From positions 1 to 39,963 of the forward strand of contig JAGCMB010000051.1 in assembly GCA_017646665.1 (NCBI GenBank): 39,963 nt of DNA, read 5' to 3'. The translations under genes and the position numbers were made by a program. Numbering within the stretch: position 1 is the first letter of the stretch; each line of letters starts with the position of its first letter. The DNA comes from Bacteroidaceae bacterium. GTDB taxonomy: Bacteria > Bacteroidota > Bacteroidia > Bacteroidales > Bacteroidaceae. Under the pieces are notes generated by a model. The model was not told where the DNA came from and ran no database searches. It saw only the letters and a program-made list of their open reading frames with translations. Shown here one piece after another: positions 1 to 39,963 of the stretch.

Positions 1-133
1 CAAACTCGAGCTTGCCGTTGCCCTCCTGCATCTCGTTAAACTTGTCGGCAGGAACCTTACACATTGGACAACGCTCGGGAGCTGAATCACCTTCGTGTAC
101 AAAACCACATACTGAACAGATATACTTTTTCAT
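1..133 (-). CDS. Rubredoxin-like N-terminus, probably reverse rubrerythrin (partial, runs off the left edge)
   Basis: Reading leftward from the ATG at 131-133, the first 44 residues form a short rubredoxin-type iron site: C6-x2-C9-G near the start and C22-P-x-C25 after a short charged loop. This compact rubredoxin at the very N-terminus is typical of reverse rubrerythrins (NADH peroxidases), where the ferritin-like diiron domain follows. Those proteins reduce hydrogen peroxide in the cytoplasm of anaerobes. The diiron part lies outside the window, so a small stand-alone rubredoxin-like protein cannot be excluded. A good promoter lies upstream at 214-245. The four cysteines are seen directly; the family assignment is inferred from arrangement. 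Confidence 0.75.
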   Translation of the reverse strand, partial: MKKYICSVCGFVHEGDSAPERCPMCKVPADKFNEMQEGNGKLEF

Positions 134-213
134 AGTCGTAATTTTTTTAAGTCTTATTATTATCTTTTTTGTTTTTAAATTTTTGTGTTTGCACTTCATT
201 TCTGAAATCATTG

Positions 214-245
214 CAAATATACAATCATTTTATTTTACTCACAAG
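214..245 (-). promoter_or_regulatory. Bacteroidetes-type promoter for the rubredoxin-like gene
   Basis: On the minus strand, TATATTTG (214-221) matches the -7 consensus TAnnTTTG, and CTTG (242-245) lies in the -33 position with a 20-bp spacer. Transcription would start near 207, giving a leader of about 75 nt. It is divergent from the promoter at 389-419. The 341-bp intergenic region 134-474 shows nothing else beyond these two promoters. Confidence 0.55.
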
Positions 246-388
246 TATTTCCGCTCTTTTTTTTACTTTTTTCTGTTAAAAAATGCAAAACGGGAAAAAT
301 GGGTGATAAAAGAAGAACAAAAAAGGCTGCCGCGGAAAGTTCAGGGAGATAAAATTCAAAGCACACACAAAAAAGGAGCGAATTTTAT

Positions 389-419
389 TTTGCCATTATA
401 AAATAATGATATAAATTTG
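389..419 (+). promoter_or_regulatory. Bacteroidetes-type promoter for the fasciclin lipoprotein gene
   Basis: TTTG (389-392), a 19-bp spacer, then TAAATTTG (412-419) matches the -33/-7 consensus fully. The expected start site near 425 leaves a leader of about 50 nt before the ATG at 475. Confidence 0.65.
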
Positions 420-474
420 GAGGATTAATATAAATTACAAGTAGGAAAATAAAATTAATTAAACATAACCCAGT

Positions 475-2709
475 ATGAAAAAGTCCTTTGGAGCCAAAAT
501 GAAGGTTTGGGCGTTAAGCGCCTTGACAATTGTTGCGGGTGGTACATTCACAAGTTGTTCGGACGAGATTGCTGAGAGTAACCGTTTTACTTTCACAGGA
601 GAGTTGATTTCCAACCACTTGAAAAACAACCCCGACAAGTACAGCAATTTCTGTAAGATTCTCGACCAGGCCAAAATTGGAAAGAAAGCCGGAAGTATGC
701 TGACAACATTGTCAACATACGGTTCGTACACCTGCTTTGCACCAACCAACGAAGCTATCGAGAAGTACATCAACGAGAAGTACAATGAATACCTCGAAAG
801 CAAGGAGTTGAATGCAATTGACCCAACAGTCAAGATTGTAAACACCGGTATAACATCGCCCTACCTCGAGGATTTGAGCGACAGTATGGCAACCGTCATT
901 GCAAAGAACCACATTCTTGAGCAAGGCCTCACAACAATTGAAGTCGGCAACGGTGCTTTCCCAAAGAAAACAATGAACCGTCGCAGCGTAATGCTTGGCT
1001 GGACAACCGACTCTCTCGGCTTCCCTGTTGCAACAGTTGACGGTATTGAAATTGCCGAGCAGAACATTGAGACAGAGAACGGTTACATCCACTGCATCAA
1101 GGGTGCCCTTTCACCATCGGACCAGCCGACATCAGCATTGCTTGCTTCACAGCCGGCATTTACACTGTTCAGCGAGGCATTGACAAAAACCGGTTTCGAC
1201 GAATACCTTACAAAATACGAGATTGACCCCGACTATGATGGTTTGGGCAAATACGGTCCTCCATTCAAGACACAGAACAATCAAGAGCCCCCATATCCCG
1301 AGACTTACAACCAAGGATTTACACTGTTTGTTGAAACAGATGAATTGTTGGCAGACCCCAACAAAAACGCGATGGGCCTTTCAATACAATCAATCGATGA
1401 CCTTGAATGGTTTGCAGCCAACTGGTACGGCAACATAACAAACAAGGAGAAACAGGAGTTCGACTACAAGGGCGACTACACTAACCCCAACAACCCATTG
1501 TACAAGTTTGTAGCATATCACATCCTTGACCGCAAATTGCTCTACAAGTCAAGTAAAGGACCCGGAGGTTTCTTGATGGAAGACTACCAGACTGTTAAAG
1601 AGGGTGAAATTGACAAAGACAAGTTCGACTCAGAAGAGAATATGCCAACATCTTATGACCGCTACGACTATTTCGAAACAGCACTACCTTATACATCTAT
1701 AAAGATTACAAAGCCATTCTCAAACCAGACAACACAATACACAAGTTACAGCGGAGAAACTGGCTATCTCAAAGATGAAATCATAGTAAACTATGCACAG
1801 GAGATGGGTACACGCTGTGTAACACCTGCGATGAATTATCATATCAACGTTGTAATCGAAGACGAAACAACAACCAGAAGCCGTACAGGACTTGAGAATT
1901 TCCAGCAGCAGGCTGTCAACGGTATGATATACACTATCGACAAGATTCTTGTATATAACGAAACAGAAATGGCAGGTAACATCCTCGACGAGCGTATGCG
2001 TTGGGACGTATTCTCACTGTTCTCGGAGCTCACAAACAACGACGTTCGTTGGATGCCCGAGGATGCAAAATACACACTTGTCTATATCCCTGAAAACTAC
2101 TGCAACCGCTTAAGACACAGAAACACCGATACAAACATCTACTATTTGAGGCCTCACAACGCTACGTATAACCGCGGTTATGCAAACTACCAGGGTGACG
2201 AAATGCTTGTAACAGGCAAGTACGACTTTGAGTACCGCATACCTTATGTTCCGGCAGGCACATACGAACTCCGTTTCGGATTCTCTTGTAGTGACGCTCG
2301 TGGTGTAGCACAATTCTATTTCAACGACAAGATTTGCGGTATTCCTTTGGATATGCGAGATAGCAATCTCGACTTTATGGGCTGGTTCGAGGAGAGCGAG
2401 TCTGAAGACGACAACCGCAAGAACGACAAGGCAATGCGCAACCGCGGATTTATGAAGGCTCCAGCAAGCATCTGGTTGGGCGATTTCGATAAGAAAAAAC
2501 CAGACTTGAGTATGCGCCACGCAGATCGGGCTTTCCGTCGCATCATCGGCACCTACGAACTTGAGTATGGAAAGGACTATTGGCTACGCTTCAAGGACGT
2601 AACAGAGGGTGGTACAGACCTCAAACAAAACGAGTTCAACCAAGACTATTTGGAGATTGTTCCGGTTGGTATCCTGAACAACCCTGCAAAACCCGAAGAC
2701 ATCTATTAA
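475..2709 (+). CDS. Fasciclin (FAS1) domain surface lipoprotein
   Basis: The 744-residue protein starts with a signal peptide (MKKSFGAKMK, then a hydrophobic stretch) ending in a lipobox-like FTSC, so it is probably lipidated at that cysteine and held in the outer membrane. FAS1-type segments are visible: residues about 38-215 contain the hallmark CFAPTNEAIEKY followed by a helical hairpin and a VxNGxxH-like end, and a second, looser copy lies at about 222-500 with large insertions. Residues about 510-740 are beta-rich and aromatic and may be a separate jelly-roll-like domain that I cannot name. FAS1 proteins act in adhesion or ligand binding. The gene stands alone with its own promoter and terminator. 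An in-frame ATG eight codons downstream is a possible alternative start. No SusC/SusD partner is present here. Confidence 0.85.
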   Translation: MKKSFGAKMKVWALSALTIVAGGTFTSCSDEIAESNRFTFTGELISNHLKNNPDKYSNFCKILDQAKIGKKAGSMLTTLSTYGSYTCFAPTNEAIEKYINEKYNEYLESKELNAIDPTVKIVNTGITSPYLEDLSDSMATVIAKNHILEQGLTTIEVGNGAFPKKTMNRRSVMLGWTTDSLGFPVATVDGIEIAEQNIETENGYIHCIKGALSPSDQPTSALLASQPAFTLFSEALTKTGFDEYLTKYEIDPDYDGLGKYGPPFKTQNNQEPPYPETYNQGFTLFVETDELLADPNKNAMGLSIQSIDDLEWFAANWYGNITNKEKQEFDYKGDYTNPNNPLYKFVAYHILDRKLLYKSSKGPGGFLMEDYQTVKEGEIDKDKFDSEENMPTSYDRYDYFETALPYTSIKITKPFSNQTTQYTSYSGETGYLKDEIIVNYAQEMGTRCVTPAMNYHINVVIEDETTTRSRTGLENFQQQAVNGMIYTIDKILVYNETEMAGNILDERMRWDVFSLFSELTNNDVRWMPEDAKYTLVYIPENYCNRLRHRNTDTNIYYLRPHNATYNRGYANYQGDEMLVTGKYDFEYRIPYVPAGTYELRFGFSCSDARGVAQFYFNDKICGIPLDMRDSNLDFMGWFEESESEDDNRKNDKAMRNRGFMKAPASIWLGDFDKKKPDLSMRHADRAFRRIIGTYELEYGKDYWLRFKDVTEGGTDLKQNEFNQDYLEIVPVGILNNPAKPEDIY

Positions 2710-2720
2710 TAACAATACTA

Positions 2721-2755
2721 AAACGATTACTGTCAAGTGGCAGTAATCGTTTTTT
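2721..2755 (+). terminator. Intrinsic terminator of the fasciclin gene
   Basis: A perfect 12-bp stem (2721-2732 with 2741-2752) and an 8-nt loop run into a T-tract at 2750-2755, eleven bases after the stop codon. Confidence 0.85.
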
Positions 2756-2802
2756 ATAGGATATTTTTAGATAAATTTGGATACCATATAAGAATAAATA
2801 CA

Positions 2803-2810
2803 TATTTTTG
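2803..2810 (+). promoter_or_regulatory. -7 promoter element of the NAD synthetase gene
   Basis: TATTTTTG matches TAnnTTTG. A TTTG at 2776-2779 lies 23 bp upstream, slightly far for a -33 box. The start site would be near 2816, downstream of the in-frame ATG at 2808, which argues that translation starts at 2862. Confidence 0.5.
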
Positions 2811-2861
2811 CAACGCGAGTACCTTATATATATAATAAAAGAAAAAATCGCTGATAAAGAT

Positions 2862-4769
2862 ATGAAATACGGATTTGTAAAAGTAGCAGCAGCATCACCG
2901 ACAACAACCGTTGCCAACTGCACAAAGAACGCACAAAGTATTATAGAGCAAACAGCAGAACTTTCAAAGAAAGGAGCCGAACTAATCCTGTTCCCCGAGC
3001 TGAGCCTGACATCGTGCAATTGCGGTGACCTCTTTACACAACCATACTTCATTCAGGCTTGCAACAATGCCATAGCACACATAGCAGAAAGTACAGCCGG
3101 ACAGGATAGCATCATAATATTTGGTGCACCTGTCGAGCACCGGAATTCTCTGTACAACTGCGCAATAACAATGCACAAGGGTAATATCATTGGCGTTACA
3201 CCAAAGAAACACCTGAACAGTAAAATCGGCGAAAACAGATGGTTTACCGGTGCCGACAATCTGCCCCAAGAGAGCTACGCTACTATAGCAGGCAAAAAAG
3301 CACCGTTCATAAAAAACGGGCTCTTCACCACATCGGCATACAGTTTCGGTATAGAGATCGGCAACGAATCAGAAGCGCCGATAGCTCCTGCAGCCAATCT
3401 ATCAACAGCCGGTGCACAAATAATACTGAACCCCACAACAGAACGCGCAGTTGCAGGCACACAAAAGAGCACACAGCGCCGTATAGCCGAACTGAGCCAA
3501 AAGTACAAAAGCGGATATGTATATGCCGGATGCGGTTGGGGAGAATCAACAAGTTCGGCCGCATACACCGGTTACTGCGCCATTTCAGAACTCGGGGATA
3601 TAATAACAGACAGCGAGATATTGACACCGGAAGCACACTGCGTCATCACGGAAGTGGATGTCGAGAGAGTATCGAAGGAGCGCAAAGGCGACTGTAACTT
3701 TGCACAGCAAAACGACATCACAGAAATCCACATACCACAAACGGAAAACCACGATTGCACATTGACACGCCATTTTCCGGCTCAGCCATTCATACCACAG
3801 GACTACACTATTCAGGAATACTGCAACGAGGCATTCAACATACAAGCCGCAGCACTTGCAAAACGTATCACGCACATTGGCGCAAAGAGTTGCATCATAG
3901 GCATATCGGGTGGACTGGACTCTACCCTGGCATTGCTTGTCACCGCCAAGGCGTGCGACATAATAGGCAAGCCACACGACTGCATCACAGCAGTTACAAT
4001 GCCCGGATTCGGTACCAGCGACCGCACATACAACAACGCTATGTCGCTGATGCAGGCCCTGGGCACAAACATTAGGGAAATATCAATCAAGGATGCCTGT
4101 ACACAACATTTCAAAGATATAAATCACGACATCAACAACCACGATGTAACATACGAGAATGCACAGGCCCGAGAACGCACACAAATCCTTATGGACATTG
4201 CTAACCAAGAGAACGGCATTGTCATTGGTACAGGTGACCTTTCGGAGCTTGCACTCGGCTGGGCAACATACAACGGCGACCAAATGAGCATGTATGGAGT
4301 GAACGCATCCGTTCCAAAGACGCTGATGCAACATATTGTACGCCACATTGCACACAACGAAAACAACAAAAATGTCAAAAACACACTGCTCGACATTGTG
4401 GATACACCCATCTCGCCCGAACTGACACCGGCCGACGACAACGGTAACATAAAACAAAAAACCGAAGACTTAGTTGGCCCATACGAATTGCACGATTTTT
4501 TCATCTACCATTTTATACGCTACGGATTTGCACCCGAAAAGATTCATTTCATGGCAGAAAAGACATTCTGCGATACATACGATAGCGAAACAATAAAAAA
4601 ATGGCTCACTACATTTACACGCCGTTTCTTTACCCAACAATTCAAGCGCGCAGCAATGCCTGACGGCCCACAAGTGACCTGCTGCACACTAAACCCACAG
4701 AACGGCTGGATAATGACTTCGGACACCTGCTACAATCTATGGACCGAAAATTGTGAGAAAATCAAATAA
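2862..4769 (+). CDS. nadE: NAD+ synthetase, two-domain type with a degenerate glutaminase site
   Basis: The 635-residue protein has the two-domain layout of glutamine-dependent NAD+ synthetase: an N-terminal nitrilase-fold glutaminase (about 1-290) and a C-terminal synthetase that adenylates and amidates nicotinic acid adenine dinucleotide. The synthetase P-loop SGGLDST (349-355) is intact, as is the GTGDLSELALGWATYNGD stretch. In the glutaminase domain the catalytic Glu (FPELS, E46) and Lys (TPKK, K115) are visible, but the position that is Cys in the usual EICEDLW motif reads EIGNESE, with Gly167. Glutamine hydrolysis is therefore probably lost and the enzyme may depend on free ammonia. I chose the start at 2862 because MKYGFVKVAAA matches the family N-terminus and the upstream in-frame ATG lies inside the promoter. 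Confidence 0.9.
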   Translation: MKYGFVKVAAASPTTTVANCTKNAQSIIEQTAELSKKGAELILFPELSLTSCNCGDLFTQPYFIQACNNAIAHIAESTAGQDSIIIFGAPVEHRNSLYNCAITMHKGNIIGVTPKKHLNSKIGENRWFTGADNLPQESYATIAGKKAPFIKNGLFTTSAYSFGIEIGNESEAPIAPAANLSTAGAQIILNPTTERAVAGTQKSTQRRIAELSQKYKSGYVYAGCGWGESTSSAAYTGYCAISELGDIITDSEILTPEAHCVITEVDVERVSKERKGDCNFAQQNDITEIHIPQTENHDCTLTRHFPAQPFIPQDYTIQEYCNEAFNIQAAALAKRITHIGAKSCIIGISGGLDSTLALLVTAKACDIIGKPHDCITAVTMPGFGTSDRTYNNAMSLMQALGTNIREISIKDACTQHFKDINHDINNHDVTYENAQARERTQILMDIANQENGIVIGTGDLSELALGWATYNGDQMSMYGVNASVPKTLMQHIVRHIAHNENNKNVKNTLLDIVDTPISPELTPADDNGNIKQKTEDLVGPYELHDFFIYHFIRYGFAPEKIHFMAEKTFCDTYDSETIKKWLTTFTRRFFTQQFKRAAMPDGPQVTCCTLNPQNGWIMTSDTCYNLWTENCEKIK

Positions 4770-4810
4770 AAAAACTACTCGACCAAGAGTATAATTTAAG
4801 AATAGAGTTA

Positions 4811-4855
4811 TTGCGCTGACATTTTGACTTAAAGTGAGTCAAAATGTCAGCGCAA
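4811..4855. repeat. Perfect 19-bp inverted repeat upstream of clpB, possible heat-shock operator
   Basis: The arm at 4811-4829 is exactly complementary to 4837-4855, with a 7-nt spacer (TAAAGTG). No T-tract follows, so it is not a normal terminator for nadE. It ends 14 bp before a -7-like box (4869-4876), covering the place where a -33 box would be, which suits an operator or a special promoter. If transcription starts further upstream it would instead be a leader hairpin. Its arms do not match the CIRCE consensus. Confidence 0.6.
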
Positions 4856-4868
4856 ACATCATTGGCGC

Positions 4869-4897
4869 GATATTTGTTCTATCCTTTATGAAAGGAG
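4869..4897 (+). promoter_or_regulatory. clpB -7-like box and a strong Shine-Dalgarno
   Basis: GATATTTG (4869-4876) is one mismatch from TAnnTTTG, with no TTTG at -33. AAAGGAG (4891-4897) stands 9 nt before the ATG at 4907. Such a clear Shine-Dalgarno is unusual in this window and supports that start codon. Confidence 0.5.
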
Positions 4898-4906
4898 ATT
4901 ACAAAT

Positions 4907-7498
4907 ATGGATTTCAAAAAATTTACAATCAAAGCCCAAGAGGCAGTTCAAGAGGCTGTAAACCTTGTACAGCAACAGGGACAGCAAGTAATAGAACCCA
5001 CACACATATTGAGCGGAATTCTAAAGAGCAGCGAACAGATAGCGTCGTTTCTCCTGCAGAAGGCCGGTGCCAACTTTGAGAACATCAAGCATCAGACAGC
5101 GGAAGCACTCCGCTCACTCCCCAAAGTGAGCGGCGGCACGCCCTACCTCAGCCGCGAGAGCAACCAAGTCATCACCAAGGCGCAAGAGAAAGCGAAACAG
5201 ATGGGCGACGAATTCGTGTCGGTAGAGCCATTATTATTGGCACTGCTCGAAGTCAACAGCCCGGCTGCAAGCATACTCAAAAATAGTGGGGTTACAAAGA
5301 ACGAGCTTGAGAAAGCAATACACGAACTACGTCAAGGCTCAAAAGTCAGCTCGCAATCGGCCGAAGAGAGCTATCAGGCATTGAGCAAATATGCCATAAA
5401 CCTCAACGAGGCGGCCAAAAATGGAAAGCTCGACCCTGTTATTGGTCGCGACGACGAGATACGCCGCATACTTCAAATACTGAGCCGCCGCACAAAAAAC
5501 AACCCCATTCTCATAGGAGAACCGGGCACAGGAAAGACAGCCATCGTGGAGGGTTTGGCCCACCGCATCGTACGTGGCGACGTCCCCGACAACCTACGCG
5601 ACAAACAGGTTTATTCACTCGATATGGGCGCGCTCATAGCCGGTGCAAAATACAAAGGAGAGTTCGAGGAACGCCTGAAGGCCGTCATTGGTGAGGTGAC
5701 AAAATCTGACGGACAGATAATACTGTTTATTGACGAGATACACACCCTTGTCGGTGCAGGCAAGAGCGACGGTGCAATGGATGCCGCCAACATATTGAAA
5801 CCCGCGCTTGCCCGTGGCGAGCTACGCTCAATTGGCGCAACAACACTCGACGAGTACCAAAAATACTTCGAGAAAGACAAGGCGCTTGAGCGACGTTTCC
5901 AAACAGTGATGGTAAACGAGCCCGACAAGATGAGCAGCATATCTATTTTACGTGGCCTGAAAGAACGCTACGAAAGCCACCATAAGGTACGCATCCAGGA
6001 CGACGCAATAATTGCAGCCGTAACATTGAGTGACCGCTACATCACCGAGCGTTTCCTCCCGGACAAAGCCATCGACCTCATTGACGAAGCCGCATCAAAA
6101 CTACGTATGGAGCGCAACTCCCTCCCCGAAGAGCTCGACGAGATAGAGCGCCACATCAAGCAGTTAGAGATTGAGCGCGAGGCAATCAAGCGCGAAAAGG
6201 ACGAAGCCAAGCTAACACAGTTGAGCAAAGAAATCTCGGTGCTGAAAGAGCAAGAAAGCACAAAACGCGCCAAATGGCAACAAGAAAAGGAGCTTGCCGA
6301 CAGCATACAGAATGCCAAACACGAGATTGAAGAGCTCAAATTCGAAGCCGAGAGAGCCGAGCGCGAGGGCGATTACGGCCGCGTAGCAGAAATACGTTAT
6401 GGCAGAATCACAAATCTCGAGGAGGAGATTACAAAAACACAGACCGCACTACGCAACGCGCAGGGAGCAAACGCAATGATAAAAGAGGAGGTGACAGCCG
6501 AGGATATTGCAGACATTGTATCGCGCTGGACAGGAATTCCGGTGAGCAAAATGCTTGAAAGCGAACGCCAAAAACTGTTGAACCTGGAAGAGGAGCTACA
6601 CAAAAGCGTAATAGGACAGGACGAGGCCATACAGGCAGTCAGCGACGCAGTACGTCGTAGCCGTGCCGGCCTGCAAGACCCCAAGCGCCCAATCGGCTCA
6701 TTTATTTTCCTTGGCACGACAGGAGTGGGAAAAACCGAATTGGCAAAGGCTCTTGCCACATACCTGTTCAACGACGAAGCATTGATGACAAGGATTGACA
6801 TGAGCGAGTACCAGGAGAAATTCTCAGTATCGCGCCTCATAGGAGCCCCTCCGGGATATGTCGGGTACGACGAAGGCGGACAACTCACCGAGGCAGTACG
6901 CCGCAAGCCCTACTCTGTTGTACTCTTCGACGAAATAGAGAAGGCTCACCCCGACGTATTCAACATACTTCTGCAGGTACTTGACGACGGACGCCTCACC
7001 GACAACAAAGGCCGTGTGGTAAACTTCAAGAACACCATCATCATAATGACCAGCAACCTTGGCAGCAGCTACATACAGGAGCAGTTCGACAAGATGAATG
7101 ACAAGAACAGGGAAGCAATACTTGAGGAGACAAAAGAGAAGATTATGGAAATGCTCAAACGCACCATACGTCCGGAATTCCTCAACCGCATAGACGAAAC
7201 AATAATGTTCACCCCACTCAACGAAAAGGAGATTGAGCAAATAGTACGTCTTCAGACAAGCTCTGTTGCCACGCTACTACACGAGAGCGACATAACGCTG
7301 GAAGTTACCGATGCAGCAATACAATTCATTGCCCAAGCCGGATTTGACCCGGAGTTCGGTGCACGCCCAATAAAGCGCGCTATACAACGTTACCTGCTCA
7401 ACGACCTCTCAAAGCAGTTGCTTGCCGGTGCAATAGACAAGACAAAGCCAATAAAGGTTGATTCACAAGATGGAATGTTGACATTCAACAACAAATAA
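4907..7498 (+). CDS. clpB: ATP-dependent disaggregase ClpB
   Basis: This 863-residue protein is a full-length ClpB, the hexameric AAA+ chaperone that pulls polypeptides out of aggregates together with DnaK in the cytosol. The order is: Clp N-domain (about 1-145, [14 protein letters not shown]), first AAA+ module with Walker A GEPGTGKT (204-211) and Walker [10 protein letters not shown], a long charged coiled-coil middle domain (about 400-525) that separates ClpB from ClpA/ClpC, and a second AAA+ module with Walker A GTTGVGKT (603-610) and the pore-loop motif GYVGYDEGG. The C-terminal small domain ends normally and no ClpP-docking loop is evident. The gene is alone between a 19-bp inverted repeat and a bidirectional terminator, which fits a stress-controlled unit. 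Confidence 0.97.
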
Positions 7499-7500
7499 TC

Positions 7501-7546
7501 TATAACGACAAAAGGATACGCTTAAGCGTATCCTTTTGTCGTTATA
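7501..7546. terminator. Bidirectional terminator between clpB and the convergent DUF4923 gene
   Basis: A perfect 21-bp stem (7501-7521 with 7526-7546) with loop TTAA starts two bases after the clpB stop. The A/T-rich ends of the stem and the convergent gene order suggest it serves both strands. Confidence 0.8.
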
Positions 7547-7569
7547 TCTCTTTAAAGTTAAAGAAGCTG

Positions 7570-8352
7570 TTACTTGAACAGATTTCCAAGAGAGAGCTTG
7601 CTACTGCTGCTACTTGTTGTTGTACTGTTAGTTGTGCTTGTGCTGGCAGCTGCGGTTGCGCTTTTAGTCAATTTTACACCAAGCATCAAACCATCATAAT
7701 TCTTCAACAAAGAGCCAAATGCACCAACGGCTTGTGTAAGAGACTGAAGCTGACTCTGCTGTTCACTTGATGTATCTTGAGTAGATATATATGAAGCGAT
7801 ATCCTTAATCAAAGCAAGCAACTTATCAGCCTTGAACACAACATTCAAGTTCTGCAACTCATAGGCAACGTAAGTCTTTACAGGAACCTTGTCAAATACA
7901 AAAGAGAAATTGATTACCTTCTCACTTGCATTGAGCTCATATTTTCCCGACAAATTGTATCCACCCAAATTTATAGTGCAGCTACCGTCTTTGACAAAAG
8001 TAAAAGAGCATTTACCTTTTGAAACGCCCACTTTTGTAAGCATATCATCGAGTTTTGATTCCAAATTACCGGTAACCAAAGAACCACCGACATTTGAAAG
8101 AGCATTCTCGCTTTCAAGGATACACGCAACACCCTCGTAGCTCCAAGTACCCTCCAACAAAGAGTTTGACAATGTCAACGAATTACCCAGGAGAGTACCC
8201 AGGATATTAGTCACAGCACTGCCTGTATCGCTGGATGAAACACTACCGGCCACCTCGCTGGCAGCCTTGCCCAAAAGATCCTTCCACGACTGAGCCGATA
8301 CACCCGAAACAACGGCGAGCATCAACATCAAAGAAACAAATATCTTTTTCAT
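7570..8352 (-). CDS. DUF4923 family exported protein
   Basis: The 260-residue protein has a cleavable signal peptide (MKKIFVSLMLMLAVVSGVSAQS, likely cut after SAQ or SA) and no lipobox, so it should be periplasmic or outer-membrane associated. Residues about 66-205 begin with EGTWSYEGVACILES and continue as alternating beta strands, resembling the lipocalin-like fold annotated as DUF4923 in Bacteroidales. The last 35 residues are a low-complexity Ser/Thr/Ala tract followed by KLSLGNLFK. Its function is unknown. It lies 15 bp after the DUF5606 gene on the same strand and is probably cotranscribed with it. The DUF number is from memory of the family pattern. Confidence 0.75.
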   Translation of the reverse strand: MKKIFVSLMLMLAVVSGVSAQSWKDLLGKAASEVAGSVSSSDTGSAVTNILGTLLGNSLTLSNSLLEGTWSYEGVACILESENALSNVGGSLVTGNLESKLDDMLTKVGVSKGKCSFTFVKDGSCTINLGGYNLSGKYELNASEKVINFSFVFDKVPVKTYVAYELQNLNVVFKADKLLALIKDIASYISTQDTSSEQQSQLQSLTQAVGAFGSLLKNYDGLMLGVKLTKSATAAASTSTTNSTTTSSSSSKLSLGNLFK

Positions 8353-8367
8353 AGTATAAAGAGTTTA

Positions 8368-8802
8368 TCATTCAGCATTTTCAGCAGGCTCACCCTCCTG
8401 CTCCTCAACAACAAAATCGGCAATACCGTTACCCACAAGAATATTGTACCAAGAGAACATCTTCTTGATATGTGTCAAATAAACACGCTCGCGGTCATAA
8501 TCGGGAATGATACCCTCAAAATATTCAACCATCTCTTCGGGAGTAGCCATCTTCAAGTCGAATGGCAATACACCACCCTCTTTCTCATACATCTTAGCAA
8601 ATACGTTTCTCAAAGGAATCTCCTCGGTATCGGTGTAGATAGCTATATCATCAAGCATAACCACCTGATCACTGTTATATACAGGTACGCGCTTTTTTGA
8701 AGCATCGACACACTCAACTATAAACATATTGCGTCCGTGTGACAACAGACGGTACAAGCCCGGTTTACCCGAAATTGTCAAAACTGTTTCAAACATTTTC
8801 AT
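8368..8802 (-). CDS. DUF5606 family protein
   Basis: The 144-residue protein begins MKMFETVLTISGKPGLYRL and continues with CVDASKKRVPVY and LDDIAIYTDTEEIPL, a pattern I recognise as DUF5606, a conserved cytosolic family of Bacteroidetes without known function. There is no signal peptide or membrane segment, and the C-terminus is acidic. It follows coaE by 117 bp on the same strand. A weak -7-like box (minus-strand TGATTTTG, 8832-8839) lies just upstream, so it may have its own promoter. Its constant company with core genes suggests a housekeeping role, but that is inference. Confidence 0.8.
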   Translation of the reverse strand: MKMFETVLTISGKPGLYRLLSHGRNMFIVECVDASKKRVPVYNSDQVVMLDDIAIYTDTEEIPLRNVFAKMYEKEGGVLPFDLKMATPEEMVEYFEGIIPDYDRERVYLTHIKKMFSWYNILVGNGIADFVVEEQEGEPAENAE

Positions 8803-8919
8803 ATAGATATTTTAATTTGTGTTACTATTTTCAAAATCATCGCTAAGATACGGAGTGATTTCCTTTTTACAAAATATTATACATTTTTTAATATATATAA
8901 TATACCGCTAGGAAAGAGA

Positions 8920-9504
8920 TCAATCCTTTTTCAATTCATTGAGCAACTCCACCACATCCGGCATAACTGCATTGTTACCGGAATTATATATAGAATAATC
9001 AGACAGCAACAACAAATCATCAGTTGTCATCTGTTTCATCATACGGGTAAGCACCTGTTCGCGCGACATTCCGCTGCGCGACATCGTACGCGATATAGCT
9101 GTTTCCACATCGGTCCAGACAAGCAACACCTTGTCAACAACCTCGGCCATCCCCGACTCATAGAGCAAAGCCGTTTCAACAGCCACCACATCACAGTCCT
9201 GTCGTTCGGCCCACGCACAAAAATCGTTCTTGACAACAGGATGCACCAGAGCATTCACACGCTTGGTATTCCTTGCATCAACAAAAATCCTCGAAGCAAG
9301 ATATTTACGGTCCAATTCCCCATTGGCATCATAACACTCGTCGCCGAACATACGTCTCAGTTCCTTTACTATAAAGGAATCACTCACCATAAGCTCTTTG
9401 GCACGACTGTCACAATCATACACAGGCACCCCCATTATCTCCAACATACGGGAAACAACAGATTTTCCACTACCTATACCACCTATAACAGCGAGTCTAG
9501 TCAT
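8920..9504 (-). CDS. coaE: Dephospho-CoA kinase
   Basis: The 194-residue protein matches CoaE, which phosphorylates the 3'-hydroxyl of dephospho-CoA in the last step of coenzyme A synthesis. It has the P-loop GGIGSGKS (residues 8-15), the DCDSRAKEL stretch typical of the family's nucleotide/CoA site, and VVAVETALLYESG for the LFE-type motif. Its length is normal for the family. The start ATG overlaps the stop of ybbR by four bases (ATGA), so the two are translationally coupled. Confidence 0.93.
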   Translation of the reverse strand: MTRLAVIGGIGSGKSVVSRMLEIMGVPVYDCDSRAKELMVSDSFIVKELRRMFGDECYDANGELDRKYLASRIFVDARNTKRVNALVHPVVKNDFCAWAERQDCDVVAVETALLYESGMAEVVDKVLLVWTDVETAISRTMSRSGMSREQVLTRMMKQMTTDDLLLLSDYSIYNSGNNAVMPDVVELLNELKKD

Positions 9505-10508
9505 AAAGCTGTAGCTACAGAATTAAAAAAAGAAGCCGTGTCAGAACTCTCAACACCAACCACCTTCGCTTTCCTTACAAAAGGTGAGTTTGTAGACACC
9601 TCGAACCTCTTTTCGAGGTCACCTCGTTTGCCAAGAACTACGCTATATGCATAATCATCGAACTGCAGTTGAACAGAGAAATCAGAAGGTTTCACCTTGC
9701 CCGAATCGGCATCTAGCACCTCATAGACAACATTCACGTCCTGAGGCAAGAAACCAAGATTTACATTACTTGGAAATTTCACATACTCCACCGGAACAGC
9801 GACAACCTTGTTCACATAGCGCGACACACCAACAAGCACCTTCACCTTTTCTGGCTGCACATTAATGTACTTTCCAGGCAAGAAGGTCATTTCAAAAACA
9901 GTATCACGCTCCAGACCGTCACAAACAAGAACCGGAGTCCTCACATCCTTTATTTCAGAAATTTCATCTATCAGTGCTGTAACCAGCACCTCTTCGGGTT
10001 CATACTTCACCGACACCAGTTCACACCCTTTTGCCACTCTCAAATCAAGACGATTCTTCTTCACCGGCACAATAGCCGTCACTCGCTGCACAGCGGCAAA
10101 CAGCGAGTCATCAACAAAATCTTTCAACGACAGCGACGGGTCAAGCTGTTCCACCACCCTGCCTCTTATTGTGTTTGCAGACATCGCCAAACGGCCACCT
10201 TTTCGAGAAAATTCTGAATAGTCGGCTGCGACAACAATACCATCGTCAAAAATATATCCAAACAAGTCCGTTCCATCACCACGCACAACCACGCTGGTCG
10301 AGATGCCATCGGCACATTCAAGTTCAATGCCATCAGGGACATTCTTCACCTGTACAGACACAGAAATATTGGTTTCGTATACTCTGTTCAGCGTCATCGA
10401 CAGCCAAAGACTACACGAAACCAATAAGAAGAAAAGGAAAACAATCAAATTGTTTCCCCTAGCTTTTTCAAGCGCTTTTTTAAAGGAATTTATATCCAAG
10501 TTACGCAA
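9501..10508 (-). CDS. YbbR-domain membrane-anchored protein
   Basis: The 335-residue protein has a short basic N-terminus, one membrane helix at about 19-40 (NNLIVFLFFLLVSC...), and a long extracytoplasmic part built of repeated beta-rich units, the pattern of YbbR-like proteins. In Firmicutes YbbR (CdaR) regulates the diadenylate cyclase encoded beside it. No cyclase gene is present here, and the Bacteroidetes version sits with coaE, yajC and nusB, so that function should not be assumed. It is 3 bp from yajC and overlaps coaE by 4 bp, so it is part of a tight operon. Confidence 0.85.
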   Translation of the reverse strand: MRNLDINSFKKALEKARGNNLIVFLFFLLVSCSLWLSMTLNRVYETNISVSVQVKNVPDGIELECADGISTSVVVRGDGTDLFGYIFDDGIVVAADYSEFSRKGGRLAMSANTIRGRVVEQLDPSLSLKDFVDDSLFAAVQRVTAIVPVKKNRLDLRVAKGCELVSVKYEPEEVLVTALIDEISEIKDVRTPVLVCDGLERDTVFEMTFLPGKYINVQPEKVKVLVGVSRYVNKVVAVPVEYVKFPSNVNLGFLPQDVNVVYEVLDADSGKVKPSDFSVQLQFDDYAYSVVLGKRGDLEKRFEVSTNSPFVRKAKVVGVESSDTASFFNSVATAL

Positions 10509-10511
10509 TAA

Positions 10512-10865
10512 TTACTTGCCCTCTTCCTTCATCGCTGCAGGATTGGCAAAAACCACCGAAATATCCACGCGAACGTTTACATTGTGAGCAATCTCAACAA
10601 CCACAACATTGCCATCAATCTCCTTGATTTTGCCATAAATACCACCACTGGTAACCACTTCCATTCCCGGCTGAAGACCACGACGGAAGTTCTCAATCTC
10701 CTTCTGACGCTTGCGCTGTGGGCGAATCATCAGGAAGTACATTATTGCAATGATGATAACAAACATAAACAAAGGATTACCCAAGAAAGCGGCGATGCCG
10801 CTTGGCTCCTGAGCAACAGTGTCAACAGCTGTTTCAACAACTGTTTCGGCTTGCATAAATACCAT
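10512..10865 (-). CDS. yajC: Preprotein translocase accessory subunit YajC
   Basis: The 117-residue protein has one membrane helix (about 31-47, LFMFVIIIAIMYFLMIRPQ) directly followed by the diagnostic RPQRKRQKE basic patch and the soluble domain with GMEVVTSGGIYGKIKEID. YajC associates with SecDF in protein export. It lies between nusB and ybbR in the same direction. A second in-frame ATG three codons in is an equally possible start. Confidence 0.95.
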   Translation of the reverse strand: MVFMQAETVVETAVDTVAQEPSGIAAFLGNPLFMFVIIIAIMYFLMIRPQRKRQKEIENFRRGLQPGMEVVTSGGIYGKIKEIDGNVVVVEIAHNVNVRVDISVVFANPAAMKEEGK

Positions 10866-10895
10866 AATTCAAAAAATTTAATTTATCAATAATTT

Positions 10896-11819
10896 TTACT
10901 TGTTTATCTTACCAGCCTCGCGCAAGCTCTTTGTAATGGCATCAAGCAGACCATTGACAAACGAGCCACTCTTGGCGGTGCTGTAATGCTTTGCAATCTC
11001 GACATACTCGTTCAAAGTAACCGAGAGAGGAATATCATTTTGCGTCATAAGCTCGGCCAAAGCAACCTGCATAATCACAACATCCATAAACGCAAGACGC
11101 GACATATCCCAGTTCTTCGAGTTCTCGCTCATCATCTTGCGATACTCCTCGGCATTAGCAATGGCATTGCGGAAAAGTTTGCAAGCAAACTCCTTATCCG
11201 AGTCGTCTTTATATTCAGGCAACAACAGACGGTCACTGTTCGCATCCTCAGTAAAACGCTTTATTGTCTTCAACACAAAAGTATCCACAATTGGTTTGTC
11301 ATCATTCCAATAAAGGCTATGCTCCTCAATCAAGTCATCGAGTTCCTCATTTTCAAAGATAAAGGTCTTGTAAAGTTTTTTCCACAAATCTCTATCCTCT
11401 TCATAACTATCCACGCCCGATTCCATATACTCTTTGTATATGTCGCTCGCCTCAATCTTGTCGAGCATACGACGCAAGAAATCCGAATTATCCACCCAGT
11501 TGAGCTTGCTCTTCTCGGCAAACTTCACAAGCTGTTCAATCTGCCCAAGCTGAGCAACGAAACGGTTGTTCACAAACTTAAGATTTGGATTCTTGTCGCT
11601 CTCTGTGGGGCGCACCTTCATTCCGAGAAACGAAATTCTGTCTGCCGCATAGTGTGTTATACCCGGCATCAGCAACAACAGATAGTGATATAGATCGTAT
11701 GCCTTTGAAAGGCTGAAAAACATTTCGTCCTCGGCCGCTTTCAAACTTTTACCACTGTTTTTGTAGTATGCATAAACAATCTGCACAACCTTTAGACGAA
11801 TAAGAACTCTATTAATCAT
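10896..11819 (-). CDS. nusB: Transcription antitermination factor NusB, long Bacteroidetes form
   Basis: From the ATG at 11817-11819 the protein is 307 residues, beginning MINRVLIRLKVVQIVYAYYKN, which I take as the true start because it matches the Bacteroidetes family N-terminus. Upstream in-frame ATGs at 11855 and 11990 would add non-conserved residues. The NusB fold occupies the C-terminal half (about 165-300), with MDVVIMQVALAELM and SVTLNEYVEIAKHYS as the recognisable helices. E. coli NusB is about 139 residues, so the N-terminal half is an extra domain. NusB works with NusE/S10 in rRNA antitermination. It is the first gene of nusB-yajC-ybbR-coaE. Confidence 0.9.
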   Translation of the reverse strand: MINRVLIRLKVVQIVYAYYKNSGKSLKAAEDEMFFSLSKAYDLYHYLLLLMPGITHYAADRISFLGMKVRPTESDKNPNLKFVNNRFVAQLGQIEQLVKFAEKSKLNWVDNSDFLRRMLDKIEASDIYKEYMESGVDSYEEDRDLWKKLYKTFIFENEELDDLIEEHSLYWNDDKPIVDTFVLKTIKRFTEDANSDRLLLPEYKDDSDKEFACKLFRNAIANAEEYRKMMSENSKNWDMSRLAFMDVVIMQVALAELMTQNDIPLSVTLNEYVEIAKHYSTAKSGSFVNGLLDAITKSLREAGKINK

Positions 11820-11881
11820 AAAACGCTTTTTCTGATATACGGGCAAAGGTCGCATTTTATTACGACACACACAAGAAAAAA

Positions 11882-11889
11882 CAAAAATA
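11882..11889 (-). promoter_or_regulatory. -7 element for the nusB operon
   Basis: Minus-strand TATTTTTG matches TAnnTTTG and would start RNA near 11875, about 55 nt before the chosen nusB start. No convincing -33 TTTG is seen. It also places the longer nusB start (11990) upstream of transcription. Confidence 0.4.
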
Positions 11890-12030
11890 ATTTCATACAA
11901 AAAGCACAACGATTCCACGTTGTCACGTAAAAGAACAATGCCGGCGGCAATAAAGTTCAACATAATGAAGCATATATGAAGAATGCACATTTTTTACACC
12001 CATCATAGCTATACATATTATTATTTTATA

Positions 12031-12038
12031 TAACTTTG
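12031..12038 (+). promoter_or_regulatory. -7 element for the first polysaccharide block
   Basis: TAACTTTG matches TAnnTTTG; the -33 position carries no TTTG. The predicted start near 12045 gives a leader of about 90 nt before ugd. Together with the divergent nusB promoter this accounts for the 317-bp gap 11820-12136, in which I see nothing else. Confidence 0.5.
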
Positions 12039-12136
12039 TAGGAATTACAAAAAGCACGCACGCCAAGCGGTGCGCAGATTGGCAACAAAGAACCACGGAG
12101 CCACACAGCTGTTTATTATACCGAAATTTACAAAAT

Positions 12137-13456
12137 ATGAAAATAGCAGTAGCAGGTACAGGATATGTAGGACTAAGCATTGCCACGCTATTGGCACAGC
12201 ACAACGAAGTCGTCGCAGTTGACGTCATCCCCGAGAAGGTTGAAAAGATAAACAATCGTATATCGCCAATACAGGACGATTACATCGAAAAATACCTGAC
12301 GGAGAAGAGCCTCAACCTGCGTGCCACGCTCGATGCCAAAGCTGCCTACCGCGATGCCGAATTCATAGTCATTGCAGCCCCCACCAACTACGACCCGCAG
12401 AAGAACTTCTTCGACACCCATCACATAGAAGATGTCATAGACCTTGTACTCGAAGTCAACCCCGAAGCCACAATGGTCATCAAAAGCACCATACCCGTAG
12501 GTTACTGTCGCAGCCTTTATGTAAAATACGCAAAAAGATTCAAGGATATGGGATGGGATTCGACACACAAGTTCCGTCTGCTCTTCTCCCCTGAGTTTCT
12601 GCGCGAGAGCAAAGCCCTGTACGACAACCTCTACCCAAGCCGCATCATAGTCGGTTATCCCAAGATGATTGACAAGTTCGACGAAGAGAACGATGCCATC
12701 AAAGCCATCGCCGGCAACCATTTGAAAGAGGCCGCACAAACCTTTGCATCACTGCTACAACAAGGCGCAATAAAAGAAGATATACCGACACTGTTTATGG
12801 AGCTCAAAGAGGCCGAAGCCGTCAAGCTCTTCTCAAACACATACCTCGCCCTGCGAGTGAGCTATTTCAACGAGCTCGACACATACGCCGAAATAAAAGG
12901 CCTCAATTCAGCAGCCATAATACAAGGCGTAGGGCTCGACCCACGCATAGGCACACACTACAATAACCCCTCTTTCGGCTACGGTGGCTACTGCTTGCCC
13001 AAAGACACCAAGCAGTTGCTCGCAAATTACCGCGACGTTCCGCAAAATATGATGAGTGCCATCGTAGAGAGCAACCGCACACGCAAGGACTTCATCGCCG
13101 ACCAGGTGCTCAACAAAGCCGGATACTACGACTACTTCAGCCGTGGCGACTTCAACATAAGCAATGAGCGCAAATGCACCATTGGTGTTTACCGCCTCAC
13201 AATGAAGGCAGGCAGCGACAATTTCCGCCAATCATCAATACAAGGTGTGATGAAGCGCATCAAAGCCAAAGGCGCTGAGGTCATCATATATGAACCAACC
13301 ATTGAGGACAACACCACGTTCTTCGGCAGCCGCGTAGTGAACAACCTCGACGAATTCAAGACTCTGTCGCAGGCCATCATTGCCAACCGCTACGACAGCA
13401 CACTCGACGATGTAAAAGAGAAAGTCTACACCCGCGACATCTTCCAACGAGATTAA
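12137..13456 (+). CDS. ugd: UDP-glucose 6-dehydrogenase
   Basis: The 439-residue protein oxidises UDP-glucose to UDP-glucuronate with NAD+. It has the N-terminal Rossmann motif [10 protein letters not shown] (about 7-16), the conserved SPEFLRES segment, the central helix stretch [15 protein letters not shown], and the catalytic cysteine in [12 protein letters not shown] (C286). The short FSPEFLRE form and central helix resemble UDP-glucose dehydrogenases of capsule clusters rather than the WbpO/WecC type at 19761-21029. It opens the polysaccharide locus and is followed after 13 bp by a nucleotidyltransferase-like gene. A role in making glucuronic acid for the polymer is inferred from context. 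Confidence 0.92.
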
Positions 13457-13469
13457 ACAGACGCCAACA

Positions 13470-14588
13470 ATGCAAACAAAGGAAACAACAAACGGCAACA
13501 AGGCCCACGCGCCACTCATCGAGCTTTTCTTCAGCCTCATCAGGTGTGGCATAGGAAAGCAGAATACCCTCCCCCGCACACCCGACGCCGAGGAGTGGCA
13601 CGAGTTGTTCCAGATTTCCCAGAAACAGACATTGGCAGGCATAACCTTTGCCGGCATCGAGCATCTTCCACAAGAGCAACGCCCGCCTAAAGAGATACTG
13701 TTCAAATGGCATCAGCTATGCAGTGTCATTAGAAAAAAGAATGCCGAGCTCAACAAAAAAAGCGCAATTGTAGCAAGCAAATTCAACAGCGAAGGATTTC
13801 CCAACTGCATCTTAAAAGGACAGGGATTGGCGCAGCTATACCCCGACCCCACCCTGCGCACACCCGGCGATATTGACATCTGGCTCGAAGGGGGTTGCAA
13901 AGAAATCATTAGATACGTAAAGAGCTGCACCCCACAAAGCAGCCCAACATACCACCACATAGACTTCCCGATAGCACCGGGATTTGACATTGAAGCACAT
14001 TTCACCCCATCGTGGATGTACAGTCCGATAAAAAACAGACGCCTGCAAAAATTCTTTGCAAGCAACGCCAAGCAACAGTTCAGCAACACAACGCAAACCC
14101 CCGAAGGCAGTTTCCCGGCGCCATCCATAACATTCAACAGAATATATGTACTGCTGCACATATACCGCCACCTATTTCAGGAAGGCATCGGGCTACGACA
14201 ACTGCTCGACTATTATTTCATACTCGACAAAGGCTTCACAAAAGCAGAAGAAAAAGAGTACCTTCAGACGCTGCGAGCATTGGGATTGAGAAATTTTGCT
14301 GCAGCTACAACATATATACTAATGGAAAAATTCGGGCTTCACAGCGACAAATGCCCAGTAATGCCCAACAAGAAAAGAGGAGAATTTCTGTTGAACGAAA
14401 TAATGACTGCCGGAAATTTCGGCAGATACGACAGCCGTTACAACATCGTATCCAAAGACAACGAGTTCAAGCATTTCCTCAACAGCATGCAGCGCATAGT
14501 GCGCCTCACCGCCCAGTACCCGAGTGAAACACTTTGGAGTCCATACTTCAAGATATGGCACTACATTTGGCGAAAGCGCCACCAATAG
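13470..14588 (+). CDS. Nucleotidyltransferase-fold family protein (uncharacterised)
   Basis: The 372-residue protein has the signature of the uncharacterised nucleotidyltransferase family common in polysaccharide clusters: LKGQGLAQLYP (115-125) followed by a GDIDIW motif (133-138) that supplies two metal-binding aspartates, and a later DIEAHF strand that could give the third. No signal peptide or membrane helix is present. These proteins are widespread beside sugar-nucleotide genes, but their substrate is not established to my knowledge. It lies 13 bp after ugd and 57 bp before wecB, so all three are probably one transcript. Confidence 0.75.
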   Translation: MQTKETTNGNKAHAPLIELFFSLIRCGIGKQNTLPRTPDAEEWHELFQISQKQTLAGITFAGIEHLPQEQRPPKEILFKWHQLCSVIRKKNAELNKKSAIVASKFNSEGFPNCILKGQGLAQLYPDPTLRTPGDIDIWLEGGCKEIIRYVKSCTPQSSPTYHHIDFPIAPGFDIEAHFTPSWMYSPIKNRRLQKFFASNAKQQFSNTTQTPEGSFPAPSITFNRIYVLLHIYRHLFQEGIGLRQLLDYYFILDKGFTKAEEKEYLQTLRALGLRNFAAATTYILMEKFGLHSDKCPVMPNKKRGEFLLNEIMTAGNFGRYDSRYNIVSKDNEFKHFLNSMQRIVRLTAQYPSETLWSPYFKIWHYIWRKRHQ

Positions 14589-14645
14589 CAAATAAAGAAT
14601 TGTAAACAAATTTCAACAAAATAACACTTTTTAAAATACATAATA

Positions 14646-15800
14646 ATGAAAACAGTAATGCTTATATTCGGTACCAGACCCGAAGCCATCAAAATGGCAC
14701 CCCTGGTCAAGGAGTTTCAAAAACACCCCGAAGCATTCAAGACAATCGTTTGCGTAACAGGCCAGCATCGTCAGATGCTCGACCAAGTTCTGCAACTATT
14801 CGAAATAATCCCCGATTACGACCTCAATATAATGAAGCAGGGACAAGACCTCTATGACGTCACCGCACGCGTGCTCACAGGAATGCGCGACGTACTCAAA
14901 GAGGCTCTCCCCGACATCGTGCTCGTACACGGCGACACCACCACAAGCACAGCCGCAGCCCTCGCCGCATTCTACCAGCAGATACCGGTGGGACACATTG
15001 AGGCAGGACTACGCACACACAACATATATAGTCCCTGGCCCGAGGAGATGAACCGCCAGATAACAGGCCGCATCGCAACCTACAACTTTGCCCCAACCCC
15101 ATTAAGCAAGGCAAACCTTTTGCGCGAGGCCGTAAACGAGGAGAGCATCAACGTAACAGGCAACACCGTCATTGATGCACTCTATTGGGTTGTAGACCGA
15201 ATCAAAAAAGACAACACACTCGACAGCGAGCTCAAAAAACTGCTGTCACAAGCCGGCTATGACATCAACCGCCTCTCAGACGGCAAAAAGCTGGTACTCA
15301 TTACCGGTCATCGCCGCGAGAACTTCGGCGACGGTTTCATCAATATGTGCACAGCAATCAAAGACCTCACCATCAAATACCCCGATGTCGACTTCGTCTA
15401 CCCGATGCACCTCAACCCCAACGTACGCAAGCCAATCCACGAGGTATTCGGAGAGGATTTGAGCAACCTCAACAACATATTCTTCATTGAGCCACTCGAA
15501 TACCTGTCATTCGTCTACCTAATGGAAAAGAGCACCATCGTACTCACCGACAGTGGCGGCATACAGGAAGAGGCTCCCGGCCTTGGCAAGCCCGTACTCG
15601 TTATGCGCGACACCACCGAACGCCCCGAGGCACTTGAAGCCGGCACTGTAAAACTAGTAGGCACAAACTACGACAAAATCGTCAACGAAGTATCCGCGTT
15701 GCTCGACAACAAAGAACACTACGACGCAATGAGCAAAGCCGTGAACCCATACGGCGACGGCCTGGCTTGCAGCAGAATAGTAGAAGCCCTAAAGGGATAA
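14646..15800 (+). CDS. wecB: UDP-N-acetylglucosamine 2-epimerase (non-hydrolysing)
   Basis: The 384-residue protein has all hallmarks of WecB/MnaA, which interconverts UDP-GlcNAc and UDP-ManNAc: FGTRPEAIKMAPLV at the start, HGDTTTS, HIEAGLRT, WPEEMNRQ, ITGHRRENFGDG and the C-terminal SGGIQEEAPGLGKP with RDTTERPEAL. The acidic residues and histidine known to be needed in E. coli WecB fall in these motifs. It would feed the WecG/TagA-type transferase that begins the next block (16236-17006), although a hairpin terminator lies between them. Confidence 0.95.
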   Translation: MKTVMLIFGTRPEAIKMAPLVKEFQKHPEAFKTIVCVTGQHRQMLDQVLQLFEIIPDYDLNIMKQGQDLYDVTARVLTGMRDVLKEALPDIVLVHGDTTTSTAAALAAFYQQIPVGHIEAGLRTHNIYSPWPEEMNRQITGRIATYNFAPTPLSKANLLREAVNEESINVTGNTVIDALYWVVDRIKKDNTLDSELKKLLSQAGYDINRLSDGKKLVLITGHRRENFGDGFINMCTAIKDLTIKYPDVDFVYPMHLNPNVRKPIHEVFGEDLSNLNNIFFIEPLEYLSFVYLMEKSTIVLTDSGGIQEEAPGLGKPVLVMRDTTERPEALEAGTVKLVGTNYDKIVNEVSALLDNKEHYDAMSKAVNPYGDGLACSRIVEALKG

Positions 15801-15921
15801 AACAAAGACTTTGCAACGCTCACTATTTGTAATAACTTTTCAAAACCTTAAACAATAACAGACTACCGATTGTAAAAGTTAATATTTGTTAAACAAAAGA
15901 ACAAACAGACCTCCAAAGTAT

Positions 15922-16017
15922 TATATTTGCAAAGAAAAACCGATATATCACCACCATGGTATATATATAAAAAAGCAGAAGACGTTAGGCGCAATCGCGC
16001 CTAACGTCATTTTATTT
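15922..16017 (+). ncRNA. Candidate small RNA or attenuated leader between wecB and wecG
   Basis: TATATTTG (15922-15929) matches the -7 consensus and would start RNA near 15936. The strong hairpin at 15981-16008 followed by ATTTTATTT would end it about 75 nt later. The next gene has its own better promoter downstream (16084-16114). A tiny frame (ATG at 15956, four codons) lies inside. No -33 box is seen, so the -7 match could be chance. The rest of the 435-bp gap 15801-16235 shows only these elements. Confidence 0.25.
15981..16017 (+). terminator. Intrinsic terminator downstream of wecB
   Basis: A perfect 12-bp GC-rich stem (15981-15992 with 15997-16008), loop AATC, is followed by ATTTTATTT. 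It lies 180 bp after the wecB stop and closes the first block. Confidence 0.8.
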
Positions 16018-16083
16018 CCAAAGAAAAAAGCAAACCTCTGAACGCATCATCAAAGCCACAAAAGAGATACAACCGCAAATAAA

Positions 16084-16114
16084 TTTGCTTTTTAATAATA
16101 AATTATTAACTTTG
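16084..16114 (+). promoter_or_regulatory. Consensus promoter for the second polysaccharide block
   Basis: TTTG (16084-16087), 19 bp, TAACTTTG (16107-16114) is a full match to the Bacteroidetes -33/-7 pattern. The leader to the ATG at 16236 is about 115 nt and A-rich. Confidence 0.7.
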
Positions 16115-16235
16115 CAAGAAATAGCTTACATCTACCTAAAGACGCAGAAAAACACAGCAACAGAAACCGTCCACACCATAGGGAACAAGCACTTAAAAAC
16201 ACACAAGCAAACCGTTCAACAAAACACAACAAGCA

Positions 16236-17006
16236 ATGAACTCGCAACAAAAATACAGGATAGGCAAAGTCTACATTTCGCGTACCACTCCCCAAAACAC
16301 CATAGCCAACATCAAACAGGCTATCAACGAGGGACGCAACGAGTATATCTGCGTATCCAACGTGCGCACTACGGCGTTCGCCAATAAAAAAGCGAACAAG
16401 GAGTACCGCGACATTATGAACAACGCCTATATGTGTACCCCAGACGGAATGCCACTTGTGTGGATGGCTCGCTTGTGGGGGCTAAAGGACGTTCAGCGCA
16501 CCGTTGGCCCCGACCTCTTCACAACAATGCTCAACGACAAGAAAAGCGACATAAAGCATTTCCTTTTGGGTGACACCGAAGAAACGCTTGCACAAATGAA
16601 GGAGAAATACGCCACAGAAGGCGCCAGCATCGTAGGGAGCTACTCTCCCCCATTCTGCAAACTCGACAACTTTGACTACGCCGGCATTGCAAAACGAATC
16701 AACGACAGCGGTGCAGACATAGTGTGGCTATCACTACGCGCTCCCAAACAAGATTTCTTTGCCGTGCGCCTGCTACCATTCCTTGACAAAAAGATATGCA
16801 TTGGCGTTGGCGCGGCATTTCGTTTCTCGTTAGGACAGATAAAACACCCTCCAAAGATTTTCAAGAAGTTGGGCCTCACGGGACTGTTCTGGAGAAAAAT
16901 GAACCTAACTAAAATCATTTGGTATTTCCATCACTTTGCATTGCTGTGCAAATGGGCTTGCGGAATACTATCATCAAGGCTAATAGGAAAGAAATACCAC
17001 CAATAG
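16236..17006 (+). CDS. WecG/TagA/CpsF family glycosyltransferase
   Basis: The 256-residue protein matches the GT26 family. Visible motifs are YICVSNVRTTAFANKKA, the central TPDGMPLVWMARLWG with the catalytic-type Asp, RTVGPDLF, and the later ADIVWLSLRAPKQDFF and GVGAAFRFSLG. WecG transfers ManNAcA and TagA transfers ManNAc onto a lipid-linked GlcNAc at the inner membrane face. With wecB just upstream, ManNAc from UDP-ManNAc is the likeliest donor here, which is inference. No membrane helix is obvious, but the C-terminus is basic and hydrophobic, fitting membrane association. The next gene starts 10 bp downstream. Confidence 0.88.
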   Translation: MNSQQKYRIGKVYISRTTPQNTIANIKQAINEGRNEYICVSNVRTTAFANKKANKEYRDIMNNAYMCTPDGMPLVWMARLWGLKDVQRTVGPDLFTTMLNDKKSDIKHFLLGDTEETLAQMKEKYATEGASIVGSYSPPFCKLDNFDYAGIAKRINDSGADIVWLSLRAPKQDFFAVRLLPFLDKKICIGVGAAFRFSLGQIKHPPKIFKKLGLTGLFWRKMNLTKIIWYFHHFALLCKWACGILSSRLIGKKYHQ

Positions 17007-17016
17007 CAAACCAGAT

Positions 17017-17601
17017 ATGGCAAAAAAACTTAGCACAACATACAAAATTCTACGCAAACTCGGCTTCAATTACAGCGAAGAAGAGTACGGCGACGTCACA
17101 TTAGGAAAGGTTTTTGGTAAATTCTTCGGGAATATATACCGCAAACGTTTGGAAAAAATGATGGATTGGCCCATCCTCCACCCGATAAACCCAAGAAAAT
17201 TGCGCCCCATATTTATGCGAATGATGGGATGCAAAGTCGGCAAGGAGTGTTTTATAGGCGACTATGTACGTATAGACCCAGGACACGCCGACATGATAAC
17301 GTTGGAAGACCACGTATCCATTGCAGCCGGTGTCCGTCTTTTGTGTCACCAGAGAGATTTCAGCGATTACCACGTTGGGGATGATTATATGGACCTAGGA
17401 TATGTAGTCAAGCCAATAGTCCTAAAAAAAGGTTGCCTGGTAGGAATGGAATCTTTTATCATGCCTGGAGTAACCATTGGCGAAGGTGCCATTGTCGGCG
17501 CTGGTTCATTAGTAACAAAAGACATCCCGGCTTGGTCTATTGCAACAGGACGCCCGGCAAAAGTAATCAAACAAATACCCAAAAGAGAAGCACAACAATG
17601 A
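17017..17601 (+). CDS. Left-handed beta-helix acyltransferase (hexapeptide repeat)
   Basis: The 194-residue protein shows hexapeptide repeats across residues about 75-185 (GKECFIGDYVRI..., LEDHVSIAAGV, VLKKGCLVGMESFIMPGVTIGEGAIVGAGSLVTKDIPAWSIATGRPAKVI), ending in the typical GxPAKxI cap. The likely catalytic histidine is in LLCHQRDF. Such enzymes acetylate sugars with acetyl-CoA in the cytosol. The N-terminal 60 residues are basic and helical. It overlaps the deacetylase gene by four bases (ATGA), so the two are translationally coupled and may act on the same sugar. Confidence 0.88.
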   Translation: MAKKLSTTYKILRKLGFNYSEEEYGDVTLGKVFGKFFGNIYRKRLEKMMDWPILHPINPRKLRPIFMRMMGCKVGKECFIGDYVRIDPGHADMITLEDHVSIAAGVRLLCHQRDFSDYHVGDDYMDLGYVVKPIVLKKGCLVGMESFIMPGVTIGEGAIVGAGSLVTKDIPAWSIATGRPAKVIKQIPKREAQQ

Positions 17602-18446
17602 ACATACTCACATTCGACATAGAAGAATGGTTCCATCTGCTCGATTTTGACGCAACGCGCACCGAGGACAAATGGGGAAAATACGAAGTACGCATCCACG
17701 AGAATCTGGAGCGCATACTCCGTATACTTGACGAAACCGATACGAAAGCTACATTCTTTGTCATCGGTTGGATAGCCAAGAGATACCCCGAGGTTGTACG
17801 CAGGATTGCCGAGAAGTACGAGATTGGCAGCCACACAATGACACACCAACTCGTGTGGCAACAGTCACCCGAGGAGTTCAAGCAGGATGTCGACACATCA
17901 ATAAAACTGTTACAGGACATCACAGGCAAGCCCGTCAAGTACTTCCGCGCACCGGGCTACTCAATACGCGAGAGCGAAGCTTACGCATTCGAAACGCTCG
18001 CCGAACAGGGCATTGAGATTGACTGTTCTGTATTCCCGGCTGCGCATGCCCACGGTGGAATGCCAAAGTTTCCACAGGCAGCACCGGCCATAATTGAGCA
18101 CAACGGCATCAAGATGAAAGAATTGCCAATCAGTTTCGCAAAAGTTGCAGGCAAGAACATCATCTTCTCGGGCGGTGGTTATTTCCGCCTATTGCCGTAC
18201 AGCCTCATCAAAAAGCTGACAACAAAGAACACGGACTACAACATGGCATACATCCACCCACGCGACCTCGACCGCGGACAGCCCGTCCTCAAAGGACTGC
18301 CACTGACAAGACGTTTCAAATCATACATTGGCATAAAAGGCGCCGAGGAGAAGCTACGCAAATACCTGTCCGACTTCAAATTTACCGACGTGGCAACTGC
18401 CAACAGGCTGATAGATTGGGACAAAGTGCAGAATATTAAGATATGA
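17598..18446 (+). CDS. Polysaccharide deacetylase (NodB-type, DUF3473-like end)
   Basis: From the ATG at 17598 the protein is 282 residues and starts MNILTFDIEEWFH, the strand bearing the first metal-site aspartates of the NodB fold. It continues with TKATFFVIGWIAKRYPE, the metal motif HTMTHQ (H-x3-H), and the catalytic-region FRAPGYSIRE. The later YIHPRDLD matches the C-terminal part of the exosortase-type deacetylases. These hydrolyse N- or O-acetyl groups of polysaccharides. No signal peptide is seen, so it would act in the cytosol on precursors. An in-frame extension to 17433 is rejected because it reads the previous gene out of frame. No terminator follows. Confidence 0.9.
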   Translation: MNILTFDIEEWFHLLDFDATRTEDKWGKYEVRIHENLERILRILDETDTKATFFVIGWIAKRYPEVVRRIAEKYEIGSHTMTHQLVWQQSPEEFKQDVDTSIKLLQDITGKPVKYFRAPGYSIRESEAYAFETLAEQGIEIDCSVFPAAHAHGGMPKFPQAAPAIIEHNGIKMKELPISFAKVAGKNIIFSGGGYFRLLPYSLIKKLTTKNTDYNMAYIHPRDLDRGQPVLKGLPLTRRFKSYIGIKGAEEKLRKYLSDFKFTDVATANRLIDWDKVQNIKI

Positions 18447-18532
18447 AACAGTTTTAACACACAAATACCAAGCGACACACCACATTAGTGCATAATACAC
18501 TCATTTTGACAAACTCACATTATTGGCATAAA

Positions 18533-18564
18533 TTTGTTACTTGATAATAATATTGTTAATTTCG
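18533..18564 (+). promoter_or_regulatory. Promoter and long leader of the third polysaccharide block
   Basis: TTTG (18533-18536), 20 bp, TAATTTCG (18557-18564) is one base from consensus. RNA would start near 18570, leaving a leader of about 190 nt up to the ATG at 18758. In that leader I see two very short start-stop frames (ATG at 18615 and 18643) and no strong hairpin. The 311-bp gap 18447-18757 contains no other feature. Confidence 0.5.
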
Positions 18565-18757
18565 CAAGAAACCCGAACCTGATTATTCAGTCGGTTATAT
18601 TTTAAAAAGCGGCCATGGCACAAGAGTGAGAAAAGCCCCAAAATGATACTATCGTAATGGTTTTTATTAAAATCTGTATTAGAACTTGACATAAGAGATA
18701 AAGAACACCCCTAATACAACAAAGGGAACAGAATAATAAAATTAATTATAACAAACA

Positions 18758-19738
18758 ATGAGCAAAACAGTTTTGGTAACAGGCGGAGCAGGTTTTATCG
18801 GCTCCAATTTGTGTGAAGCACTTTTAAAACGTGGCGACAAAGTTGTATGCCTTGACAACTTTGCCACAGGCCATATGCACAATCTCATACCATTGATGAA
18901 CGAATATCCCGACAGATTCAGCCTCATCGTCGGCGACATCCGCAACATTGAGGATTGTCGCAAGGCAGTAGATGGAGTGGACTATGTCCTACACGAGGCA
19001 GCATTAGGTTCAGTACCCCGTTCAATCAAAGACCCGGTTACAACAAACAATGTCAACATTCTCGGATTCTTGAATATGATTATCGCTTCGCGCGATGCCG
19101 GTGTAAAACGTTTTGTCTTCGCCGCCAGCAGCTCAACATACGGCGACAGCAAGAGCCTCCCGAAGGTTGAGGATGTCATTGGCAAGCCACTTTCACCATA
19201 TGCAATCACCAAATACGTTGATGAACTCTATGCCGACGTCTTTGCACGCACATATCAAGGCTTTGAATATATCGGTTTGCGCTATTTCAATGTCTTCGGA
19301 CGCCGCCAGGACCCCAATGGTGCTTATGCTGCCGTAATTCCATTGTTTGTAAAGAAATTTATGGCACACGAAGCTCCGAATATCAATGGTGATGGCGAAT
19401 ACAGTCGCGATTTCACTTACATTGAAAATGTCATCGAGATGAACCTGCGTGCAATTGACACAGACAACCCGGCAGCTGTAAACCAGATATACAACACTGC
19501 GTTTGGCGAGCGCACCACACTTAACCAGTTGGTTGCCGGCCTCAAGGAGTTCTTGTCGGAGTTCGATCCAGAAATTGCAAAAATAGAACCTACACACGGC
19601 CCCAACCGCGCCGGCGATATACCCCACTCACTTGCCTGCATCGACAAGGCCAAGGAGTTGCTTGGATATAACCCACAGTATAGCATGCGCGACGGCTTGC
19701 GCGAGGCCTGCAAGTGGTATTGGGAGAATTTGAAATAA
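18758..19738 (+). CDS. UDP-GlcNAc/GlcNAcA 4-epimerase, TviC/WbpP type
   Basis: The 326-residue extended SDR enzyme has the NAD-binding TGGAGFIGSN (8-17), AASSSTYGDS, the catalytic Tyr-x3-Lys in SPYAITKYVDEL, and RYFNVFGRRQDPNGAYAAVIP. The HEAALGSVPRSIKDP stretch resembles the subgroup of WbpP and TviC, which epimerise C4 of UDP-GlcNAc or UDP-GlcNAcA. It sits 22 bp before a WbpO/TviB-type dehydrogenase, the same pairing used to make UDP-GalNAcA for Vi antigen and P. aeruginosa O6. Substrate and order of steps are inferred from this pairing. Confidence 0.85.
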   Translation: MSKTVLVTGGAGFIGSNLCEALLKRGDKVVCLDNFATGHMHNLIPLMNEYPDRFSLIVGDIRNIEDCRKAVDGVDYVLHEAALGSVPRSIKDPVTTNNVNILGFLNMIIASRDAGVKRFVFAASSSTYGDSKSLPKVEDVIGKPLSPYAITKYVDELYADVFARTYQGFEYIGLRYFNVFGRRQDPNGAYAAVIPLFVKKFMAHEAPNINGDGEYSRDFTYIENVIEMNLRAIDTDNPAAVNQIYNTAFGERTTLNQLVAGLKEFLSEFDPEIAKIEPTHGPNRAGDIPHSLACIDKAKELLGYNPQYSMRDGLREACKWYWENLK

Positions 19739-19760
19739 AAATATTAAATAAATAAAATCA

Positions 19761-21029
19761 ATGAACAAGATTAAAATTTGTGTAATCGGCCTTGGTTACG
19801 TTGGTTTGCCCTTGGCGCGCCTTTTCTCAACAAAGTACAAAACCGTTGGTTTTGACATGAACGCAAAACGTTGCGAGGCACTTATGGCCGGCCACGATTC
19901 AACACTTGAGGTCAGCGACGAGTTGTTGCAGGACGCAATCAACAACCATGGATTTGTCTGTACAGCCGATATTGAGGCTATACGCGACTGTAATTTCTAT
20001 ATTGTTGCAGTACCAACCCCCGTTGACGAGAACAACAACCCCGACCTCACACCACTCTATGGTGCATCAACAACAGTAGGTAAAGTCATCTCGAAAGGAG
20101 ATATTGTCGTATATGAATCAACAGTTTATCCAGGCGTAACAGAAGATGAATGCATCCCTGTTGTAGAGAAAGTGTCCGGAATGAAGTTCAATGTCGATTT
20201 CTTTGCAGGCTATTCTCCCGAGCGCATCAACCCGGGCGACAAGTTGCACACCGTTGAGAAAATCAAAAAGGTAACAAGTGGTTCAACACCCGAAATTGGC
20301 AAGATTGTTGATGAAGTATATTCTTCAGTTATCACAGCCGGTACCCACCTTGCACCAACAATGAAAGTTGCAGAGGCTGCAAAGGTCATTGAGAACTCAC
20401 AGCGCGACATCAACATTGCATTTGTCAATGAACTTTCAAAAATATTCACAAAGATGGGCATTGACACCCTCGACGTTCTTGAAGCAGCCGGAACAAAGTG
20501 GAATTTCCTTCCCTTCCGTCCAGGCTTGGTTGGTGGCCACTGCATTGGCGTTGACCCCTACTACCTTGCACAATGTGCACAGCGCTATGGCTACAACCCC
20601 GAGATTATCCTCGCAGGTCGCCGTATGAATGACGGTATGGGCGAGTACGTTGCAACCGAAACCATCAAACATATGCTCAAGAAAGGCATTCAGGTTTTGG
20701 GAAGCCACATTGTCATCTTTGGTTTCACATTCAAAGAGAACTGCCCCGACGTACGCAATACAAAAATCATTGACATCTACCGTGCTCTCAAGGAATACAA
20801 TGTAAACATCACGGTTTACGATCCATGGGCCAATCCGGCAATTGCAAATCACGAATATGGCATTGAGGTGACAAATGAACTTCCGACAGAAAAGTTCGAT
20901 TCACTCATTATGGGTGTAGCGCACAACGAGTTCAAAGGACTTGATGTTACCCAGTTTGTCAAAGAGAAACACGTAATCTTCGATGTCAAGGGCACACTCC
21001 CTAAAGCAATCGTTGACGCAAGACTCTAA
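19761..21029 (+). CDS. UDP-N-acetylhexosamine 6-dehydrogenase, TviB/WbpO type
   Basis: The 422-residue nucleotide-sugar dehydrogenase has GLGYVGLPLARLF (8-20), AVPTPVDENNNPDL, YSPERINPGD and the catalytic cysteine in GLVGGHCIGVDPYY (C261). The SPERINPGD and GGHCIGVDPYYL forms are those of WbpO, TviB and WecC rather than of UDP-glucose dehydrogenase. NAD+ oxidises C6 of a UDP-HexNAc, giving UDP-GlcNAcA or UDP-GalNAcA together with the neighbouring 4-epimerase. Full length with an intact C-terminal domain (FGFTFKENCPDVRNTK). The following 87 bp hold an unusual folded element (21043-21095). Confidence 0.9.
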   Translation: MNKIKICVIGLGYVGLPLARLFSTKYKTVGFDMNAKRCEALMAGHDSTLEVSDELLQDAINNHGFVCTADIEAIRDCNFYIVAVPTPVDENNNPDLTPLYGASTTVGKVISKGDIVVYESTVYPGVTEDECIPVVEKVSGMKFNVDFFAGYSPERINPGDKLHTVEKIKKVTSGSTPEIGKIVDEVYSSVITAGTHLAPTMKVAEAAKVIENSQRDINIAFVNELSKIFTKMGIDTLDVLEAAGTKWNFLPFRPGLVGGHCIGVDPYYLAQCAQRYGYNPEIILAGRRMNDGMGEYVATETIKHMLKKGIQVLGSHIVIFGFTFKENCPDVRNTKIIDIYRALKEYNVNITVYDPWANPAIANHEYGIEVTNELPTEKFDSLIMGVAHNEFKGLDVTQFVKEKHVIFDVKGTLPKAIVDARL

Positions 21030-21042
21030 AAGAAGAAACGGA

Positions 21043-21095
21043 AGCAACCGCACAGGTGGGGCCTACAAGTCTGTGGTTCAATACCACCGGTTGCT
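21043..21095 (+). other. Structured intergenic element with tRNA-like acceptor and T-arm
   Basis: AGCAACCG (21043-21050) pairs perfectly with CGGTTGCT (21088-21095). Immediately inside the 3' arm is a small hairpin, GTGG-TTCAATA-CCAC (21073-21087), with a 7-nt loop matching the tRNA T-loop pattern TTCRANN. Directly after comes ACAAAAAAC. No D or anticodon arm fits in the remaining 22 nt, so it is not a normal tRNA. A competing fold is possible, pairing AACC..ACAG (21046-21055) with CTGTGGTT (21071-21078). It could be a weak terminator, a leader switch or a tRNA remnant. Confidence 0.35.
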
Positions 21096-21116
21096 ACAAA
21101 AAACAAACATCATATT

Positions 21117-22334
21117 ATGGCATCAAAGAAGAAACAGGTAATAATGTTATATGTGTCATCACTGGCGGGTGTTGCAATAGGAATGCTCAGTTCAGTGATT
21201 AACACCAATGCTCTCATTCCCGAGCAATACGGTGATTTCAGATATATACAGAATATCATTTCATTCATTTCCAGCCTACTGCTATTCGGTTATTTCACAT
21301 CGGGCAGCAGGTTGCTGGCACTTTCGAAAGACGAGGAATACAGTCGCCGCATACGAGGTGTCATGTGTACGATATTGGGCTGTGCGCAATTGGTTTTGAT
21401 GCTGTCAATGCTTGTCCTATATTTTGTCAGTGACAGCAACAATGAGAATATAGCCCCGTTGTTCCTGGCAGCATTACCAGTGTGTGGAAATGTAATAATG
21501 CTAAATTACATAAACACCACAGCGCAAGGCGATAACCATATTGGCAGAATTTCAATGGCAAGGCTATTGCCAACATTCATTTACGTCATTGCGGCCTATT
21601 TTATATACCAAGAGTTCAGTGCAACCCCAATGCTAATGTTGGTATTGCATAATGGTATTGCGGCTGCAATATTATTAAGCATCATTATTTCTACAAAGCC
21701 AAAATTCAAGGACCTCAGAGGCTCATTCAAAATACTTAATGAAGAAAACAAGAAGTATGGTTTTAATGTATATATTGGTTCGCTGACGGCTGTTTCTACT
21801 GGATATATCGCAGGTATCACCTTGGGTATATTTTGTAAAGACAATACAGAAGTCGGTTTCTACACTCTCGGACTCACATTGTCCGGTCCATTGGCAATGT
21901 TGCCTTCCATAATAGGTACAACATATTACAAGAAATTTGCCAACGAAAGCAGAATAAGCAAGAAGGTAATGCAATCATCAATATTGATAACAATCATTAG
22001 CCTTTTTGCATTCATTCTACTCATTGACTTCGTTGTGGACTTCCTTTACAACGACAGCTACTCACAAGTAAGCAACATCGCAATATGGCTTGCAGCAGCA
22101 GTAAGCATTCACGGTTTCGGAGATATGCTGAACCGCTTTCTTGGAGCACACGGCAAAGGAAAGGAATTACGCAACGCAGCATTTATATGTGGTGGAATAT
22201 TGATTATCGGTAATATTCTATTTGTATACTTGTGGGGAATTACCGGTGCCGTCATTACTAAAATCGCAAGTTCAGCCGGTTACTTTTTTACTTTGTTATA
22301 CTATTATTTAAGTTATACTAAAACAAATAAATGA
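21117..22334 (+). CDS. Wzx-type oligosaccharide flippase
   Basis: The 405-residue protein is hydrophobic throughout, with about 12 predicted membrane segments beginning at VIMLYVSSLAGVAIGML, the layout of the MATE-like polysaccharide transporter family. The early LIPEQYGDFRYIQNIISFISSLLLFG is the usual family signature after the first helix. Wzx proteins flip undecaprenyl-linked repeat units to the periplasm, where Wzy polymerises them; a Wzy candidate lies at 22957-24216. It overlaps the next gene by four bases (ATGA). Exact substrate cannot be told from sequence. Confidence 0.85.
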   Translation: MASKKKQVIMLYVSSLAGVAIGMLSSVINTNALIPEQYGDFRYIQNIISFISSLLLFGYFTSGSRLLALSKDEEYSRRIRGVMCTILGCAQLVLMLSMLVLYFVSDSNNENIAPLFLAALPVCGNVIMLNYINTTAQGDNHIGRISMARLLPTFIYVIAAYFIYQEFSATPMLMLVLHNGIAAAILLSIIISTKPKFKDLRGSFKILNEENKKYGFNVYIGSLTAVSTGYIAGITLGIFCKDNTEVGFYTLGLTLSGPLAMLPSIIGTTYYKKFANESRISKKVMQSSILITIISLFAFILLIDFVVDFLYNDSYSQVSNIAIWLAAAVSIHGFGDMLNRFLGAHGKGKELRNAAFICGGILIIGNILFVYLWGITGAVITKIASSAGYFFTLLYYYLSYTKTNK

Positions 22335-22945
22335 ATATCCTAAAAAAAATATCAAATGATCCCCGTGGGTATATTGTTTCAAAATATATCTCATATAAAA
22401 ACCGCATAATAGAATTTTATTCAACGATAAAATGTAGGATAATAATGACCATAAAAGGGGTGGAATATGGCAAAAACTCAAAATTCCGTGGAACAACAAG
22501 GTTTCACAGAAGTCCAGAGTCTATAATTAGGATTGGTAATAATGTTACATTCAATTCTTCTTCAAGGTTCAATTACAGAGGACTTAACCACGAATGTATC
22601 TTGCAAACCAGCTCTAATGGTAAAATCACAATTGGAAATTATTGTGGTTTTTCTGGTGTAAGCATTGTTTCAAGTATTGGGGTTGAGATTGGCAATAATG
22701 TTATGTGCGGTGCCAACGTAATGATTGGAGACAGGAATGACCACGAAGACAAATACCCGCAGTATCCGCCTGCAAAGATTGTCATACAAGACAACGTTTG
22801 GATTGGAATGAATTGTGTCGTGATGAAAGGTGTTGTAATTGGAGAAAATTCTATAATTGGTGCAAATTCTATCGTAACAAAGGACATTCCCGCCAACTGC
22901 ATTGCAGCAGGAAATCCTTGTAGAGTAATAAAATACAGAGAATAA
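22331..22945 (+). CDS. Left-handed beta-helix acetyltransferase (CatB/LbH-like)
   Basis: The 204-residue protein carries hexapeptide repeats at about 65-195: IRIGNNVTFNSSSRF, GKITIGNYCGFSGVSIVSSIGVEIGNNVMCGANVMIGD, and a capping VIGENSIIGANSIVTKDIPANCIAAGNPCRVIKY. The loop after GANVMIGDRNDHE carries the likely catalytic His. It should O- or N-acetylate a sugar using acetyl-CoA. From here to about 28718 the DNA becomes clearly more A/T-rich than in the flanking sugar-nucleotide genes, suggesting separate acquisition. It is translationally coupled to the flippase gene. Confidence 0.85.
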   Translation: MNILKKISNDPRGYIVSKYISYKNRIIEFYSTIKCRIIMTIKGVEYGKNSKFRGTTRFHRSPESIIRIGNNVTFNSSSRFNYRGLNHECILQTSSNGKITIGNYCGFSGVSIVSSIGVEIGNNVMCGANVMIGDRNDHEDKYPQYPPAKIVIQDNVWIGMNCVVMKGVVIGENSIIGANSIVTKDIPANCIAAGNPCRVIKYRE

Positions 22946-22956
22946 CATTTGCCAGA

Positions 22957-24216
22957 ATGATAAAACTTTTAGATAATAGCAAAATAACAAGGTTCAACTA
23001 CTTCTATATGATGTGTATGATGGTATATCTAGGATATGCCACGGTTTTTGCACGCAATATGGGAGATATAACAACTTGGGGAAACGCATTTGCAATAATC
23101 ATAACAGCAATACTGGTTTTTAAAAACAAAATAAAATTCAGCAGTTCATATTTTGCCAGTATTGGGGTATTTTTTATATATGCAACAATAACAACAATCA
23201 ACAATGAAATCATAAATCCAATGTGGATTACGAAGTGGATAATATGGCTAACCATTTCCTACTGCATTTGCAAGACATACAAAGAAAAGTTGTTTGTTGT
23301 CTTTGAAACGTTGATGTATCAGCTTTGCATCATTTCGCTAATTTTCTGGACATTACATATCATAATGCCATCTGTAATTGAAGGGCTAATTTCAACAATC
23401 CAATTCTCAACGCCTAGTGGTGGTGAAGATAGTAATGTTGCCGGCAACATCATTTTCTACACAGTCGGTAGAGTGATTGATTTTAATGATTTCACATACG
23501 TCCAACGTAACGCAGGATTTGCTTGGGAACCGGGTGCTTTCGCGTCATACATTTGCTTGGCAATAGTATGTAATAGCCTGCGTAAAGATTTCAGTTTAAA
23601 AAACAACAAGGTGTTCATTGTTTTCATTATCACTCTATTAAGCACCCAATCCACAACCGGTTTAGTAACATTCATTGCCATGCTACTTGTATGGCTAGTA
23701 ATCAATCGCAGAGGATGGTATGCATTTCTGATTATCCCCATCGCGATATATCTCTTTCAACTTCCGTTTGTACAGGAAAAGATGCTGGCAGAATATCACG
23801 GACTTGAAGTTTTTGACCTATCTCAGACATCAAACGACGGTAACTACACGTTGGGACGAATGTCATCATTACTTCTTGACTGGCAAGAATTCCAAAGACA
23901 CCCAATTCTTGGACTAGGAGGATGGGAAGGCGGAACTTGGCTTAAGCAATTCGGATATGACAACGTTTCAACAATATCAGGTATCGGAGAAATGATATCG
24001 ATGTATGGAGCCATTATAACATCTCTGTTCCTGTTCTTGCTGATTAAATCGTCACATCATATAGCAAAAAGAATATCCAAGAATGGTTATTTGTTTATAA
24101 TTACGATTATTGGTATGATGGTTAGTTATGCACTATGGAAACATCCTGTGTATATATGTTTTTGGATGTATGGCATATATTGCGTAGAAAATAAATTAAA
24201 TAAAAAAACAAGATGA
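22957..24216 (+). CDS. Wzy-like O-antigen/capsule polymerase
   Basis: The 419-residue protein has about 11 hydrophobic segments and one large soluble loop (about 285-335), as in Wzy-family polymerases. Motifs seen are RNAGFAWEPGAFASYICLAI, reminiscent of the R-x-G/E-P-x-F pattern of bacterial polymerases, and LGLGGWEGGTWL after the loop. It would join repeat units in the periplasm. These proteins are poorly conserved, so assignment rests on topology, the motif and position beside a flippase. It is A/T-rich and overlaps the next gene by four bases (ATGA). Confidence 0.75.
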   Translation: MIKLLDNSKITRFNYFYMMCMMVYLGYATVFARNMGDITTWGNAFAIIITAILVFKNKIKFSSSYFASIGVFFIYATITTINNEIINPMWITKWIIWLTISYCICKTYKEKLFVVFETLMYQLCIISLIFWTLHIIMPSVIEGLISTIQFSTPSGGEDSNVAGNIIFYTVGRVIDFNDFTYVQRNAGFAWEPGAFASYICLAIVCNSLRKDFSLKNNKVFIVFIITLLSTQSTTGLVTFIAMLLVWLVINRRGWYAFLIIPIAIYLFQLPFVQEKMLAEYHGLEVFDLSQTSNDGNYTLGRMSSLLLDWQEFQRHPILGLGGWEGGTWLKQFGYDNVSTISGIGEMISMYGAIITSLFLFLLIKSSHHIAKRISKNGYLFIITIIGMMVSYALWKHPVYICFWMYGIYCVENKLNKKTR

Positions 24217-25397
24217 AAATTTACTTTGTTACCCGCCAGCCATATCCTTTTGGTGCAGCTATGACAAATAGATTATATTGCTATGCAAAAGGAATTGCAG
24301 ACAATAACTGTGAATGTGAAATTGTTGTATGCATACCAACTGAAACCGACTCAAATATAAGAAATAAAGAGAGTGTAGGAGAATATAATGGAACATCATT
24401 CCGCTACTCAACTAATAACACAATAAGAAGCCGCTCATTTTTCAAGAGAAGAATTGACGATATACTGGGCTATACAAAGACCTTCTTTTACTTGATCTCA
24501 AAAACTAAAAGAGATGATGTAGTTGTTGAAACTTCAAAAAGCAGATTGTGGTATTTCTTTTTATTCATCGCTCGTTATTTCCGTTCATTCAAACTTGTAT
24601 ATGAACTTAATGAATATCCTTTAGTTACAACAAAGCAAACCAAGAAAATTGAACTCAAACGAAAAAAACTTGAAAAGTTTGCTTTCAGCAGGCTCAATGG
24701 AGTAATTGCAATTTCAGAGACATTAAAGGAATATGCAACCGCTATCACAAAAGCCCAAATAATAAAGGTGCCGATAATCATAGATAAAGATACAACTAAC
24801 AATATAACGCTTGACACACCACCAATTGACACTCCATATATCTTTCATTCAGGAACACTGACAGAGAGGAAAGATGGCGTGTGCGGTATGTTGGAAGCTT
24901 TTGGTATTGCAAAACCATCATTGCCACAAGATGCAAGATTCATACTCACTGGGAATTTGGAGAAATCACCAGATAAGGAAAAGATGAAAGAGATAATAAG
25001 AAAATATGATATTGGAAATTCAGTAGAGTTTGTAGGTTACCTTGACCTCGAAACACTACGCCGCTATCAAAAGTACTGTTCATTAGTTATAATAAACAAA
25101 TACCCCACTGAGCAGAATAAATATTGTTTTGCAACAAAAACAGGTGAATATTTGGCATTCTCCCGCCCAATAATAATGACTAGGGTTGGTGAGGCTATGA
25201 ACTACTTCAAAGATAAAGAGAATGCATATATTGTAGAACCAAATGATTCGAATCATATTGCAGAGAAAATAATTGATATATTCAAACACCCTGATGAGGC
25301 CAAAAAGATTGGTGAGCGAGGCTTCTTACTGACTGAAAGTGACTTCAATTATAAAACACAAGGTAAAAAAATGATTGATTTTTTCAAATCACTTTAG
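24213..25397 (+). CDS. Glycosyltransferase, GT4-like
   Basis: The 394-residue protein has a GT-B layout: an N-terminal strand MKIYFVTRQPYPFGAAMTNR, a middle switch AFSRLNGVIAISETLKEY, and a C-terminal donor domain with YIFHSGTLTERKDGVCGMLEAF, ILTGNLEKSPD, EFVGYLDLETLRRYQKYCSLVI and AFSRPIIMTRVGEAMNYFKD. The last part replaces the usual E-x7-E motif with a weaker version. Donor and acceptor are unknown. It is coupled to the Wzy gene and followed 34 bp later by the CapA-like gene. Confidence 0.8.
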   Translation: MKIYFVTRQPYPFGAAMTNRLYCYAKGIADNNCECEIVVCIPTETDSNIRNKESVGEYNGTSFRYSTNNTIRSRSFFKRRIDDILGYTKTFFYLISKTKRDDVVVETSKSRLWYFFLFIARYFRSFKLVYELNEYPLVTTKQTKKIELKRKKLEKFAFSRLNGVIAISETLKEYATAITKAQIIKVPIIIDKDTTNNITLDTPPIDTPYIFHSGTLTERKDGVCGMLEAFGIAKPSLPQDARFILTGNLEKSPDKEKMKEIIRKYDIGNSVEFVGYLDLETLRRYQKYCSLVIINKYPTEQNKYCFATKTGEYLAFSRPIIMTRVGEAMNYFKDKENAYIVEPNDSNHIAEKIIDIFKHPDEAKKIGERGFLLTESDFNYKTQGKKMIDFFKSL

Positions 25398-25431
25398 CTC
25401 CCAACCAATCGAATAACAATATCATACATTT

Positions 25432-26574
25432 ATGGACAGACAAAGCATAAAAATATTCATTGCAGGTGATGTAGTTCCACGTAACAAAACTGTGGAGTTA
25501 TACAAAAAAGCCAAGGTTAATTCCCTATTTGAAGATTATAAAGAAATACTGGAATCAAGCGATATCAACATTGTAAATTTTGAAGCACCTATTATAAATG
25601 GAGCAATCACTCCGATTAAAAAAAGTGGTCCAAATCTATTTACAAGTAAAACAACCTTGAAGACATTGAAAGATGCAGGATTCAACTGCATTACTCTTGC
25701 AAATAATCATTTCAGAGACCAAGGCAATCAAGGTGTTATAGACACAATCAATGCAGCGAAAGAGATGCAAATGGATTTTGTTGGAGGCGGAGAGAATATA
25801 AATGATGCAAAGCAAATAAAATACATAAAGACAAAAGAAAAGGTTATCACATTGATTAATGTGTGCGAAAGCGAATATTCAATTGCGACAAACGATTATG
25901 GCGGTTCAAATCCTATTGATATAATATCATTATATAATGATATTAATGAGGCAAAAACAAAATCAGATTATATTATCGTAATATCACACGGAGGCACAGA
26001 ATTGTACAATTTACCAACTCCCAGGATGAAAAGGCTATTCAGGCATATTATAGATCTTGGAGCAGATGTCGTTATCAATCATCACCAGCATTGTTTTTCG
26101 GGTTATGAAGTATATAAGGGAAAAACCATATTTTATGGACTGGGAAATTTCAATTTCGACAGTAATAAAAAGGTTAACGAATGTTGGTTCTATGGATACA
26201 GCGTTATTCTGAACATTGGTAAAGAGGTAAAATTTGACATTGTACCTCATGAGCAGTGCAAAGAAGACGGACAGACAAGGATTCTTAAAGACCAGGCTGA
26301 ATTCTGGACAACCATTGGACATTTGAATAATATTATTGCTGACGATGATGAATTGCAGAGTAAATTCAATGACATGGCAATTATGAAAGCAAAAGGTTAT
26401 TTGACTAACTTTGAACCTTATAACAGTAGAATACCTAATAAATTATTCAGAATGGGACTGTTACCCAAGACATTCAATAAGAACAAATTATTAATTCTAT
26501 TGAATTATCTGAGGTGTGAAAGCCACAACGATGTATTAAAAGAAATACTTGATTACAAAATCAATAAACAATAA
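25432..26574 (+). CDS. CapA-like metallophosphatase-fold protein
   Basis: The 380-residue protein matches the CapA/PgsA family: FIAGDVVPRN (metal Asp at 13), VNFEAPI, LANNHFRDQGNQGV, ISHGGTELYNLPTPRM, the metal-site GADVVINHHQHCFSGYE and FYGLGNFNFD. The fold is that of calcineurin-like phosphoesterases. In Bacillus, PgsA/CapA is membrane-anchored and takes part in poly-gamma-glutamate production; this copy has no membrane anchor or signal peptide and should be cytosolic. It lies 11 bp before an ATP-grasp gene, a pairing that suggests amide-bond formation on the polymer or its precursor. The role is inference. Confidence 0.82.
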   Translation: MDRQSIKIFIAGDVVPRNKTVELYKKAKVNSLFEDYKEILESSDINIVNFEAPIINGAITPIKKSGPNLFTSKTTLKTLKDAGFNCITLANNHFRDQGNQGVIDTINAAKEMQMDFVGGGENINDAKQIKYIKTKEKVITLINVCESEYSIATNDYGGSNPIDIISLYNDINEAKTKSDYIIVISHGGTELYNLPTPRMKRLFRHIIDLGADVVINHHQHCFSGYEVYKGKTIFYGLGNFNFDSNKKVNECWFYGYSVILNIGKEVKFDIVPHEQCKEDGQTRILKDQAEFWTTIGHLNNIIADDDELQSKFNDMAIMKAKGYLTNFEPYNSRIPNKLFRMGLLPKTFNKNKLLILLNYLRCESHNDVLKEILDYKINKQ

Positions 26575-26585
26575 AAATATCTAGT

Positions 26586-27614
26586 ATGAAAATAGCTATT
26601 CATAAAAGAGAAGGTTCATTTTCGGATGATTGGATCAAATATTGCGAAAACAACAATGTAGATTATAAGATAGTAAATGCATACAGCAGCAATATTATAG
26701 AGGATTTAAAGGATTGTGATGCATTTATGTGGCATCATCGACATGGTGCCCCCAATGATGTATTATTTGCAAAACAATTATTAGCATCAATACAGGCTTC
26801 TGGTAAGGCCACTTTTCCAGATATAAATACAGGCTGGCATTTCGACGATAAGGTTGGCCAGAAATATCTTTTGGAATCAATTCAAGCACCACTTGTGCCA
26901 TCATTTGTATTTTATTCGAAAAAGGATGCTGTAGAATGGATAAACACCACATCATTCCCAAAAGTTTTTAAACTCAGAGGTGGTGCAGGTGCAGTCAATG
27001 TAAAGTTGGTGAAAGATAAGAAATCTGCGATAAAGCTTATAAATAAGGCATTTGGCAATGGTTTCAGCCCAAGTAACAGTTGGAATTCTTTTAAAGACAG
27101 GATTTCCGACTGGAGAAAGGGTAAAGCACCATTTATCCATGTAATAAAAGGATTCATAAGATTGTTATACAAGAACGAGACAAACAAGTACCTTCATCGC
27201 GAAAAAGGGTATGCATATTTCCAGGAATTCATTCCAGATAACAAATATGATACAAGACTCATCGTTGTTCATAGAAAAGCTCTCGGCGAAAGACGTTTTG
27301 TACGCAAGAATGACTTCAGAGCTTCGGGTAGTGGCGAGTTCAGTTATGACGGCATTGACGAAAGAATTGTAAAAGTAGCTTTCGATGTTGCAGACAAACT
27401 AAAACTTCAATCTGTTGCTTTTGATTTTGTAAAGGACAAAGAAGGCAATCCACTGATAGTAGAAATGAGCTATTGTTTCGGCACCAAAGGTGCAAAACGT
27501 TGTCCCGGATATTGGACAGATGATATGCAATGGCATCCTGGCGAGAATATTGATTTTTGCGGTTGGATGGTTGAAAATATTATTGAAGAAGTTAATTGTA
27601 AAAACAAACTATAA
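26586..27614 (+). CDS. ATP-grasp ligase-like protein
   Basis: The 342-residue protein shows an ATP-grasp arrangement: an N-terminal pre-grasp region with DCDAFMWHHRH, the nucleotide-binding FPKVFKLRGGAGAVNVKLVKDKK (about 124-146), a central YFQEFIPDNKYDTRLIVV strand, and the magnesium/ATP-binding SVAFDFVKDKEGNPLIVEMSYCFG (about 278-301). These enzymes use ATP to join a carboxylate to an amine or thiol. In this uronic-acid locus a plausible reaction is attachment of an amino acid or amine to a uronic carboxyl. This is inference, and the substrate cannot be read from sequence. It is A/T-rich like its neighbours and 6 bp from the next gene. Confidence 0.8.
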   Translation: MKIAIHKREGSFSDDWIKYCENNNVDYKIVNAYSSNIIEDLKDCDAFMWHHRHGAPNDVLFAKQLLASIQASGKATFPDINTGWHFDDKVGQKYLLESIQAPLVPSFVFYSKKDAVEWINTTSFPKVFKLRGGAGAVNVKLVKDKKSAIKLINKAFGNGFSPSNSWNSFKDRISDWRKGKAPFIHVIKGFIRLLYKNETNKYLHREKGYAYFQEFIPDNKYDTRLIVVHRKALGERRFVRKNDFRASGSGEFSYDGIDERIVKVAFDVADKLKLQSVAFDFVKDKEGNPLIVEMSYCFGTKGAKRCPGYWTDDMQWHPGENIDFCGWMVENIIEEVNCKNKL

Positions 27615-27620
27615 CGATAT

Positions 27621-28718
27621 ATGAAAATCACTCATATAATTGACACTTTCGGTGGTGGTGGCAAAGAACGTCGCTGTTTGCAATTGATTCAAGGCTTGAA
27701 CAAGGCCGGATATAAGGATATCCAAGTAATCATTGTAAATAATGACATCGCATACAAAGAACTATATGAATGTGAATGTCAAGTCATCGTTATTGACCGC
27801 AAAAACAGAGGACTCAGTTTCTCTGCGACAAAAAAAGAGGTAAAACGGCATATAAGCGCATTCTCCCCCGACATTGTACAGGCTTGGGGCATGATGTCGG
27901 CTTTGTTTACAATGGTGGCATTTCCTTTTATGAAGTTTAAATTCATATGCAGTTACATTGGCAGTATTATAAGCCCAAAATTCCCATCTGAATTGTGGTT
28001 CATAAACAATTTTTGCAAAATACGAAGCAAGGTTATCATTGCAAACACCAAGGCTGGAATCAAAGCATTTGGAATTCCTGAGCAAAAAGCCAAAGTTGTA
28101 TACAACGGTTTTAACGAGGACCGTTTCTTGAACATTGTGAACATCAATGAAAAAAGAAAAGAACTTGGAATTGACACCAAGTATGTAGTAGCGATGGTTG
28201 CAACATTCTCTAACAACAAAGACTATCCATGTTATATAAATGCCGCTAAATATATCATATCCAAAAGAGATGATATAACTTTTTTGGCCGTTGGCTCGGG
28301 TGCTTTATGGGAAGAGATAAACAACATGCTGAATGAGAATGACAGAAAAAGAATCAAGTTACTTGGAAGGCGCAAAGATGTTGACGAAATATACCAAATT
28401 TGCACAATGACAGTTTTGTGCTCAAACACGATAACAAAGGAAGGACTATCAAATAGTATTATGGAGTCTATGGCTTTTGGAACTCCTGTGTTGGCAACGG
28501 ATGGAGGTGGAACCCCCGAAATTATCAAAGATGGCAGCAATGGATTCATTATCAAAGAACAGACACCTGAAAAAGTTGCAGAACAGATACTTGGTATTAT
28601 TGATGATGAAAAATCATTAGGAGAGACATCTGTCAAATCTAAAGAAACTGTCAAAAGTGACTTTTTATTGTCAAGAATGACAACCGATTACATTAAACTG
28701 TATAATTCGTTAAAGTAG
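27621..28718 (+). CDS. Glycosyltransferase family 4
   Basis: The 365-residue protein begins MKITHIIDTFGGGGKERRC, the glycine-rich loop of GT4 enzymes, and its C-terminal domain has VVYNGFNEDRF, VAMVATFSNNKDYPCYINAAKYI, VGSGALWEE, LGRRKDVDEIYQICTM and SNSIMESMAFGTPVLATDGGGTPEIIKDGSNGFII, containing the E-x7-E type donor-binding motif. It should be a retaining cytosolic transferase building the repeat unit. Donor sugar unknown. It lies 14 bp before the cytidylyltransferase fusion. Confidence 0.88.
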   Translation: MKITHIIDTFGGGGKERRCLQLIQGLNKAGYKDIQVIIVNNDIAYKELYECECQVIVIDRKNRGLSFSATKKEVKRHISAFSPDIVQAWGMMSALFTMVAFPFMKFKFICSYIGSIISPKFPSELWFINNFCKIRSKVIIANTKAGIKAFGIPEQKAKVVYNGFNEDRFLNIVNINEKRKELGIDTKYVVAMVATFSNNKDYPCYINAAKYIISKRDDITFLAVGSGALWEEINNMLNENDRKRIKLLGRRKDVDEIYQICTMTVLCSNTITKEGLSNSIMESMAFGTPVLATDGGGTPEIIKDGSNGFIIKEQTPEKVAEQILGIIDDEKSLGETSVKSKETVKSDFLLSRMTTDYIKLYNSLK

Positions 28719-28732
28719 TTAAAGGGTACACA

Positions 28733-30079
28733 ATGAAGAAGGTAATCACATACGGAACATATGACCTTTTACATCAGGGCCACATCAATCTTCTTCGCCG
28801 AGCAAAAGAACTTGGCGACTATCTTATTGTAGGTGTCACCAACGACAACTTCGACCGTGAACGTGGCAAGCTCAATGTCTGCAACAACGTGCTTGAGCGT
28901 GTTGAGGCAGTCAAGGCAACCAGCCTTGCCGACCAGATAATTATAGAAGACTATTTTGGCCAGAAGATTGATGACATTCAAAAGTATGATGTTGACATTT
29001 TTGCCATTGGCAGCGATTGGCAGGGTAAGTTCGACTACCTGAATGAATATTGTAAAGTTGTTTACTTACCACGTACAGAGGGAATTTCTTCGACAATGCT
29101 GCGCGAAGAGAAGCAGACATCAATCAAGGTGGGTGTTGTAGGCTGTGGCAACATCGCCAGGCGCTTTGTCCCCGAAGCAGACTTTGTCAATGGGATAGAA
29201 ATCGTTGGAGCATACGACAATGACAGTGCAGTACTCAACGAGTTTGTAAACATCAACAGCCTGCAGAGTCCATACGCATCATTTGAAGATTTGCTCACCG
29301 ATGTAGATGCCGTTTACGTTGCCACTCCACACCTTAGTCATTACACATACTGCAAACAGGCTCTGCTTGCAAAAAAACACGTATTGTGCGAAATACCGCT
29401 TGTGCTTGAAAAGGCGCAAGCCGAAGAATTGTATAAATTGGCCGAGGAGCAGGGTGTGATACTTATGGAAGCAAACAAAACCGCCCACTGCCCGGCATTC
29501 AACCACCTTATGGTGATGATAAAAAGTGGAGCCATCGGTGAGGTTGTTGACATTGAAGCATCACTCTCGCGTCTATTGCCCGACAAGACTCGTCGCGAAT
29601 TTGACCCTGCACAAGCCGGTGGTTCAATGTACGAATCGGTAGTATATCCACTATTGCCAATATTCCGTATATTAGGAACAGACTACAAAAACCTGAACAT
29701 ATATTCCCGAATGGAAAATGGTGTTGACATATACACAAAGGGAGTATTACGCTACCCTACAGCTGTATGTTCATTCAAACTTGGATTGGGCGTAAAGACC
29801 GAGGGAAACCTTGTTATTTCCGGAACAAAGGGATATGCCTATGTCCCAGCCCCCTGGTGGAAGACCGACTATTTTGAACTGCGTTATGAAGACCAGAACC
29901 AAAACAAGAAGTATTTCTACAAGTGGGATGGCGATGGTTTGCGTTATGAAATACAGGAGTGGATGTCGTGCATCATAAACAAGCGCTTCAGTAGCGCACG
30001 CCTACGCAGAAGGGAAAGCATAGCCATGACAGGTGTTATGCAACAGTTTACCGAACGTAAAAACTTCATGGAGATATGA
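28733..30079 (+). CDS. Fusion: TagD-type cytidylyltransferase + Gfo/Idh/MocA oxidoreductase
   Basis: The 448-residue protein joins two enzymes. Residues 1-125 are a glycerol-3-phosphate-type cytidylyltransferase with GTYDLLHQGH (HxGH, 14-17), VTNDNFDRERGK, AIGSDWQGKF and RTEGISST (114-121), which couples CTP to a polyol phosphate. From about 131 a Gfo/Idh/MocA oxidoreductase begins with the Rossmann GVVGCGNIA (134-142), DAVYVATPHLSHY and LMEANKTAHCPAF. The usual EKP motif reads E-I-P (220-222), so the conserved lysine is replaced by isoleucine. Together with the downstream SDR gene (ATGA overlap) this suggests synthesis of a CDP-polyol by reduction plus cytidylyl transfer, probably used by the LicD protein at 33511. 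The exact polyol is unknown. This gene is less A/T-rich than those before it. Confidence 0.88.
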   Translation: MKKVITYGTYDLLHQGHINLLRRAKELGDYLIVGVTNDNFDRERGKLNVCNNVLERVEAVKATSLADQIIIEDYFGQKIDDIQKYDVDIFAIGSDWQGKFDYLNEYCKVVYLPRTEGISSTMLREEKQTSIKVGVVGCGNIARRFVPEADFVNGIEIVGAYDNDSAVLNEFVNINSLQSPYASFEDLLTDVDAVYVATPHLSHYTYCKQALLAKKHVLCEIPLVLEKAQAEELYKLAEEQGVILMEANKTAHCPAFNHLMVMIKSGAIGEVVDIEASLSRLLPDKTRREFDPAQAGGSMYESVVYPLLPIFRILGTDYKNLNIYSRMENGVDIYTKGVLRYPTAVCSFKLGLGVKTEGNLVISGTKGYAYVPAPWWKTDYFELRYEDQNQNKKYFYKWDGDGLRYEIQEWMSCIINKRFSSARLRRRESIAMTGVMQQFTERKNFMEI

Positions 30080-30816
30080 GAAGAGCATTGATTGTTGGTG
30101 GTGCTAATGGGATAGGACTTTCTATTGCAACTAGTCTTGCTAAACGCGAAGAGTTTGAAAAGATATATATTGTTGACAAGACGGTCATCGATAATGAGAA
30201 TTGCAATCCCAAATTCGAATATCATCAGTTCGATCTTACAAATAGTGACTATTCCTTATTCGACCGGTTTAATGACATAGACACTTTGATGATAACAGCA
30301 GGCTTTGGCAAACTTGCACTGTTCAAGGAAATTAACGAGAAACATATCATTGATTCTATGAACGTGAATGCCACTGCTGTAATGCGTTTGATACATCACT
30401 TTTACGGCAAGATAATGAGCAATACCGATTTTTATTGCGGTGTAATGGTGAGTATTGCCGGGTTTATGTCATCACCATTCTTTTCTGTTTATGCTGCAAG
30501 CAAAGCTGCGCTCAAGATATTCATTGAGAGCGTAAATATTGAACTGGAAAAAGAAGGTACCAGCAATCGTATTCTTAATGTTTCGCCCGGAGCAATCAAA
30601 GGCACAAGTTTCAATCATGGAAAAACAGACTTGGAACAGACAGCAACATTAGCACGTAATATAATTAAGAACCTTGAAAAGAAGAACGACTTATTCATCC
30701 CTCAATATGACGAGATATACAAGAATGTCTTGGCTCGCTATCAACAAGATTTTCGTCAAGAAGGAAGACATAGTTATGAATACAAACTCACAAGATACAC
30801 CAAGCAAGAACAATAG
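30076..30816 (+). CDS. Short-chain dehydrogenase/reductase
   Basis: The 246-residue SDR has the cofactor motif GGANGIG (8-14), an acidic D after the second strand (IVDKT, favouring NAD), MITAGFGK in place of NNAG, and the catalytic Ser and Tyr-x3-Lys in VSIAGFMSS...YAASKAALKIF, followed by NVSPGAIKGTSF. It is coupled by a 4-bp overlap to the cytidylyltransferase fusion, so it most likely oxidises or reduces the same polyol phosphate or its CDP form. The block ends here with a strong bidirectional hairpin. Confidence 0.87.
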   Translation: MRRALIVGGANGIGLSIATSLAKREEFEKIYIVDKTVIDNENCNPKFEYHQFDLTNSDYSLFDRFNDIDTLMITAGFGKLALFKEINEKHIIDSMNVNATAVMRLIHHFYGKIMSNTDFYCGVMVSIAGFMSSPFFSVYAASKAALKIFIESVNIELEKEGTSNRILNVSPGAIKGTSFNHGKTDLEQTATLARNIIKNLEKKNDLFIPQYDEIYKNVLARYQQDFRQEGRHSYEYKLTRYTKQEQ

Positions 30817-30830
30817 ACGCAATACATACT

Positions 30831-30873
30831 ATAAAACAGCAACAGACCGCTTAGCGGTCTGTTGCTGTTTTAT
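30831..30873. terminator. Bidirectional terminator between the SDR gene and the convergent GDPD gene
   Basis: A perfect 20-bp stem (30831-30850 with 30854-30873) with a 3-nt loop; one arm ends in TTTTAT on each strand. It lies between two convergent stop codons and probably stops both transcripts. Confidence 0.85.
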
Positions 30874-30883
30874 GTGAACAACA

Positions 30884-33277
30884 TTACTCTTTCCAACCAT
30901 TTGTTTTACTACGCCAAACAGAGCAGCTACCTGAATAATCCCAATACATTTTACCATCAGTTGTTACGCCGTCTACTTTGAATATAAAACCACTCCAAGG
31001 AGCAGTAAAAGACTCAACATCGCATCCGTTCTGCCGTATTGTTATAATCACATCATCGGTAATGGTATTACCATTAAGATTGGCAAAAACATCACGTTTA
31101 TCACCCTTCAAACTTATAAGTTTATTGAGATATTCCTCAGAATATGTATCAGCTAAAAGACCAACCCTCACTTTGTCTGAATTAGCAATAACCATTTGCA
31201 ATATCGACAAGTTGTAGCTTATGAATGTGGAGTGTTTCTCCATTCCATACAGCCTTACCAAATCAAACAACTGCTTAATCTGTTCTGCCGTTCCGTTTTT
31301 AAGTTCAATATAAGGTTTCAGTCCAAGCTGCTTGCAAAGAAGAATAAACTCTTCAAACGTAGGAATCTGCACACCTGCGTAGTCTGCTGAGAACCAAGAG
31401 CCGAAATCAAGCGCGCGTAATTCTTCAAGTGTCATAGTACCAACACTACCACTGCCGTTAGAGGTGCGGTCAACCGTATCATCGTGCAAACACACAGCAA
31501 CACCATCAGCAGTAAAACGTATATCTGTTTCAACATACCTGAATCCTTTTAATTTTGACAACTCAAATGCAGGTAAAGTGTTTTCTGGTGCTTCACCGTT
31601 GAAACCACGATGGTTAATTACCCTCATTGTAGCCAAAGCGTCGGCATCTATCGGGAGAGTCTTTTCATATCTGCGTTCACCTCCAACGATACTAACTCCA
31701 CTAAGCAAATCGAATTTTGACGAAAGAGTGCTTTCACTAACCCCGGAGAGTAAAATTTTGTAATCACCTTCGGTTACAATGGTAAATTCATTTGTTACCC
31801 AAGATTTGACATCATAAGTATTCCCAACGCGGAAACCAAGATAAGCCCTTACTCCATCAGGTAACTTAACCACATCACCAACAAAAAGATGATAGGTAAT
31901 TCCAGCCTTCATACGGACACGACTGTCTGTATTATCTTTATACGACCACCCTGTTCTGTCTATGGTGATTCCACCTATCTCAAAATCTTCGTAGTTCAGA
32001 GTGTTTGGTTTACCTAAACTTTCTGTCGCATTTTCAATAGATGTGACACGATTATTTACATTAGAAACATCTTGCCATACAGTATCTCCATCATACAATA
32101 TGGAGAAATCACTTATCTTTGAAGTAGTTGTTGCAATTCTTATATAAGTAGGATAATCATACTCCAAGGTGTATTCCACATCAGTGCTAACGCCTTGTCC
32201 TTTAACTATGTGTATTACGTTGTAATTTGTATCATATACGCAAACAAATGCATAGTTAGCGTATATACGACCTTTAACGCTGATTTTGGTTTTTGCAGGA
32301 ATATAAAAATACTTCTCGGTTGCACTACAATCTGAATGACTGGAAATGTTACCAGAGGCGTCCAATCTCTTTCCTTCGACAAAATCATCAGTAGTAGGCA
32401 ACTGGAGTAAAGTACGTGTTAAATCGTCAATCCTTGCATCTCTTGTTATATTATCCCTTACCAATGTGCCTATAGAATATTTAGACAAATTCAATATTTC
32501 TACATCGTATGCAACAGCAACACCGTTGCTTGCGATTGACATACAAAGGTATTCTCCACCATCTGCTGTACATTCATAAATAATTTCACGCGGTCCAGTT
32601 CCTTCAAGTATTCTGCCAATGCCGTCTATAACAGTATTTTCTTGATTTCTCACACTTAAATATGTTGTCGCAACATTGTCTTCTGTTAAAATCCTAAAAA
32701 GATAACTACATCCGTTCTCAAACTTATAAGCAAATTTTCTGTTTTTATAATCATCGATACTACCAGTAGTAAAATCAAATTGTGCAAGGGCCGTTCCTTT
32801 CAGTTCATTCTCAACAGCTGTTATACGGATGTTTCCTGCTTCAATCTCGTCATGGAGACCATCGGCTGTTTCAACCAAACCAGCAAGAGCAGAAATCATT
32901 TCCTCAGTAGTAGTAATATTATCAACGACATCTGTACCGACAAACGAGCTCCACTTACTCCACATCGAATTGGAGAATGTACGTGTATAAATTTTCGTAT
33001 CCTTGTTTTTACGTGAAGTAAAAGTCAACATTTGCCCAATGAGACGACTTTCTTGTCTTAACCCTTTTGTACCACTATCTGTTACCACAAGGTTTCCGAC
33101 AATATAATGCTCATTGCCACCTTGTTCAAATGGTAGCCCCACATTGGCATCAATATTTTCAATCTCTACAGTATAACTGCCGGGGTCCAACATTGTATCA
33201 AGATTGCTACCCCATTTCAACTCCGCGTCATTCTCATTCACGAATGACTTGTACCTGACTTTCATCTGTTTTTCCAT
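30884..33277 (-). CDS. Phage-tail-fibre-like protein with C-terminal glycerophosphodiester phosphodiesterase domain
   Basis: The 797-residue protein has no signal peptide. Residues about 24-112 resemble a pyocin-knob/tail-fibre domain (PGSYTVEIENID, VTDSG, TKIYTRTFSNSMWSKWSSF). A short coiled coil follows (about 120-160), then two or three beta-rich modules of the type found in phage fibres (about 165-545). Residues 551-750 are a GDPD domain: NHRGFNGEAPENTLPAF with H556/R557, VETD with E583 and D585, and LHDDTVDRTSNGSG with H598, the full catalytic and metal set. It ends YWDYSGSCSVWRSKTNGWKE. GDPD domains hydrolyse glycerophosphodiesters, and phage fibres can carry them as depolymerases. The gene is alone, opposite to its neighbours, between the CDP-polyol genes and licD. 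An ATG at 33265 is an alternative start. Confidence 0.85.
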   Translation of the reverse strand: MEKQMKVRYKSFVNENDAELKWGSNLDTMLDPGSYTVEIENIDANVGLPFEQGGNEHYIVGNLVVTDSGTKGLRQESRLIGQMLTFTSRKNKDTKIYTRTFSNSMWSKWSSFVGTDVVDNITTTEEMISALAGLVETADGLHDEIEAGNIRITAVENELKGTALAQFDFTTGSIDDYKNRKFAYKFENGCSYLFRILTEDNVATTYLSVRNQENTVIDGIGRILEGTGPREIIYECTADGGEYLCMSIASNGVAVAYDVEILNLSKYSIGTLVRDNITRDARIDDLTRTLLQLPTTDDFVEGKRLDASGNISSHSDCSATEKYFYIPAKTKISVKGRIYANYAFVCVYDTNYNVIHIVKGQGVSTDVEYTLEYDYPTYIRIATTTSKISDFSILYDGDTVWQDVSNVNNRVTSIENATESLGKPNTLNYEDFEIGGITIDRTGWSYKDNTDSRVRMKAGITYHLFVGDVVKLPDGVRAYLGFRVGNTYDVKSWVTNEFTIVTEGDYKILLSGVSESTLSSKFDLLSGVSIVGGERRYEKTLPIDADALATMRVINHRGFNGEAPENTLPAFELSKLKGFRYVETDIRFTADGVAVCLHDDTVDRTSNGSGSVGTMTLEELRALDFGSWFSADYAGVQIPTFEEFILLCKQLGLKPYIELKNGTAEQIKQLFDLVRLYGMEKHSTFISYNLSILQMVIANSDKVRVGLLADTYSEEYLNKLISLKGDKRDVFANLNGNTITDDVIITIRQNGCDVESFTAPWSGFIFKVDGVTTDGKMYWDYSGSCSVWRSKTNGWKE

Positions 33278-33288
33278 TGTTTTTTACA

Positions 33289-33296
33289 CAAAAGTA
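33289..33296 (-). promoter_or_regulatory. -7 element for the GDPD gene
   Basis: Minus-strand TACTTTTG matches TAnnTTTG, with a partial -33 (CTTG) at 33314-33317 only 17 bp away. RNA would start near 33283, giving an unusually short leader of about 6 nt (or 18 nt for the start at 33265). Confidence 0.4.
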
Positions 33297-33397
33297 TCAA
33301 CACAAGCGAATTACAAGGTTGCCAGAATAACACTATTTTATTTTTAAATACAGCTCATCCTTGCACGTAAGAATCAATTCTTTATACCCTACTAAAA

Positions 33398-33421
33398 AAA
33401 CAGGCTAATATTAGCCTGTTT
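33398..33421. repeat. Perfect palindrome (terminator or operator) between GDPD gene and licD
   Basis: A 24-bp perfect palindrome without a loop (33398-33409 with 33410-33421), flanked by seven A's on the left and, after TCC, a run of T's on the right, so it has terminator character on the plus strand. No gene on the plus strand ends here. It overlaps the likely -33 region of the licD promoter, which also fits an operator. Confidence 0.6.
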
Positions 33422-33442
33422 CCATTTTTTTCATTACCTTTG
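33411..33442 (+). promoter_or_regulatory. Promoter for the licD block
   Basis: TACCTTTG (33435-33442) matches the -7 consensus, and TTAG (33411-33414) is one base from TTTG at a 20-bp spacing. The -33 half lies inside the palindrome at 33398-33421. The leader is about 60 nt. Confidence 0.5.
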
Positions 33443-33510
33443 ATAAGATATGTATAAAATGCAGTAAATCTATAACAACAACATTCTATCGCAAATCACA
33501 TTGTAATGTT

Positions 33511-34308
33511 ATGAAAAAAATAGATATTAACGAATGTCATAAACTACTATTGGGAATAGCAAAAGAGTTTGATGCAATATGCACCAAGCACAATATACCT
33601 TATTATATGCTTGGCGGCACAATGCTTGGCGCCATCCGCCATAAAGGTTTTATCCCTTGGGACGATGATATGGACTTTGGAGTGCCAAGAACTCAATATA
33701 TCAAACTCATTGACATATTAGAGAGAGAATTGCCTGCACCACTCAAGTGTTGCACATACACAAATTCAAAAGCTGTCAAATCGCCATTCGCAAAAATAGT
33801 TGATACTAGAACTATCATAGATGATCCAAGAATAGACCTACCTGTTGAGCAGCAGATTGGCATAAACATTGATATATTCCCGCTTGACTGTTGCGATTTG
33901 AACGACAATAAAATCAATACAATAAGAAAGTGGGAAAAATTAAGCCAGCTAGTATACATAAATCCTCCACATAAAAGTTATACAAAATTACTCATAAAGA
34001 AGATACTAAGGCTCATTTGCCCGTTTTCGCATAAATACATCTTGGACAAGATTTGTAAGTTAGCATTATCTCTTGAGAAGGGAGAATTCTTGGCAAATAT
34101 TCACGGACGATGGAAAAATAGGGAAATAATACCAGTTGAGTGGTATGGTGAATATACCAGATACGATTTTGAAGGAGTCAAATTGTGTGGTATAAAAGAG
34201 TATGACAAATACTTGTCCAAACTATACAATAATTATATGCAGCTTCCTCCTGTTGAAAAGAGAATTGCACATGTAGACAACATTTATATGAAAGACAAGG
34301 AATCATGA
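33511..34308 (+). CDS. LicD family phosphotransferase
   Basis: The 265-residue protein has the LicD hallmark: YYMLGGTMLGAIRHKGFIPWDDDMDFGVPR (about 31-60), with the DDDMD acidic metal site, then KIVDTRTII and GINIDIFPLD. LicD enzymes transfer a phospho-alcohol from a CDP-activated donor to a sugar (phosphocholine in Haemophilus and pneumococcus; the related fukutin proteins use CDP-ribitol). The window has no choline genes but does have a CDP-polyol module just upstream (28733-30816), so a polyol phosphate is the likelier group transferred. This last step is inference. Four-base overlap with the next glycosyltransferase. Confidence 0.88.
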   Translation: MKKIDINECHKLLLGIAKEFDAICTKHNIPYYMLGGTMLGAIRHKGFIPWDDDMDFGVPRTQYIKLIDILERELPAPLKCCTYTNSKAVKSPFAKIVDTRTIIDDPRIDLPVEQQIGINIDIFPLDCCDLNDNKINTIRKWEKLSQLVYINPPHKSYTKLLIKKILRLICPFSHKYILDKICKLALSLEKGEFLANIHGRWKNREIIPVEWYGEYTRYDFEGVKLCGIKEYDKYLSKLYNNYMQLPPVEKRIAHVDNIYMKDKES

Positions 34309-35471
34309 GAATATTATTTATAGAACTATGCAATTTCCATGACTACCCCACTGGTGGACATCTGTCTTTTGCTCTTCATATGTTGGGCGCATTTGGTAAT
34401 GAATTGAAGTTGGTGGGTATAAACACTGCCGGTGAGAGTGAAGTTGGCAAATGGTACAAGAAGGAGATTGATGGGGTTGAATATGACTACTTCAGTGTTG
34501 CCAACGTTGAGAAACGCTCTAAAAAGCCTTTAATACCGGGGCGCATAACTGCATATTTCCGTTTGAAAAAATATATTAAAAAGGTTTTTGAAACAGAATA
34601 CGACAAAATATTGATACAGACACCGGAAGTTTTGTTTGCTATTCCTAAAAAACATCTGCATAAGACTTGCCTCATTATGCCGGGTGTAGGAAACCCCTTG
34701 AGCATCTCAAGATTTAGGTTTGCCAAAATATTCGCAGGCATATACGACTGGTTCTTTTTTAGAAAAGCACAATATGCCTCAGTCATATTAGCCGCTGCAG
34801 ACAAGAATGCTATGGCGAGTTTTGTGGCGCGCAGCAAAGGAAAAATCAACGCTGACAAAGCACGCCAATTCCCTACACGTTATGATGCAACGATATTCAA
34901 GGTCAAGGACAGAGCAAGATTGCGACAGGAATATGGGATAGATGCCAATACAATCCTATATGTGACAGTCGGAAGACTCAACTGGTTTAAAGGATGGAAA
35001 TTTATGATTGATTGCATAGAAAAGTTGAACAATCCTTTAGCTAAATTAGTATTCATTGGCGACGGAGAAGACGAACAGAAGATAAAAGATTATATTGCCG
35101 AGCGTAAACTTGAAAAACAGATTGAGCTGATTGGCCGTAAACCATTAGATGTAATTTCGGACTATGAGAATATGGCAAATGCATTCATCATGGGTTCATA
35201 TACCGAAGGTTGGTCAACAGCTTTGGTAGAAGCGGTGGCTTGTGGAACACCTTGTGTCGTAACAGAGTTCAGCAGTGCATCGGATATGATTGAAGATGGC
35301 GTAAATGGCTGGGTTATAAAAGACAGGAATGAAGAGGATTTCACCAAAAGATTAAAGGATGTTCTTCTGCTTGACAGATGCGGTGTAGAGAAAAAAGCCA
35401 AGGATATATCTAATTTGTCAGTACAGAATATGCACAAACAATTCTTGTCAGATGCAGGATGGGATGAGTGA
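34305..35471 (+). CDS. Glycosyltransferase family 4
   Basis: The 388-residue GT-B protein starts MRILFIELCNFHDYPTGGHLSF with the glycine-rich acceptor loop, and has LYVTVGRLNWFKGWKFMIDCIEKL, VFIGDGEDEQKIKDYI, ELIGRKPLDVISDYENMANAFIMGSYTEGWSTALVEAVACGTPCVVTEFSSASDMIEDGVNGWVI, giving the full E-x7-E donor motif. It is a retaining cytosolic transferase of unknown donor. It begins within the licD stop (ATGA), so the two are coupled, which hints that they act on consecutive steps. Confidence 0.88.
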   Translation: MRILFIELCNFHDYPTGGHLSFALHMLGAFGNELKLVGINTAGESEVGKWYKKEIDGVEYDYFSVANVEKRSKKPLIPGRITAYFRLKKYIKKVFETEYDKILIQTPEVLFAIPKKHLHKTCLIMPGVGNPLSISRFRFAKIFAGIYDWFFFRKAQYASVILAAADKNAMASFVARSKGKINADKARQFPTRYDATIFKVKDRARLRQEYGIDANTILYVTVGRLNWFKGWKFMIDCIEKLNNPLAKLVFIGDGEDEQKIKDYIAERKLEKQIELIGRKPLDVISDYENMANAFIMGSYTEGWSTALVEAVACGTPCVVTEFSSASDMIEDGVNGWVIKDRNEEDFTKRLKDVLLLDRCGVEKKAKDISNLSVQNMHKQFLSDAGWDE

Positions 35472-35605
35472 GCCACGAATATTATTCTTGACACCACTCC
35501 ACCACTTGTACACGGGCAGCAATGATAAAATATACAATCCTGCGAGATTATGTAAACCTCAACAGAAAGGAAACATTCAATGGCTATGACACAATTATCA
35601 AATAA
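35464..35605 (+). pseudogene. Possible short remnant between two glycosyltransferase genes
   Basis: Two small overlapping frames fill this 108-bp gap: 35464-35589 (41 codons, start MSEPRILFLTPLHHLYTGSN, resembling the first strand of a GT-B glycosyltransferase) and 35522-35605 (27 codons, MIKYTILRDYVNLNRKETFN). They lie in different frames from each other and from the next gene. They may be a frameshifted, truncated remnant of a lost glycosyltransferase, or chance reading. Low certainty. Confidence 0.2.
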
Positions 35606-36440
35606 AAGAGTAATAATATGCAGCATTGTAAGGAATGCTGAAGACGGGCTAAGGAAAAACATACCGGTTATTGACAAATTGTGCAGTTATTTCAAAGACT
35701 ACGACATTGTCGTTTATGAGAATGATAGCAAGGACAAGACAAAGGAAATTTTGAAGAATTGGCAAAAACAGGCTCCAGACAAAATCCACATAAGCATTAA
35801 CGACACCGATTCCGGGAACACCATTCCACAAGCCTCTGAAGTTCAATCGAACCCATTCTTTAGCCAAAGAAGAATTGGCAAAATGGTGAATCTCAGAAAT
35901 AAATATATGGATTATATCGAAGAGCATAAATTGACAGCCGACTATATGATGGTTGTTGATCTGGATGTTGCTCAATTATATCTTGATGGGATTATCTCCT
36001 CATTCAAAAGCAATATAGAGTGGGACGCCGTGACTGCATTTGGATATTCGACTTCGCCTAAATTAAGACGCAGATACCACGACACCTACGCACTTACAAT
36101 GTGGAGAGATGAAAATAACCCACAGACAGAAGAAAAAATAAAGAAGAATGCCGATAAACTAGGAAAACTCAAACCGGCAGACAATTGGGTAAGAGTGTTT
36201 TCTGCATTCGGTGGTTTGGCAATATACAGGTTCGAAGCCGTCAAAGACATCAAATACCAATTACTGAAAAACGATGACAAACGGGTTGAGGTTAAATGCG
36301 AGCACTTCAGCATAACAAAACAAATGGCCGAGAAAGGATACAACAGATTCTATATAAACCCCTGCATGCAACTTAAATATCAGAAACTTACCTTGAGTAT
36401 AATTTTCAAGCGCATCAAGAATCTTTTACATATTAGATAA
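35580..36440 (+). CDS. Glycosyltransferase, GT-A type (GT2/GT69-like)
   Basis: The 286-residue protein starts with a Rossmann-like strand RVIICSIVRNAEDGL, then DIVVYENDSKDKTKEIL (nucleotide-sugar-binding region), RIGKMVNLRNKYMDYI, and the DxD-type metal motif in YMMVVDLDVAQLY. The combination of ENDSxDxT, an R-x-x-x-M/L-x-x-x-RN stretch and a late DLD resembles the cryptococcal mannosyltransferase-like (GT69) pattern more than classical GT2, though this is from pattern memory. A GDP-mannose-making gene follows 12 bp downstream, which fits a mannose donor. One in-frame alternative start lies two codons downstream. Confidence 0.7.
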   Translation: MAMTQLSNKRVIICSIVRNAEDGLRKNIPVIDKLCSYFKDYDIVVYENDSKDKTKEILKNWQKQAPDKIHISINDTDSGNTIPQASEVQSNPFFSQRRIGKMVNLRNKYMDYIEEHKLTADYMMVVDLDVAQLYLDGIISSFKSNIEWDAVTAFGYSTSPKLRRRYHDTYALTMWRDENNPQTEEKIKKNADKLGKLKPADNWVRVFSAFGGLAIYRFEAVKDIKYQLLKNDDKRVEVKCEHFSITKQMAEKGYNRFYINPCMQLKYQKLTLSIIFKRIKNLLHIR

Positions 36441-36452
36441 ATATAGACACGG

Positions 36453-37499
36453 ATGAACAGAAATAACCATATTGTAATAATGGCCGGCGGTATTGGCAGC
36501 CGTTTTTGGCCTATAAGCACAAAAAAATGTCCTAAACAGTTCATTGATATATTGAACTGTGGCAAGACATTAATACAAGATACTGTCGAGAGATTCAAAG
36601 ATATATGTCCCATTGAGAATGTTTGGGTTGTGACATCGGAGCAATATGCCGACATAACAAAGAAACAGTTACCTGATATACCAGAGAAGAACATACTGCT
36701 TGAGCCATGCCAAAGAAACACTGCACCTTGCATTGCGTATGCAACGTGGAGAATAATGAAGGAAAATCCGAATGCCAACATCATAGTGACACCAAGCGAC
36801 CATTATGTGGCCGACAAGGACAAGTTCAAAAAAGTTATATCAGCTGCACTTGATTTTGTATCAGACAATGACGTAATTACAACTATTGGCATTACTCCAT
36901 CACGCCCCGATACAGGATATGGTTATATTGAAGCAGAGCCCAATTCCGACAAGGAAATAATCAAAGTGCTGTCATTCAAGGAAAAGCCCAACTTGGAAAC
37001 CGCCAAAGAATATATCAGCCAGAGCAATTATATGTGGAATTCCGGAATCTTCGTATGGAATGTCAAAACAATTTCGTCGGCAATCACTCGTTTTGAGCCA
37101 AAAATTGCAGAGATTTTTGAAGGAATCAAAGAATATCTGGGAACAGCAGCAGAACACACCTATATTAACGGACATTTCCCAAACTGCCGAAACATATCCA
37201 TCGACTATGCGGTTCTTGAACGCGCCGACAATGTATTTGTGTGCCCTGCCGATTTTGGATGGAACGATTTGGGGACCTGGGGCTCTTTATACGACTTCAT
37301 TGAACACGACGATAACGGAAATGCAAAGGTTGAGTCCAATATCATTTTGGAAAAAACCACCGATTGCATTGTACATACATTAAATGAGAAGAAAGTAGTG
37401 CTTATAGGTATAAAGAATTGTATTATAGCAGAGCATAACGGATATTTATTAATCTGCGATAAAGAGAACGAACATCTTATCAAGCAGTTCTCTGAATAA
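36453..37499 (+). CDS. manC: Mannose-1-phosphate guanylyltransferase
   Basis: The 348-residue protein makes GDP-mannose from mannose-1-phosphate and GTP. It has the pyrophosphorylase signature AGGIGSRFWPISTKKCPKQF (9-28), QRNTAPCIAYATW, TPSDHYV with the metal Asp, GYGYIE, SFKEKPNLETAKEYI and WNSGIFVWNV. The length corresponds to the single-domain form without the C-terminal phosphomannose isomerase. No manB or GDP-mannose dehydratase gene is in the window, so mannose-1-phosphate must come from elsewhere and free GDP-mannose is the likely end product used here. Confidence 0.93.
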   Translation: MNRNNHIVIMAGGIGSRFWPISTKKCPKQFIDILNCGKTLIQDTVERFKDICPIENVWVVTSEQYADITKKQLPDIPEKNILLEPCQRNTAPCIAYATWRIMKENPNANIIVTPSDHYVADKDKFKKVISAALDFVSDNDVITTIGITPSRPDTGYGYIEAEPNSDKEIIKVLSFKEKPNLETAKEYISQSNYMWNSGIFVWNVKTISSAITRFEPKIAEIFEGIKEYLGTAAEHTYINGHFPNCRNISIDYAVLERADNVFVCPADFGWNDLGTWGSLYDFIEHDDNGNAKVESNIILEKTTDCIVHTLNEKKVVLIGIKNCIIAEHNGYLLICDKENEHLIKQFSE

Positions 37500-37503
37500 T
37501 AAT

Positions 37504-37534
37504 CTTGACAACAAATGATTGTGTCCAATATTTG
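37504..37534 (+). promoter_or_regulatory. Possible promoter for the membrane acyltransferase gene
   Basis: CTTG (37504-37507), 19 bp, AATATTTG (37527-37534) has one mismatch in each box. RNA would start near 37541, leaving about 85 nt before the ATG at 37628. Confidence 0.35.
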
Positions 37535-37627
37535 AATGACAACACAAAAGTGATAAAAACCGATATTCAGAAGGTTATATCGTTTACTACCGTTAATTGA
37601 TAAATTAAAATTTAAATATACTTTATT

Positions 37628-38677
37628 ATGTCAAAACAAACACAATCCAAGCCTGATAAACTACATTCACAAGCACTTAATCTGTTGCGATTTCCATTGG
37701 CTATAGTAATTATAGCAATGCATATTTTTACTGATATGCCAGCAGGATACAACACCGATAATTTTCCCATATTCAGTGCCGCAATATCTTTTTTACGAGC
37801 TTTCTTGCAACACCAGAGCGTACCAATTTATTTCTTCATATCAGGCTTTGTATTTTTCTTAGGTTTGAGAACTTGGGATACCGATAAATGGATAAAGAAG
37901 ATAAAGAATCGTAAAAAGACCCTTTTGATTCCTTATTTGCTTTGGAACTCAATATGTTTCCTACTCTCTATTTTATATCACCGAGATTTTACAAACCTTG
38001 ACATCATCTCTTTTATTAAATCTATAACCATTACGCCCAGCAATTATCCGTTATGGTTCTTGAAGGATTTGATGATTGTTGTACTGTTTACACCTCTTTT
38101 ATGGCAACTTCTAAAAAAAGGTGGCAAGGTCGTGCTATTTTCTTTTGCAGCTCTGTTTCTGCTTAAATACTTCGGAGTGATAAAAATTTATTTCCCCGCT
38201 CAGGGTCTGTTTTTCTTTTCATTTGGAGCATATATGAGTTTGAATGGTAAAGATATGATTGCAGAATTTGCCAAAGTATCTAAATTCTCAACGTTTTGCT
38301 ATCTTGTCATAGGTATAATTGCAATGTATTTTTACAACACAGATCCTCAGGTATTCAAGATATTGAAATTTGCTTTAATCATATTCGGTTTATTCTTTGC
38401 ATTCAATTTATCAGCCTTGTTGTTGAAAAAAGGCTATTGTAAGGTAAATAATTTTCTTTCGTCTGCAAGTTTCTTTATGTACGTAAGCCACGCATTGGTA
38501 ATTTCAACCATCCAAAAAATTTTAGAGATAATCCTACATCCTGTATCAGACATTTCTTGGCTTGTCGTCTATATATTGAATTTAGTATTGACTGTTGCTT
38601 TATTATTATCTGCTTATTATTTAATGCAGAAATACCTACCTAAGCTCCTTACTTTGCTTACAGGCAAAAAAGGTTAA
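37628..38677 (+). CDS. Membrane acyltransferase family 3 (O-acetyltransferase-like)
   Basis: The 349-residue protein has about ten hydrophobic segments and the start of acyltransferase-3 proteins: LNLLRFPLAIVIIAMHIF with the conserved Arg (R21) and His (H32), then VPIYFFISGFVFFLG and a positively charged loop KKIKNRKKTLLIPYLLWN. The late FFMYVSHALVIS segment also fits the family. Such enzymes move acetyl or succinyl groups across the inner membrane onto polysaccharides. It is the last gene of the locus, 128 bp after manC, and may have its own promoter. Confidence 0.87.
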   Translation: MSKQTQSKPDKLHSQALNLLRFPLAIVIIAMHIFTDMPAGYNTDNFPIFSAAISFLRAFLQHQSVPIYFFISGFVFFLGLRTWDTDKWIKKIKNRKKTLLIPYLLWNSICFLLSILYHRDFTNLDIISFIKSITITPSNYPLWFLKDLMIVVLFTPLLWQLLKKGGKVVLFSFAALFLLKYFGVIKIYFPAQGLFFFSFGAYMSLNGKDMIAEFAKVSKFSTFCYLVIGIIAMYFYNTDPQVFKILKFALIIFGLFFAFNLSALLLKKGYCKVNNFLSSASFFMYVSHALVISTIQKILEIILHPVSDISWLVVYILNLVLTVALLLSAYYLMQKYLPKLLTLLTGKKG

Positions 38678-38931
38678 TATTTTATGCAAGAATACTAACA
38701 ATAGGAATTAATTATTCCCGGCTATTGCCCGCTACACGGCCGGTAGTCGCCTTCACTGCTTGTGCGGTTAAGCTAGACATTTATCAAGAAGAAGCTATTA
38801 CATCTCTGTCCAACGACAAAATATTTTCAAAGTGGTTTTCAAGCATAAGTCCGTGACTTCTTTAAAAGTCACGGACTTATATCAGACAGCAGACATCACA
38901 GAAATAGACAACTGAAATAAAAAAAATTGAT
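38678..38931. other. Intergenic stretch after the polysaccharide locus
   Basis: This is the first part of a 575-bp gap (38678-39252). It holds a short G/C-rich patch (38717-38770) in otherwise A/T-rich DNA, with a 22-codon minus-strand frame at 38712-38780, and the hairpin at 38845-38880. I recognise no gene; decayed coding DNA is possible. Confidence 0.3.
38845..38880. terminator. Strong symmetric hairpin, probable terminator of the polysaccharide locus
   Basis: A perfect 15-bp stem (38845-38859 with 38866-38880) with a 6-nt loop. There is no clear T-tract on either side, so factor-independent termination is not certain. Confidence 0.55.
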
Positions 38932-39039
38932 ATGTATAGAGTATATGGCAAGAATTGTGATGCCCGCTGTCAAATACATTGCAAATATAGATGCTTACAA
39001 AGCGGACAAGGTTGCTGTTTTGACACAATAAAGAAATAG
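38932..39039 (+). CDS. Cysteine-rich micro-ORF (35 residues, unverified)
   Basis: An ATG at 38932 opens a 35-codon frame with six cysteines in a regular pattern: C9-x3-C13-x3-C17-x3-C21-x6-C28-C29, with basic and aromatic residues between (N-terminus MYRVYGKNCDARC). It is preceded by an A-rich run (AAATAAAAAAAATTGAT), the kind of translation start context seen in this phylum. There is no signal peptide and no recognisable promoter. It may be chance or a fragment of a decayed gene. Confidence 0.25.
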   Translation: MYRVYGKNCDARCQIHCKYRCLQSGQGCCFDTIKK

Positions 39040-39198
39040 CGGAGCAAATAACATTCCCGAAGTCAAGACCGATGTTCTTACGCGTGAATTTAAAACTGTT
39101 TAACTTATTAAACCCGGTTTTGATTAACTGTTAACATTAATTCACAATTGAATTTCGTTTTTTAACAAGCATTATAAATATTCATTTACGCAAAGGAT

Positions 39199-39206
39199 TA
39201 AATTTG
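39199..39206 (+). promoter_or_regulatory. -7 element for the lipocalin-like lipoprotein gene
   Basis: TAAATTTG matches TAnnTTTG, without a TTTG at -33. RNA would start near 39213, giving a leader of about 40 nt. Confidence 0.5.
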
Positions 39207-39252
39207 CAATAGTTAATTAAAATATTTTACAACAACTAAACATAAACACAAA

Positions 39253-39663
39253 ATGAGAAAACTGGCAACATTAATTATCGCGACATTATGTACTGTGATG
39301 ACATTCACCAGTTGCGAAGAAGTAGAAAAGAGTGCAAACAATCTTGTTGGAACTTGGAGATTGAGCTCAACAGAGATTTATTATGAAAACGGGAGAATAG
39401 AAACCAAGATGCCACAGAATGGAGTGTGGGAAGAATACACATTTACGCAAAGTTTAATAACAATAACTTCAAATGAAGTTCCTAATAGTATACCTGCGCC
39501 ATACACTGTAGAAGGTGATAACATTGTTATTGGCGTTGGTGGCATAGGTCTAAAGTTGGAGATTACGACACTCACAGACAACACACTGAAGATAAAGAAA
39601 AACAATCCTCTTGAATTTGAAGGTGGAGTCGACTTTACAATCAGTACATACAATAAAATTTAA
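39253..39663 (+). CDS. Small lipocalin-like lipoprotein
   Basis: The 136-residue protein has a lipoprotein signal peptide (MRKLATLIIATLCTVMTFTSC, lipobox FTSC) and a small beta-barrel-type domain that starts LVGTWRLSSTEIYYENGR and ends with LKIKKNN and FTISTYNKI. The GTW opening and the strand pattern fit the short lipocalin-like lipoproteins frequent in Bacteroidales. Ligand and function are unknown. It stands alone with its own -7 box and terminator. Confidence 0.8.
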   Translation: MRKLATLIIATLCTVMTFTSCEEVEKSANNLVGTWRLSSTEIYYENGRIETKMPQNGVWEEYTFTQSLITITSNEVPNSIPAPYTVEGDNIVIGVGGIGLKLEITTLTDNTLKIKKNNPLEFEGGVDFTISTYNKI

Positions 39664-39686
39664 ACGGTAGTCGACATACAAAGCAG

Positions 39687-39724
39687 ACAACATCCACATC
39701 TTATGATGTGGATGTTGTTTTTTA
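39687..39724 (+). terminator. Intrinsic terminator of the lipocalin-like gene
   Basis: A perfect 14-bp stem (39687-39700 with 39705-39718), loop TTAT, runs into TTTTTTATA. Confidence 0.85.
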
Positions 39725-39747
39725 TATACAGTCAACAAGTATATAAG

Positions 39748-39784
39748 AGAAAAAAACAAGCGACTCACTAATGTGAGCCGCTTG
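39748..39784 (-). terminator. Intrinsic terminator of tsf
   Basis: A 12-bp stem with one mismatch (39773-39784 with 39757-39768), loop TAAT, followed on the minus strand by a run of seven T's. It lies 20 bp after the tsf stop. Confidence 0.8.
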
Positions 39785-39803
39785 CCTATTATATATGTTT
39801 CAA

Positions 39804-39963
39804 TTACTCTGCACGGAGTGTAAAACGCTGGAAGCCTGTAGCTGTGAGCTCCTTGTCGAAGCCCTTCAAGAACTCAGCAACAGAAATCTTCTCGTTCTGG
39901 CAGTAGCCCTGCTGGAGCAAGCAAACCTCCTTGTAGTACTTCTGGATACGACCGTCAGCGATG
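39804..39963 (-). CDS. tsf: Translation elongation factor Ts, C-terminal end (partial)
   Basis: The last 52 residues before the TAA at 39804-39806 are visible: GRIQKYYKEVCLLQQGYC, then EFLKGFDKELTATGFQRFTLRAE. The IADGRIQKYYKEVCLLQQ and the late DKELTATGFQRF match the C-terminal subdomain of Bacteroidetes EF-Ts, which exchanges GDP for GTP on EF-Tu. The rest of the gene lies beyond the right edge. Assignment rests on this short segment only. Confidence 0.82.
   Translation of the reverse strand, partial: IADGRIQKYYKEVCLLQQGYCQNEKISVAEFLKGFDKELTATGFQRFTLRAE

Follow-up and report, generated by a model that had tools for sequence, protein, structure and literature searches.

Why should a gene for a protein that resembles a phage fibre stand alone, and on the opposite strand, within a locus that builds a surface polysaccharide, and with what might its product work? 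We followed this question in a Bacteroidaceae bacterium (GenBank assembly GCA_017646665.1, contig JAGCMB010000051.1). The window, i.e., the whole stretch of DNA that was analysed, is 39,963 nucleotides long. The gene, its domains and the locus around it are as follows.

16236-38677, forward strand: biosynthesis locus for a polysaccharide (capsule or exopolysaccharide), with the fibre gene inside it
28733-30079, forward strand: fusion of a cytidylyltransferase with a GFO/IDH oxidoreductase; its best NCBIfam match, below the model's cut-off, is glycerol-3-phosphate cytidylyltransferase
30076-30816, forward strand: short-chain dehydrogenase (SDR), the last gene before the fibre gene
30884-33277, reverse strand: fibre gene, 797 aa, with a conserved N-terminal module, middle beta modules and a C-terminal GDPD
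30887-31642, reverse strand: GDPD catalytic domain and C-terminal tail, about residues 546-797, with H556, R557, E583, D585 and H598 present
32798-33277, reverse strand: conserved N-terminal module, about residues 1-160, a beta module and a long helix, common to a genus-wide family
33511-34308, forward strand: LicD-family phosphotransferase

The reading frame at 30884-33277 opens with ATG and encodes 797 residues without an internal stop, in agreement with the preliminary description, which had reported a single 797-residue gene on the opposite strand; the gene is present as a single copy in its own genome. Pfam recognized only one family in the protein, GDPD (PF03009), at residues 556-709 (E 2.6e-29; 103.5 bits versus a cut-off of 23.6), and all five residues of the catalytic set that had been called complete were found. 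The reported lack of a signal peptide was also borne out, as a simple hydropathy test detected no hydrophobic N-terminus in the 797-aa protein or in 17 relatives (0/18). The N-terminus had further been described as pyocin-knob-like, a label that sequence comparison did not confirm: Pfam returned no pyocin-knob match, and when a profile of 17 fibre N-termini was run against solved structures, only tenascin came up (E 0.079). Among PHROGs, one weak match was obtained at residues 19-123, to a family of unknown function (phrog_3971, E 5.3e-4). The AlphaFold model comprises a beta module (residues 6-116), a helix (124-160), weak beta modules and a confident GDPD barrel, with a mean pLDDT of 56.6 and values below 50 over residues 178-318 and most of 397-543. 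As modelled, the protein is fibre-like in outline, which falls short of an identification.

The relatives of this protein have a common start and different ends. Profile A1, which was built from 17 rows covering the first ~160 residues of fibre proteins, gave full or partial matches in 28 of the 44 genomes of the genus, and the profile search found no fibre of this type in the remaining 16/44. Across the order, matches were limited to 3 of 295 sampled genomes, the own genome included. A whole-protein search of 61 genomes returned two kinds of match, to the GDPD part and to the N-terminus, and the N-terminal matches all came from the same genus. When the whole protein was compared with genome contigs, 13 loci matched at residues 484-774, three of which served as alignment rows; the same comparison with viral contigs gave no relative. 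In the loci that were read, the relatives measure 316 to 1152 aa after start trimming, some of them cut by contig ends. C-termini in the family carry GDPD, GDSL esterase, DUF4886 or metallophosphoesterase domains by Pfam, together with an M14 peptidase below cut-off. Eight members share one C-terminal module in an all-against-all BLAST; it was labelled LRR-like by eye, and in the five of these members that were scanned Pfam found no match to it over cut-off. GDPD as the family-defining feature was rejected, since fibre relatives carry other C-termini and GDPD is thus a variable part. Matches elsewhere in the genus to GDPD only lie in frames of 260-333 aa, with the exception of one of 1587 aa in G016. 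Two-gene cassettes were also noticed, in which a small N-module protein stands beside a tailspike-like protein of 1131-1760 aa: L045:3240-9970 (G007), where the tailspike-like protein contains DUF4886 and GDSL, and L173:9837-14341 (G013), where it has no Pfam match.

For the counts below, 33 labelled fibre ORFs with a readable upstream region were used, 24 strong (E below 1e-25, window included) and nine weak; L174, which runs off its contig, was dropped. The weak matches were kept outside all counts of 24 as a looser class: two of the nine have polysaccharide genes within 6 kb, and none (0/9) has the promoter described below.

The position of the gene inside a capsule-type locus is clear in the window, as polysaccharide-type genes flank it on both sides. 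The locus (~16.2-38.7 kb) contains WecG-type and GT4 glycosyltransferases, a flippase, a UDP-sugar dehydrogenase, hexapeptide and acyltransferases and LicD, together with an O-antigen ligase match below cut-off. Polysaccharide genes lie close to 20 of the 24 strong fibres (window included). When the window gene is set aside, 19 of the other 23 have them within 6 kb, with just one such gene in four of these cases. The four strong fibres with no polysaccharide gene within 6 kb are L041, L161 and L162, which lie on short contigs, and L042, which does not. In 18 loci, none of 68 polysaccharide genes was on the strand of the fibre (sign test, p 3.8e-6). The same polysaccharide reference set marked only 2 of 305 ORFs in 17 other loci of the genus, a comparison that may favour the fibre loci because the set was seeded partly from them. 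It had been suggested to search other capsule loci for the same gene in the same position; related genes do occupy the same kind of place across the genus, so homologues are not confined to intact prophages. The gene was rightly kept apart from normal prophages, too, as it stands alone among sugar genes and a contiguous phage genome with an integrase is absent there.

What the enzyme might cut is suggested by its neighbours. The cytidylyltransferase of the window matches the glycerol-3-phosphate cytidylyltransferase model with E 7.7e-37, below cut-off, and LicD genes transfer phospho-groups. Because these two genes share the locus with GDPD, a phosphodiester substituent of the strain's own capsule is a plausible substrate. 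This chemical match is weakened by G023, where an 89.5% identical copy of the fused cytidylyltransferase gene adjoins a fibre gene without GDPD. The capsule-locus position and the fit of GDPD to the glycerol-phosphate-type cytidylyltransferase and LicD would also suit an enzyme, cytosolic or released on lysis, that edits the capsule of its own cell with no particle involved. We regard this as very improbable, given that hydrophobic N-termini are absent from all 18 proteins, that elsewhere in the family the attached enzymes are unrelated or no domain could be named, and that the promoter type of the gene is that of particle genes.

Three elements lie next to the gene.

30831-30873, unstranded: hairpin of 20 pairs with a loop of 3, terminator-like, between the convergent SDR and fibre genes
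33289-33321, reverse strand: promoter CAACCTT-N18-TACTTTTG, of the same type that precedes particle gene clusters on contig C28
33398-33421, unstranded: terminator-like palindrome of 24 bases (10 pairs, loop 4) with a T-rich stretch after it, in the gap from which the fibre and LicD genes diverge

The perfect hairpin and palindrome that had been said to bound the gene were recovered with 20 and 10 pairs, respectively, and terminator-like sites are enriched between 30700 and 33700 (6, versus a shuffle mean of 1.5). The box of its own that the gene had been credited with is TACTTTTG, directly upstream of the fibre ATG, which we take to be a -7 box. Upstream of fibre genes in general, the common arrangement is CAACCTT followed ~18 bases later by TANNTTTG. 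A loose form of this pattern occurs at 14 sites in the own genome versus 0 for the reversed control; several of them precede phage-type genes of contig C28, and others precede other genes or no ORF. With one mismatch allowed, the promoter was found before 15/24 fibres, 13/24 operon-first particle genes, 4/90 other genes of the particle set and 6/546 other ORFs (Fisher p 6e-16 for particle genes versus other ORFs), and nine of the 24 fibres lack it even at this stringency. With no mismatch, the corresponding counts were 9/24, 2/24, 2/90 and 1/546, and the particle-gene test (2/24 versus 1/546) gave p 0.005. As the motif was derived from the upstream regions of fibres, only the test on particle genes is independent of it. 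In 44 genomes of the genus, the fixed-spacing motif had about 135 sites versus about 45 in the reversed control, a roughly threefold excess, and the control count means that background sites exist.

The same promoter also precedes genes outside the fibre and particle sets. In the own genome these are a DUF6973 gene (C60:97041-97535; PF22322, 5.2e-19) and a gene of 349 aa (C52:8679-9728) with a homologue between capsid and TerL in G131; both (L069/L068) may belong to the same regulon and serve in lysis or as effectors. In other genomes, it stands before a TseH-like gene (L272:7425-8177, G036; PF25218, 1.1e-14) and before a GIY-YIG-like gene, below cut-off (L274:2720-3055, G015). A second strict copy in the window (38982-39013, reverse strand) has no ORF behind it, and a search behind this copy found no fibre remnant.

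The particle genes that share this promoter lie in two clusters on contig C28 of the own genome. In cluster 1, TerL shares one strand with small genes; divergent from these lie a scaffold-like gene, the capsid, the adaptor, genes of holin-like and spanin-like type and the gene of a protein of 943 aa (g943), where scaffold and spanin are names assigned by position and look. Cluster 2, which lies beyond an ATP synthase operon (Pfam), ends in a 1555-aa protein and the portal. TerL and portal were recognized among PHROGs (phrog_2, 2.6e-20, and phrog_156, 6.5e-55, respectively), and the motifs of TerL spotted by eye are, we assume, those typical of its ATPase and nuclease. Pfam-type profiles gave P22_portal 3.7e-34, SU10_adaptor 2.5e-5 and holin 0.003 (both below cut-off) and SU10_MCP 0.041, and a capsid profile matched the solved capsid 9in6_M with 1.3e-7. 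A capsid fold was not named from the structure model, which was too weak for this purpose (pLDDT 54). In a Pfam scan of 29 of the 33 listed ORFs of C28:1-30055, to which the C38 integrase was added as a control, integrase families matched a single member, as expected from the control, and no replication family was listed; some of the C28 ORFs had no match. Phage-type head and packaging genes thus lie on the chromosome in separated loci with no recognised integrase or replication genes, which is the arrangement looked for in a gene transfer agent (GTA). No capsid gene occurs near the fibre gene because the particle genes sit elsewhere on the chromosome.

The particle genes are widely conserved in the genus. 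The portal was found in 34 of 37 genomes, though incompletely in G021 and G026. For TerL the count was 36 of 37, one of which has no more than a phage-like copy of 43% identity, and a single in-frame stop interrupts TerL in G018 and likewise in G002. The median dN/dS of the portal was 0.08 (17 of 80 sampled pairs with usable dS, saturation limiting the rest), and portal distances correlated moderately with those of RpoB (Mantel r 0.54, p 1e-4, n=21). By these measures, the particle genes appear to be inherited vertically under purifying selection. The spacing of the two clusters varies: they are adjacent in G030 and G019, separated by the atp operon in G000, G020 and G014, and 107 kb apart in G002.

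An ordinary prophage could also supply the particle. The own genome carries, apart from the particle clusters, an apparently ordinary prophage on contig C38 (C38:1-22333; L067, L070), with head and tail genes recognized by eye and an integrase-like gene at 21137-22333, and the fibre might belong to it. This assignment is extremely improbable: the region has a large protein of its own in its tail part (14382-16439), its one promoter-like site differs in spacing, and the fibre family is spread over the genus.

A tail-only killing particle, such as a tailocin, is another candidate. Tailocin fibres of the R-pyocin type recognize surface sugars in a strain-specific manner, in which the fibres of the genus would resemble them. 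The fibre architecture and the capsule linkage would suit strain-specific killing of competitors, with the linkage protecting the producer, and some genes behind the same promoter are effector-like (DUF6973, TseH-like). Against this, the promoter-bearing clusters encode terminase, portal and capsid, which are foreign to tailocins; to our knowledge, tailocins are devoid of head, portal and terminase. A PHROG scan of 10 particle-cluster proteins gave no match to a sheath, tube or baseplate protein. We therefore give a tail-only particle little credence.

Since terminase, portal and capsid are all encoded in the genome and their clusters start with the same promoter type as the fibre gene, the fibre probably works with a particle that has a head and packages DNA, and whose genes lie elsewhere on the chromosome. 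On the genomic evidence, the 797-aa gene is likely to encode the receptor-binding fibre of a chromosomally encoded, GTA-like podovirus particle, relocated into the capsule locus. The preliminary description had proposed a captured receptor-binding depolymerase kept as a capsule-editing, tailocin-type or competition factor. A phage-type receptor-binding enzyme in a capsule locus, outside a prophage and with relatives placed likewise across the genus, is retained from this proposal; a tailocin or a lone capsule editor is not, because the promoter type of the fibre also heads clusters that encode terminase, portal and capsid.

Fibre and particle genes were also compared in their divergence. Distances between fibre N-termini followed portal distances when RpoB was controlled for (partial Mantel r 0.75, p 0.0003), in the small sample of 12 genomes. 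In the same 12 genomes, the fibre N-terminus did not follow RpoB when the portal was controlled for (r 0.04, p 0.36); with no control, r was 0.48 (n=15). This co-divergence would fit docking of the N-terminus on the particle.

It also bears on the possibility that the fibre genes are remnants or cargo left behind by phages recombining with capsule loci, a stock of fibres that incoming phages could draw on and that has no link to the conserved particle genes. Capsule loci are prone to recombination, the LRR-like C-terminal module occurs as well in a protein of a phage-like region of G009, and GDPD matches were found in 315 phage records. Yet the frames are open (209-1236 aa in the 24 strong members; the one in-frame stop noted in the genus search of the family is in G011), the promoter type is common to fibres and particle operons, the antiparallel placement is strict, and the N-terminus co-diverges with the portal. 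Remnants or cargo are therefore an unlikely explanation.

A receptor-binding fibre of phage type might be expected to have its gene in the structural module of related viruses. In viral contigs, portal, TerL, scaffold, capsid, adaptor and a large gene usually follow one another in this order. Among the 67 contigs given, 43 had a capsid gene, an adaptor gene and room, and in 41 of these a gene of at least 350 aa lay within 1.5 kb after the adaptor; two of the 41 are portals. Of the other 39, 25 were compared with PHROGs, which gave several tail-fibre or tail matches, although the commonest match (9/25) was to a family of unknown function. For these two reasons, we do not claim a large tail gene behind the adaptor of every virus. 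In L206, the nearest viral relative (capsid 63%), the post-adaptor gene matches a fibre profile (E 5.5e-14), with one gene in between. The protein after the adaptor also matches the fibre profile in G009:C6, G280:C40 and G071, of which G280 and G071 may be separated sets and not free phages. In these four relatives, a fibre gene thus stands within the structural module. Six loci of the genus have room after the adaptor, and there the next genes are the holin-like, spanin-like and g943 genes or small unknown ones; the particle loci gave no match to the fibre profile except for a weak one beyond TerL in L168. As g943 follows the adaptor, an empty fibre slot stays unproved. From this comparison we infer that the fibre gene was relocated from the structural module into the capsule locus. 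The fibre-type proteins of G009:C6 and of family f29 have a different N-terminus, which makes docking through the N-terminal module a guess.

The particle genes reach beyond the genus in diverged form. Among 61 genomes of the same family, of which three belong to the genus, only those of the genus gave capsid matches of at least 79%, and three others were at 22-26%. Across the order, the portal was found in 23 of 295 genomes and 12 of 184 genera. Two single-contig genomes, both from other families, have their capsid and portal genes ~46 kb (G302; L277-L279) and ~245 kb (G335; L275, L276) apart. Because of these distances, separated particle gene sets may extend beyond the genus and be widespread in the order. 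In G055 and in one copy in G178, the particle genes look contiguous.

The particle, its packaging of DNA and its target are predicted, and the parts would work together as follows. A common promoter would turn on the particle genes and the fibre together. The N-terminus of the fibre would dock on the particle, and its variable C-terminus would bind or cut surface polysaccharide. Lysis would then free particles loaded with pieces of host DNA. Since fibre gene and capsule locus are passed on together, the particles might, as a tentative suggestion, be aimed at cells with a related capsule.

Known systems offer partial parallels. In RcGTA of Rhodobacter capsulatus, according to the portions of the source available, the head-spike genes adjoin capsule genes and are co-regulated with them, and the capsule is the receptor, to which the tail fibre binds too (PMC10218006). 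The likeness, as far as these portions describe it, lies in a chromosomal phage-like particle with a receptor-binding gene beside capsule genes (PMC10218006). The fibre of the genus differs in being hypervariable, modular, often enzyme-tipped and antiparallel inside diverse capsule loci. The P22/SU10-like portal and adaptor type found here presumably also differs from that of RcGTA. The RcGTA head-spike genes beside capsule genes are a convergent precedent. FpGTA of Faecalibacterium is described, in the sections available, as split over two distant loci; receptor-binding and lysis genes belong to the second, which was undetected in some strains (PMC12946183). It resembles the present case in its gut habitat, podovirus-like type and separated loci, and differs in its Gram-positive host, in that those sections mention no capsule link, and in that particles were observed there (PMC12946183).

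Among phages, the Bacteroides phages BF1-TP2, BKO1-TP3 and BS-TP4 have portals 34-35% identical to that of the genus, and IMG/VR viral relatives resemble it in capsid and gene order. Most of the viral contigs read have contiguous head genes and a large gene after the adaptor, whereas the genus has separate clusters with no fibre-profile match. Tail proteins of phages of Staphylococcus, Lactobacillus and other hosts share the GDPD catalytic domain and are often annotated as tail or phosphodiesterase proteins. In the 40 of the 315 GDPD phage records that were listed, the match extends only from residue 460 on, with 24-41% identity and mostly Gram-positive hosts, and none of these 40 matched the N-terminal module.

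GTAs are known from few lineages. Our literature search, which covered titles and abstract openings of published papers, found none in Bacteroidales. In the parts available of a gut survey, GTAs are reported in Gram-positive families (PMC12946183). A broader possibility, which we put forward only tentatively, is a GTA lineage of probably Bacteroidales range, present in several families, in one genus of which the receptor-binding gene moved into the capsule locus, so that capsule type and particle specificity travel as one cassette. If true, a group of gut bacteria would possess a built-in DNA-exchange machine whose range of recipients is set by the very locus that sets the capsule. DNA would then reach kin that wear the same coat, and a particle that carried the cassette itself into a cell would change coat and aim together. 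How such particles choose kin, and how fast-changing capsule and receptor-binding genes stay matched, would thereby become testable questions.
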